Source: Sandaracinaceae bacterium | GTDB taxonomy: Bacteria > Myxococcota_A > Polyangia > Polyangiales > JAFGIB01 | Reading direction: 5' to 3' | Length of the DNA stretch: 64,000 nt | NCBI GenBank assembly: GCA_017881055.1 | Contig: JADGRF010000009.1 | Span: 1 to 64,000 of the forward strand | Shown here: positions 1 through 64,000 of the stretch, piece after piece | How positions within the stretch are numbered: the stretch's first letter is position 1 | Layout of the letters: each line of letters begins with the position of its first letter | Position numbers and translations under genes: made by a program | Notes under the pieces: generated by a model | The model's database searches: none | What the model saw: only the letters and a program-made list of their open reading frames with translations | Told to the model about the DNA's origin: nothing

Positions 1-924
1 AAGGTCGTCCAGCAGGGCAAGCCGGTCGTCATCATCGCCGAGGACATCGACGGTGAGGCGCTCGCGACGCTGGTCGTGAACAAGCTCCGCGGCACCGTCC
101 AGGTCCTGGCCGTGAAGGCCCCGGGCTTCGGCGATCGGCGCAAGGAGATGCTGAAGGACATCGCGGTCCTCACGGGCGCGAAGGTCGTCAGCGAAGATCT
201 CGGCATCAAGCTGGAGAACATCACGGTCGCCGATCTCGGCAAGGCCAAGCGCATCACGGTCGACAAGGACAACACGACGATCGTCGACGGCGCCGGCAAC
301 AAGCCCGAGATCAAGGGCCGCATCGACGCGATCCGCAAGCAGATCGAAGAGACCACCAGCGACTACGACAAGGAGAAGCTCCAGGAGCGTCTCGCGAAGC
401 TCGTGGGCGGCGTGGCGGTGATTCACGTCGGCGCGGCGACCGAAGTCGAGATGAAAGAGAAGAAGGCGCGCGTGGAAGACGCGCTCAACGCGACGCGCGC
501 GGCCATCGAAGAAGGCATCGTGCCTGGCGGCGGCGTGGCGCTGTTGCGCTGCCAGTCCGTGCTCGACGCCCTCAAGGTGCCGGAAGATCAGAAGGCGGGC
601 ATCACCGTGCTCCGTCACGCGATCGAAGCGCCGCTGCGTCAGATCTCGGCGAACGCCGGCGTCGAAGGCGCCATCGTCATCGAGAAGGTGCGCGATGCCA
701 AGGGCGCGTTCGGTTACAACGCTGCGACCGACGAGTACTGCGACTTGGTCAAGGCTGGCGTGATCGACCCGGCGAAGGTCGTGCGCTGCGCTCTGCAGAA
801 CGCGTCCTCGGTGGCGAGCCTCATGCTCACGACCGAAGCGCTGATTGCCGAGAAGCCCAAGGACGGCAAGGGCGGCGGCGGCGGTCACTCGCACGGCGGC
901 GGCATGCCAGACATGGACATGTGA
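1..924 (+). CDS. groL: Chaperonin GroEL, C-terminal part (5' truncated by window edge)
   Basis: Frame 1 is open from base 1 ([51 protein letters not shown]...), classic GroEL; ends with Gly/His/Met-rich tail [17 protein letters not shown]. Confidence 0.97.
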
Positions 925-958
925 GCACACCCGCTCACGTGTTTCGGTGAAACGGCAG

Positions 959-988
959 AACGCCGGATCCTCTGGGTCCGGCGTTTTG
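959..988 (+). terminator. Rho-independent terminator after groEL
   Basis: AACGCCGGATCC-TCTG-GGTCCGGCGTTTT hairpin (one bulge) followed by a T-rich run, just downstream of the groEL stop. Confidence 0.8.
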
Positions 989-1046
989 CTTTGTGGTGCG
1001 ACGACCTTGTAACGAACAGCCGATCCACTCGACCATTTCCAAGGCC

Positions 1047-2237
1047 ATGCCCGAGCTCGACCTCGCGACCGCCGTACCGGAGCCGCCGAAGCGCCGCAGC
1101 TTGGCGAAGCGAATTGCTGGCATCTCGCTGGGCGTGACGATCGCGTTGGGGATCGTGGGCTCGGCGCATCGCTATCTGTGGCTGCGCTTGGTGCACGATC
1201 CGGTCTGGCCGCGAGCGCTGGAGAGCGCAGGCAGTTGGGCGATTGGGCTCGCGATGGTCCTACTGTTTGCGTATCCGATCATCGAACGCATGCAACCGCC
1301 CCGCATCTCGCGCTTCGTCGTGTGGCCGGCGTTCGTGTGGCTGGGCGCGTGCTTCTACTTGCTGCTCGGCTTTGGTGCAGCTGACACACTGCGCGCATTG
1401 GTTGGCGCCCGCGGCCTTGCGGCTGCACGCATCGAGGCCGAGGCGGTGCTGGCTGGAACGGTCGCGCTGCTGCTCGTGGGCGCCTGGAATGCGCAGCGCG
1501 GGCCGGTGTTGCGCGAAGTCCAGCTGCAGTTACCACGTTGGCCGCGCGGGCTCGATGGCTACCGGATCGTACAGCTCACCGACATCCACATCGGTGCCAC
1601 GCTGCACAAAGAATTCGCGCAGCGGATCGTGGACATGACCGCGGCCGCTAAGCCGGACCTGATTGCGGTCACGGGAGATCTCGTCGATGGCAGCGTCGAG
1701 CATCTCGCGGACGACGTGGCGCCCTTCTCCAAGCTCGCGGCGCGCGATGGCGTGTTCTTCGTGCCTGGCAACCACGACCACTACTCAGGCGCGCGACGTT
1801 GGCTCTCGCACGTCGAGACGCTGGGCATGAAGGTGCTGCACAACTCCCACGTGGTGATCGAGCACCAAGGGCAGAGCTTCGTGCTCGCGGGCGTAGACGA
1901 TCCGACGGGCAGGCGCAGCGGCGGGCGCGGTGACGACGTCGACGCGGCCCTGCGCGGCACGCCGAGTGGGCTCGCCTGCATCCTACTCGCGCACGATCCG
2001 CGCAGCTTCACGCGCGCGCTGGCGCGGCAGGTGACGCTGCAGATCTCCGGGCATACACACGGTGGCCAGATCTGGCCGTTCGGCTATCTGGTGCTGCTAT
2101 CGACCCGCTTCGTGGCGGGCCACTACCGGGTGGGGCAGTCCCAGATCTACGTTAGCCGCGGCGCCGGGTTCTGGGGACCGCCGGTGCGACTGTTTGCGCC
2201 CTCCGAGCTCACGGTGTTGGTGATCAGTTCGGCGTGA
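1047..2237 (+). CDS. Calcineurin-like metallophosphoesterase with N-terminal TM region
   Basis: Motifs LTDIHIG, GDLVDG, GNHDHY, GHTHGGQIWP; several TM segments at the N-terminus. ORF opens at GTG 993; ATG 1047 is the likelier start. Confidence 0.9.
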   Translation: MPELDLATAVPEPPKRRSLAKRIAGISLGVTIALGIVGSAHRYLWLRLVHDPVWPRALESAGSWAIGLAMVLLFAYPIIERMQPPRISRFVVWPAFVWLGACFYLLLGFGAADTLRALVGARGLAAARIEAEAVLAGTVALLLVGAWNAQRGPVLREVQLQLPRWPRGLDGYRIVQLTDIHIGATLHKEFAQRIVDMTAAAKPDLIAVTGDLVDGSVEHLADDVAPFSKLAARDGVFFVPGNHDHYSGARRWLSHVETLGMKVLHNSHVVIEHQGQSFVLAGVDDPTGRRSGGRGDDVDAALRGTPSGLACILLAHDPRSFTRALARQVTLQISGHTHGGQIWPFGYLVLLSTRFVAGHYRVGQSQIYVSRGAGFWGPPVRLFAPSELTVLVISSA

Positions 2238-4122
2238 CTTGCACGCGGGTTCGTTCCAGCTGACGATCGTATTCCTGGGCCTGCAACGCCTCCTCGGAGG
2301 GATACATCGGGCGGCGCAGGCGGAGACGTTCGCCGACCTTGGGCATGACCACGCGACGCAGACCTCGCTCGCCGGGGTACAAGAACCAGTACCGCGGATC
2401 GTCGACCGAGGCGGGGAACGTGAAGCGCACTGCCTGCGGCTGGCCGAACAGCACGCGCAGGACGTCGACGCGCACACCGTCTACGCGGAGCACGTCACCC
2501 ACGTGGAAGGGCTCGTTGGCAGGTCGATAGTTCCCGCCGACGGCCATCATGGCGACGTCGCTCGTGAGCACGACGAGCTCGATGGCGTTGTCGGCGACGC
2601 GCACGAGATCCTGGGGCTGCGCCGCGCCACTGAGCAACAAGTATGACTTGGGCATGGGCCGCTGCGCCATGCGCCGCACGTACGGCAGGTACCACGCGCT
2701 CGTGAGATCCTGCGACGCGATCACCATCACGTGCTGTTGCGCGATGCGTGCCTCATCGAGCTCGGCCCGCAGCACCCAGGTATTCTCCAGCTCGGAACGG
2801 TAGCGCTGCCAGGCCGCCTCAGCGCGGTCGCGCTCGCTCGCAGCATCCACGTGGATCCAGAGCAAGACAGCGCACAGCACCAAACAGACACTGCGACCGA
2901 GCCACGACGGTCGCTTGGAAACGCCGAGAAAGAGCGCGAACAGCAGCGCTGCAATCGCAGCGTCGAAGCCGAGCGCAGCGGCGACAGTCAAGCGCGCCGA
3001 GACCATGCCGCCGGCAACGGGAATCAGCGAGAGCAGCGCGCCCCAGAGCAACCACGAGAACGACTGGGCCAGCGCGTCACCGAAGATCGCGCGAAAGCGA
3101 CGCAGGCAGAGCAACACGATGGTCAATGCGCACACGCCGATCGCGACGTGCCACACGCGCCAATCCGGGAACGCCAACCAGATACGCGCTGGGAACAGTT
3201 GCAGCTGCAGGATGTAGTCGCGCCAGGGACTGCCACCGGTGTACCAATCGGCCGGCACCCCGAACGCGAGCTCGGCAACGAGCACGGGAATGCGCCACAG
3301 CAACGCAGCGACGAAGGCGAGTGGTGCGGCGGTTGGGCTCAAATAGAAGCCTGAGCCGACAATGCCGTAGCCGAGGGCGCTGCGCACGCCGAGGTAGATC
3401 AGCGCAGTCACGACGACCGGCGCAAGACCCCGCGCGCGCGCTCGCCACGCATCGGGCCCACGCGTGGCAGATAGCTCGTACGCAGCGAAATATGCGAAGG
3501 CGCTGAAGGCGTACTCGCCGGCGCTGGCCGCGAGCACGATGAACACGATCGACAGGGCTCTGGCGACCCGCCCTGCTCGCTTGCGCCACAGCATGTGCGC
3601 ATACAACGCGAGGAACCCGAACGCCGTGGCGACGAGCGTGCTGCGGTTCGCGAGCCAACCGAGCGGCAAGCTGTGACCCTCTTCGAGCGCGAAGAGCAGC
3701 GTGGCGAGTGCCGCCATTGGCGGCGGCATGGCTTCCCACAGCACGAGGGCCACGGCGATCACGAGCAGCGCCCACCACAGAAACGAATGCCAGTGGAAAT
3801 AGCGCGCCGACAAGCCAAACGCTGCAAAGTCGAACGCGATCAGCGCGCTGCACAAAGGACGCAACATCGCCAGGTGCACGTGTGGATCGCTCCACCAGGG
3901 AAAATGTCCGCTGTCGATCAGCCGGCGCGTCTCGGTCGACGAGCCGTCGCCGAAGTTGAACATGTCGAAGCGCGAGCGCGGGACCGGGTACGCGCCGACC
4001 TGCATCGCGTGATGATCGAAGTCGTCGGCGAAGAAGCCCGCGTCGAGCAGGGGCGCGCGCAGCATGAAACCGGCGGCGAGGGCAATCACGAGGGAAAGCG
4101 GTAATGCAACGCGTTTGCGCAA
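2224..4122 (-). CDS. Multi-pass membrane protein, GT-C-like (PMT/ArnT-like architecture)
   Basis: Acidic motif FFADDFDHH after the first TM, many hydrophobic helices, long C-terminal soluble part. 14-bp tail-to-tail overlap with the upstream gene. Confidence 0.55.
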   Translation of the reverse strand: MRKRVALPLSLVIALAAGFMLRAPLLDAGFFADDFDHHAMQVGAYPVPRSRFDMFNFGDGSSTETRRLIDSGHFPWWSDPHVHLAMLRPLCSALIAFDFAAFGLSARYFHWHSFLWWALLVIAVALVLWEAMPPPMAALATLLFALEEGHSLPLGWLANRSTLVATAFGFLALYAHMLWRKRAGRVARALSIVFIVLAASAGEYAFSAFAYFAAYELSATRGPDAWRARARGLAPVVVTALIYLGVRSALGYGIVGSGFYLSPTAAPLAFVAALLWRIPVLVAELAFGVPADWYTGGSPWRDYILQLQLFPARIWLAFPDWRVWHVAIGVCALTIVLLCLRRFRAIFGDALAQSFSWLLWGALLSLIPVAGGMVSARLTVAAALGFDAAIAALLFALFLGVSKRPSWLGRSVCLVLCAVLLWIHVDAASERDRAEAAWQRYRSELENTWVLRAELDEARIAQQHVMVIASQDLTSAWYLPYVRRMAQRPMPKSYLLLSGAAQPQDLVRVADNAIELVVLTSDVAMMAVGGNYRPANEPFHVGDVLRVDGVRVDVLRVLFGQPQAVRFTFPASVDDPRYWFLYPGERGLRRVVMPKVGERLRLRRPMYPSEEALQAQEYDRQLERTRVQVTPN

Positions 4123-4264
4123 CGTGTGGTCCCCAAACGCGGGTTCTCTAGCCCCTCGATATCATGAACCCCCCGGGGTCCGTCGACTGCGCAGGCAGCG
4201 ACCCAGCGGAAACACTCGGGATTCCAGCCGACCCGGGCTCGTTTGAGGTAGTCTGTCTGCCCGA

Positions 4265-6721
4265 ATGCCACGCGCGCTCACGTACATCGGCATCTTTCTT
4301 ATCGCCATGGCGACCTTGATGCTGGAGGTGCTGCTCACGCGCATCACCAGCGTCAGCGCCTGGTACCACCTGGCGTTCTTCGTGATCTCGCTCGGCATGC
4401 TGGGCATGACCGCGGGGGCCGTGTTCGTCTTCGTGGCTCCGGCCCTGTTCACGCGCGAGCAGATCGCCGCGCGGCTCACGCAGTCCGCCTTGGGTTTCGC
4501 GCTGGTCGCCCCGATCTGCGTGGGCTTCACGCTGTCGATTCCGCTCGCACCGGTGAGCGACTTGATGAGCTTCTTCGCGTTGCTCGGCTGCGGCGCAACG
4601 CTGGCCCTGCCTTTCATTCTCGCGGGCATCACGCTCACGCTCGCGCTGACGCGTGCCGGTTTGCCCGCCAGCGTGGCCTATGGTGTCGATCTGATCGGCG
4701 CCGCCGTTGGCTGCTTGTCGATGCTTCCGCTGTTGGCGCACGTCGATGCGCCGAGCGCGGCGCTGTTCGCGAGCGCGATCGGTGCGCTGGCCGGCACCGC
4801 CTTTGCGATCGCCAACACGGGCCGGGCGCGCGGCGCCCTCTTGCCGATGCTCAGCGCGCTCGTGCTGTGCCTGTTGGCCAGTGGCAACGCCAGCGCGGCG
4901 TATCCCCCGTTCCGACCTGCCTGGGTAAAAGGCATCCGCGAAGTGCCCGAGTGGTTCTCGTACTTGGGCTGGAATACGTATTCGCGGATCACAGTGGACC
5001 AAGGCGGCGTGAAGCCGCCGGTGTTCTGGGCCAAAGGACGCAACACGCCACCCGAGATGCAGCTGCCGATCGAGCAGCGCGCGCTCTTGATCGATGGCGC
5101 CGCGGGCACGGTCATGACGCGCCTGGGCAGCTCGCTCGACGCGCACAGCTACCTCGACTGGGACATCACAGCGTTCGCGCACCGCTTGCGACCGAGCGGC
5201 CCTGCCGCAGTGATCGGTGTGGGCGGCGGCCGCGACGTGCTCGAGGCCATGCGCGTCGGCCACAAGCCGGTGATCGGCGTGGAGATCAACGACTTGATCG
5301 TGGGCCTGCACCGGGGACGCATGCGCGACTTCTCGGGCATCGCGAGCCTGCCCGGCGTGGAGTTGAAGACCGACGAAGCACGCTCCTTCATGGCGCGCGA
5401 CACACATCACTACGAAGTGCTGACGATGTCGCTGATCGACACCTGGGCCTCGACCGGCGCGGGCGCGTATTCGTTGTCCGAGAACGGCCTGTACACGCGC
5501 GAAGCGTGGCGCATCTTCATCAATCGACTCGCGCCGGACGGGATCTTCACCGTGTCGCGCTGGTACCTGGTGAGCTCGCCGGGTGAGACCGCGCGCATGG
5601 TCGCGCTGGCGATCGAGACGCTATGGTCGATGGGCGCGACGCAACCGCTGCACCACCTGGTGCTGCTGCAGAACGAGCAGGTCGCAACGCTGCTCGTGGC
5701 GCGCAATCCGTTCTCGGGGGCTGACATCGATCGCGTACAGGTCGAAGCGGTGCGCATGGGCTTCAACATGATCCTCACGCCGCGCAAGGTGCCGGCGCAT
5801 CCGGTACTGCGCCAGCTGGTCATGCAACGCACGCGCGACGCGCTCTGGACCTGGACCGCCAACCAAAAGCTCGATCTGACACCGCCCACCGACGCGCGCC
5901 CATTCTTCTTCTCGATGCTCAAGCCGAGCACCTGGCTGATGGACCGCACCAGCGTCGATCAGATGGACCTGAGCTTTCTCGGCAACCTGCAGGCCACCCA
6001 GACGCTCGTGTACGCGACGCTCGTGAGCGTGCTGCTGACACTCCTGACCGTACTCCTGCCGATGAGCCTGCGCAGGCGCGACTTCCCTGCGCTCGGGCGC
6101 GGCAACGTGATCGCGGCGTGCGGCTACTTCGCACTGATCGGCCTCGGCTTCATGTACGTGGAGATGGGCCTATTGTCGCGGCTCAACGTGTTTCTCGGCA
6201 GGCCGACGCTCGCGCTGGCGGTGCTGCTCGCGGGCATCATCTTCTTCACCGGCGTAGGCAGCATGGCGAGCGGTCGCATGCAGCTGGAACGCAGCAAGCT
6301 GACGACGTTCTATCCGTGGATCGCGGCCGCGCTGATCGGCGTGAGCGGCGCCGCGCTGCCAGCGACCATGCACGCCTTCGAGGCCTCCGGCACGCTGACG
6401 CGGGTGATCTGTAGCTTGCTGCTGATGGCGCCGCCGGCCTTCGGCATGGGCCTGGGGTTCCCGGTCGGCCTGCGCTTGGTCGAGAGCATGGAGACGCGCG
6501 TGCTCGCTGCCGCTGTCGGCGGCAAGGCGCGGGACAGTCACGAAGGCTCGGCACTCGGTCCGTGGCTGTGGGGCATCAATGGCGCGTGCGGTGTCTGCGC
6601 GAGTGGGCTCGCGCTCGGCACCTCGATGGTGTTCGGCGTCAACACGACGCTCGCGTTCGGCGCACTCTGCTACGTGCTCCTCCCGCTCGCCACCTCGCGG
6701 CTGCAGCGCGCCGGCTCATGA
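4265..6721 (+). CDS. Membrane-embedded spermidine-synthase-fold protein (paralog 1)
   Basis: TM bundles flank a SAM-binding spermidine-synthase-like core (AVIGVGGGRDVLEAM...VIGVEINDLIV); motif PPTDARPFFFSML. Confidence 0.83.
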   Translation: MPRALTYIGIFLIAMATLMLEVLLTRITSVSAWYHLAFFVISLGMLGMTAGAVFVFVAPALFTREQIAARLTQSALGFALVAPICVGFTLSIPLAPVSDLMSFFALLGCGATLALPFILAGITLTLALTRAGLPASVAYGVDLIGAAVGCLSMLPLLAHVDAPSAALFASAIGALAGTAFAIANTGRARGALLPMLSALVLCLLASGNASAAYPPFRPAWVKGIREVPEWFSYLGWNTYSRITVDQGGVKPPVFWAKGRNTPPEMQLPIEQRALLIDGAAGTVMTRLGSSLDAHSYLDWDITAFAHRLRPSGPAAVIGVGGGRDVLEAMRVGHKPVIGVEINDLIVGLHRGRMRDFSGIASLPGVELKTDEARSFMARDTHHYEVLTMSLIDTWASTGAGAYSLSENGLYTREAWRIFINRLAPDGIFTVSRWYLVSSPGETARMVALAIETLWSMGATQPLHHLVLLQNEQVATLLVARNPFSGADIDRVQVEAVRMGFNMILTPRKVPAHPVLRQLVMQRTRDALWTWTANQKLDLTPPTDARPFFFSMLKPSTWLMDRTSVDQMDLSFLGNLQATQTLVYATLVSVLLTLLTVLLPMSLRRRDFPALGRGNVIAACGYFALIGLGFMYVEMGLLSRLNVFLGRPTLALAVLLAGIIFFTGVGSMASGRMQLERSKLTTFYPWIAAALIGVSGAALPATMHAFEASGTLTRVICSLLLMAPPAFGMGLGFPVGLRLVESMETRVLAAAVGGKARDSHEGSALGPWLWGINGACGVCASGLALGTSMVFGVNTTLAFGALCYVLLPLATSRLQRAGS

Positions 6722-9168
6722 CCGAAGCGCGAACGCAGACGGCCGCAGTCTTGCCGCTGGCACTGTTCAGCGTGGTGGCGCTCGCGCTCGAGGTGCTCGT
6801 CACGCGCATCCTCTCGTACAGCGTGCACACGCTGCTGCTCTACGCCGTGCTCGGCGTAGCACTGCTCGGCTTTGGAATCGCCGGCACGCTCGTCGCGGTC
6901 TGGCCACGCCTGCTCGACCGCGAACGGTTGAAAAGCGCGCTCGCGTGGTCGAGCATCGGCGCGGTCTACTCCGTGGTGCTGTCGTTTGCGTGCTTTCTGC
7001 GGATCACGTCGTCGCTGCACGCGGTCGATGCGCTCACGTTTCTGAGCGCCGCGCTCGTGACACTGCCGTTTCTCGCGATCGGCTTCGTGGTCACGCTCGT
7101 GTTGTCGGCGGCCGGCTCGACGCTGCCACGCGCGTATGCTGCCAACCTGATCGGCTCCGGCCTCGGCTGCTTCGTGCCGATCTTGCTGCTCGGTCCGCTC
7201 GACGAGCAACACCTACTGGCGGTGCTCGCCGGCGTCGCCTGGCTCGCGGCGTGGGCCTACGTGCGCGGCGCGGAAACGTCGTGGTCGGCACCGAGCGTGA
7301 TCGTTCACGCGCTCGCGCTACCGCTGGTGATTGCCGGCTTCATCTTCGCCGAGGCCGTATTCCCGCTCGCCCCCGAACCGGCACCGCTCGGACAAGTGTC
7401 GGCGATCTCCGCGTACGCCAAGAGCCACGGCATTCGGATGATCCGTCGGCACGACGCGTCGAGCGCCGTCGGTCGCATCGAGATCTTCGAGTTTCAGAAC
7501 GTGCCGGGCTACGCGAACCCCTACCCGTTCATGTTCTATGCGCAGGACTCCAGCGCAGGCTCCACGCTCGTGCACTGGGACGGGCGCACACGCTCCGCCC
7601 CGCAGCCGCCAGCGGCAGGCGCACCGATCAGCGAAGTCGCGCATCTGTGCAGCGACACGATCTACAGCGCAGGCTACTTCCGGCCGCGGCCGCGCGTGCT
7701 CGTGATCGGACTCGGCGGCGGCCCCGATCTGCTGTGCGCGCTGTATCACGAGGCCACGCACGTCGACGTGGTGGATATCAACCCGCGCACAGTCGCTGCC
7801 ATTCGCGGCCCATTCTCGGCGTTCCTCGGTCACGCGCCGCAGAACCCCGCTGTGACCTTCCACGTGCAGGACGGGCGCAGCTTCGCGCACGGCACACGCG
7901 CCGGCAGCTACGACTTGATTCAGCTGAGCGGCACGGACACCAAGCAAAACCTTGCCTCGGGCTCACTCACGCTCAGCGAAAACCATCTCTATACGGTGGA
8001 AGCGTTTCGCGACTATTTGCAGAGCCTGACGCCGACTGGCGTGCTCGCGATCATTCGTTTCGGCGAGCCCGAAGCGCTGCGTCTCGCCAACACCGCTGCA
8101 TCGGCCCTGCGCAGCATGGGCGCAACCGCTCCTCAGCTGCAGATCAGCGTCGTGCACGACGGCGTGCTCTACGGCGTGATGGTACGTCGCACCGCGTTTC
8201 CACAGGATGAGACCAACGAGCTGTTGCGCTGCCTCAGTCCCACCGCCTTCCGCGGCGTCGACGTGTTCTTCGCGAAGCTCTACGAGCTGCCGTTTCACAA
8301 GCCCGTCGAAATCGCCTACACACCGTTCGGTCCAAGCAACCCGACCTTCACCCGCTTCTTCGAGCAGGTGCAGCTCGGCGAATCGGGTCCGTTCACCGAC
8401 GCCTATCCGTTCGACATCCGGCCCACCACCGACGACCGGCCGTTCTTCTTCGACATCTTTCGCCACGACGACCTGTCCACCTTCATGCGTGCGCCGCACA
8501 TGAAGACGCTGCGCGACATCTTGTTCGCGCTCGGCGCGCTGTCGCTCGCGTTCGTGCTCGCGCCCGTGCTTTTGAGACGACAGGCGCTGCGCGGTTCAGC
8601 GCTCGTGGTTGCGCCGCTGTATTTCACGGCTATCGGGCTCGCGTACCTGTTCGTCGAGGTTTGGCTTCTGGCCCGCTTCTCCGTGTATCTAGGGCACCAG
8701 ACCCACGGGCTCAGTGTCGTGCTCTCCACTCTGCTGGTCACGACCGGGCTCGGCGCATGGTGGTCACCGCGCGCTGCACGCTCCTCACGCATGCGCGCGA
8801 CGCTCGGCGCGAGCCTCGCGGCGCTGGTGCTCGTGCTCGGTAGCTACAACCTCACGAGCATCGTCTCGGCGACGTGGTCGCAACCGTTTGTACTGCGCGT
8901 GTTGATCACCATCGCTTGCATCACGCCGCTCGGTTTCTGCATGGGCCTGCCCATGCCTTCGGGCCTTTCGTGGGCGCGCTCGGCCTATCCGGGGTCGGTC
9001 GCGCTGTGCGTCGGCATCAACGCGTTCGCCTCGGTGATTGCGACCATTGCGGTGCTGCCGATCTCGTTGTTCTACGGCTACGGCGCGGTGCTCGGCTGCG
9101 GCGCTGCGTTGTACGTGCTCGCGAGCCTGCTCGCGTTCGGCATGCGTCGCCCTACTACGCCGACCTGA
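6718..9168 (+). CDS. Membrane-embedded spermidine-synthase-fold protein (paralog 2)
   Basis: VLVIGLGGGPDLLCALY..VDVVDINPRTV; PTTDDRPFFFDIF; ATG 6718 overlaps the TGA of the preceding gene (ATGA). The 868-aa ORF start at 6562 is out-of-frame extension. Confidence 0.83.
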   Translation: MTEARTQTAAVLPLALFSVVALALEVLVTRILSYSVHTLLLYAVLGVALLGFGIAGTLVAVWPRLLDRERLKSALAWSSIGAVYSVVLSFACFLRITSSLHAVDALTFLSAALVTLPFLAIGFVVTLVLSAAGSTLPRAYAANLIGSGLGCFVPILLLGPLDEQHLLAVLAGVAWLAAWAYVRGAETSWSAPSVIVHALALPLVIAGFIFAEAVFPLAPEPAPLGQVSAISAYAKSHGIRMIRRHDASSAVGRIEIFEFQNVPGYANPYPFMFYAQDSSAGSTLVHWDGRTRSAPQPPAAGAPISEVAHLCSDTIYSAGYFRPRPRVLVIGLGGGPDLLCALYHEATHVDVVDINPRTVAAIRGPFSAFLGHAPQNPAVTFHVQDGRSFAHGTRAGSYDLIQLSGTDTKQNLASGSLTLSENHLYTVEAFRDYLQSLTPTGVLAIIRFGEPEALRLANTAASALRSMGATAPQLQISVVHDGVLYGVMVRRTAFPQDETNELLRCLSPTAFRGVDVFFAKLYELPFHKPVEIAYTPFGPSNPTFTRFFEQVQLGESGPFTDAYPFDIRPTTDDRPFFFDIFRHDDLSTFMRAPHMKTLRDILFALGALSLAFVLAPVLLRRQALRGSALVVAPLYFTAIGLAYLFVEVWLLARFSVYLGHQTHGLSVVLSTLLVTTGLGAWWSPRAARSSRMRATLGASLAALVLVLGSYNLTSIVSATWSQPFVLRVLITIACITPLGFCMGLPMPSGLSWARSAYPGSVALCVGINAFASVIATIAVLPISLFYGYGAVLGCGAALYVLASLLAFGMRRPTTPT

Positions 9169-10021
9169 CGGCCGCGCCTGCACCACGAGCGAGCTTGCTC
9201 GCGAGCGCATCCGGACCTTCTTTCGCGATCGCCAGCACGAGGTGTCCCATCTTCGGGTGCGCGGGCGCGATGTCGGCTGGCAGGCCGTGCTCGGCCAGCG
9301 TCTCGGTGGCCACGGGCCCGATCGATGCAATCACGACGCGCTCGTGCAGCGCGGACAAGAGCAGAGCGCGCCGACCGCGTCGTTCCGCCACGTCCAGCAG
9401 ATGTTCCACCTGACGCCCGCTCGTAATCGTCAGGACATCGGCCTGACGCCCGCACAGCGTGTCGATCGCACCCTCGAGCGGCGCAAGATCCTCCGGCAGC
9501 GCCCACGCGTAGACGGCAACGCTCTGCACCGTGGCACCACGTGAGGCCAGGCTCGCGAGCAGCTCCGTGCTCGGCTTGCCATACTCCTGCACGAACACGC
9601 GCTGTCCCGACACGGGCACTTCGCGATCGATCACCCCCAGCAGCTCGCGCCACGTGTTCGGCTCGGGCGCGACCGCGACGGCACGCAAACCGAGGGCCTT
9701 GAGCACCGCCACGGGCTTCGGCCCACGGCAGACCAGGCGCGTCTTCGACAGCGCTGCGAGCACGTCCGCGCGCGGCCAACGCACGGCGAGCGCATCGACC
9801 AGCGTGCGCAGGCCGACGCCCGTGAGCAGCACCAGCACGTCGCACTCGCCGGCCAGAAGCCGTTCTCCGAAGGCAAGTACCTCACGCTCGTCGCGCAGAG
9901 GGATCTCTCGCATCGAGGGCGCGCTGATCGCTATGCAGCCGTGGCGCTCGAGCAAGCGCACCATCTCGATCGCATTGCGACTCTCGAGACTCACGACACG
10001 TAGCGCGGACGGCGACGTCAT
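9155..10021 (-). CDS. hemD: Uroporphyrinogen-III synthase-like protein
   Basis: MTSPSALRVVSLESRNAIEMVRLLERHGC..P..REIPL...LTGVGLRTLVDAL...LPEDLAPLEGAIDTLCGRQADVLTITSGRQVEHLLDVAER; ATG at 10021, TAG at 9155. Confidence 0.8.
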   Translation of the reverse strand: MTSPSALRVVSLESRNAIEMVRLLERHGCIAISAPSMREIPLRDEREVLAFGERLLAGECDVLVLLTGVGLRTLVDALAVRWPRADVLAALSKTRLVCRGPKPVAVLKALGLRAVAVAPEPNTWRELLGVIDREVPVSGQRVFVQEYGKPSTELLASLASRGATVQSVAVYAWALPEDLAPLEGAIDTLCGRQADVLTITSGRQVEHLLDVAERRGRRALLLSALHERVVIASIGPVATETLAEHGLPADIAPAHPKMGHLVLAIAKEGPDALASKLARGAGAAVRSA

Positions 10022-10031
10022 GACGCCGAGT

Positions 10032-12470
10032 CTAGCGCCAAAACCGCTGCCAAAGCAGCGCAGCCACGAGATAGGCAAACGCGCCGCAGAAGAGCGTGAC
10101 CTGGGTGCCTGCGTGCAGCGACAGCAGCGTGGCGAAGATCGAGCCGAAGACCGAGGCCGCGCCATTGACGCCCCACAGCCACGGCACACGCGTGGCGTCG
10201 CGCTCAGCCACGGCGGAGAGGCCCGCGGGAAGCGGTGCACCGAGTAGAAACGCGAGAGGCGCAATCGCCAACGCCGCAAACACCGCGCGCAGCGGGAGCT
10301 CGACCGCGTGCAACGACGCAAAGAGCGCGCCGCTCGTCACAGGCAAGAGCGCCGTCAGCGCTGCGATCACGAGAAAGAACCCCGCCCCGCGCCGCTCGGA
10401 GCTGCGCAGAGAGCTCGCGAGCACGCGACTGCCGGCCCCGCCCCCGCACAGCAGCACGAACAGCACGGCCACCAACGTATAGGTCGGCTGGCCGAGGAAC
10501 AGCGTGACCCGGTGCACGAGCGCGATCTCGATGCACATGAAGCCAACACCCAAGCACGCGACGTACGCCAGATCAAAGCCCAGGCCCGCTCGTTGCCTTG
10601 TCGCGTCGCTCGCCGAGCGGCGCAACCAGATCAGCGGCAGCACGCCGCACAGCACGAGCATGACGGCCGAGATCACCAGCACTTTCGCAAGCACACGCAG
10701 GCCGTTGCCGAACAAGTGCGTGGTTTGCGCAGGCAAGAGCGCCGCGACGAAGTCCGAGAAGCGATTCTGGTAGAAGAAGAACGGACGGTCGTCGGTAACC
10801 GGGCTGGTATCGAGCGGCAACGATTCGAACGTTTGTTCGAGGGCTGCCTGCGACGGCGCGCGCACGATCGCTTGCAGCCAACGGTCCTCGGTGCGCGTCG
10901 GAACAGCTGCGTCGTGCGGAGTGAATCCGGACGCGAAGTCGAGATCGTGGAGCGCGGCCTTCCACTTCGCCAGCTCGGCTTCGGAAAAGCCGTCCGGTTT
11001 GATCACGAGGTCGTATAGCTCGGCATCGGGGCGCGCAAACCATGGCGTGTGCGCCACCGCAATCGCGCTCTCCGGCTTGCCGCCGCGCGCGAGCACCGCC
11101 CTTTGCGCCAGCGCCGTCAGCCGCGCACCCACCGCCAAGCCCGGCAAGCTCACGGTGGACACCGTGAGCACGCCTCCCGGTCGCAGGCGCGAGAGGAATT
11201 GTTCGAACGCCTGCACCGTGTACAGGCCGTTCTCCGTGAGCGCGTAGGCGCCCGCCGCTGTTGCAGCTGACGTGTCCACCATGCTGATCAAGATCACGTC
11301 GAACGTGCGCTCGGTTCCCCGCAGGTAGCTGCGGCCGTCACCCTCGACGATCTCCACGTCCTTGCGATCGTAGAGCGCGCCCGAAAATTCGCGATACGCG
11401 CCGCGCATGACGTCGCGCACGATCAACGGGTTGATCTCGACGCCGACCACGTGCCCACTGCCAGCCACGAGCGCGGCCAGCACGTCTTTCCCGCCGCCCG
11501 CGCCCACGACGCACACATCGCGCGGGCGGCCCACGACGCGGTACACGAGCGAGCTCAAGTCGCTCTGCACATAGGCGACCTTGTCGAAGTCGCCATCGAA
11601 ACGCGCAATCGAGGTGAGCGCGCTCATGTCGATCACCAAGGTCTTCTGCTCGGGCAGCGTGCCGTGAAAGCGTGGCGAGAGCCCCCAGCCGCGGAACCCC
11701 TGTTGCCCGAACACGTGGACGAGCGAGAACGAGTTCCAGCGCGTCAGCTCCGGCTTCGTGCGCGTGAGATCGACGCCCTTGGCGGCACGCAGATCCAGCG
11801 CCGAGCCACCGCCCAGCATCAACTCCAGCAGCGCACACGCACCCGCGGCGAGCACGAACAAGCGACGCACGGCAAGGCGCTCGCGCACCTCCAGCAGGAA
11901 CACGAGCGCGGACAGAGTTGCCATGCCCGCGCAGGCGCACAGGCTGACCGGGCCGCCGAGCACAGACAGCAACGGGATCGTCAGCAGGCAACCCACGCCC
12001 GCTCCAGCCAGATCCACGAAGTACACGCGCCGCACGTCGCTGCCGAAGCGCGCGATCACGCACGCCAGCACGAAGCCGCCCGACGCGAACGGCAGCACGG
12101 CCAACAGGAACACGAGCGCAAGCTTCCATGTGAAGAGCGTGAACGCGCCCGTCATCCCGCCGAACCAATCGGGCGTGACGTGCGACAAGGCGAGCGCCAA
12201 GAGCAGCGTCCCCAGGCCTTGCAGCAGCGCAAACGCAGCGCAAAAGCCCTGCCAAAACCCGCGCAGCAGCGGCGCCTGAAACGCATGCACCGCGAGCGCC
12301 GATAGGCCGGTGCCAAGCAGCGCGACCGAGATCGCGAAGAACGCGAAGTGGTACCAAATCGTGACCGAGAGCACGCGCGTCAGCGCGATCTCCGTGGCCA
12401 TCAACGATGCGCTGATGACCGCGACTCCCGTGAGCAGAGACGCGCCCGCGCTCGCTGGTCTGTCCGACAT
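10032..12470 (-). CDS. Membrane-embedded spermidine-synthase-fold protein (paralog 3)
   Basis: VCVVGAGGGKDVLAALVAGSGHVVGVEINPLIV; PVTDDRPFFFYQN; same TM-core-TM layout as paralogs 1 and 2. Confidence 0.83.
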   Translation of the reverse strand: MSDRPASAGASLLTGVAVISASLMATEIALTRVLSVTIWYHFAFFAISVALLGTGLSALAVHAFQAPLLRGFWQGFCAAFALLQGLGTLLLALALSHVTPDWFGGMTGAFTLFTWKLALVFLLAVLPFASGGFVLACVIARFGSDVRRVYFVDLAGAGVGCLLTIPLLSVLGGPVSLCACAGMATLSALVFLLEVRERLAVRRLFVLAAGACALLELMLGGGSALDLRAAKGVDLTRTKPELTRWNSFSLVHVFGQQGFRGWGLSPRFHGTLPEQKTLVIDMSALTSIARFDGDFDKVAYVQSDLSSLVYRVVGRPRDVCVVGAGGGKDVLAALVAGSGHVVGVEINPLIVRDVMRGAYREFSGALYDRKDVEIVEGDGRSYLRGTERTFDVILISMVDTSAATAAGAYALTENGLYTVQAFEQFLSRLRPGGVLTVSTVSLPGLAVGARLTALAQRAVLARGGKPESAIAVAHTPWFARPDAELYDLVIKPDGFSEAELAKWKAALHDLDFASGFTPHDAAVPTRTEDRWLQAIVRAPSQAALEQTFESLPLDTSPVTDDRPFFFYQNRFSDFVAALLPAQTTHLFGNGLRVLAKVLVISAVMLVLCGVLPLIWLRRSASDATRQRAGLGFDLAYVACLGVGFMCIEIALVHRVTLFLGQPTYTLVAVLFVLLCGGGAGSRVLASSLRSSERRGAGFFLVIAALTALLPVTSGALFASLHAVELPLRAVFAALAIAPLAFLLGAPLPAGLSAVAERDATRVPWLWGVNGAASVFGSIFATLLSLHAGTQVTLFCGAFAYLVAALLWQRFWR

Positions 12471-12593
12471 GTCTGACCGCAAGCAAGCAGAACGCGCGTG
12501 CGCACGTCAACGGGTACGTGCTTCGAATTCACGTTCCGGCCCCTGCCCGCTTCCCGTGGCTCGTGTCGGTGGGCTATCAATCGTCTCAGCTTC

Positions 12594-14537
12594 GTGAACG
12601 CCACGTCCCCTAGCCCCGTGCCCGCGCCGACCGGCAGACGGCGTGACTTGCGCTTCGCACTGGCAGCGCTCGCGCTCGTGGTTGCGCACTGCGCCGCGGC
12701 CGCTTACTTCGATCCCCCGAGCGTCATCTTCGGCAAGCGCCCGATCTCGGGCAGCGACTTCGACACGCACATCGAGCAGACCTGGCGCGTGCTCGAAGGC
12801 CTCGAGACCGCCGGCAAGACCTGGGTCTACGACACGCACCTGCTCGCCGGCCATCCCAACGGCGTAATCTTCGACGCCGACAACAAAGGCTGGGAGTACC
12901 TCACGTACTTCTTCGTGAAGCTCGGCGTGCGGCGCGCCGTGGCGTTCAACCTGTTCGTGTTGCTCGCCCATCTGCTCGTGTTGCCGGTCACGTTCATCTC
13001 GGCGCGCGCGTTCGGACTCACACGCTGGGCCAGGCTGACCGCCACCGCGCTTGCCTCGTGGCTCTGGCTGTTCGATTCCTACGTGCACTGGATCTGGTGG
13101 GTCGGCACGCTCGCGTTCGCCTTCGCGTCGTACTTTGCGTTGCTACCTTTCGCGCTATTCCATCGCTATCTCGCCGATCGTCGACTGGTCCACGCGCTCG
13201 GCTGCGGCGTGACGCTCGCGCTCGCGCACCTCATCCATCCGTACACGTTTCTGATCGTGGTGATCCCGATGGGCGCGCTCTACCTACGCGCGCGGCGCAC
13301 GCTCTCCTTGCGCGATCACGCCGGCGTCGGCTTCGTCGTGCTGTTCACGCTCGCGGCCAACGCCGGTTGGCTCGCGGCGTCGCTCGCGCAATGGCACTAC
13401 ATCCTCGACTCCGGCTATTTCGGCCAGTCGCGCCTGATGCAGCTGCCGGCGGACTACTTCGGCGTTCTGCTCGATACGACCATCACCGGCATCATCGCCA
13501 CGCGCACCAGCGTGCGTTTTCTGTGCTTCGGCGCGGCCCTGGTCGTGCTCGTCGACTACGCACGGCGTCGCGACCCGCGGCTGTTGGCCTTCGTCGCTGC
13601 ACTGGCGCCTCTGCTCACGATGACCATCTTCGGCGGCTACTCGAAGATCTGCGCGCAGGTGCAACCCTACCGCTTCATCGGCCCCGCCATGTTCTTCGCC
13701 ACGATCCCAGCCGGAGAGCTCGTGACGCTGCTCGCGCGCGAGGGCGCATGGAAGACGCTGTCGGCACCGTTACGTGGCGCGCTCTGTGTGCTAGCTGCGC
13801 TTGGCGTGCAGAAGCTGAGCGGTGACGCGCTCAGCTACTTCCCCAACTTGCTTCCGCAGGTGCCGCCACTGCTCGACGGAATCCCGTCCCCGATCGACGC
13901 CACGGGCCATCCGCCCTTCGGCACCTACTGGCACATCCCCGATCATCCACTGTTCTGGGAGCTGCCGCGTTGGGTGACTGCGCACGACGATGGGCAAGGT
14001 CGCTTCCTCGTGCAAACGAGCGCCGTCGGCGAGCAGCTAGCATGGAAGACCGACGCCGAGATCCTCGGCGGCTTCGTGCTGCGCAACCTCGAGCATTCTC
14101 ACTCCAATCTTTTCCGCCGTCGGCTCGAGCGCGAGCAGACGCCCGCAGAAGTACGGGCGTACCTGGAAGCGTACGCAGTCGAGTGGGTGGTGCTGACCTT
14201 CCCCGATCCCTGGTTCGCCACGATGCCGGAGCTGTTCGAGCGCTACGCAGAAGTGGCTGGCGGCGTCGTTCTGAAGACCAAGGTTCCGATCTCGCGCTTC
14301 GAGCACGGACACGGCGAGATCAACGCGCGCACCAACCGCATCCTGGTCACGCACACCGATCCGAACGAAGACATCGTGCTGCGTTATCACTTCCACGAGG
14401 CACTCACCTGCGGGCCTCGCTGCGGCATTCAGCCCTCGAAGAATCCGGTCGGCGGCGTGCCATTCATCCGCATCCCCGCGCCGCACCCGGCGAACTTCGT
14501 CGTCCAGAACACGTACGGCAAACCGCCGGCACGTTGA
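12594..14537 (+). CDS. Multi-pass membrane protein, GT-C-like
   Basis: Long hydrophobic protein (FDTHIEQTWRVLEGLETAGKTWVYDTHLLAGHPNGVIFDADNKGWEYLTYFF...); start uncertain, GTG 12594 favoured over 12498. Confidence 0.55.
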   Translation: MNATSPSPVPAPTGRRRDLRFALAALALVVAHCAAAAYFDPPSVIFGKRPISGSDFDTHIEQTWRVLEGLETAGKTWVYDTHLLAGHPNGVIFDADNKGWEYLTYFFVKLGVRRAVAFNLFVLLAHLLVLPVTFISARAFGLTRWARLTATALASWLWLFDSYVHWIWWVGTLAFAFASYFALLPFALFHRYLADRRLVHALGCGVTLALAHLIHPYTFLIVVIPMGALYLRARRTLSLRDHAGVGFVVLFTLAANAGWLAASLAQWHYILDSGYFGQSRLMQLPADYFGVLLDTTITGIIATRTSVRFLCFGAALVVLVDYARRRDPRLLAFVAALAPLLTMTIFGGYSKICAQVQPYRFIGPAMFFATIPAGELVTLLAREGAWKTLSAPLRGALCVLAALGVQKLSGDALSYFPNLLPQVPPLLDGIPSPIDATGHPPFGTYWHIPDHPLFWELPRWVTAHDDGQGRFLVQTSAVGEQLAWKTDAEILGGFVLRNLEHSHSNLFRRRLEREQTPAEVRAYLEAYAVEWVVLTFPDPWFATMPELFERYAEVAGGVVLKTKVPISRFEHGHGEINARTNRILVTHTDPNEDIVLRYHFHEALTCGPRCGIQPSKNPVGGVPFIRIPAPHPANFVVQNTYGKPPAR

Positions 14538-14584
14538 GAAGGCGCTTGACCGACGGTCAGGTCCCCGCTATCTAACCGACTGTT

Positions 14585-14603
14585 GAAATCGATTATCAAT
14601 ATC
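14585..14603. promoter_or_regulatory. Fur-box-like operator
   Basis: GAAATCGATTATCAATATC matches 14 of 19 positions of the Fur consensus GATAATGATAATCATTATC; lies ~30 bp before the porin start. Confidence 0.55.
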
Positions 14604-14632
14604 AATGCAATCAGCAGCGCAGGTGTTCGGCC

Positions 14633-16000
14633 GTGAGCTCGTTCCGTTCTCTACAATTCCCGGTCCTGCTTCTGCTTCTCTCGCCCGCCGGCCTGGCGCA
14701 TGCCGAGCCGCCCTCGCCTTCCGAGCCAAGCACCGGACCCGCGATCGAGCTGCCGAGCGAGCCCGCTCCCGCTGCCGTGCCAGCCGCTGTGCAGGCGTCA
14801 CCGGTCCCAGCAGACGCAGCGCCCGCAATCCCAGCAGCGCAGCCTGCCGCGCCGCAAACCGTCCCAACAGCTGCGCCCGAGCAACGCGCGTCCAGCACGA
14901 CGATCGGCGGCTACGCCGAGCTGCACTTCAACGTCGAGCGCCTGACGGGGCCCGGTGCCAGCGACTCGACCATCGATCTGCATCGCTTCGTCGTCTTCCT
15001 CGGCCACGAGTTCACGCCGAAGCTGCGGTTCTACTCCGAGCTCGAGGTCGAGCACGCGGTGGCCTCGTCGAGCGACGTCGGCGAAGTGGAAGTCGAGCAA
15101 GCCTACCTCGACTACAAAGTCGCGGGCGAGTGGCTCGGTATCCGCGCCGGCGTGTTCCTGATGCCGATCGGCATCATCAACCAGTGGCATGAGCCGCCGT
15201 CGTTCAACGGCGTCGAGCGGCCGAGCGTCGACACCGTGATCATTCCCAGCACCTGGCGCGAAGGCGGCGTCGGCCTCTTCGGCGCACCGCTGGACGGTCT
15301 TCGCTATCAGCTTTATTTGAGCGGCGGGCTGAATGCCGCGGGCTTCAGCGCTGCCGAAGGCATTCGCGAAGGTCACGGCGAGGTCGCACAAGCGCGCGCC
15401 AACGGCTTGGCCGTGAGCGCACGCCTGGAATACGAACCGATGCTCGGTGTAATCGCCGGGCTGTCTGGGTACTACGGGCACGCAGGCCCGAATGCGGAGC
15501 TGTTCGACGCCTCCGGCGCGCCGGCCAGCCTCGACGTTCCGGTCATGGGCTTCGCAGCCGACGCGCGAGCCAAGCTGCATGGCATCGAGCTACGGACCGA
15601 GTTCGCCTACTTTCACATCGGCGACACGGCTGCGTTGCGCAGCGCATTCAATGCCCAAGGCACTGCGCTCGGTCTCGATCCCGGCTCGGCCATCCTCGGC
15701 GGCTACGTGGAAGCGGCGTACGACGTGCTGCGCGCTTTCGCCCGCGACAGCGACCAAGCGCTGCTCCCGTTCGCGCGACTCGAGCGCTACGACACCATGT
15801 TCCGCATCGCCGGCCGGCCGCGCACGGCAGCCGACGCCACGTACGCCATCACGGAGTTGGCGTTCGGCCTCACGTACCGGCCCATCCCCGCTGTGGCCTT
15901 CAAAGGCGACTTCGTCTGGGCAAACCCGGACGGCCCCGGTCCAGGCGGCCGTTCCGACGCCACCGGGCGGCTCGATTTCGGCGTCGGCACGATGTTCTGA
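14633..16000 (+). CDS. Outer-membrane porin (OprP/OprO-like)
   Basis: Signal peptide, Pro/Ala-rich spacer, then beta-barrel pattern GGYAELHFNVERL...HRFVVFLGHEFTPKLRFYSELEVEHA...FLMPIGIINQWHEPPSFNGVERP; terminal F. Confidence 0.72.
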   Translation: MSSFRSLQFPVLLLLLSPAGLAHAEPPSPSEPSTGPAIELPSEPAPAAVPAAVQASPVPADAAPAIPAAQPAAPQTVPTAAPEQRASSTTIGGYAELHFNVERLTGPGASDSTIDLHRFVVFLGHEFTPKLRFYSELEVEHAVASSSDVGEVEVEQAYLDYKVAGEWLGIRAGVFLMPIGIINQWHEPPSFNGVERPSVDTVIIPSTWREGGVGLFGAPLDGLRYQLYLSGGLNAAGFSAAEGIREGHGEVAQARANGLAVSARLEYEPMLGVIAGLSGYYGHAGPNAELFDASGAPASLDVPVMGFAADARAKLHGIELRTEFAYFHIGDTAALRSAFNAQGTALGLDPGSAILGGYVEAAYDVLRAFARDSDQALLPFARLERYDTMFRIAGRPRTAADATYAITELAFGLTYRPIPAVAFKGDFVWANPDGPGPGGRSDATGRLDFGVGTMF

Positions 16001-16110
16001 AAACTGTCTCATTCCATCGACTTAGCGATAGAATTCGCAGCCTGGCGCGTCGATCTTGGTTGATCTCGGGACGGTCCGGGATTAAACACCTCGTGGGCTT
16101 GATGATAACG

Positions 16111-16710
16111 ATGTTCAAAAGCATTTTCACTTGGTTGGTCTGCGCAACCACAGTGTGCACGGTGCTGACGGCCACACTGACGGCCGCGCCGCAGCACGCG
16201 CTGGCCGAGGACTTCTTCACGCCGCGTCAGCTGCTCGCTGAACAGTTCCACGCCTCGCAGCGCGTGACGTATCTGCGCGTCGAGCCCACGAGCGAACAGC
16301 GCGCACGCGTGGAGAGTCGCATCGGTCGTGCGCTGCCGAAGGCGAGCTACACGTTCTTCATCGCGCTCAGCAACGGCAAGGTCGACGGCTATGCCCTGTT
16401 CGACGAGCAAGTGGGTCAACACGAGCCAATCTCGCTCGCCACGTTCTTCGACGCCGACGGACGCGTCACGCGCGTGGAAGTAGTCGCGTACCGCGAGCCC
16501 TATGGCGACGGCATTCGCGCCGAGCGCTTTCGCAAGCAGTTCGTCGGCCGTTCCGCGCAGAGTCACTTTCGTGCAGGCGAAGACATCGACGCAGTCTCGG
16601 GCGCGACCATCTCCTCGCACTCGATGTGCATCGGCGTGCAGCGTGCAACGGCGCTGTTCGACGAGACGATCGCGAAGCTGACTCCCGCTGCGGTGCTCGC
16701 GACGCGATGA
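16111..16710 (+). CDS. Exported FMN-binding domain protein
   Basis: Signal peptide MFKSIFTWLVCATTVCTVLTATLTAAPQHALA and flavinylation-type motif DIDAVSGATISSHSM. Start could be 16102. Confidence 0.83.
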   Translation: MFKSIFTWLVCATTVCTVLTATLTAAPQHALAEDFFTPRQLLAEQFHASQRVTYLRVEPTSEQRARVESRIGRALPKASYTFFIALSNGKVDGYALFDEQVGQHEPISLATFFDADGRVTRVEVVAYREPYGDGIRAERFRKQFVGRSAQSHFRAGEDIDAVSGATISSHSMCIGVQRATALFDETIAKLTPAAVLATR

Positions 16711-17300
16711 AAGATTTCGGGCGTTCGGGCAGCCGCCTTTCCGCGCTGCCGTTCCAAGCACGTCTGGTCTACTCGGTGTTCTTGGCGTTCACGCTGGCGG
16801 CGCTGGCGTTCACAGCATGGCTTGGCGAAGAGATGCTAGGCGCAGACCTCGGCCGCACCCGCGAGTACTACGCAGGTGTCAGCGACGCACCCCACCTGGC
16901 CGCGCGCGCCGAGACCGCAGGACCGACCATCGACATGCCGGCGACGGCACTCGAGCCGCCCGCGCGCGATCCGATCGCGCTGCGCAAGCTGCTCGAGGTC
17001 ACGCACTTCCATCTCTTCTCCATGCCGGTCTATCTGATGATCCTGTCGCACCTATTCATGCTGAGCGGCCTGGGCGCGCGCACGAAGACGACGTGGATCT
17101 CACTCGCGACGCTGGCCGTGCTCGTGCACATCGCAGCGCCGTGGATCGCGCGCAGCGATGCGGGCTTCGCCAAGCTGGTCTACGGATCGTCGGGCGCACT
17201 GCTCGCGCTGACGTTCCTCGTGATGAGCGGCGTAGCCCTGTTCGAGATGTGGCGTCCGCGTTCCGCGCGGCCTAGCCGGCCGCCGCGATCAGCGGCATGA
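16707..17300 (+). CDS. Membrane protein with His-containing TM helices
   Basis: ATGA overlap with the FMN-binding gene; four hydrophobic segments incl. EVTHFHLFSMPVYLMILSHLFMLSG. Confidence 0.6.
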   Translation: MKDFGRSGSRLSALPFQARLVYSVFLAFTLAALAFTAWLGEEMLGADLGRTREYYAGVSDAPHLAARAETAGPTIDMPATALEPPARDPIALRKLLEVTHFHLFSMPVYLMILSHLFMLSGLGARTKTTWISLATLAVLVHIAAPWIARSDAGFAKLVYGSSGALLALTFLVMSGVALFEMWRPRSARPSRPPRSAA

Positions 17301-17307
17301 CCAAAAC

Positions 17308-17346
17308 GACGACGCCCGACGAGAACGAATCTCACCGGGCGTCGTC
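17308..17346. terminator. Intergenic hairpin downstream of porin/FMN cluster
   Basis: GACGACGCCCG...CGGGCGTCGTC perfect 11-bp stem with inner GAGA/TCTC stem; no clear T-tract. Confidence 0.5.
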
Positions 17347-17359
17347 ACGTATCGCGCTC

Positions 17360-17444
17360 CCGCGGAGAGCCGCAGGCTGCTCCGCGGGTATCTCACTCAC
17401 CACTCCGCGGAGAGCCGCAGGCTGCTCCGCGGGTATGTCACTCA
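17360..17444. repeat. Tandem 40-bp hairpin repeat (2 copies)
   Basis: CCGCGGAGAGCCGCAGGCTGCTCCGCGGGTAT[C/G]TCACTCA at 17360-17399 and 17405-17444, one mismatch; each folds into CCGCGGAG-AGCC-GCA-GGCT-(G)-CTCCGCGG. Confidence 0.85.
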
Positions 17445-17448
17445 ACGC

Positions 17449-18540
17449 TCACACGCCGCCGCTGCTCGTGGCCGAGTACACGCAGCGCATCGCGCCGCCA
17501 CCGGTGCCGAGGATCGCGGCGCAGGTCATGCCGTCCGGACACTTCTTGGTCTGACCGAGCATGCGCGTGCAGTTGAGACGGCACTCGCCGACCGCAGTGT
17601 TGCAGTCCGCCTTCACATCACCCGTGGGCGGCGTGTCGGTGCAATCGGCCGTGGCCTTGCACGGCTGCGTGCAGAAGCCCTGATACGACATACCGCCGGG
17701 ACCCGTGCCCGTGAGCACGCCGCCGCCGAAGCAGATCAGATCACCGGTGCAGTCGCCGGAGCCGGTGCAGGCCTTCCACTCGGCGACGTTGCCCTTACCG
17801 ACATCCTTCTGGTCGTAGAGGCAGCGGTAGCCGCCCTGGACTGCCTTGCACGACATGAACTGGGGGCACGACGTGTCGTCGAGGCCACTGCACGCCTGAC
17901 GGCAGTACTGCGTTCCGCCGCCGCCCCCGGGAAAGCCGACACCGGTGGCCGTGGAGCAGGTGAACATCGAGCCGAGCGCCGTGCAGTCGCTGTTCATCGT
18001 GCACGTCTTGGTGCAGAAGCCGACCGGCGTGGCGTTGTTTGCCGTATAGCAAGACAGGGGCGCGGTGCACGAGGTGCTGGACGCGGGGTCGCAGGCTGCG
18101 AGCTGGCTGCCGTCCGCCGGAGGCTTGGTCGGCGCGGGAGATCCGCTGCCAGCGCCGCCGCCGCCAGCGCCGCCGCTGGTGCCGCTGCCGCCGCCCTTAC
18201 CGGCCACACCGCCGTCATCACCGCTCGCTGTGGTGCCGCTGCCGCCGCCGGTGCTGCCTGCATTGCCAGCGCTGTTGCTGCCAGACGCTCCGTCGCCGCT
18301 GCCGCCGCCATTGCCCGAAGAGCCGCCACCGCACACGCAGATGCTCAGAAAGCCGTCCGTGCCGCAGGTCTGCACGCCCTTGATCCCCGCATCGCCGCAG
18401 AGGCAACCCGGGACAGGTTGGTTGGCGGCCGTCCCCGCCGGACATTTATCCCTCTTGGCCGGGCTATTGCTACCGCAGCCGACCGCGGACACGATCGACA
18501 GGGCGAATACGCCGAGGCAACACCATTTGGTCATCGACAT
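17449..18540 (-). CDS. Cys-rich secreted lipoprotein with Gly/Ser linker
   Basis: MSMTKWCCLGVFALSIVSAVGCGSN lipobox, long GGGSG linker, many paired Cys; ATG 18540 preceded by GGAGGAGAG. Confidence 0.75.
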   Translation of the reverse strand: MSMTKWCCLGVFALSIVSAVGCGSNSPAKRDKCPAGTAANQPVPGCLCGDAGIKGVQTCGTDGFLSICVCGGGSSGNGGGSGDGASGSNSAGNAGSTGGGSGTTASGDDGGVAGKGGGSGTSGGAGGGGAGSGSPAPTKPPADGSQLAACDPASSTSCTAPLSCYTANNATPVGFCTKTCTMNSDCTALGSMFTCSTATGVGFPGGGGGTQYCRQACSGLDDTSCPQFMSCKAVQGGYRCLYDQKDVGKGNVAEWKACTGSGDCTGDLICFGGGVLTGTGPGGMSYQGFCTQPCKATADCTDTPPTGDVKADCNTAVGECRLNCTRMLGQTKKCPDGMTCAAILGTGGGAMRCVYSATSSGGV

Positions 18541-18780
18541 GAGTCTTCTCTCCTCCAGCCAGCAACGAGCGCGCTTCCCTTCCGAGCTTTTAATCGCGTT
18601 CTGAAGAGGCGCGCAACCGAAGTGTTCGGGATTTGCACTTACGGCTCCGGTTTTTGGACGTTGAATCACACGGCGAGCCCCTCCATCGGTCGAACACGAA
18701 CAAAAACGCGCAATTGCTGAATTGCCGGGAATCGCAACAACGCTGTTCCCAACGCGCCAGCGCCTCCACACACTGGCGCG

Positions 18781-19113
18781 ATGTGGACAGTGATTCTCTT
18801 GCTTCTGTCGAATGTGTTCATGACGTTCGCCTGGTACGGCCACCTTCGTTATAAGACCGCGCCACTCGCGACCACGATCCTGGTGAGCTGGGGCATCGCG
18901 TTCTTCGAGTACTGCTTGCAAGTGCCCGCCAATCGCATCGGCTCGCTCGCGGGGACGCCCACGGCGCAGCTGAAGACGATTCAGGAGGTGCTCTCGCTCA
19001 GCGTGTTCGCCGTGTTCTCGTACGCGTACCTGCGCGAGCCGCTGACCTGGAACGTGGGCGTCGGCTTCGCGCTGATCGCGCTCGGCGCCGTGTTCGTTTT
19101 CAAGCCCTGGTGA
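18781..19113 (+). CDS. DMT-type small membrane protein, DUF486 family
   Basis: MWTVILLLLSNVFMTFAWYGHLRYK...SWGIAFFEYCLQVPANRIG...QLKTIQEVLSLSVFAVFS; characteristic DUF486. Confidence 0.88.
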   Translation: MWTVILLLLSNVFMTFAWYGHLRYKTAPLATTILVSWGIAFFEYCLQVPANRIGSLAGTPTAQLKTIQEVLSLSVFAVFSYAYLREPLTWNVGVGFALIALGAVFVFKPW

Positions 19114-19155
19114 CGCAGCTGGGCGTCAACGCTCCCGCGCTCGTTCGAGCGCGGG

Positions 19156-19467
19156 TCAACCCAGCGCGCGCTCGATCTCGTGCAGCAGCGCGGCCTCTTC
19201 GGGTGCAATCCGATCGTCGGCCATCACGAGCGTATGAGCCGCAGCGAGCACGGCGTGCTTGTGCGGCTTGAGTAGCTCGAGGTCGGCTGCGGGTAGCGAT
19301 GCTTCGTTGCCGAGCCAGCGCTCGACCTCGGCGAGCTCACTCGCTGTGAGGCCGAGCGTGCGCGCGACGTCGCGAACCATGTCCGCTTCGGTGCGCACGA
19401 TGCGGTGATCGGCCCAAGCCACCGCCAGGAGCAGCTTCACCAGCTCGACCTGGAACGATCCCGCCAT
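19156..19467 (-). CDS. TerB-like protein
   Basis: LLLAVAWADHRIVRTEADMVRDVARTLGL...ALVMADDRIAPEEAALLHEI pattern typical of TerB domains. Confidence 0.65.
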   Translation of the reverse strand: MAGSFQVELVKLLLAVAWADHRIVRTEADMVRDVARTLGLTASELAEVERWLGNEASLPAADLELLKPHKHAVLAAAHTLVMADDRIAPEEAALLHEIERALG

Positions 19468-20239
19468 CAGGCGGACTCGCTGACTTTCTTTTCTTCCGCT
19501 GCCGTCAGCTGCGCCTTGAGCAAGTCACGATTCAGGCGAGCGATGTGGGAGATGCTGATCTCCTTCGGGCACGCGGCTTCGCACTCTTTGTGGTTCGTGC
19601 AGCCACCAAAGCCTTCGGCATCCATCTGCGCGACCATCTTGCGCACGCGCGCGTAGCGCTCGGGCTGGCCCTGCGGCAGGTGTCCCAAGTGGCTGACCTT
19701 GGCGGACACGAACAGCATGGCCGATGCGTTCGGACAGGCCGCGACGCATGCGCCGCAGCCGATGCACTGCGCGGCGTCGAACGCGGCGTCGGCGTCGAGC
19801 TTCGGCACGAGCGTGCTGTTGGCTTCCGGAGCGCTACCGCTGCGCACCGAGATGTAGCCGCCGGCCTGGATGACGCGGTCGAACGCGCTACGGTCGACGA
19901 CCAAGTCTTTGATCACCGGGAACGCTTCCGCGCGCCACGGCTCGATCCAGAGCTCGTCGCCGTCCTTGAAGCTGCGCATGTGCAGCTGACACGTGGTCGT
20001 GGCCTTGCGCGGGCCATGCGGCTCGCCGTTCACCACCATGCCGCACGCACCGCAGATGCCTTCGCGGCAGTCGTGGTCGAACGCGATCGGATCGCTGCCG
20101 TCCGCGGTCAGCTTCTCGTTGAGCACGTCGAGCATCTCCAGGAACGACATGTCCGCGCTGACGTCGGTCATGTCGTAGTCGGCGAACGAGCCCTGCGTGC
20201 CGCCGCTCTTCTGCCGCCAGACGTGAAGCTTGAGGCGCA

Positions 20240-20243
<4 letters not shown>
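19467..20243 (-). CDS. sdhB: Succinate dehydrogenase iron-sulfur subunit
   Basis: [51 protein letters not shown]. Confidence 0.95.
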
Positions 20244-22162
<1,919 letters not shown>

Positions 22163-22206
22163 GGCGTTGTGAATCCGCGGCGTTGTGAATCCGGTCCGAG
22201 AAGCGT

Positions 22207-22917
22207 TCAGTGAACCAAGCCGAGCAACACCGAGAGCGGGATGCTGATGTTGCCGAGCGTGATGAAGAGCGCGAGGCCGATGGCCGCGTGCTTGATGCGC
22301 GGGTTGTACGCGGAGTGATTGATGCCGAGCGACTGGAACATGCTCCACACGCCATGGAACAGGTGGTAGCCGAGCGAAAGCATCGACACGATGTACAGGC
22401 CCGAGACCCACGGGATGCTGAAGCCGTTGACCAGGTTCGAGTACACGTCTTCGGGGCTGTGCTGATACGGACCCGGCGTGACGCCGAACGTCAGGTGCGC
22501 CAGGTGGTAGAGCAGGAAGCCGAGCAGGATCGGACCGCTCCACACCATCGTGCGCGCCGCGTAGTTAGTCGCGATGTCGCGCTTCACTTTGTACGGCTGC
22601 GGGCGAGCGGAGGCGTTCTTTGCGGTGAGGCGCAGCGCCGTAGCGATGTGCAGCACGACCGCAAGCAACAGCACGGCGCGAGCGACCCAGATCAGCCCAT
22701 GCGAGTGGTGCAGCAGGTGGCTGTAGTCGTTGATCGCTTCCGGACCGGCGAAGATCAACGCGTTGCCGATGAAGTGAAACAGCACGAACCCGACCAGGAT
22801 GGCCCCGGTCGTGGCCATCACGATCTTCTGACCGATGGTCGAGTCGAGCAGGCCGAGAGGACCGGGTGCTGCCGGGAGCGCTCGGAGGTCGCGTGAAGGG
22901 GCTGTCGTGTTTGCCAT
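22207..22917 (-). CDS. sdhC: Succinate dehydrogenase cytochrome b subunit
   Basis: Five hydrophobic segments with conserved His ([29 protein letters not shown]), upstream of sdhA. Confidence 0.9.
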
Positions 22918-23199
22918 GGGAGGAGCTCGGTTGCGCAGGCGGTGTATCCGGATTTCCCCATCGCGTGTCGGCGACTCGGACGGCTGCGTTCGCGGCGGAA
23001 GCGGTGCCGGAATATCGCCCGATATCCGCGCGCTGCTGCCAGCGTCCGAAACCGCCGCGCGCGTTCGACACCGTCGCGGGGCTACGCTGGGCTCTTACCA
23101 CACCTAAAAGCCCCGGCGATCACTTTCCTAGGGGAAAACCGGGGTTACGTATGTGTCTCGCGCGTTTCGGAACACGGGTTTGCTTCGGTTTGCCTGTGA

Positions 23200-23230
23200 G
23201 GGGGCGCCGGATCTAGAGTCCGGCGCTCCC
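23200..23230. other. Strong intergenic hairpin
   Basis: GGGGGCGCCGGA-TCTAGAG-TCCGGCGCTCCC: 12-pair stem with one G-T wobble, in the divergent sdhC/DUF4388 intergenic region. Confidence 0.6.
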
Positions 23231-23262
23231 GAACGTCTCGAACGGGGCGGCGTCGCGCACGC

Positions 23263-24916
23263 GTGGGTCGAGGTTTGGAACCACTCTTTCGCACGAATGT
23301 CCCTCCGTATCGCTTGGGCGAGCTGCTCCTGCGCATCGCCGAGCAGCGGCTGACTGGACGCCTGCTGCTGACGTCGGATCTGGGCGAGCGCACGATCTAC
23401 GTGCACAGCGGCTACGCCGTGTTCGCGCACTCGTCGCAGTTCTCGGAGCGCCTCGGCGCGATCGGCGTGCGCTATGGGTTCTTGAAGCGGGAGGACGTCG
23501 CCTCGGCGCTGACGCTGGCGCGCGAGAAGAGCTGCGAGATCGGTCGCGCGTTTCTCGAGCTCGGACACCTGAACGGCACGCAGCTGTTTCGCTTGCTCGG
23601 CGCCCAGCTCGTCGAGCAGCTCGCAGCGAGCTGCGGCCCTAGCCCGATGCGCGCGCGCTTCTTGGCGAATCCCGATGCAGCAGACAAAGTCGCCATCCTG
23701 CGCGTGCATCCGATGACCGCGGTGCTGTCGGCTGTGCGGCACCTGCCGAGCAACGAACACGCGAAGATGCTGAGCGCAGTAGCGGAACGGCGCGTGGCCA
23801 AACGGCCGCTGCCTGAGCCTGCAAAACAATGGCTTCTGGACATCGGCTACCTCGGCGATCCCGAGACGCTGGCGAGTGGAGAAGGCACCACGGTGGCCGC
23901 GTTGCGCTCGCGCTTGATCGCAAAGCTGCGCGCGTCGACCCAGCAAGACTTCGATCCGACTGCGTCGCCGATTCCGCTCGACGTCCGCAAGGAGGACTCG
24001 GGCAGGCCTGCTGCGCGCAGCGTAGCGGACTACCTCACGCTCGCGCTCTTGGTCTCGGGCGCGGTCAAGCTCGCCGATGAACCGCCGAGCAGCGAGCGGG
24101 CCAGTGCTGAGCAGCCGCAGAACGCGGCCGACGGCCTGCGCGTTTCGTTGGGCTCGGCGCTGCGCTCGCCGATCGCGGAGGTGCCGGGCATGCCGTCGTC
24201 GGAGCCGCGCCCGGTGGACATCGCGATTCGTGCGTACTTGGAGGACAAGCGCGAAGCCCGTACCGCCGCGCGGCTCGCAATCTGGGGGCCTGCGGCCGAA
24301 GTTGCCGACGACGACAACCTCGAGCAGACGCTGACGCTCTACCTCACGCTCAAGCCCGAGAGCAGCGACCTGCTCGTGCTCGACGTCTTGCCCAAGGATT
24401 CGCCGGACAAGATCCGCGCCGCGCACGCGAAATACCGAGCGTTTCTGCACAAGCTCTCGGAGTCGCTCACCAGCCCCCTCGGCCAAGCGCGCCTGGCCGA
24501 GCTCGAAATGCGTGTGGACGACGCGCTGAATAACCTAATCCCGCAACCGTCAGCTGCAACGAATGCCCCGGCGCCGATCCGCGAGCCGCTGCATGCGAAC
24601 GCAGAAGCGAGCAGGCCGCGCAGCGTACCCCCCGACGGACTGCGGACGAGCTTGCCGCCCGAGATCGACGCCGAGGGCCTGTTACGCAACATCGAAGCGC
24701 GTGTGCGCGAAGGCAACTGGCAAAAGGTGGTCGAGCTGGTCGAGTCGGCGGCCAGCAAGGGCCGCGCCCTACCACCGACACTGTCGCTGGCACGAGCGTT
24801 GGCACAACGCGAGCTCACGCCGAAGCCGGCAGCGCGCGCACGCGGGCGCATCGTCGTTGCGCTGCTCGTCGGCCTTGCCTGCGGCTGGGCGCTGGCGCGC
24901 TCCGGCCTGATTCCGT

Positions 24917-24930
<14 letters not shown>
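23263..24930 (+). CDS. DUF4388-like protein with C-terminal TM helix
   Basis: YRLGELLLRIAEQRLTGRLLLTSDLGERTIYVHSGYAVFAHSSQFSERLGAIGVRYGFLKREDVASAL; middle J-like segment and C-terminal TM. Start uncertain. Confidence 0.6.
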
Positions 24931-27784
<2,854 letters not shown>

Positions 27785-27892
27785 GGAAAGGCGCGATCCA
27801 TAGCACACGGGCGCGAAGACTGCTCGCGCGTTCAGCCATCACAACCAGTTCCGCTTATGGTGCGTGTTCTACTTTGTTACCGTAAACAGGCC

Positions 27893-28493
27893 ATGAACTG
27901 CCCGAAGTGCCGGCACTACGAGATGGACCCCCGAGATCGCGCACGGCGTCAGCTACGAGCGCTGTTCGTACTGCCAGGGCATGTTTTACGAAGCGAGCGC
28001 GCTCGAGAAGGTCGTGCGCGAAGGCATCACCACGCGCGACTCACTCGCCTTCTCAGTGCAGTCCGACATGATGGACGGCGTGACCGCGCACTGCTTCCGC
28101 TGCCAGCTCGACATGACACCGGTCGTGCTGCAGAGCGTACGCATCGATCGCTGCAGCAAGTGCAACGAGCTACAAGCGCAGCACGAGCGCGGCGCGCGCG
28201 CCGAAGTATTGATCGAGCGCGCCGCCTGCAACGCGGCCGTTCTTCTGCACGCTGGGATCGTAGGCATGGGGCGCGAAGCTCATGAAGTAGCGCTGCATCG
28301 TGCCGAGCGCCTGGAGCTCGAGCGCTTTGCTCAAGCGAAAACCGACACCGAGCTCGGCCTCGACCCCGTTTTGGATCGTGTGCGGGAACCAATCGGCCGT
28401 GGCAATCTGCCCTTGCGCGAGGCCGACCAAGAACGCGCCACGCAGCAATGCCGAGAACGCGCCGGAGACGGGAAAGCGGAGATCGGTGCCTAG
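27893..28493 (+). pseudogene. Zinc-ribbon (zf-TFIIB-like) protein split by a +1 frameshift at a C5 run
   Basis: MNCPKCRHYEMD in one frame; PEIAHGVSYERCSYCQGMFYEASALEKVVREG...HCFRCQLDMTPVVLQSVRIDRCSKCNEL in the next. Removing one C of CCCCC (27928-27932) restores one ORF. 3' end reads through antisense of the convergent gene. Confidence 0.6.
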
Positions 28494-29471
28494 GCGCAGA
28501 AAGCCGTAGCTGACATCGGGAACGCCCGAACCGAGGCCGTTCGCCTGTCCGACAGCGAAGCTGTGCAGACCATAACCCAGCACGAAACCCAACTCGCTCT
28601 GCTCGCCGAGCGGAACGCGTAGCCGTAACCCGAAGCCGAGCTCGCCCGAGCTGGTGTCGTAGTTCTGCCCTTTCGAAGCCTGTGAGCTGACACCGACCAG
28701 CAGCTCGCCGCGTAAGTCGAGACCGAGGTTCGCGGCGAAGCCGGACCGGAAGTGCGCCGCGGGGTACCAGTGCAGCTGCAACGCGAGCTTGGGCGCCATC
28801 CCCAGCGAGTAGCCGCGTAGACCCAGATAGGGATCGCTGTACGAGAAGCTGCGGGTGCTGAAGTGAGCGGCTACGGCGATGTCGAAGGCGCTCGGACGCG
28901 GGGAGCTGTCGGCGTCCTCGGCAGACTCGCTTGTTTCCACGGCCGCGACGACTGCAGGCTCCGTGGCGGGCTTGGGCGCGGCTGCCGCTGGTTCCGCGGG
29001 AACGAGCCTGTCGGGGGGCGACGCTCTGACCAGCGCCGGTCCGAACGCCTTCCAGACCTCGGCTTTGGCGAGCGTCGCCATCTTGCCGACTGGCCCCGTG
29101 AACTTCGTGCGCGCGAGCTGCGTGCCATCTTGACCCGCGAACAGCGTGAGCGTGATACGCGCGCCGCGGCCGGCTCGCTCGGTGTGACCTTCCACGAACG
29201 CAGCGACTTGCAGCTCACGCGCCACGCTGATGCGGCCCGCGACGGTGTCCAGGTCCGCATCGGTGTGGTGCGCGGCTTGCTCCGCCTGCGAGTCGTCGAC
29301 GAGCGTGACCGAATGCTCCTCCAGCTCGGCCATGACCAGCTTGCGAGCGCGCTCCCCGAACGGTCCGTCGAAGTCGCGCACGATCACGCTGTTCTGCGCG
29401 GACGCCACGCTTGCGCATGCGAACGCACCCAGCAACAACGCCGTGCCGAATGCCGCCGTGACGCGCGTCAT
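28170..29471 (-). CDS. Secreted protein with C-terminal outer-membrane beta-barrel-like region
   Basis: Signal peptide MTRVTAAFGTALLLGAFACASVASAQ, Pro/Ala linker, amphipathic barrel-like C-terminus ending AALVLRL. ORF track over-extends to 30227. Confidence 0.68.
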   Translation of the reverse strand: MTRVTAAFGTALLLGAFACASVASAQNSVIVRDFDGPFGERARKLVMAELEEHSVTLVDDSQAEQAAHHTDADLDTVAGRISVARELQVAAFVEGHTERAGRGARITLTLFAGQDGTQLARTKFTGPVGKMATLAKAEVWKAFGPALVRASPPDRLVPAEPAAAAPKPATEPAVVAAVETSESAEDADSSPRPSAFDIAVAAHFSTRSFSYSDPYLGLRGYSLGMAPKLALQLHWYPAAHFRSGFAANLGLDLRGELLVGVSSQASKGQNYDTSSGELGFGLRLRVPLGEQSELGFVLGYGLHSFAVGQANGLGSGVPDVSYGFLRLGTDLRFPVSGAFSALLRGAFLVGLAQGQIATADWFPHTIQNGVEAELGVGFRLSKALELQALGTMQRYFMSFAPHAYDPSVQKNGRVAGGALDQYFGARAALVLRL

Positions 29472-29956
29472 GGACCACCATCCCTGGGCGGCGCGCCGCC
29501 GCCGTCGCTGCCAGCGCCGTTGAGCGTGGCCACCCAGTCGCGCACGCAGGCGAGATCGCTCGCGCTCACGGGCGTGCCCCCGAACGGCATCGCCGCGCCG
29601 CAGGGCGGCGGTGTGGTCAGCTTCTGCAGCAGCAGGCTCTGCGTTCCGTCGCTGGCAACGAACACGTGGCCGTTGCAGACCGAAGTGCTCGGCGAGGCTT
29701 TGCCGACCAGGCGACGCTCCACGCCAGGCGATGTGAGATCGACTTGCAGTGCGGGCGGGCTGTGGCAGGCCGCGCCCGCACAGCTCTTCGCGAACAACGC
29801 TGTCACGCACGCAGGCGCCGGAGCCACGTTGCTCGGTGCCGTGGCTGCGTCCGTGCCCGCGTCCGGCACAAGGAACGCGAAGCGGTCCGGGTTCACGAGG
29901 TCCCCTGCGCACGCGCTCGCGAGGCAGGCCATGCATGCGAAAAACACGACTTTCAT
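29468..29956 (-). CDS. Lipoprotein with CX4CH motif
   Basis: MKVVFFACMACLASACAGD lipobox; ALFAKSCAGAACHSPP; stop overlaps next gene's ATG. Confidence 0.68.
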   Translation of the reverse strand: MKVVFFACMACLASACAGDLVNPDRFAFLVPDAGTDAATAPSNVAPAPACVTALFAKSCAGAACHSPPALQVDLTSPGVERRLVGKASPSTSVCNGHVFVASDGTQSLLLQKLTTPPPCGAAMPFGGTPVSASDLACVRDWVATLNGAGSDGGGAPPRDGGP

Positions 29957-30043
29957 TCCACGGTTGGCTTGGTGCATTGCGTTCGTGGTTCGGTAGCATA
30001 CCCAGAGTGACGCAACCTGTTCCAGAGATCTGCGAGGCGCAGC

Positions 30044-31033
30044 TCAGCGGCGAAAGCGCAGCAAGTAGCTCGACCATGTAAGACCCGCGCCGACGCCAGC
30101 AACCGCAATGTCGTCGTTGCCGGTCCAGGTGTCCCAGCGCTGCGAGAGCACGCTCGGCGAGCCCGCGCCCGCCGTGTTGCCGAACTCGATCAGGTTGTGG
30201 AAGTGACGCGACTGCGGCACCTCGCACGACTCACAGACCCGTTCCAGCATACGCAGGTTGGCTTGATGGCCGACGAAGCCCCACGGACGATCCTGCGTCT
30301 GATGCACGGTCTGCAGCTCTTTCACGAGCTGCGTCATGGTCTTGATCGCGAACTTCTGGACGCTCTGACCGTCTTGCCGAAAGAAGCCATGACGCGGGAT
30401 CACGACCTTGTCGAACGACGCGGGGTTCGAGCCGAGCTTGTTGTCGAGGATCTCGGCGCGTCCGGGCTCGCGCAGCGAGACGACAGCAGCCACCGCGGCG
30501 TCACCCCAGAGCACGGCGCCATTGCGATCGCGGTAGTCGACCGTGCAGGTCAGCGTCTCGGGCACGACCATCAGTACGAAGCGCGGCGTACGCGCCGGAT
30601 CCATCATCGACAGCATGTAGAGCGGCACGAAGAAGCTGGTGCACGCGGAGTTTGCGTCGAACGCGGGCGCTTCGATGCCGAGCTCCGCGGCGATCGCACA
30701 GGCCTCCGCGGGAGACAGGAGCTCCGGCGACGAGCCGCCAGCGATCACCATGCCGATGTCCGCGGCGGTCACGCCGGCGCGCTGCATCGCGAGCTGGGCG
30801 GCACGCGCCCCGAGCTGCGCGTGGGTGTACGACGAGGCCTCGCCCGCCGCGCGCGGGTCGGCATTCTTGGTCGTACGGATGTAGTCGAGCGAGAGCACCG
30901 TGCGGCGCGAGCGGATGCCCACGCGCTCCAGAATCCAGGCGTCGCTCGTACCGATGTCGAGCGCTTCCAGGAACGGATTGGTGATCTCGGTCTCGGGGTG
31001 GAAGTGCCCGAGGCCATGCAAATGGACGCTCAA
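30044..31033 (-). CDS. 3-oxoacyl-ACP synthase III-like (FabH-like) enzyme
   Basis: SDAWILERVGIRSR; ANSACTSFF (active Cys); GHQAN; FGNTAGAG. Confidence 0.88.
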   Translation of the reverse strand: MSVHLHGLGHFHPETEITNPFLEALDIGTSDAWILERVGIRSRRTVLSLDYIRTTKNADPRAAGEASSYTHAQLGARAAQLAMQRAGVTAADIGMVIAGGSSPELLSPAEACAIAAELGIEAPAFDANSACTSFFVPLYMLSMMDPARTPRFVLMVVPETLTCTVDYRDRNGAVLWGDAAVAAVVSLREPGRAEILDNKLGSNPASFDKVVIPRHGFFRQDGQSVQKFAIKTMTQLVKELQTVHQTQDRPWGFVGHQANLRMLERVCESCEVPQSRHFHNLIEFGNTAGAGSPSVLSQRWDTWTGNDDIAVAGVGAGLTWSSYLLRFRR

Positions 31034-31181
31034 AGGGACGGCTCCATGAAGTTCGTTGCGGGTCGCACTGCTTTGCGCCTTCTACAGCGAATTTCACCTG
31101 GGACCAAACGCCAGCCTGCCGGCATGCCAGTGAGGGCATGAAATTCCCGCGGCGGGGGTTATGCTATCTACGGAGGCCGTC

Positions 31182-32216
31182 ATGCGCTCTACGTCCCGCG
31201 GTTCTTTCACACCTGTGCTGGCGAGCGTGCTTTTGCCCATTCTGGGCTGCGCGGGCGCGCCCACACCGCCTCCGGTGAGCCCGGCTCAGCAGAGCCAGAG
31301 CCAGAGCCAGAGCGAGGAGGAGGGCGCGGCGATCGCGGCCGCCAAACAGAGCCCGATCGCCCGGCCGGAGCCGCGACCCCTGTATCCGCAGGAGGCCCCG
31401 CCGCCGGAGCCGGCCGCCGAGACCTCGCCGCCACCACCCACCTACCCGGAGGCGCAGGCGTCGAGCACGCCGCCGCCCGCAGCCGCACCCGCGCAGTCGG
31501 CAGCCGTCGCCGCCCCCCCGGCAGCGCCCGCGAACGCGCCCGCCGCTCCGCCGATCTACACGAGCGATGAGCCGACGTACGCGGCCCCTGCTCCCGATTA
31601 CGTCTGGGCGCCCGGTTATTGGTACTGGTACTCCGATCACTACGTCTGGATCGACGGTGGCTGGCTGCCGCCGCGTTCGGGTTATGTGTACGTGGGCCCG
31701 AGCTGGGTCTGGGGCGGCTACGGCTGGACCATGATGGCGGGCGGCTGGGGCTACCCCGGCACATCGGTGGTCGTGTATCCGATGTATCGCCACCGGGTGC
31801 TCTACGGCGACTCAGGCTATCGCTACGGCGGCGGCTATCGAGCCGGGTACGGCTACCGCTCGTACGGTGGGTACTCGGGCTATCGCGGCTCGGGCTATCG
31901 CGCGCCTTCGTATCGTCCCTCGGCGCAGCCGCGCCAGACGATCGTCGTGCCGCGTGGCGGCGGACGACGCACGGTCGAGTCCAGTTACTACCGCTCGTCG
32001 GCGCCGATCTACCGCGCGCCCGCGCCCTCGTATCGCATGCCGAGTCAGTCGTATCGCTACGCGCCGCAACCGCGACAGACGATCGTCATGCCGCGCAGCT
32101 CTGGTGGCTCACGCGGACCGTCGTACTCGCCTCGTCCCGCGATGCGCGGCGGTGGCGGTGGTGGGCATTTCGGCGGTGGCGGCGGCGGGCACTTCGGCGG
32201 CGGACACCACCGCTGA
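31182..32216 (+). CDS. YXWGXW-type Tyr/Gly-rich lipoprotein
   Basis: Lipobox ILGCAG, Pro/Ala-rich region, VWAPGYWYWYSDHYVWIDGGWLPPRSGYVYVGPSWVWGGYGW, then YRGSGYR/SYR repeats and GGGGGHFGGG tail. Confidence 0.75.
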   Translation: MRSTSRGSFTPVLASVLLPILGCAGAPTPPPVSPAQQSQSQSQSEEEGAAIAAAKQSPIARPEPRPLYPQEAPPPEPAAETSPPPPTYPEAQASSTPPPAAAPAQSAAVAAPPAAPANAPAAPPIYTSDEPTYAAPAPDYVWAPGYWYWYSDHYVWIDGGWLPPRSGYVYVGPSWVWGGYGWTMMAGGWGYPGTSVVVYPMYRHRVLYGDSGYRYGGGYRAGYGYRSYGGYSGYRGSGYRAPSYRPSAQPRQTIVVPRGGGRRTVESSYYRSSAPIYRAPAPSYRMPSQSYRYAPQPRQTIVMPRSSGGSRGPSYSPRPAMRGGGGGGHFGGGGGGHFGGGHHR

Positions 32217-32278
32217 GCGCACGAACGCGCGAACGCCAAGGTTGCAATCCGCGCCAGCGTCCTACACGTTTGCGCGCC

Positions 32279-33727
32279 ATGGCTAGACCCCAAGACACGC
32301 TTGCCGCGGACTCTCGCCGCGCGACGCTCGCAGTGGTGCAGATCCACGCCTACGGCTTCAACCACACTGCCATCGGCTCGATCCTCGATCCGCGTTTTCT
32401 CGAGCCCATGACGTGGCGCGGCTCGGGCTTCCTGATCCGCATCGCCAAGAAAGACGGCTACGTGCTCACGAACGCACACGTCGTGCGCAACGCGGCCAGC
32501 CTGCAGGTGATGTCGTTGATGACGAGCGAGGAAATGTTCCCCGCGGAGCTCGTCAGCATGGTCTCGACGCTCGAGCCAGACATCGCGCTGATCAAGCTGA
32601 CCGACGCCGCGCTCGATCACTTTCGCGGTCTGTGCGACGGCAAGATCCCGTTCCTGGAGTTCGGCGATTCGGAGAACGTGCAGCGCGGCACCGACGTGAA
32701 GGCGATCGGCTATCCGTTCGGCATGATGGAACCGAACATGTCGGGCGGCGCGATCTCGAACTTCATCGCGGGCGATCTCGACAACTCCGAGCGCCTGGTG
32801 ACCGACGCCGCGATCAACCCCGGCAACAGCGGGGGCCCTGCGATCGTTCCGGGCGGGCACGCCATCGGCATCAACACGTCGGTCGTGATCGACGCAGACA
32901 ACATCGGCTTCATCACGCCGATCGAATGGGCGCGCATCCTGGTGCCGCAGATGCTCGCCAACCCCGACGCGCGCTTGGCGGACATCGGCGGCATGTTCCA
33001 GCCCAACTCGGAAGCCAACGCACGCCACCTCGGGCTGTCCCACGTGGACGGCGTGATCACCATGCGCGCGCATCACGGCGGTATGCTGGAACGCGCAGGC
33101 CTACAGCATCTCGACGTGGTGGTCGGCGTCGATGGCTACGCCATCGATCGCTTCGGCACGCTGGTGCGCGACAAGCAGAAGCGTCGCCGCAACATCTACG
33201 ACGCGCTGCGTCACATCCCGGTCGGCAAGAAGGTCCGCATCGACTACATGCGCGGCGGCAAGCTCAAGCGCTCGCAGACCGAAGCCATTCCGGCGCCCAT
33301 CATCGACGTCGCATCACAGCCGATCGTGCACAAGCGCCGGTTCATCGAGTTCTACGGGCTGATCCTCCAGGACTTGAGCCTGGAGATTGCCAGCGCCTTG
33401 TCCGCGCTCTCCGGCGTCGACTATCTCTCCGGCGTCGAAGGGCGGCCGTCCACCGAGCCGAAGCTGGTCGTGACGTTCGTGATGCCGGGCTCGCCCGCGG
33501 ATGACTTGTTCTTCGCACCGGGCAACGTGATCACGCACGTGAACGGCGATCGCGTACGCGGCGCCGAGTCGTTCGTGAAGAAAGTAAAGACACGCACACG
33601 CGACTCGAACGTGGTCGTGCGCACGCAGCTCGGTGGAATCGGCGTATTCCACATGGACAAGGCCGCACGCGCCAAGCTGTACGTGCAGGCACCGCCGATG
33701 CAGACCGAGGACGCGGCCACGGGCTGA
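32279..33727 (+). CDS. Trypsin-like serine protease with PDZ-like domains (HtrA/Do-like)
   Basis: VLTNAHVV, EPDIALIKL, INPGNSGGPAI catalytic triad motifs; two PDZ-like segments. No obvious signal peptide. Confidence 0.85.
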   Translation: MARPQDTLAADSRRATLAVVQIHAYGFNHTAIGSILDPRFLEPMTWRGSGFLIRIAKKDGYVLTNAHVVRNAASLQVMSLMTSEEMFPAELVSMVSTLEPDIALIKLTDAALDHFRGLCDGKIPFLEFGDSENVQRGTDVKAIGYPFGMMEPNMSGGAISNFIAGDLDNSERLVTDAAINPGNSGGPAIVPGGHAIGINTSVVIDADNIGFITPIEWARILVPQMLANPDARLADIGGMFQPNSEANARHLGLSHVDGVITMRAHHGGMLERAGLQHLDVVVGVDGYAIDRFGTLVRDKQKRRRNIYDALRHIPVGKKVRIDYMRGGKLKRSQTEAIPAPIIDVASQPIVHKRRFIEFYGLILQDLSLEIASALSALSGVDYLSGVEGRPSTEPKLVVTFVMPGSPADDLFFAPGNVITHVNGDRVRGAESFVKKVKTRTRDSNVVVRTQLGGIGVFHMDKAARAKLYVQAPPMQTEDAATG

Positions 33728-33763
33728 CAGCGGCCATCAACCTTCGTGAGCGCCGCTGTGAGC

Positions 33764-34864
33764 TCAGCGACGCTCGCGGGGGCGCTTGGCAACGAGCGCG
33801 CGTGCCCGCGAAACTGCGGCGTTCGTCGCGCGACGCGCCAGCGGACCCAGCCACTCGCGCAGCGGAGGATTGCGTGCCGCGGCAAGCAGCGCGTCGGGCA
33901 GGTCCGCGCCGCCAGTGCGCGTGAGGCCGGTGAAGCGAATCGCGGACAGCTTCGCCGTCGCGACGACGGTGTCGATCGAGTTGATCTGTCCGCTCGCGTC
34001 GATGCCGATGAACACGACGAAGCGCGGCGGCACACCCGGAGGGGGAGCGACGCGCTCGCCGATCAGCGCCGGGATGCCGTTCACCATGCGCACCGCGAAG
34101 CGCACGTTCGCGCCACCGCTGGTGGCGGTCTTCAGGTGGAACTTGATCACCTTGTCGCGGCCCTCGACGCGCTTGCGTGCCGCGAAGAACTCTCCGCCAC
34201 CGTCGTTGTGCGCGCGCACGTCCTCCGCCAGCAGCATTTCGAGCGCAGGCACGTTGTGCGCGAGCAGGTGCACGCAAAATGCTTCGAGCTTCTCGCGCGT
34301 GCGGCGTTGCTCGATGCTGGACGGCTTGCGCGCCCGCGCGTGGTAGTCGGCAATGGCGTTGTGCGCACGGTGCAGCGTGGTCTTCACGTTTGGCTCGCGG
34401 AGCGCGAGGGCATCGGCAGTCTCGCGCACCGAGTAATCCAACACGTCGCGCAGCAGCAGTACGGCGCGTTGCGTGGGAGTCAGAGCTTCGAGCGCGATCA
34501 GGAATGCAAAGCCCAGGCTCTCGAGCTCACCGAAGCGTGCTTCGACGCTGGGTGCGTGCGCGTCTGCCGGCAGCTCGATCGGACTGGGCAGCCACGTGCC
34601 GACGTAGTTGCGCCGCTTGCGTGCGCGCAACGCATCACGACTCAGATTGACGGCAACGCGCACCAACCAGGGACGCAGGTCGCTCACGAGATCGAGCGGC
34701 GGGTTCTCGAGCGCGCGCCGATACGTTTCTTGCACCAGGTCGTCCGCATCGCTCGCGGATCCCGTCATGCGATAGCACAGGCGCCACAGGTGATCGCGGT
34801 GCGGGGAGAGCTTGGCAGCAAACGTAGCTGCCACGCCGCGTGCGTCGGTAGATATCGCGACCAC
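33764..34864 (-). CDS. ECF sigma factor, ECF41-like with SnoaL-like C-terminal extension
   Basis: HLWRLCYRMTGSASDADDLVQETYRRAL...LTPTQRAVLLLRDVLDYSVRETADAL; linker WLPSP and DGGG motif. GTG start. Confidence 0.85.
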   Translation of the reverse strand: MVAISTDARGVAATFAAKLSPHRDHLWRLCYRMTGSASDADDLVQETYRRALENPPLDLVSDLRPWLVRVAVNLSRDALRARKRRNYVGTWLPSPIELPADAHAPSVEARFGELESLGFAFLIALEALTPTQRAVLLLRDVLDYSVRETADALALREPNVKTTLHRAHNAIADYHARARKPSSIEQRRTREKLEAFCVHLLAHNVPALEMLLAEDVRAHNDGGGEFFAARKRVEGRDKVIKFHLKTATSGGANVRFAVRMVNGIPALIGERVAPPPGVPPRFVVFIGIDASGQINSIDTVVATAKLSAIRFTGLTRTGGADLPDALLAAARNPPLREWLGPLARRATNAAVSRARALVAKRPRERR

Positions 34865-34871
34865 ATCCCAC

Positions 34872-34897
34872 TGTAACCTTTCGAGGGCCCGGTTCGT
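34872..34897 (+). promoter_or_regulatory. Candidate ECF-type promoter for the CMD gene
   Basis: TGTAACC-N16-CGT followed by AAAGGAGAGAAAGGA and ATG 34923, in the divergent sigma/CMD intergenic region. Confidence 0.45.
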
Positions 34898-34922
34898 GAA
34901 AGGAGAGAAAGGAATCTAGATC

Positions 34923-35507
34923 ATGAATAGCCTCCCCCCAGGCCACGGCGCCCCACGCCTTGCCCCGATCGAGCGTCCGCGCTCGCTCTTGTTGTGGTTG
35001 TTCGGCGTCGTGCTGCGCGCACAGCTCGGCAAGAACATGATGCCGGCCCAGGTGATCTATTCGCGCATGCCGAAGCTGCTCGTGCCTCAGCTGCTGATGC
35101 TGCTGCTCGCGCAGCGCTTCCTGTCACTGCCACCGCTCTTGGTGCACCTGCTGCAAGCGCGGGTTTCGCTGCACAACGGCTGCACGTTCTGCATGGACCT
35201 GCATCGAGCGCTCGCGCTGCGCGAAGGGTATGGCGAAGAGAAGCTGAGCGCAGCTGTCGATACTACGTTGCCGGCACCGTGGGACGAGCGCGAACGGGCC
35301 GCGCTGGCGTTCGCGGATCAAACGACCAAGAGCGGGCGCATCGACGACAGCACGTTCGCAGAGCTGGAAGCTGCGTTCAACGAGCGTCAGATCGTCGAGA
35401 TCACGTGGCTGTGCGCGTTCACGACCTACCTGAACCGACTCGCGACACCGCTCGGCATCGGCAGCGACGGCTTCTGCGAGCTGGCGCGGGCGCGCCGGAA
35501 GCGTTGA
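34923..35507 (+). CDS. Carboxymuconolactone decarboxylase / AhpD-like protein
   Basis: RVSLHNGCTFCMDLHRALALREGYGEEKL...ALAFADQTTKSGRIDDSTFAELEAAFNERQIVEITWLCAF; CxxC redox motif. Confidence 0.88.
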   Translation: MNSLPPGHGAPRLAPIERPRSLLLWLFGVVLRAQLGKNMMPAQVIYSRMPKLLVPQLLMLLLAQRFLSLPPLLVHLLQARVSLHNGCTFCMDLHRALALREGYGEEKLSAAVDTTLPAPWDERERAALAFADQTTKSGRIDDSTFAELEAAFNERQIVEITWLCAFTTYLNRLATPLGIGSDGFCELARARRKR

Positions 35508-35586
35508 GAGTGGCGACGGCTTGCACCCGCTGCGCGGTCGGGTGAAAGTCACAACGCGCATGCCGATTCGCAACGAACGCCCACCC

Positions 35587-36723
35587 ATGCAGTACCGCCG
35601 CTTCGGCAAGACCGAGCGCGAGCTGAGCGTGATCACGTTGGGCGGGATGCGCTTTGCGCACGGCTGGGATCGACCACGCGAGGAGCTGCCGCAAGCGACC
35701 ATCGACAACTGCCGGCAGTGTGTACAGCAGGCGCTCGACGTCGGCATCAATCACTTCGAGACCGCGTTCGGTTACGTGAAGAGCGAGAACGTGTACGGCC
35801 GCGTGCTGACCGAAGAGCTACGCGTCCCACGCGACCGTTATCACCTGATGACGAAAGGCGCGCCGAAGACCGCGGACGAGACCAAGAAGCTCGTCGAGAT
35901 TGAGCTCAAGGCCCTGCGCACCGATCACATCGATCTGTACGCGTACCACGGGATCAACAATGAAGAGGTCTACGGCACCGCGCTGGCCAAGGGCGGACCG
36001 GTCGAGACGCTGCTTCGGCTGAAGGAGCAAGGCGTGCTCGGCGACGTCGGCTTCAGCACGCATGCGCCACTCGCGATCATCGAGCGCGCGATCCAGACCA
36101 AGCTGTTCTCGTTTCTCAATCTCCACTACTACTACTTCTTTCAGCGCAACGCCCCGGCGGTCGCGCTCGCGGCCGAGCACGACATGGGCGTGTTCATCAT
36201 CTCGCCGAACGACAAGGGTGGGCGACTGTTCGATCCCCCAGAGCTCCTGCGCCAGCTGACAGCACCGCTTTTGCCGCATCAGTGGAACGCCCGCTTCTGC
36301 TTGAGCTCGCCGAACGTGCACACCCTGACTTTCGGCATGAACGAGCCGGCTCACTTCGAGCAGATGCTCGGGATCTTCCCGGTAAGCGCGCCGCTCGACG
36401 CCCACGACAGCGCCGTGAAAGCCCAGCTCGACGCACGACTCGCGCTCGACGCGTACTCCGGCTACGAGGGCTACGAGCTGGCAGGCGATCCTTCGGGCAT
36501 CGTGATCGCGGAAGTGCTGCGCCTGCGCCGACTCTGGAAGTGCTACGACATGCTGGGCTACGGGCGCTATCGCTACAACTTCCTGAAGAGCCCGGACCAT
36601 TGGTATCCGGGCGCGTTCGCTACGGAAGACAACCTGGCGAAGGTCGACCGCTCGCGCTTGCCGAAGGACGTCGACGTGGTCGCGTTATTACGCGAAACGC
36701 ATCGCGCCCTGTATCGAGAGTAG
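35587..36723 (+). CDS. Aldo/keto reductase
   Basis: MQYRRFGKTERELSVITLGGMRFAHGWD...DVGINHFETAFGYVKSENVYG...DHIDLYAYHGINNEE. Start may be 35560. Confidence 0.85.
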   Translation: MQYRRFGKTERELSVITLGGMRFAHGWDRPREELPQATIDNCRQCVQQALDVGINHFETAFGYVKSENVYGRVLTEELRVPRDRYHLMTKGAPKTADETKKLVEIELKALRTDHIDLYAYHGINNEEVYGTALAKGGPVETLLRLKEQGVLGDVGFSTHAPLAIIERAIQTKLFSFLNLHYYYFFQRNAPAVALAAEHDMGVFIISPNDKGGRLFDPPELLRQLTAPLLPHQWNARFCLSSPNVHTLTFGMNEPAHFEQMLGIFPVSAPLDAHDSAVKAQLDARLALDAYSGYEGYELAGDPSGIVIAEVLRLRRLWKCYDMLGYGRYRYNFLKSPDHWYPGAFATEDNLAKVDRSRLPKDVDVVALLRETHRALYRE

Positions 36724-36727
36724 AACC

Positions 36728-37900
36728 ATGAAGCGCGAGATCTTCACGCCCGAGCACGCGCTGTTCCGCGATCAATTTCGGCGTTTCGCCAAGCGCGAGC
36801 TGGAGCCGAAGATCGCCGAGTGGAACGCGCGTGGTCAGAGCGATCGCGAGAGCTGGCGCCGCATGGGCGAAGCCGGGTACCTCGGACCGAGCATGCCTGC
36901 CGAGCTCGGAGGCGGCGGCGGGGACTTTCTGTACGACGCGATCGTGATCGAAGAGCTGTCGTATCTACGCGCGCACGGGCTGCAGAGCTCGCTGCACACC
37001 GCCATCTGCTTACCGTACTTGCTGCACTACGGGACGCCCGAGCAGAAGCAGCGCTACCTGCGCCCGGCGATCACGGGCGAGTGCTTGGTGGCGATCGCGA
37101 TGACCGAGCCCGGCACCGGCTCCGACCTCGCCAACGTGCAGACCCGTGCCCGCCGCGACGGCGACCACTACGTGATCGACGGCGAAAAGACGTTCATCTC
37201 GAATGGACAGAACTGCGACCTCGTGATCGTCGTGGCCAAGACCGACCCGAGCGCCGTGCCGGCGCACCGTGGCATCAGCTTGATCTTGGTGCCAGCTGAC
37301 GCCCCCGGCTTCGCACGCGGAAAGAAGTTGGACAAGCTCGGGCTGCGCGGGCAGGACACCAGCGAGCTGTTCTTCTCCGAGTGCCGCGTGCCGTGTGATC
37401 ACGTGCTCGGCGAAGAGGGACGTGGCTGGAAGCAGCTCATGGCGCAGCTGGTGCAGGAGCGGCTGACCATCGCCATCGGCTCGATCGCCAGCTGCCGCCG
37501 CTCGCTCGACGACACGATCGCGTACGTGAAGGAGCGCAAGGCCTTCGGGCAGGCGATCGCCGCGTTTCAGAACACGCAGTTCAAGTTGGCGGAGCTGGCC
37601 ACGCAGGTCGAGGTTGGGCAGGCGTTCGTCGATCAGCTGCTGGTGCGGCATGCCCGCTCCGCCTGCGGGTCGACGGGCGCGAGCGAAGATCTCGTCATGG
37701 AAGCCAGCATGGCGAAGCTGTGGACGACGGACCTGCAGAAGCGACTCACCAGTGAGTGCCTGCAGCTCTTCGGCGGCTACGGCTTCATGCTCGACTACCC
37801 GATCGCGATGGACTACGCGGACGCCGCCGTGCAGACGATCTACGCCGGCACGAACGAGATCATGAAGGTGATCATCGCGCGCAAGCTGGGCCTAGAGTAG
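36728..37900 (+). CDS. Acyl-CoA dehydrogenase
   Basis: AMTEPGTGSDLANVQTRA; DGEKTFISNGQNCDLVIVVAKTD; QLFGGYGFMLDYPIAMDYADAAVQTIYAGTNEIMKVIIARKLGL. Confidence 0.95.
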   Translation: MKREIFTPEHALFRDQFRRFAKRELEPKIAEWNARGQSDRESWRRMGEAGYLGPSMPAELGGGGGDFLYDAIVIEELSYLRAHGLQSSLHTAICLPYLLHYGTPEQKQRYLRPAITGECLVAIAMTEPGTGSDLANVQTRARRDGDHYVIDGEKTFISNGQNCDLVIVVAKTDPSAVPAHRGISLILVPADAPGFARGKKLDKLGLRGQDTSELFFSECRVPCDHVLGEEGRGWKQLMAQLVQERLTIAIGSIASCRRSLDDTIAYVKERKAFGQAIAAFQNTQFKLAELATQVEVGQAFVDQLLVRHARSACGSTGASEDLVMEASMAKLWTTDLQKRLTSECLQLFGGYGFMLDYPIAMDYADAAVQTIYAGTNEIMKVIIARKLGLE

Positions 37901-38620
37901 TCAGCGCCCGTCGCGTTCGTCGTCGCTGCGCAGGCGACCCGCGAGCCAACGCAGCACGACGACACCGATCAGCGGTACGCTGATCGCGACCACGGCGGAC
38001 AGCACGATCAGCGCGGAGTTTTCGGCGGGCAACCGTTCGACGCCGAACAAGCACGCGTTGTACAGGCCGTGGATCAGAATCGCGATGCCGAGACCACCAG
38101 GCAGCCCGACGGCGCCGCTGTCGAAGCGCCTGCGTGCCCATAGATAGCCGACCACGCCACCCGCAAGCAGGTGCATCGGGCTCGCCATGTAGGCACGCAG
38201 CACGAAGCGCACGGTCAAGATCTGGAGGTTCGGCGCGCTCTCCAACATGCCGACGTTCTCCACCAGAGCGAAGCCGGCTGCGGCATGCAGCGCGTACAGA
38301 AAGGCGCCGTAGCGCGAGCGCGGACCGAGCGTCATGCGCGTGAAGAGGTAGAGGCAGAACACCTTGCCCGACTCTTCCAGCGTCGCGCTGCCGAGAAACG
38401 CTTCGAGCAGCGAGCGCTGCGGCTCCGCGGCGCGCTCCAGCACGTCCCCAAGTAGGTGCGCGAGCCAGAGCATCGGCACACAGGAAAGCGCAGCCGCCAC
38501 GAGGATGCGATAGCGCCAATTGGCGTGCGGTTCTTTGATGCGACGCTCGAAGCGCTCTGCGTACCAGAGCATCAAGAACGGCGGAATCACACCGAGCAGC
38601 GAAGCGAAGCGGTCCAACAT
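37901..38620 (-). CDS. PrsW-family intramembrane metalloprotease
   Basis: EESGKVFCLYLF (EExxK), GFALVENVGML, SPMHLLAGGVVGY, ILIHGLYNA. ATG 38620 favoured over TTG 38686. Confidence 0.8.
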   Translation of the reverse strand: MLDRFASLLGVIPPFLMLWYAERFERRIKEPHANWRYRILVAAALSCVPMLWLAHLLGDVLERAAEPQRSLLEAFLGSATLEESGKVFCLYLFTRMTLGPRSRYGAFLYALHAAAGFALVENVGMLESAPNLQILTVRFVLRAYMASPMHLLAGGVVGYLWARRRFDSGAVGLPGGLGIAILIHGLYNACLFGVERLPAENSALIVLSAVVAISVPLIGVVVLRWLAGRLRSDDERDGR

Positions 38621-38882
38621 GGCGGCGAAAGCCTGAGCATAGCGCGTCGTCGGGCGCGCTGGCTCGACCCGCAGCGGCCGACGCAAAAGTCGATTGCGTG
38701 CTCGAGAAGCTCGCCGGCCTGCACATGCCGCGGCTCAGGCACGAGGCCAAGGTGAGCTTCAACCTGCACTGAGGGCCGGGGCGCGGGCAGATCCGACCGG
38801 CAACCACACGCGGGCGGCCCCTCGGGCGCCGTGTTTGACCCTTTCTCTCGGGGGCGTTCTTCCGGTACGCTGCCCGCCCCGA

Positions 38883-38959
38883 GTCCCCATAGCTCAGCTG
38901 GATAGAGCGTTCGCCTCCGGAGCGAAAGGTCGGAGGTTCGAATCCTCCTGGGGACGCCA
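38883..38959 (+). tRNA. tRNA-Arg (anticodon CCG), CCA encoded
   Basis: GTCCCCATAGCTCAGCTGGATAGAGCGTTCGCCTCCGGAGCGAAAGGTCGGAGGTTCGAATCCTCCTGGGGACGCCA; full cloverleaf, anticodon loop CTCCGGA. Confidence 0.97.
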
Positions 38960-38988
38960 GCCCGCGGACGCCAAATTTGGGGACGCCA
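38950..38988 (+). repeat. Threefold repeat of the tRNA 3' end
   Basis: GGGGACGCCA at 38950 and 38979, GCGGACGCCA at 38964, spaced 14-15 bp. Confidence 0.8.
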
Positions 38989-38989
38989 G

Positions 38990-39844
38990 ATGTGCAGACT
39001 GTTCGGCTTTCGCAGTGTGATCGCCAGCCAGATGCATCGGTCGCTGCTGGCCGCCGAGAACGCATTGGGCACGCAGAGCAATCTCCACCCCGATGGCTGG
39101 GGCGTGGCGTACTACCGAGAGGGCGCGCCGCACGTCACACGCAGCCCGACGACGGCGCTCGGCGATCAGCTCTTCCATCGCTTGAGCGGCGTGGTGTCGA
39201 GCGAGACGGTGATCGCGCACGTACGCAAAGCCACGCAGGGGGAGCTGAGCGTGCTCAACTGCCATCCGTTCCAATACGGGCGCTGGGTCTTCGCGCACAA
39301 CGGAGACATTCCCAACTTCGGCGAGCACCGCGCGCGCTTGCTCGACCACGTCCAGCCCGCACAGCGTCGCTTCGTTCTCGGCGACACCGACAGCGAGGTG
39401 GTGTTTCACCTCGTGCTCAGCCGCCTAGGCCAGGACGCGCCGATCAGCGCGCCACGCAGCGTCGTCGAGATCACGCGTGCGCTGCGCGACACCGTGGCGC
39501 TGATCCACGACGTGTGCGGCTACACGACCAGCGCATCGCGCGCCTTGCTGACCGTTCTCTTGACCGACGGCGACTGCATGGTTGCCGCGCACGGCGGCAA
39601 AGAATTGTTCCTGTCGACGCACAAGACACTGTGCTCCGATCGCGCGGTCTGCCCAAGCCTCGCGCGCGAGTGCGAAGCGCCCACACGCACCGGCCGCGTC
39701 AACCACTGCATCATCTCGAGTGAGCCCCTGCAGGGCGAGAACGTCTGGGAGCCTCTCCAACCGGGCGACGTCGTCGGCGTCGATCGCGGCATGCAGCTGG
39801 TGCGCACGCGCCTCGACGCGCGCAGCTTGGCAATCGTGAGCTGA
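38990..39844 (+). CDS. Class II glutamine amidotransferase (YafJ-like)
   Basis: MCRLFGFRSVIASQMHRSLL...HPDGWGVAYY...IAHVRKATQGELSVLNCHPFQYGRWVFAHNGDIPNF. Confidence 0.9.
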   Translation: MCRLFGFRSVIASQMHRSLLAAENALGTQSNLHPDGWGVAYYREGAPHVTRSPTTALGDQLFHRLSGVVSSETVIAHVRKATQGELSVLNCHPFQYGRWVFAHNGDIPNFGEHRARLLDHVQPAQRRFVLGDTDSEVVFHLVLSRLGQDAPISAPRSVVEITRALRDTVALIHDVCGYTTSASRALLTVLLTDGDCMVAAHGGKELFLSTHKTLCSDRAVCPSLARECEAPTRTGRVNHCIISSEPLQGENVWEPLQPGDVVGVDRGMQLVRTRLDARSLAIVS

Positions 39845-39860
39845 CGCGGGGCGTGCTGCG

Positions 39861-40286
39861 TCAGCTCTTGCCGGTACGCAGCGCAGTCGCTTGCGCACGC
39901 TTGTCCGGGTGTTCGTCGCAGAACGCGCTGAAGCTCTCGTCGCTGATCTCGATCTCGACATCGCCATGGATCTTGGCCTGACAGCCCAGCCGTGACGTCA
40001 TGCGCACGTCGATCGCTTTATCGAGTATGTCGAACTCCTCGTCTTCGATCTCCGAGGTGGAGTCAAAACCCTTCACGACGTACACGTGACAGGTCGAGCA
40101 GGCGCACACACCACCGCAGCGGTCGCCTTCGGGCGCTCCGGCGAGCCGCGAAGCCTGCAGGATCGTAATGCCCGCGGGCACCTCTACCTCGAGCTGCTCC
40201 TTCACGAAGCGCACGCGAAATCTCGGACCGGGCTTTGGCAGTAACTCATCAGTCTTCGACACGTCAGCCGTCCGTTTCTCTTCCAA
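39861..40286 (-). CDS. fdx: ISC-type [2Fe-2S] ferredoxin
   Basis: [16 protein letters not shown]...RLGCQAKI; last gene of the isc operon. Confidence 0.9.
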
Positions 40287-42198
40287 GATGCCGCTCGATA
40301 CCCTGCGCGTGAGCGGTTTCGCGCTCGACCTCGCTCAAGTTTCGTCCTGCGAGCGCGCGCGCGATGCTGCGATCCATGCGCCGTCCCGCAAACGGCTTCG
40401 ACACGTGATCGAGCTCTTCGATGCGCTCGTGAATCACGCGGTGTGCGTTGCCTCGCGTTGCTTCGAGCAGACGTACGAGCGCAGCTTCGATCGCAGCGCC
40501 CTCGCCCGCTTCGAGCAGCGCAGCATCCGTCGCGAGCGCGCTCTGCGTCGCCTGCGCAATCCGATCGGCTTCGACGCGGGCCTCACGCAGCGACCGTGCG
40601 CCCACGTCGGTCTCCGCATGATCGTACGCGTCGAGCAGCATCTGCTCGATCTCACTATCGGCGAGGCCGTAGCTCGGCTTCACTTCGACTTCCTGCGTGA
40701 CCCCAGTCGTCTCTTCGTGCGCAGAGACCTTCAAGATTCCGTCCGCGTCCACGTCGAAGCGCACCGTCAGACGCGCGAGGCCTGCGGGCATCGGCGGAAT
40801 GCCCTTGAGCGTGAAGCGAGCGAGCGAGCGACAGTCCTCGGCCAGCTCGCGCTCGCCCTGCACGACGTGCAGCGAGAAGCCGGTCTGGTTGTCTGCGTAC
40901 GTGGTGAAGGTCTGCGCGGCCGACGCCGGAATCGCGGTGTTGCGCGGGAGAATCTTCTCGACCACGCCACCCATCGCTTCGACTCCGAGCGACAGCGGTA
41001 GGACATCGAGCAAGAGCACGTCGTCGCTCGGACCCTGCCCTGCGAGCAGATCCGCTTGAATCGCCGCGCCGATCGCCACGACTTGCTCGGGATCGATGCT
41101 GGTCAGGGGTTCGCGACCAAAAAGTGTTGCAACATACTCGCGCACGCATGGAACGCGGGTCGAGCCACCGACCAAGATCACGCCGTCCAACTGGGATGCT
41201 TGCAAGCCCGCGTCGCGCAGCGCTCGCCGGCAGGCAACGCCGGTGCGCTCGACCAGCGGCTTCACCCAGGCTTCGAACTCCGCACGCGTCACGCGGAACG
41301 TGATCCGCTGCGCTTCAACCACGTCCGAGGCACGGGGAACTTCGATCTCGGCTTCGACTTCGTCACGCTCGGTGAGCGCGTGCTTGATCGCGCGCGCGCT
41401 GTCGAGAGCGACGCGCACCCGCGACGCCGAGGCCGGACGCGAGCCACCGCCCGCCATCGCCAGCAGGATGCGCTCCGCCAGCACGCGATCCATGTCGTCG
41501 CCGCCGAGCTGGCTGTCGCCGCCGGTCGAGCGCACCTGGAACACACCGTGGTCCAGCACGAGCACGGTGACATCGAACGTACCGCCGCCCAGATCGTACA
41601 CGGCGAACGTCCCGTTCTGCTTGCTCGACAGGCCGTACGCGAGCGCGGCTGCGGTCGGTTCGTTCAGCAAGCGCAGCACGTCGAGGCCCGCGAGCTTGCC
41701 CGCATCTTTGGTGGCTTGGCGCTGCGCGTCGTCGAAGTAGGCGGGCACGGTGATCACTGCGCCGCCAACTTCACCGAGCGCGTCCTCCGCAAGGCGTTTC
41801 AGCTGACGCAGAATCTCCGCGCTCACCTCGACCGGGGTTACGACGCGTTCACCCGCCACCGCAAACTTCACGACCGGCCCTTCGCTGGTCGCAAAGCGAT
41901 ACGGCCCGAGCCTGCGCGTCTCGGCGTCGTCCGCGCCACGTCCCATGAAGCGCTTCACGCTGACGATGGTGTCCTCCGGCCGGTCCGCCGCCATGCGCCG
42001 CGCTTCCTTGCCGACCACCACCGCGCCGTCCTCACGATACGCCACGACCGAAGGCACGAGCGCATCCACGTCGCAGTCGAGCACGCACACCGGCTCGCCG
42101 ATCAACGGCACGTAGGCCACCAGACTATTCGTGGTGCCGAGGTCGATGCCGATCGGCCGCGCGGCCCCGGACGGATCGTGGATTTGCATCAGCGACAT
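40264..42198 (-). CDS. hscA: Fe-S protein assembly chaperone HscA
   Basis: [44 protein letters not shown]; operon context. Confidence 0.94.
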
Positions 42199-42249
42199 GG
42201 TGTTGAACCGGAAAACCGAGCCCGCGTTTAGCACGCGAGCGGCCCTCAG

Positions 42250-42786
42250 CTACAGGCTCTCCTCGAAGGTGCTCACTTCGTCGAGAAACCGCTGATAGTA
42301 CTTAAGGCGCGATACCAGCTTGGCAACCGGCACGAGCTGACTGGGCGCCGCAGGCTGCGGCAGCGCCGCGAACGCCGCAGCGAGCGCCGCATGCACCTGC
42401 GTTCTCGCCGCGAGAACCTCCCCCGCCAGCTTCCGCACCAGGGCGGCATCGCGCGCCGCTTTCGCTTCGCTGAGCGCTTCCCGCAGCTCCATGACTTCCA
42501 TCAGCAGCTCGGGGTCGGCCTGCTCCCGCTCGCCGCTAGCAGCTGCAGCGCCGCCGAGCACCGCGAGCAGCGCCTCGGCGCGCTTCTGCTCGTCGCGCAG
42601 CGTGCGATAGGCCTCGTTCACCTCGACGGCTTTGCCGAGCGCGATCCGCCGCAGCGACGCGCTTGCCGCGACGTGCTTGTCCGGGTGCAACGCCTTCTGC
42701 AGGTCGCGATAGCGCTGCTCGATCTCGCTCGGATCGAGGTCGTAGCGGCGCGCGAGCCCGAGCGTGGCGAACGGATCGATGGTCAC
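42250..42786 (-). CDS. hscB: Fe-S protein assembly co-chaperone HscB
   Basis: J-domain QRYRDLQKALHPDKH, VEVNEAYRTLRD; between hscA and iscA. Confidence 0.9.
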   Translation of the reverse strand: MTIDPFATLGLARRYDLDPSEIEQRYRDLQKALHPDKHVAASASLRRIALGKAVEVNEAYRTLRDEQKRAEALLAVLGGAAAASGEREQADPELLMEVMELREALSEAKAARDAALVRKLAGEVLAARTQVHAALAAAFAALPQPAAPSQLVPVAKLVSRLKYYQRFLDEVSTFEESL

Positions 42787-42798
42787 GCGCAGGCTCGC

Positions 42799-43215
42799 TC
42801 AGACGGTGAACGATTCACCGCAACCGCAGTTGCTCTTCTCGTTCGGGTTCTCGAACTTGAAGCCATGCTGCATGAGCTTCACCTCGTAATCGAGCACGGA
42901 ACCGCGCAAGTACACGAGGCTCTTCGGATCGACGAGCACTTTCAGCCCGTCGAAGTCGAACACGTTGTCCCGCTCGCGCACTTTGTCCGAAAATTCGATC
43001 GCATAGGATACCCCCGAGCATCCGCCGCCGCGCACGCCCAGGCGCAGCGCGGCGTCCGGCGTACCGCGCTTCACGAGCGCCTTCTTGGCCATCTCGATGG
43101 CCTTCTTCGTCAGCCGCACACCGCCATGCTCGTGCTCCGCGCTCGGGTTGCTCGGCAACACCGGCACGTGCTCGCTGGGATCCGTCTTTGCGCGTTGGCT
43201 CGAAACTAACGACAT
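42799..43215 (-). CDS. iscA: A-type iron-sulfur carrier
   Basis: LGVRGGGCSGVSYAIEF...NCGCGESF. Confidence 0.93.
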   Translation of the reverse strand: MSLVSSQRAKTDPSEHVPVLPSNPSAEHEHGGVRLTKKAIEMAKKALVKRGTPDAALRLGVRGGGCSGVSYAIEFSDKVRERDNVFDFDGLKVLVDPKSLVYLRGSVLDYEVKLMQHGFKFENPNEKSNCGCGESFTV

Positions 43216-43231
43216 GACCCTCGAGACCTCT

Positions 43232-43621
43232 TCACTTCGTCAGCTGCTTTTTGCGGAAGTCCGCAATCGCGCTCTTGATCGCATCTTCCGCGAGCACCGA
43301 GCAGTGGATCTTGACCGGCGGCAGGTTCAGCTCTTCGACGATCTGCGAGTTCTTGAGGCCCATCGCTTCGTCGATGGTCTTGCCCTTGACCCACTCGGTC
43401 ACGAGCGACGACGACGCGATCGCGCTGCCGCAGCCGAACGTCTTGAACTTCGCGTCCTCGACCACGTTGGTCTCCGGGTTCACGCGAATCTGCAGACGCA
43501 TCACGTCGCCACACGCCGGTGCACCGACTAGGCCCGTACCCACGTTCGGATCTTCTTTGTCGAGCGTGCCGACGTTGCGCGGCTTCTCGTAGTGTTCGAT
43601 GACTTTTTCGGAGTAGGCCAT
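43232..43621 (-). CDS. iscU: Fe-S cluster scaffold IscU
   Basis: MAYSEKVIEHYEKPRNVGTLDKEDPNVGTGLVGAPACGDVMRLQI...FKTFGCGSAIASSSL...HCSVLAEDAIKSAI. Confidence 0.97.
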   Translation of the reverse strand: MAYSEKVIEHYEKPRNVGTLDKEDPNVGTGLVGAPACGDVMRLQIRVNPETNVVEDAKFKTFGCGSAIASSSLVTEWVKGKTIDEAMGLKNSQIVEELNLPPVKIHCSVLAEDAIKSAIADFRKKQLTK

Positions 43622-43649
43622 GGTTATATCCCCTGAATAGAAAACAAGT

Positions 43650-44876
43650 TCAGTGAGCAGCCCACTGGATGGATTTGATGTCGATGCCTTCTTTGTGCAT
43701 CTCGTAGAGCGGTGACATTTCGCGCAGCCGTTCCACCTGACGGATCACCAGGTCGGCAACGTAGTCCACTTCGTCCTCGGTGTTGAACTTGCCGAGGCAG
43801 AACCGGATCGAGCTGTGCGCAAGCTCTTCGTCGACGCCGAGCGCGCGCAGCACGTAGCTCGGCTCGAGGCTCGCGCTGGTGCAGGCGCTGCCCGAGGACA
43901 CCGCCACGTCCTTGATGGCCATGAGCATCGCTTCGCCTTCGACGAACGAGAACGACACGTTCAAGTTGCCAGGCACACGCTCCGGGTCGTCCGCGCCGTT
44001 CAAGTGCACCATCTCCAGCTTGTCGAACAGCTTCTTCCGCAGCCGGTTGCGCAAGCCCAAGATGCGCTGCGCATCCTGGCGCCATTCTTTGAACGCAAGC
44101 TCAGCCGCTTTACCGAAGCCCACGATGGCTGGCACGTTCAGCGTGCCCGAACGCATGCCGCGCTCGTGACCGCCGCCGTCGAGCTCTGCCACGATGCGCA
44201 CGCGCGGCTTGCTGCGGCGCACGTACAACGCGCCAACGCCCTTCGGGCCGTACATCTTGTGCGCCGAGATGCTCGCCAGATCGACGTTCATCTTCTCGAC
44301 GTCGAACTCGACCTTACCCACGCCCTGCACCGCGTCGCAGTGCAAGAGCACGCCCCTCTCGCGGGTGATCTTCCCGATCTCGCCAATCGGATGCAGCGTG
44401 CCCACTTCGTTGTTCGCGAGCATGAGCGAGACGAGAATGGTCTTGTCCGTAAGCGCGCCACGCACCTGCTCCGGGGTCACGCGACCCTGCTGGTCGGGAT
44501 CCAGGTACGTGACCGAGAAGCCCTCTTTCTCGAGCCGCTTGCAGGTGTCGAGCACGGCCTTGTGCTCGGTCTTGCACGTGATGATGTGGTTGCCCTTGCT
44601 CTTGTAGAAGTTGGCAACGCCCTTGATCGCGAGGTTGTCGCTCTCGGTGGCACCGGACGTGAACGCGATTTCTTTCTCGCTCGCAGCACCGATCAACCGC
44701 GCCACCTGCTCACGCGCGTACTCCACAGCTTCTTCGCCCACCCAACCAAACGAGTGCGAGCGGCTGGCGGCGTTGCCGAACTTCTCCGTGAAATACGGCA
44801 GCATGGCCTCCACGACGCGCGGGTCGCACGGCGTGGTCGCAGCGTTATCCATGTAGATCGGGAGCTTCGGGGTCAT
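43650..44876 (-). CDS. iscS: Cysteine desulfurase IscS
   Basis: [64 protein letters not shown]. Confidence 0.97.
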
Positions 44877-44898
44877 GTTCGTGCTTCTCGGTATGTGA

Positions 44899-45498
44899 CT
44901 AGTGCGCGTGAAAACCCGCGACCAAGTCGGGCGCGCTTTCGCCTGCTTCGTGCATGTCGCAGCTGGTGCAGGCGTGCAGCTCGTGCTCCGGGCTGCAGCT
45001 TGGACACGTCTCGAGGTAGGCCAGGCTGGAATGCAGCTCGGCCTCGAGCTCGCGCAGACGCGTGATCTGCTCGCGCGTCTCGTTCAGCTTGTCTTTGAGC
45101 AGCTCGCCGACACGCAGCATGGCGTCCGGTGCGGAGCCGCTCTTTTCCCACTGGCGCAACATGGTCTGGATGTCGGTCAGCGAGAAACCCATGTCCTGCA
45201 GCTTCGAGATCCAGCGCACGCGCACGAGCGCGTCTTCGGCGTAAAGCCGGAAGCCACCCTTCGAGCGTTCGATCGGATCGAGCAGGCCGCGCTCTTCGTA
45301 AAGATGAAGGGCACGCACGGTCTTCCCGGAGAGGCGCGCGAGCTCGCCCACCTTCAAGGTGCGCGCGAGCAGCTTTTCGCGTGTGCCCGTGCTCGTGTCT
45401 AGGCGCGTACCCAGCCGCGTACCCAAACCCACACCGCTTCCGTCGGATGGCGGCGGAAACGGACCTTGCACCTTCAGGACTGGCAGCTGGATCGACAT
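44899..45498 (-). CDS. MerR-family regulator with Cys-rich C-terminus
   Basis: [45 protein letters not shown]-terminal [20 protein letters not shown]; first gene of the isc operon. Confidence 0.9.
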
Positions 45499-45517
45499 AG
45501 CCGTTTACTCAACTCGA

Positions 45518-45582
45518 ACCCTTACGCATGCGTGAGGGTTGTCTCTACTGCTCTACATAGAAGCTGTCTCGGGCGGTGTCAA
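45518..45582 (-). promoter_or_regulatory. isc/merR promoter and near-perfect palindromic operator
   Basis: On minus strand TTGACA (45582-45577)-N17-TATGTA (45559-45554), followed by ACCCTCACGCATGCGTAAGGGT (45539-45518), 22-bp palindrome with one mispair. Confidence 0.7.
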
Positions 45583-45674
45583 GCGGACCGGCGGCGGCCG
45601 ACACCCGTCAACCTCATGTTTTCGATGAGTTAGGCGCACCAAAACCGGGCACGCGTGTTGCGAGGAAGGTTCGA

Positions 45675-48209
45675 ATGCGGACCCTGCTTCCCGTCGCCGT
45701 CGCATTCCAGCTCGGGCTGCTCGCGGGTCCAGCGGTCGGCCTGGGTTCGTGGGCCGTGTGGATTGCACTCGCCTGCCTTGGGGTGGGCGGGGCTCTGTAC
45801 GCGGTCGCGCATGTGCAAGCCCCGGCACACACGCATTGGTCCCTGAGTGCCACGCTTGCGGTCGTCGCCGCGTTTGGAGCCGGCACTGCAGTGCACGAAC
45901 CGGAGCGCGGGCCGCCGCAGCTTCCGCCGGCCGGTATGGCGCGCTTCAACGGACTCGTCGAAGAGACGCAGTACGGCCAAGCCGGCGCCGCTCGTTCGCG
46001 CGTGCGTGTGTTCGGGGGTGCACGCATCGCGGATGGCGCGAAGCTCGCACCGGGCACCGAACTCTGGGTGCGTCCGTTTGCGTTGCCGGAAGGCGCGCAG
46101 GTCCGCGTGCTGGCGAGCATCGCGCCGCGCGTCGCGTTTCGAAATCCCACGCCGCACCCTGCGCTGCCGCTCGCCCACGGCACCGAGGGCGTCGCAACAT
46201 TACCCACCATCGATTCGTTTCAGGTCGAGCGTCACGCCTGGCCTTCGCGCCTACTCGATGCGGCGCGCTGTCAGGTTCGCAGCGTTCTCGATCGAACGCT
46301 GCCGCTGACGGCGGCAGCCGTCGCGCGCGCGTTGATCCTCGGGGATCCCGCCGCGCTCTCGGATGAAGATCAAGCCGAGGTGCGTGTCTCTGGCTTGGCC
46401 CACGTGTTCGCGGTCTCGGGCATGCATGTGACGCTACTCGCGGGCTCGTGCCTATGGCTGTTGGTGCAGATGCTCCTGCGAGTCGAGCGACTCGCGGCAC
46501 GCCTCGATGTGCGCAGGCTGGCGGCCGCGCTCGGCGTGCCGTGGACGCTCGCGCTCGCAGCCTTCACCGGTGGCTCCCCGAGCGGCTGGCGCGCCGCGAT
46601 CACCACCGCCATCGCCTGGACGGTGGTCGCGCTCGGGCGCAGGCCGGATCCGGTTGCAACCGCGTCGGCGGCCTGCCTCTTGTTCGCGGTCGTCGTGCCT
46701 GCCGATGCATTGCGACCCGCGTTCTTGCTGTCCGCGGCCGCGACCGCCGCAATCGTCGCCGCACCGCATGCAGTTGCAAGCTCGCTGCGCGATGTGCTCG
46801 TCGGCGCCGTCATGCTCAGTGTACGCACCTCGATCGCCACCGCGCCGATCGTGCTCTGGAGCTTTGGCAGCGTACCTATTGCGGGCGTGCTCGCGAATCT
46901 GCTGCTCGTGCCGCTTGGCTCGCTGCTCCTGGTCGTGAGCGCGCTGCATGCACTGGTCGCCGAGCTTTCCCCATTCGTCGCCGGGCTCAGCGCACCGCTC
47001 GTGTCGCTCGGCAGCCGGGCCTTCCTGGCCGGCTGCAGCGCCTTCGCGCGCACGGCGCCAGCGTTCACGTGGCCCGTGCTCGATCTCTTCCAGGGCGGCG
47101 TCATGTGCCTCGCAGTTTCTTCGTTGCTGCTGACACGAAGCGCGCGCGCACGCGCCTTCGTAGCGCTGTTCGGCGCGCTCGCTGTGCTCATGTTCGAGTG
47201 GCGGCTGCGCATCGTGGAACGCCCCCAGGGCACGTTGCGCGTGACGTTTCTCGACGTCGGGCAAGGTGACAGCGCGCTCGTCGACCTACCCGACGGTCGC
47301 TTGATGGTGATCGACGGCGGCGGCAGTCCCGAAGGCGGACCCGACCCCGGCGAGCGCGTACTGCTGCCGCTGCTGCGTGCGCGCCGGCGCGATCACGTCG
47401 ATGTTGCCGTGCTGTCGCATCCGCACCCGGATCACTACGGCGGTTTGCGTGCCTTGTCCGCGGCTCTGCCGATCAGCGAGCTCTGGGACAGCGGCCAGGC
47501 GGAGGCGGAAGTGGAGCTCGACACCGCAGGCACGGCCGCTCGCAAGCTGCTTGCCGATGCACGCGGGCGCGGCACGCGCGTGCTCTCTCCACACGAGCTG
47601 TGTGGACACCCGCGAAGCTACGGCGGCGCGCAGGTCGAGATCCTGTGGCCCTGTCCAAGCTACGACTCCGGCTACGATCCCAACGACAACTCACTGGTGC
47701 TGCGCATCCGCTACGGTCTGCGTACGTTTCTGTTCACGGGGGACATCGAAGCGCACGCCGAGGAACGGCTGCTCGCAGGCGCGGACACACCTCGGTTGAG
47801 CGCGGACGTGCTCAAGGTGCCACACCACGGATCGCGAACGTCGAGCGGCTCGGCGCTGCTGCAGGCGGTGGCACCGAGCGTCGCCGTGATCAGCGCGGGC
47901 GCGGTGAACCGCTTCGGACACCCGCACGCCGAGGTGCTCGAACGCCTGCACGCGCGAGTCCCCGACGTCATCGATCTCGGCTTGCGCGGCGGCACCGTGG
48001 TCAGCACCGACGGCCACGAGCTGCGCGTGCTGGACCTACGGTCAGGTGAACGGTTGACTCCAATTCCGCCGCGCGACTTCGCGCAGAGCGCTGGCACGTC
48101 GAGTCTGCGCAGCTGCACGTCGACTCAGAGCCGACCGCGCACGAAGACGGCGGCCGAGCTACTGGAAACCTCGACGTCGACACCGAACGGAGCGGCCGAG
48201 ATCAAATAA
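45675..48209 (+). CDS. comEC: ComEC/Rec2-type DNA uptake channel with MBL domain
   Basis: LILGDPAALSDEDQAEVRVSGLAHVFAVSGMHVTLLAG; FLDVGQGDSALVDLPDGRLMVIDGGG; LSHPHPDHYGGL; LKVPHHGSRTSSG. Confidence 0.92.
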   Translation: MRTLLPVAVAFQLGLLAGPAVGLGSWAVWIALACLGVGGALYAVAHVQAPAHTHWSLSATLAVVAAFGAGTAVHEPERGPPQLPPAGMARFNGLVEETQYGQAGAARSRVRVFGGARIADGAKLAPGTELWVRPFALPEGAQVRVLASIAPRVAFRNPTPHPALPLAHGTEGVATLPTIDSFQVERHAWPSRLLDAARCQVRSVLDRTLPLTAAAVARALILGDPAALSDEDQAEVRVSGLAHVFAVSGMHVTLLAGSCLWLLVQMLLRVERLAARLDVRRLAAALGVPWTLALAAFTGGSPSGWRAAITTAIAWTVVALGRRPDPVATASAACLLFAVVVPADALRPAFLLSAAATAAIVAAPHAVASSLRDVLVGAVMLSVRTSIATAPIVLWSFGSVPIAGVLANLLLVPLGSLLLVVSALHALVAELSPFVAGLSAPLVSLGSRAFLAGCSAFARTAPAFTWPVLDLFQGGVMCLAVSSLLLTRSARARAFVALFGALAVLMFEWRLRIVERPQGTLRVTFLDVGQGDSALVDLPDGRLMVIDGGGSPEGGPDPGERVLLPLLRARRRDHVDVAVLSHPHPDHYGGLRALSAALPISELWDSGQAEAEVELDTAGTAARKLLADARGRGTRVLSPHELCGHPRSYGGAQVEILWPCPSYDSGYDPNDNSLVLRIRYGLRTFLFTGDIEAHAEERLLAGADTPRLSADVLKVPHHGSRTSSGSALLQAVAPSVAVISAGAVNRFGHPHAEVLERLHARVPDVIDLGLRGGTVVSTDGHELRVLDLRSGERLTPIPPRDFAQSAGTSSLRSCTSTQSRPRTKTAAELLETSTSTPNGAAEIK

Positions 48210-49174
48210 ACGCCGCCGGCGAGCGCGAGCACGCCGCCTGCCAAGGCGAGGCCGCTTCCAGCGTTGAAATGCGCCTCGTGCGCACACTCCATCGGCGTAT
48301 CGAGCTTGCCGGTGCAGCGACTGTTGTTTGCCAGAGCCGCCAGCGGCAGCGCGATCAGCGGGGCCGCCGCCACGATCAAGGCGCCCGCCGCCACGTAGTT
48401 CCACGCGGATCGCGCTGCGGGCCTGCCGGACTCGTTCAAGTGAGGGGCAGGCGTCAGCGTGAGCTCGACCGGCGCCACCACACCGGACGCAACCTTCACC
48501 TCACGCTGCTCGCCTACGAAGCCGCTCAGCGTGGCAGACACCACGTGCGCGCCAGGCTTCACGCGATGCTCGCTGGGCGCGCCACCCGCAATCGCACCAT
48601 CGATGTAAACGAGACTGTCAGTTGGCACGGTCCGAACTTGCAGCAGGCCGTCGCCGCCCAGCTCGAGCGCGCTGCGCGCGGCCACGATCGCGGAGGCCAC
48701 CGCAGCCGCGACGTCGGTCCCGTTCACGCTCGCGCGTCCTTCACCCGATGCACCCGCAGCGTTGCCGAGGAGCGCGTGCACCGCCTCCGCCCGGTTACTT
48801 CCGGAATTGACGACGACTCGCAGCGTCAACGCGTACGCCGTTCGCGCGCTACGCGCGGCTTGGCCCAGGCAGAGCGCGGCGCGACACGCGGACAGCCCTG
48901 CGTCCAGACTTGTCGCATCGAGCGATGCCGCTTGCAGCTCGGCCTGCGCGATACCCGACGACGCCTGCGCACGGAACTCGGGCTGCTCGCTGGCGTTCGG
49001 AGCCAGCAAAAGCACGCTGCGTCCGTCCCCGCGCGCGTCGGCGCTGGCGACGCGCACGAAAGAAGCGGCGAGCAGCAGCGCAAGGAACCACGTGGCCGCG
49101 AGCTGTCCGACCTGCCTGGGCGACTCGCGCTGTCGTCCATGCAGCGCGTCTCGGGGAAGTCGAGCCAGGTCCAC
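48125..49174 (-). CDS. PEGA-domain secreted protein with C-terminal TM helices
   Basis: Signal-like LAATWFLALLLAASFVRVASA; LLQVRTVPTDSLVYIDGAIAGGAPSEHRVKPGAHVVSATLSGF. No ATG close to the signal peptide; start (GTG 49174?) uncertain. Confidence 0.65.
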   Translation of the reverse strand: MDLARLPRDALHGRQRESPRQVGQLAATWFLALLLAASFVRVASADARGDGRSVLLLAPNASEQPEFRAQASSGIAQAELQAASLDATSLDAGLSACRAALCLGQAARSARTAYALTLRVVVNSGSNRAEAVHALLGNAAGASGEGRASVNGTDVAAAVASAIVAARSALELGGDGLLQVRTVPTDSLVYIDGAIAGGAPSEHRVKPGAHVVSATLSGFVGEQREVKVASGVVAPVELTLTPAPHLNESGRPAARSAWNYVAAGALIVAAAPLIALPLAALANNSRCTGKLDTPMECAHEAHFNAGSGLALAGGVLALAGGVYLISAAPFGVDVEVSSSSAAVFVRGRL

Positions 49175-49441
49175 ATCTTGTCCGGCGCCCTGGCTGCTTC
49201 GCCGAACGAGAGCGGTGGCACAACGGGCCCGCCGGCCGCCGTCGTGTGGCTCTCGCCGCCACCCGCGAGCGAAGTCAAGCTGCTCAGCAGCGCGAACGCA
49301 GAGAGACCGAGCGTCTGCGTCTTCCACCACGTGGAGCGAGCCAACCATTGCGGCACCATTCGTCGTGACGCCCGGCGACCGCGAGCGAACGGACAGGTCG
49401 TACCAGCTATCCCCAGCGCAAACAACGGACGCCGTTGTCCG

Positions 49442-50506
49442 TTAGAGTGACCCGGAAAGCGAGACAGTGCCGAAGCCAATGTCCGCATGCATGCTGCCGT
49501 CACTGGCTGCGCCCGTGTCGGTGTGGCTGCCAAGGACGAGCCAAATCACGGCTGCGCCGATCAGCGCGCCAGAGACGGCGTAGTACGCGACGCTGGGCGC
49601 CACGCTGGTGCGGCGCACCGCGCAACGTCCGGCTGCATCCGCATGGGCGCAGTAGCCGCTTCCGGTCAGCAGGCGCACGGTGGTCGCTGAAGCAATCGCA
49701 ACCCCGGACACACCCAGGGCGATCGGCAGAATCACCCAGCCGGGGCCACGCGGATCGCCGGACTGGTTAACCGCGACGGCGCCCTGCGCGCTCGGTGCGA
49801 CCGGCGTCTCGAGCTGCGCCGGCGAGAGTGCAACCCGTACGTCGAGCTTGCGGTCCGCGGCCGGCACGTCGAGCTCCTGCTCGCTCGTGAGGTAGCCATT
49901 CGCTTTCACGCGCAAGCGGTGTGGACCGGGTGTGACCGCCGCGCGATACGGCACCGTCCCGACGGGGCGCTCGTCGAGCTCGAGCTGAGCGCCCTCGGGC
50001 GTACCATCCACGCGAAGCCACGGCCCCGGACCGAGCAGCTGCAACGCTCGCGCTTCCAAGAGAGCTCGTGTGGTGGCGCCGCGAACGTCGCCGGAATCGA
50101 TCTCGGCTTCACCTTCGTACGCGTGAGCATCGCGCGCGAGAAGACGCACCCGCACCTTCGCGACAGCCGTGGTATCGTCGAGCTCGGCGGTCGCGGTCAG
50201 CTCCGCCGCGCCGGCGCGCAAGAGACGGGTCGCGCAGCCGCGATCCTCGCAGCGGTCTCCCGGCAAGCGCTTGGCCCGTGCAGCCTGGAAGTCGACGACT
50301 TCGAGCCCTTGCATCGACAGCGCATCGGTCAGCGCAGCCAGCGCCGCGACCTCGGCCGCGTGCTGATTGCTAGCCATTTGAGTCATGGCCGGCAACGGCA
50401 CGACGATCACCCGCTGAGACTGCGCGCGCGCGAGGCTAGGCGTGCCCGCGCAAAGCAGGAGCGCACTAGTGATCGCCGCTGTGATGAAAGTCCGAGCGCT
50501 CCGCAT
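49442..50506 (-). CDS. PEGA-domain secreted protein, paralog of the preceding
   Basis: Signal peptide ITSALLLCAGTPSLARA; WLRVDGTPEGAQLELDERPVGTVPYRAAVTPGPHRLRVKANGYLTSEQEL; TM helices. Confidence 0.75.
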   Translation of the reverse strand: MRSARTFITAAITSALLLCAGTPSLARAQSQRVIVVPLPAMTQMASNQHAAEVAALAALTDALSMQGLEVVDFQAARAKRLPGDRCEDRGCATRLLRAGAAELTATAELDDTTAVAKVRVRLLARDAHAYEGEAEIDSGDVRGATTRALLEARALQLLGPGPWLRVDGTPEGAQLELDERPVGTVPYRAAVTPGPHRLRVKANGYLTSEQELDVPAADRKLDVRVALSPAQLETPVAPSAQGAVAVNQSGDPRGPGWVILPIALGVSGVAIASATTVRLLTGSGYCAHADAAGRCAVRRTSVAPSVAYYAVSGALIGAAVIWLVLGSHTDTGAASDGSMHADIGFGTVSLSGSL

Positions 50507-50598
50507 GTCCAGCCCCGAGGGCGCGGCCGATCGTCACCCACCTGTTTGCGCGGAGCAAGCTCCAAAACCAACACCAAGACCTGTACACTCCGCAGCGA

Positions 50599-52521
<1,923 letters not shown>

Positions 52522-52527
52522 CCGAGT

Positions 52528-53658
52528 TCAGAGCGCTTTTTCGTACACGCGGTACTTCTTGTACAGCTTCGAGCGCATCGAGCGGATCAGCAGGTTCACG
52601 GGCGCGTTGTCTTCCAGCGTCCACGACAGCTCGCCCCACTCCACGCCCAGCTTGCGTCCGCGCTTCTGGATCTCCGCGACCATCGCGAGCGACAACGCGC
52701 CGTAGCGCTTCACGCCACGGAAGTCTTTCTTGATGCCGAGCAAGCACAAGCGCGCCGTCTTCGGCGTCTTCACCTTCAGGCGATACAACAGCTTCGCCCA
52801 CCCGAACGGAAACAGCTTGCCGCCCAGGTCGCGTGCCGCTTCGTTCAAGTTCGGCAGCGCGATGCACATGGCCGCAGGCTGACCGTTGATCTCCGCGATC
52901 AACGACAGCTCCTGTTCCAAGACCAGCTTCAACCCCTCGACGGCCTTCTTGCCCTCGGTGGGCGTGAGCGACACGTGACCCCAGTTGTCGCGCCAAGCGT
53001 CGTCTTGAATGTCGAGCACCAGGCGCAGCTCTTCTTCGATGTTCTTCGGGTTCAGCGTGCGCAGCTTCACTTCCGGCAACGCCAGGATCTCGGCGTGCGC
53101 TTTGGCCGCGCGCGGCGGCAGCTCGTCGACGTCGTAGCGCCAGCAGAACAGGTCCTTCACCTTCGTGAGCCCGCACGCCTCGACGATCGCGCCCTGGTAC
53201 GGCATGTGATGGCTCATCATGATCATGGGCGGCGTATCGAAGCCCTCGACCAAGATGCCGATCTCCTCGTTGATCGAGAGCGACATCGGCCCACGGATGC
53301 GCTTCATGCCACGCGCACGCACCCACGACTCGGCCGCTTGCATCAGCGCCTGGCCAACGGCCGGGTCGTCGATCGTGTCGAAAAATCCGAAGAAGCCGGT
53401 CTCGTCGTTCCAGCGCTTCAAGTGCTCTTGATCGACCTGCGCCGAGATGCGGCCGGCGAGCTTGCCGTCTTTCCACGCGGTGAAGAACGTGACCTCGGCG
53501 TGCTCGAAGAACGCGTTCTTGCTCGGCGAGAGCTGCTCCTTCGCCATGAAGTCGAGCGCTGGAATCCAGACCTTGTCGTTGCCGAACACGACGTGCGGCA
53601 CGCGGATGAAGTCGTTCAGGTCGCGTCCGGGTGCGTGCTGTCGAATCTCGATCGCCAT
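52528..53658 (-). CDS. GNAT-like N-acetyltransferase family protein
   Basis: FFTAWKDGKLAGRISAQVDQEH...GFFGFFDTIDDPAVGQALMQAAESWVRARGMKRIRGPMSLSINEEIGILVEGFDTPP. Confidence 0.7.
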   Translation of the reverse strand: MAIEIRQHAPGRDLNDFIRVPHVVFGNDKVWIPALDFMAKEQLSPSKNAFFEHAEVTFFTAWKDGKLAGRISAQVDQEHLKRWNDETGFFGFFDTIDDPAVGQALMQAAESWVRARGMKRIRGPMSLSINEEIGILVEGFDTPPMIMMSHHMPYQGAIVEACGLTKVKDLFCWRYDVDELPPRAAKAHAEILALPEVKLRTLNPKNIEEELRLVLDIQDDAWRDNWGHVSLTPTEGKKAVEGLKLVLEQELSLIAEINGQPAAMCIALPNLNEAARDLGGKLFPFGWAKLLYRLKVKTPKTARLCLLGIKKDFRGVKRYGALSLAMVAEIQKRGRKLGVEWGELSWTLEDNAPVNLLIRSMRSKLYKKYRVYEKAL

Positions 53659-53686
53659 GTGCAGTGCCTTTAGCGCGGTCGCGTTC

Positions 53687-55114
53687 CTATTTCAACTTGA
53701 GCGGCCCGACCATCTCTTCGGGTCGCACCGCCAGATCGAACTCTTCGCCTGACAGAAGCCCGAGCTCGATCACCGCTTCACGCAACGTGCCGCCAGTCTT
53801 GTGCGCGTGCTTGGCGACCTTCGCGGCGTTGTCGTAGCCAATCTTCGGGTTGAGCGCGGTCACGAGCATCAGCGAGTTGCGCAAGTTCTTCTCGAGCACC
53901 GCGCGGTTGGGCTCGATGCCCTGCGCGCAGTGGTGCTCGAAGCTCTCGCAGGCATCCGCGAGCAGCTGCACCGACTGCAAGAAGTTGTAGGCGATCACGG
54001 GCTTGAACACGTTCAGCTCGAAATTGCCCTGACTGCCCGCGAAGCCGATGGTGGCGTCGTTGCCGAAGACCTGGCACGCGACCATGGTCATCGCTTCGCA
54101 CTGCGTCGGGTTCACTTTGCCCGGCATGATCGAGGAGCCCGGCTCGTTCTCCGGAATCGTGATCTCGCCGATGCCCGAGCGCGGACCCGAGGCGAGCCAG
54201 CGCACGTCGTTCGCGATCTTCATGCACGCCGCCGCCAGCTGCTTCAGCGCGCCGCTCGCGGCGATGAAGCCATCGTGGCAGGCGAGCGCTTGGAACTTGT
54301 TCGGGGCCGAGCTGAACTGCGTGCCAGCGATCTCGGTGATCTTCTTCGCCGCCACCTCGCCGTAGCGCGGATGCGCATTGAGACCCGTCCCGACCGCTGT
54401 GCCACCGATGGCCAGCTCGCGCAGCTGCGGCAGCGTGACCTCGATCGACTTCACCGCGTTGTCGAGCTGCGCTACCCAGCCGCTGATCTCCTGACCGAGC
54501 GTGACCGGCGTTGCGTCCTGCAGATGGGTGCGGCCGATCTTGATGATCCCCATGTACTCGTCGGCCTTCTTGGCCAGCGTGTCGCGCAGCGGCTTGATGC
54601 GCGGCAAGAGGTAGTTCTCGACGCGCATGACCGCCGCGATGTGCATGGCTGTCGGGAACGTGTCGTTGCTCGACTGCGACTTGTTGACGTGATCGTTCGG
54701 ATGCACGGGCTTCTTGCTGCCCAGCTCACCGCCGGCCATTTCGATCGCGCGGTTCGAGATCACCTCGTTCACGTTCATGTTCGACTGCGTGCCCGAGCCG
54801 GTCTGCCACACGACCAGCGGGAAGTGGTCGTCGAGCTTGCCGGCGATCACTTCGTCGGCGGCGCGCGCGATCAGCTCGGCGGTCTTCGCATCGAGCACGC
54901 CGAGCTCGGCGTTAGCCTGCGCGGCACCCTTCTTCAGGATCCCAAACGCCTTGACGAGCTCGAGCGGCATGCGCTCCCAGCCGATCTTGAAGTGGATCAT
55001 CGAGCGAGCCGTCTGAGCGCCATAATACTTGTCGCTCGGGACCTCGATCGGACCCATCGAATCGGTCTCAATGCGCGTGGTCGTTGCCGTGGTCGTTCCG
55101 GTATCCCTGCCCAT
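53687..55114 (-). CDS. fumC: Class II fumarate hydratase
   Basis: [53 protein letters not shown]. Confidence 0.96.
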
Positions 55115-55280
55115 GACGAAAACCTCGCTGTACGAACCCCGCGGAGTGCCTGAAGCAGAGCGCCAGGTCTCGGGGTCGGGGAGTGTGCCACAAATCCCAC
55201 CGGTCGAGGACAAGGTCTCTCGCTCGTGTGCGATCCATTGGAATGCCGGACCGAGCGCGCTACATGATGCGCGCCGACTC

Positions 55281-58148
55281 ATGGCCATCGCGAATCGCCC
55301 GCCCCTCGCCTTTCTCGTCTTGCTGCTGACAGCGGCAGTGCCGTCCAGCGTCGGGCGCGCCGCGCCCGCAAAGCCGACGCCCAGCACAAGTGAGCTGCGC
55401 AGCCAGATCAGCGCGGTCGCAGCAAATACGAAGCTGCCGCAAGGTGCGATCGAGAGCCTCGGCTACCAGCTCGACGTCGCCGATCGGATCGAGCACACGT
55501 TCGCCCCGCAGTCGGAGGCGTGGCGCGCGCGCGCCGCGCGGATGATCGAGACCGCCAAGCAGGGGCGCGACCCGTTCGTGGAAGCGCGCGCTCAGATCCT
55601 CATGCGGGGCTACGTCTCGCCGATCTCACGCGCGCGCCAGGGCTACGCGATCAGCCTGCCGAAGGACTACGACCCAACGCGCGCGTACCCGTTGATGATC
55701 ACGCTGCACGGTGGCTCGGCCAACGGCAACTTGTTTCTGGGCGTCGTGCTCGGCAACAACATGAACTGGAAAGAGTACGACGCGCACCTGTGGGACGAGT
55801 TCTCGCCGCGCGTCGCCTCGAACTTCATCATGGTCGCGCCCGATGGCTTCGGCCAAGTGCTGTGGCGCTTCATGGGCGAGCAAGACGTGCTGGACGTGAT
55901 CGCCGACGTCGAGAAGCACTACCGCGTCGACGAAGATCGCGTGGTGCTGCTCGGGCTCTCGAACGGCGGGGTCGGCGCGTACAGCCTCGGCATGCGCCAC
56001 GCGTCGCTGTTCAGCGCGGTGCTCGCCATCGCGGGTGCGCCGAGCTGGATGCAATACGTCGGCGGCGCGATCGATCCGCTGCAGACCGAGCAGCTGCGTC
56101 CGCTGTCGGCCATGTCGCTGGCCGAGAACGCCATCAATACGGACTTTCGCTACTTCCACGGCCACGTGGACCCCGGGCCGATGCATCCGGCGTTCGTGGA
56201 GGAGTTCGGCAAGCAGATCGCCACGCTCGGCGTTCCTTATAAGGAGAAGTGGTTCGACGCCGGCCACGACCTGCTCAACTTGGTGCTGCGCAACGGCCGT
56301 CTGTTCGGTGAGCTGGAAAAGGTCGTGCGTAACCGGCACCCGAAGGAAGTGCGCGTGGTCACGGGCGACTACCGCGCCAACCGTCAGCACTGGGTCACCG
56401 TCACCGGCATCGAGCGCTTCCCTGCTCTGGCCCGCGTGCGCGCCGTGGACACGGATGCGCGCGTGCACGTCGAGACCAGCAACACGACGTCGCTCACGCT
56501 CGACTTGGATGACGCGCCGCTGACGGCGACTGATCACGGGTCGCACGGGTCGCACGGGTCGCACGTGGCGCGCGTGCCGCGCGTGGCAATCGAGATCGAC
56601 GGCCAAGTCGTCTACGACGGCGCGCGTGCCGCGCTCGCTAGCCCTGTCTCGCTCACGCGCAGCGCGGGTCACTGGCAACTCGGCGCTCCTGCGATCGCGA
56701 GCGGCAAGCTGCAGAAGAAGCTCGGCTTGTCGGGCCCGCTGACCGACGCCTACTACGACGCGATGCTGCACGTGTACGGCACCGCGATTCCGGAGCAGAC
56801 CGACGCGTTGCGCAAAGCGGCGCAGGCCGGCGCGCACGGCTGGCCGCTCTGGTTGTGGCGCGTCGATCAGGAAGTGCTGGCCGATACGGAGCTGACCGAC
56901 GAGCAGCTGCATACCCATCACGTGGTCCTGTACGGAACGCCGGGCAGCAACCGCGTGCTGTCGCGGATCGAGAAGCAACTACCCATTCACGTCGAGGCCG
57001 ACGCGGTGGTCGTCGGCCCCGAGCGCTACACGGGCAAAGAGGTCGGCACGCGCTTCATCTACCCGAACCCACTCGCACCCGAGCGCTACGTGATCGTGCA
57101 GGCTGCGGTGACGACCGCCGGCGTGGCGGCGGGCAATCAGCTCCCGGACTTCATCCCCGACTACGTGGTCTACGATCAGAGAGCCACGCGCACGCGCTCG
57201 CGCCTGGTGTTCGACAGCAACCATCCGCCGCTGGCGCTCGGCGTGTTCGATCAGCAGTGGCGCCTGGACCCGACGCACACCCAGAGCGCGATGCGTGCGG
57301 CAGCCGCCAACGCAAAGCTTCCGCAGCAGCATGGACCCGCGCTGCCCGCGCCGCGCCTCGCGAGCCACATCCCCGATGGCAACGACCCCGAGAGCGCGAA
57401 GACCGACCACTACCGCTCGCACTTGCCCGTGCCGGTCGCACCTGCCCTGCCGCCGCTGCCGACCAAGTTTTCAACTGACGCAACGAGCGTCACGGGCAAG
57501 GCCGCGCGCGAGATCGCGCGACGCGTCCAGACGTTCACGAACTACCGTGCGACCATCGCAGGCGCCGCGTGGACGCTCGACGACACTGCCGTCTGGTCGG
57601 TCCGCGACGACGCAGCGTGCCTGCGCGAGCTGGACAGTCTCGGCGTACACGTGAAGGCCTACAGCGGCGCGCTGCCGACTCCGGTCGCGGTGCCGCTGCG
57701 CATCGTGGGTGACGTCGATGGCGTGACGTTCGTGATGATGCACGCAGGCGCAGGCGGGGTCGTGTCGTGCGAGCTCGCCGCGCGCTTGGCCGTGGTCGCG
57801 CAGGTCGTCAAAGCCCACGGCGTGCACACGGTCTACGTGCTGAGCGCGTACCGCGATCACCCGTACCCGAGCTTTCACACGCTGGGACTCGCGCTCGATC
57901 TCGCGCGCTTCGACACCGACGCCGCCCAGTTGATTGTGAAAACCGATTTCATCATCGATCACGAGCACGAAACCTGCGACGGGCCTGCGCCCGCGACTGA
58001 AAAAGCCCGCACGCTGCGCGCGATCGCCTGCGATCTCGCGGCCACGCACCATTTTTCCTCGGTGCTCACGCCCAATTACAACGTGGGCCATCGTGATCAC
58101 TTCCATCTCGACGTCCGGCCCGACGATCCACGCTTGTTCCTGCGCTGA
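55281..58148 (+). CDS. Secreted esterase-like hydrolase fused to a C-terminal extensin/M15-like domain
   Basis: Signal peptide; [15 protein letters not shown]...[24 protein letters not shown]...AGHDLLN; C-term [50 protein letters not shown]...[11 protein letters not shown]. Confidence 0.75.
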
Positions 58149-58201
58149 GGCGCTGGCACAGTGGGCCCCTGATGCGACCTGCTTTTTGCGGAGGCCTTCC
58201 T

Positions 58202-59188
58202 ATGATTCGACTCGCGCGCCTATTGCGCCCACTGCAGCTGACAGCGGCGGTCCTGCTCGTCTCGGCTTGTGGAAGCACTAAAAACCCCGCCAACGCAGCT
58301 TGCGTGAACGGCATCTGCGGCACCGCCGGCAACGGCGGCGCAGGTGGCAACGGCTCTAGCGGCAACGGCGGCGCGGGTGGCAACGGCTCTAGCGGCAACG
58401 GCGGCGCGGGTGGCAACGGCTCTAGCGGCAACGGCGGCGCGGGTGGCAACGGCTCTAGCGGCAACGGCGGCGCGGGCGGCAACGGCTCTAGCGGCAACGG
58501 CGGCGCGGGCGGCAGCGGCGGACCGAGCTGCGTGGCCGGCGCGAACTGTCAGGAATCCTGGACCTGCACGCCCTGGCAAACCGCGGGCACGCCGAAGCAC
58601 GGGCAGGCCAGCGGCGACAACGCCGGCACGCGCACCTGCACGGATGCCTGCAGCTGCGGCACCACCAAGAGCAAGCCGACGGAGAGCGTCACGCTCCTCC
58701 CGCTCGACTTCGACTTCTATCAATGCTCGGTCGAGCCTGTGCTCGACAAGTTCTGCGCGCAGATGGGCTGTCACGGCACCGAGACTGGTCGCGCCCTGCG
58801 CATCTACGCCCGCGGCAAGTTGCGCCACGCCGGCGAGAACTGGACCTACGACGGCTGCCTGCAGACCAACGTGCACATCACGTCCGACTCGTGCATCGGC
58901 TCGGTCGAGTGCGGTTGCTACCTCCTGCCGCATTCCGACACCGAGTGGCAGCGCAACTACGACGCAGCGCGCGCGTTCGCGCTCGATGCGACCGGCACGA
59001 AGCTCGCCAACATGGATAACTCCGAGCTGCTCAAGCAGCCGGTGAGGGACGGTGGGCTCGCGCATGCGGGCATCCACATCTTCACCAAGGCCGGCGCCGA
59101 CTACGCGACGATCAAGACCTGGCTGACGGGCACAGGCAAGACAGGCCCGGGCACGGGCTGCAACAACACGGCTCAACAGTCGAACTGA
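58202..59188 (+). CDS. Lipoprotein with 11-aa repeats and CX4CH motif
   Basis: Lipobox LVSACGS; (NGGAGGNGSSG) repeats; SVEPVLDKFCAQMGCHGTETGRALRIYARGKLRH. Confidence 0.8.
   Translation: MIRLARLLRPLQLTAAVLLVSACGSTKNPANAACVNGICGTAGNGGAGGNGSSGNGGAGGNGSSGNGGAGGNGSSGNGGAGGNGSSGNGGAGGNGSSGNGGAGGSGGPSCVAGANCQESWTCTPWQTAGTPKHGQASGDNAGTRTCTDACSCGTTKSKPTESVTLLPLDFDFYQCSVEPVLDKFCAQMGCHGTETGRALRIYARGKLRHAGENWTYDGCLQTNVHITSDSCIGSVECGCYLLPHSDTEWQRNYDAARAFALDATGTKLANMDNSELLKQPVRDGGLAHAGIHIFTKAGADYATIKTWLTGTGKTGPGTGCNNTAQQSN
58331..58521 (+). repeat. 33-bp in-frame tandem repeat, 5 full copies plus a partial
   Basis: AACGGCGGCGCRGGYGGCAACGGCTCTAGCGGC, starts 58331, 58364, 58397, 58430, 58463, partial 58496; encodes NGGAGGNGSSG. 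Confidence 0.92.
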
Positions 59189-59190
59189 GG

Positions 59191-59937
59191 ATGACCATGA
59201 AAAACCCCACCCTCACGCGCCTCTCCACCGCCGGTCTGATCGTGCTGGCGATCAGCATGTACGCAGGCGTCTCGCACGCCTTCCCGTCGCACACGTTCTG
59301 GCACGCCGCGGCGAGCGGCGCTTCGGGCTCGGCTGGCACGCGCCCCGGTGCAGACGGCATCTACTACACGGGTGGCACGACCGACTACGGAATGAAGTGC
59401 TCGCACTGCCACATCAACAACAAGCAGCAGCAAGGCTCGGTCTCGATCACGGTCGTGCCGACACCAGGCTGGCAGAGCGTCAGCGGCAGCGACGGATACA
59501 AGCCCGGAATGCAGTACATGGTCACGGTTAACCTGGTCGGCGCCCACCTCGGCGCCGCAATGGACGATCAGAACGGCATGAACCTGACGATCGAAGACGC
59601 CAACGGCGCGGTCGCCGGCGTCTTCACGGCCAGTATCGGCAGCAGCTCCAGCGCTGCCGCGTGCGGCACCGGAACGGCCGCGGATCCGAAGCCGTCGGGC
59701 CAACCAACCCAGGGACAGAGCACTGTCATCTACGGCAACTGCCACGGCGTTCTGGGCCTCGAACACGAAGCCGACGGCAACGCGCGCACCTCGTGGACCT
59801 TCAGCTGGACAGCGCCCGCCGCCGGCACCGGTGACGTAACGATCTTCGTCGGCGCCGTCGACGGAGACCACGACGGCACGAGCAGCCTCGACGACGACGT
59901 AGCCGAAGCCTCGATCGTCCTCAAAGAAGGCGCTTGA
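59191..59937 (+). CDS. Secreted CXXCH protein, choice-of-anchor-V/reeler-like domain
   Basis: Signal peptide; YGMKCSHCHINN; KPGMQYMVTVNL; ARTSWTFSWTAPAAGTGDVTIFVGAVDGDHDGTSSLDDD. Confidence 0.75.
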   Translation: MTMKNPTLTRLSTAGLIVLAISMYAGVSHAFPSHTFWHAAASGASGSAGTRPGADGIYYTGGTTDYGMKCSHCHINNKQQQGSVSITVVPTPGWQSVSGSDGYKPGMQYMVTVNLVGAHLGAAMDDQNGMNLTIEDANGAVAGVFTASIGSSSSAAACGTGTAADPKPSGQPTQGQSTVIYGNCHGVLGLEHEADGNARTSWTFSWTAPAAGTGDVTIFVGAVDGDHDGTSSLDDDVAEASIVLKEGA

Positions 59938-59993
59938 CCCGAAACAGTGGCGCCTGGACCGCGATCCGCGTCTCACGGGCCACGCGTCACTCG

Positions 59994-60668
59994 TTACTTG
60001 CCTTCGTGCACGAGCACTTCCGCCGTGTAGACATCGTCGTCGAAGGGGTCGGTGCGCGTGCTGTTCGGGCCGCCGGCGGCGCCGTTTCCGTCGACTACGC
60101 CGAGCGAGAACGTGACGTTGCCACGGCCCTTGGCCGGTGCGGTCCACGAGAACGTCCAGTCGGTCTCGCCTGGCGTCTGGCCGGCATCGCCTAGCGCCAC
60201 GATCTCGCCCGCGGAGTTGGTGCGGATGAAGAACTTCTGCGCGGAGGCATTGATGATGCTGCCCGCAGCGGCGCCTTTGGCGTCGAGCGCGCGAAACATG
60301 AAGCTGTTGTAGTTCGAGCGGGGCGAATCGAGCCCCTTGGTTTCCATCACGATGTGCAGCGTGAAGTCGTAGGTCTGCCCGGGCGTGTACTTGAAGTCGT
60401 TGAAGAGCGACGTCGTAAAGCTCACCTTGAGCTTGCCCGGCGCTTTGATGTGACAGGCGGCACACGTCCAGCCGTGATCGCTCTGCGCGCCCGAGTAGAA
60501 CGTGCCGCCACCACCACCGCTGTCGGGGCTGTCGTCGAAGGTTTTCGCTGCGTGGAATGCGCGGGCGACCGGCGCATGCAGGGCGTCTTCGAAGACGAGA
60601 CCACCGAGCGCGACGAGAGCGCCGATCGTGCTGAAACCCGAGACCAGCGCGTGGCTCTTGCGCTTCAT
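59994..60668 (-). CDS. Secreted CXXCH protein, choice-of-anchor-V/reeler-like (paralog of 59191-59937)
   Basis: HGWTCAACHIKAPGK; TPGQTYDFTLHI; ETDWTFSWTAPAKGRGNVTFSLGVVDGNGAAGG...DPFDDDVYTAEVLVHEGK. Confidence 0.75.
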   Translation of the reverse strand: MKRKSHALVSGFSTIGALVALGGLVFEDALHAPVARAFHAAKTFDDSPDSGGGGGTFYSGAQSDHGWTCAACHIKAPGKLKVSFTTSLFNDFKYTPGQTYDFTLHIVMETKGLDSPRSNYNSFMFRALDAKGAAAGSIINASAQKFFIRTNSAGEIVALGDAGQTPGETDWTFSWTAPAKGRGNVTFSLGVVDGNGAAGGPNSTRTDPFDDDVYTAEVLVHEGK

Positions 60669-61240
60669 AGGCCTGCATCTCCCGAAGTGGCGGAGTCGAT
60701 GGTTCCGGCGTCGAGCAGCGCGGCAAAGCGCACCTTGCACTGCGGATCATCCTGCCAGCTCGTGCCCTTCACCCACTTCTGCAGCACGGCGTAGTCTGGA
60801 TCTTTCGCATCCGTGAACACGTTGCCCTTGCCGAAGAGCGTCGCACCGCGATGGAAGTAGCCGCCGATCTTCTGATCGAGCGGCTTCATGACCAGCAAGC
60901 TCTTCTCCGGGTGCCCGAACGCCACCATCGCCCGCGCCGCCAAGTAGTTGCGATGGAGCTCGTCAGGCGTGAGCGGCGAGTTGCGTGTGTCTTCGTCGCC
61001 ACCGTAACGCAGGCGGTTACGCGCGTAGATGCGTAGGTAGCGATCGCCGGAGCCGTGGCACAAGAACATCGAGCAGCTCTTTGTCAGGATCGGCTGCACC
61101 TTGCACTCGAAGTAGATCGGATCGACGCCGGCCGGGACGCCCTTGGCGTCGAGCTTCTGGGCACAGCCAACGAGCGAAACGCAGCCAACGGCTGCGGCTG
61201 CCGCCAGCGTCAAGAGGGTCCGTAGCTCGAGCGAACGCAT
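60665..61240 (-). CDS. Lipoprotein with CX4CH motif (paralog of 58202-59188)
   Basis: VGCVSLVGCAQ lipobox; KVQPILTKSCSMFLCHGSGDRYLRIYARNRLRYGG; ATGA overlaps at both ends. Confidence 0.78.
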   Translation of the reverse strand: MRSLELRTLLTLAAAAAVGCVSLVGCAQKLDAKGVPAGVDPIYFECKVQPILTKSCSMFLCHGSGDRYLRIYARNRLRYGGDEDTRNSPLTPDELHRNYLAARAMVAFGHPEKSLLVMKPLDQKIGGYFHRGATLFGKGNVFTDAKDPDYAVLQKWVKGTSWQDDPQCKVRFAALLDAGTIDSATSGDAGL

Positions 61241-62370
61241 CAGAAGTAGCCTCCCGCGCCGAGCTCGGCGACGTAGCCGAAGCGCTTGGGTAGCGCGGCG
61301 TACTCGGGAAACCAAAAACCGCAGCCGTTGACCTTGAGATCGATGCGCAGGTCGGACATCGGGCCCACGTCACCGAAGCGCAGCGTGGCGTGCGGGCCCG
61401 CGAACACGTCGTACATGGTCGAGAGCTTGCGGTCGGCGGTCATGTAGCGCATCTCGAGCGGATAGATGTCACGGTAGAAGTCGGCCTTGTGCTGCGCGTA
61501 GCCGCGCACGGAGAATGCAAGTTCCCAGGGCGCGAAGCCCACGATGTACTCGGTGCCGGCGGTGAGCGAGGTGACGCCCCAGTCGTCGCGATAGACGCGC
61601 ATGTGCGAGCGCAGCGACGTGTCCGAGAACAGCGCGTGGTTCCAGCGCAGGGTCAGCGCGTGGCGGGCACGCGTGTTCGGCATGCGCTCACCCGGCTGAC
61701 CGGACCTGCCGCCCGCGTACAAGACCTGGTCCGGCTGACTCGGATCGCGAAAGCGCGCGTAGCGATACGGACTGGCTTGGTAGCCGTCGAGGTAGCTCAA
61801 GTTGTACGCGAGGGACCACAGGTCGTTCGGGCCGCCCACGATCACCGCGTTCGCCGTGCCGCTGTACACGTGCAGCCGCTCGTGGAAGTTCGGGTCGTGC
61901 GAGCGACCGACATGGTTGTCGACGAAGCTGCCGCCGAGACCAAGCGTGAGATCGTGCACGAAGAAATCGTGCGACACGCCGAAGTTCACCGTGTTGGACG
62001 ACCAATCGTTCTCGTCCGAGAAGATGTACGAGCCGTTGAGGGTGGTCGAGCCGTCGGCGTAGGACAGGCCGCCCTCGGCTTCTTTACGGACTTCGTGCCA
62101 GCGCTTGGTCGCCGCAGCGACTACGTCGACCGAGGCCGTGGACACCACGTCGATCAAGCCGTGCGCATCGACCCCGACCTTTTCGCTGACCGCAGCCGAG
62201 GCTGCCAACACGCTGGTGTCGATGAACGTCGCGTCGTCGTCCTGATAGACCGAGTTGCGAATGCGCACGGATGTCTGTTGTTGCGCACGCGCTGGTGCGG
62301 CCGCAGCGCTAACCAGGGCCGCGCTGACGAGCGCACACGCGAATGCAATGCGCGTCAGTTGCAACCGCAT
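61240..62370 (-). CDS. DUF3570-like outer-membrane beta-barrel protein
   Basis: Signal peptide; VRIRNSVYQDDDATFIDTSVLAASAAVSEKVGVDAHGLIDVVSTASVDVVAAATKRWHEVRKE..GGLSYADGSTTLNGSYIFSDENDWSSN...GFWFPEYAALPKRFGYVAELGAGGYF. Confidence 0.75.
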   Translation of the reverse strand: MRLQLTRIAFACALVSAALVSAAAAPARAQQQTSVRIRNSVYQDDDATFIDTSVLAASAAVSEKVGVDAHGLIDVVSTASVDVVAAATKRWHEVRKEAEGGLSYADGSTTLNGSYIFSDENDWSSNTVNFGVSHDFFVHDLTLGLGGSFVDNHVGRSHDPNFHERLHVYSGTANAVIVGGPNDLWSLAYNLSYLDGYQASPYRYARFRDPSQPDQVLYAGGRSGQPGERMPNTRARHALTLRWNHALFSDTSLRSHMRVYRDDWGVTSLTAGTEYIVGFAPWELAFSVRGYAQHKADFYRDIYPLEMRYMTADRKLSTMYDVFAGPHATLRFGDVGPMSDLRIDLKVNGCGFWFPEYAALPKRFGYVAELGAGGYF

Positions 62371-62591
62371 CCGCCACCACCCGAGCCGTAGCCGCCCGTC
62401 GAGCCCTCGCGATACAGGTACACGTGCTGCTCGAGCAGTACGGCCTCGGGATCGTCGTCGAAGCGCATCTTCGGCTTGGCGAGCGTCTCGCGCTCCCACG
62501 GCTTGGCGCCGGCGCAGCCTCCGATACCGCACGAACCCAAAAGGCCAATCACGCAGGCACAAGCCAAGGTTCGAGCACGCAGCTTGGACAT
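62355..62591 (-). CDS. Small DUF4266-like lipoprotein, C-terminal GGYGSGGGGCGCN
   Basis: MSKLRARTLACACVIGLLGSCGIGGCAGAKPWERETLAKPKMRFDDDPEAVLLEQHVYLYREGSTGGYGSGGGGCGCN; overlaps the DUF3570-like start by 16 bp. Confidence 0.8.
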   Translation of the reverse strand: MSKLRARTLACACVIGLLGSCGIGGCAGAKPWERETLAKPKMRFDDDPEAVLLEQHVYLYREGSTGGYGSGGGGCGCN

Positions 62592-62656
62592 GACAATCGC
62601 GCGCAGCTTACACCGCCCGCTTTGTGTGTCTAGCCGTGGAAACCCAGAAGGTGCTG

Positions 62657-63772
62657 TCAAAAGACGGCGCCGAGGCCAAGGCCGATCGATGCCCACGCTC
62701 CATCGAGCTCCACTACTTTGCGTTTCCCCAAAAGGCCCGACACCGGCAAGGTCACGAGGCCGGCCTCGCCTTCGGCGACGAGTCGAAACGTTCTCGTAAC
62801 GTGATAGGCCAAACGACCGAGCGTGAGCGGACCGCCGTAGGGTGCATAGAACCGTTCGCCGCGCACGAGCGCGTCTTCGGAGAGGCCTTGCACGCGCACG
62901 AAGCCGAAGCGCCCGCCGCCGCCAGCGTAGAAATCGAAGTCACCGACCTGCGAGACGAACAGCAGCGTGCCGCTGGCCGACATCAGGGCGAGCTGCACTT
63001 GTCCCTGCGCGACGCCGACATTCGTAAGACCGAAGTCGGCGCCGAGACTGAACGCGAGGTGCTCTGTGGGGCGCTGACCCGCACGCAGCGCGAACGTCGG
63101 CACGAGGCCGAGCTGACTCGACCAGCCCTCCAAGCGAAACAAGCCGAACAGCTCCCAGACCGAGCTGGCATCGATTGCAGGCGCGCGCGCGAGCGCAGGC
63201 GCGACCGCGAGTGACGGCTGGGCGGCAAGCGTGTGTGCGGCAACGGCGGCGGCGTTGCGATCGGGTGGTGGCCCGACGGGCTCGATCGCGGCCTTGTCGT
63301 TCACACGTAGCTCCACCCAGCTCGCGACGACGAACTCGGCCACCGCCAAGGCCAGAAGGCGCGTACGCGATCGCTCTTCGATGTGCGACGCGTCGAGGAC
63401 ACGCGCCATCGACTTGCGCGTGACACCGTCCTCCAGACGCAGCTCGACACCGCGGTCCGTGCATGACACGTGAACCCAGGTGAGCCCCGGCCGTGTGGGC
63501 GCGTCGGGGCTGTACTCGATCGAGGTGCCGAGCTCGATCGAGAGCACGCGTTGAAACTGCGCCGCGTCCACTGGAACGCACGGATCGATCGTAGTCGTCA
63601 CGCTGGCTGACGAACCGCCGCCGTCAGCGGCAGGCTGCGCCGCGACGCGATCGACGAGCAACACGAGGAACACAACCACGAACGCAACCACGAGCATGCC
63701 CGAGCAGAGCAGCCGAAAGCCGATCGCAGTCGTTCGCAGAGCGCCCACTCCGCGCAAAGCGTAACACCGCAA
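62657..63772 (-). CDS. Exported protein of unknown function, barrel-like C-terminus
   Basis: N-terminal hydrophobic segment, amphipathic C-terminal half ending ASIGLGLGAVF. Confidence 0.55.
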   Translation of the reverse strand: MRCYALRGVGALRTTAIGFRLLCSGMLVVAFVVVFLVLLVDRVAAQPAADGGGSSASVTTTIDPCVPVDAAQFQRVLSIELGTSIEYSPDAPTRPGLTWVHVSCTDRGVELRLEDGVTRKSMARVLDASHIEERSRTRLLALAVAEFVVASWVELRVNDKAAIEPVGPPPDRNAAAVAAHTLAAQPSLAVAPALARAPAIDASSVWELFGLFRLEGWSSQLGLVPTFALRAGQRPTEHLAFSLGADFGLTNVGVAQGQVQLALMSASGTLLFVSQVGDFDFYAGGGGRFGFVRVQGLSEDALVRGERFYAPYGGPLTLGRLAYHVTRTFRLVAEGEAGLVTLPVSGLLGKRKVVELDGAWASIGLGLGAVF

Positions 63773-63784
63773 CGCTGCGCGGAC

Positions 63785-64000
63785 CTACTCGCGTGACAAA
63801 CCGCCGTAGAGCTGCACCGCGTGCAAGCGACGCCCATTCGGATAGCTCTGCACGTACGCACGTGCGCGCAGATAGGCTTCGTGTGCATTGCCGGCCTTCG
63901 ACAGCGCTTCGACCTCGCGGGCGAGCGCGTCTTGCGCCAAGGATCCCTGCGGTGCCAGCCCGCGCGCCGTCGCGAACGACTCCGCAGCTTCGGACGGTTG
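63785..64000 (-). CDS. C-terminal end of a TPR-like protein (truncated by window edge)
   Basis: Minus-strand frame ...SFATARGLAPQGSLAQDALAREVEALSKAGNAHEAYLRARAYVQSYPNGRRLHAVQLYGGLSRE*; open to the window end. Confidence 0.6.
   Translation of the reverse strand, partial: QPSEAAESFATARGLAPQGSLAQDALAREVEALSKAGNAHEAYLRARAYVQSYPNGRRLHAVQLYGGLSRE

Follow-up and report, generated by a model that had tools for sequence, protein, structure and literature searches.

How should the C-terminus of a very small bacterial lipoprotein be read when it ends, directly at the stop codon, in a glycine-rich run holding two cysteines? The question is raised by a DUF4266 gene at 62355..62591 (minus strand) of a 64,000-nucleotide stretch of DNA from a Sandaracinaceae bacterium, here called the window. 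The initial annotation took the tail to be a functional site rather than a linker. A literature search for DUF4266 or DUF3570 found a single paper mentioning either family (Meheust et al., 2021; PMC8238504). It describes the C-terminal CXC of DUF4266 as highly conserved and as possibly undergoing redox cycling, so that the conservation itself is already published and not new; it also reports that ApbE flavinylates DUF3570 at two [ST]GA[ST] motifs, and that DUF4266 accompanies DUF3570 along with ApbE, a thioredoxin-like protein and sometimes DsbD. What goes beyond that work is the near-constant pairing with a predicted 16-strand barrel, the invariance of the tail across motif classes of the barrel, and the divergent cluster found in the window. 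The DUF3570/DUF4266 pair is widespread, occurring in 90 of 284 genomes in one sample of the window's phylum and in 34 of 399 genomes of a Pseudomonadota sample, and is of no known function.

The DUF4266 lipoprotein

The gene was placed correctly by the initial annotation, on the minus strand and with its tail at the stop. Its 78-residue product matches the PF14086 (DUF4266) profile near full length (78.6 bits against a curated cut-off of 27, positions 2–50 of 50) and ends in GCGCN, a C-terminal CXC identical in kind to that of the family. Translated from the minus strand, the C-terminal end is GGGGCGCN, the sequence up to the stop is MSKLRARTLACACVIGLLGSCGIGGCAGAKPWERETLAKPKMRFDDDPEAVLLEQHVYLYREGSTGGYGSGGGGCGCN, and the tail proper is GGYGSGGGGCGCN (residues 66–78; 62358..62396, minus strand). 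Cys26, the predicted lipid-anchored residue, closes a GIGGC lipobox and falls in an invariant column. The mature part of the lipoprotein, counted from the lipobox, is 53 residues, somewhat shorter than the 60 or so first supposed; homologs with a recognizable lipobox have mature lengths of 50–70 residues (median 53). No solved structure was found by sequence for DUF4266 or DUF3570. A predicted model of DUF4266 alone is of low confidence (pLDDT 69, and about 50 in the tail), and its fold is uninformative.

Conservation of the tail

The alignment of homologs proposed at the outset as the check on the tail was run, using for the search an alignment and model from which the tail had been removed, so that the profile does not select for it; bias from profiles containing the tail is thereby avoided. 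With this tail-less model, DUF4266 was detected in 137 of the 379 genomes searched in the window's phylum. Of the 122 distinct homologs extracted, 120 close with CGC and exactly one further residue, 97 of them as GGGCGCN; the final residue is variable (N, D, G, K, or Y). In a second list, mostly from Pseudomonadota, CGC followed by a single last residue is found without exception in the 37 genuine homologs (six of the 37 are also counted among the 122). A further, low-scoring candidate (L226) is a false match.

Both exceptions among the 122 are broken genes. One (L007) comes from the window's own genome and is a remnant; the other (L191) is a chimera. The remnant, on contig C159 (also L051), joins a tail-less DUF4266 head to a DUF3570 fragment and is either a pseudogene or a misassembly. 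In the chimera (L191:8725-9615) the DUF4266 head continues in frame into barrel-like sequence, without a tail; an intact DUF4266 is encoded on a different contig of that genome.

At the DNA level, the pattern GGCGC[ND]-stop gave 64 matches in 38 whole genomes, against 2 for the reversed pattern, so that the chance expectation is close to nil. Of 30 inspected loci with the pattern, 29 are DUF4266 (one of these lies below the reach of the tail-less model), and each of the five matches in the window's genome is a DUF4266 gene. A scan of genome contigs with a seven-row alignment gave 16 loci, and a plasmid search gave no match.

In the window the tail codons also serve another gene: a 16-base overlap (62355..62370, minus strand) places the DUF3570 start codon, ATG, within the CGC codons. 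It could be supposed that tail conservation is a by-product of this overlapping start or of translational coupling, and we regard this as extremely improbable. The overlap is absent from most homologs; ATGCG or GTGCG occurs in the last 20 bases of only 36 of 120, the tail being the same without it; and the tail codons vary synonymously, with all four glycine codons and both cysteine codons in use, therefore selection acts on the protein. The codon variation and the 36/120 count led us to reject the overlapping-gene artefact as the cause.

By this sequence evidence, invariance at a fixed position, synonymous codon variation and specificity of the pattern to DUF4266, the CGC tail is a fixed, family-specific functional element, and there is strong support for the initial judgment that the tail has a function of its own rather than serving as a linker.

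The DUF3570 barrel

The partner gene, DUF3570 (61240..62370, minus strand), encodes a 376-residue outer-membrane protein that matches PF12094 at 89.8 bits (cut-off 25). Its AlphaFold model, built with 95 homologs, is a 16-strand barrel with pLDDT 92. DUF3570 is encoded in the vicinity of 125 of 130 DUF4266 genes. Two of the five loci that lack it nearby are at contig ends, and a third is the chimera. This pairing and the predicted strands bear out the suggestion that the lipoprotein has a dedicated barrel as its neighbor.

In the model the most conserved DUF3570 residues gather on the side of the long loops, also when strand residues only are compared (mean axial position 0.78 for conserved residues against 0.50; Mann-Whitney p = 8e-6). 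The loop of the flavinylation motifs (residues 79–90), between strands 3 and 4, is modeled on the same side as all the long loops. In the usual topology of outer-membrane barrels the long-loop side is the extracellular mouth. If this holds for DUF3570, which the model falls short of proving, the lipid-anchored arm of DUF4266 could get to the mouth only through the lumen or by lying on the surface.

Flavinylation motifs and ApbE

The two [ST]GA[ST] motifs of ApbE-flavinylated DUF3570 are both degenerate in the window copy: aligned site 1 is D74-VVSTA-S80 (62131..62151, minus strand) and site 2 is D82-VVAAA-T88 (62107..62127, minus strand). Glycine is gone from both (STAS, AAAT), and site 2 also lacks its first Ser/Thr; kept in the alignment are the acceptor Ser/Thr and Ala79, which is invariant in 95 of 95 sequences. 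ApbE modifies the Ser or Thr of a D-x-x-[ST]-G-A-[ST] motif, and in another of its substrates a Gly-to-Ala change left about 50% flavinylation (PMC12052999). The window's genome has seven DUF4266 matches, on contigs C24, C159, C194, C204, C218, C326 and C329, each with a DUF3570 match on its own contig, making seven barrel loci for one ApbE, which is on contig C191 beside a citrate-synthase-like gene. In genomes of the window's order, ApbE is present in 52 of 52 with DUF4266 and in 9 of 20 without, and in the phylum sample in 134 of 137 and 184 of 242, respectively, all counts uncorrected for shared ancestry. Other likely ApbE substrates in the window's genome are one FMN_bind protein and two DUF2271 matches, and some other DUF4266 genomes also have such substrates. 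We therefore rejected flavin loss in the window barrel as a settled fact: the Ser/Thr-x-Ala skeleton is kept with its invariant Ala79, ApbE is near-universal in DUF4266 genomes, and glycine substitution only halves flavinylation in the other substrate. The window barrel may be weakly flavinylated, served by ApbE from elsewhere in the genome.

The FMN_bind protein is encoded in the window (16060-16710, plus strand), has a canonical DAVSGAT motif that makes it a likely ApbE substrate, and is adjoined by a porin-like gene (14633-16000). At another locus (L047:10086-10922) a member of DUF2271, an ApbE-flavinylated family, has a DUF4266/DUF3570 pair as well as CX4CHG and CXXCH genes nearby.

Barrels were classed by their canonical motifs in a MAFFT alignment, in which single assignments can be wrong, and the tail was present in 60 of the 61 loci whose barrel has none, in 45 of 45 where it has a single motif and in 19 of 19 where it has both; the sole failure is the remnant on C159. 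The two-motif barrels have a thioredoxin-like gene in 18 of 19 loci, ApbE in 18 of 19, and never a CX4CHG neighbor, whereas thioredoxin-like and ApbE genes are much rarer around the 106 barrels that have at most one canonical motif. The invariance of the tail is just as strict in loci lacking a nearby thioredoxin-like gene as in those that have one.

Gene neighborhood

DsbD and TlpA/ResA-like proteins are found among DUF4266 neighbors at other loci. Among the genes annotated around DUF4266 in the window, which ends 1.4 kb upstream of it, there is no ApbE, thioredoxin-like or DsbD gene, the set that marks the DsbD-type cluster, nor any metal-transport gene among the neighbors. Downstream of the barrel come a lipoprotein-like protein with a CX4CHG motif (CSMFLCHG; 60665..61240, minus strand), a putative heme protein by its sequence, with no Pfam match and with relatives in 37 of the loci, and a CXXCH protein with a choice-of-anchor V domain (59994..60668, minus strand, start codon inferred; NF041895 at 53.8 bits; CAACH motif). 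A second CXXCH/choice-of-anchor V (Reeler-like) protein is encoded convergently (59191..59937, plus strand; NF041895 at 55.9 bits, Reeler at 22.4 bits), and its membership in the system is uncertain.

Next to it, at 58172-59188 on the plus strand, is a lipoprotein-like gene whose product has NGGAGGNGSSG repeats and, after them, a domain containing CHG; this domain clusters with the CX4CHG proteins. More generally, locus architectures follow the motif class of the barrel: an SH3-domain family (L133:5685-6455 and relatives) is near 27 of 45 one-motif barrels, and 13 no-motif barrels occur with a different family, roughly 600 residues long (L048:11376-13187).

Function of the tail

We favor the reading of the tail as a C-terminal redox-active dithiol/disulfide that acts on the DUF3570 barrel from the end of a flexible, lipid-anchored arm, giving it not quite an even chance. 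It is favored by the thioredoxin-like, DsbD and flavin contexts, by the potential of a CGC tripeptide (-167 mV, close to that of PDI CGHC; PMC4316792), a value that is for the model tripeptide only, and by the precedent of ribonucleotide reductase. The acyl-anchor signal, short body, Gly-rich linker and CGC one residue from the C-terminus are seen in sequence or prediction. An arm of about 50 residues, presumably anchored in the outer membrane, would carry the CGC to dock at the long-loop mouth of DUF3570, and would there relay electrons between a periplasmic thiol donor and a redox group at the mouth. In the classic cluster the donor would be the TlpA/ResA-like protein and the redox group FMN; in the window variant the partner may be the weakly flavinylated barrel or the neighboring putative cytochromes. 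Since the tail is invariant without a canonical flavin motif (60/61) or a local thioredoxin, neither partner alone explains it, and this independence argues that the essential partner is the barrel itself, where the tail may have a basic redox job.

Other roles at the same place are conceivable. The cysteine pair, possibly together with the C-terminal carboxylate, might instead bind a metal such as iron or copper at the mouth, for uptake, reduction or sensing, a reading raised at the outset that we consider rather unlikely. A short CXC flanked by glycines is a plausible metal ligand, and the constant distance to the C-terminus would suit a carboxylate ligand; the last residue, however, varies as given above. 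The VIT1 iron transporter is found in 25 DUF3570 clusters (PMC8238504), but it is thiol-disulfide proteins and ApbE that recur in the classic clusters, and the window neighbors, as annotated, offer no metal transport.

A role without redox chemistry, as a docking, plugging or assembly peptide fitting the mouth or lumen of the barrel, perhaps disulfide-bonded to a partner, would agree with the near-constant pairing with DUF3570 (125/130), with a tail never longer than one residue past CGC, and with a conservation unlinked to flavin motifs and thioredoxin. Two strictly invariant cysteines are nonetheless a strong demand for docking alone, and the DUF3570 alignment has no conserved cysteine to partner them, the best recurrent column holding cysteine in 32 of 124 sequences; we consider this role rather unlikely. 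Covalent modification, whether a cofactor attached through cysteine or a RiPP-type change, is improbable. The short Cys/Gly C-terminus invites it, as does the presence of the cofactor-attaching enzyme ApbE in the classic clusters, but the tail lacks the D-x-x-[ST]-G-A-[ST] motif of ApbE (PMC12052999), and no RiPP-type or other modifying enzyme is among the annotated recurrent neighbor families in a survey that was not exhaustive.

Returning to the redox dithiol, a wider scheme may be sketched, which we put forward as speculative and rather unlikely as a whole. DUF3570 with the CGC tail might form a modular conduit for electrons at the outer membrane, in which the contact of tail and barrel is the fixed core and the redox partner can be exchanged: covalent flavin plus thioredoxin in the classic form, versus c-type heme proteins (CX4CHG lipoproteins, CXXCH choice-of-anchor V proteins) in Myxococcota forms like that of the window. 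If an electron-carrying dithiol does act at the barrel mouth, bacteria would have a route from thiol chemistry to the outer membrane that needs no chain of hemes. The copies with degenerate motifs and no ApbE at hand are a natural experiment separating the role of the tail from flavinylation.

Comparison with known systems

The closest known system is the DsbD-type flavinylation cluster (PMC8238504), in which, as in the window, DUF4266 with its C-terminal CXC is directly beside DUF3570, the Pfam families being equal. The window cluster, as annotated, differs in lacking ApbE, thioredoxin and DsbD, the CX4CHG and CXXCH proteins following instead, and in the loss of glycine from both flavinylation sites. 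For the barrel, a PDB sequence search with DUF3570 gave no match, and resemblances are at the fold level only: to PelBC (TMq 0.52 to 9h80_M), and to OprD-type barrels and OmpG (about 0.45–0.49), in each case with about 10% identity. For the tail, the proposed action may be likened to that of ribonucleotide reductase, whose swinging pair of C-terminal cysteines is reduced by thioredoxin and delivers electrons to the active site (PMC5704485). The DUF4266 pair differs in being on a separate lipid-anchored partner, in its CXC spacing and in its location outside the cytosol; the resemblance is a functional one, and no sequence relationship is claimed.
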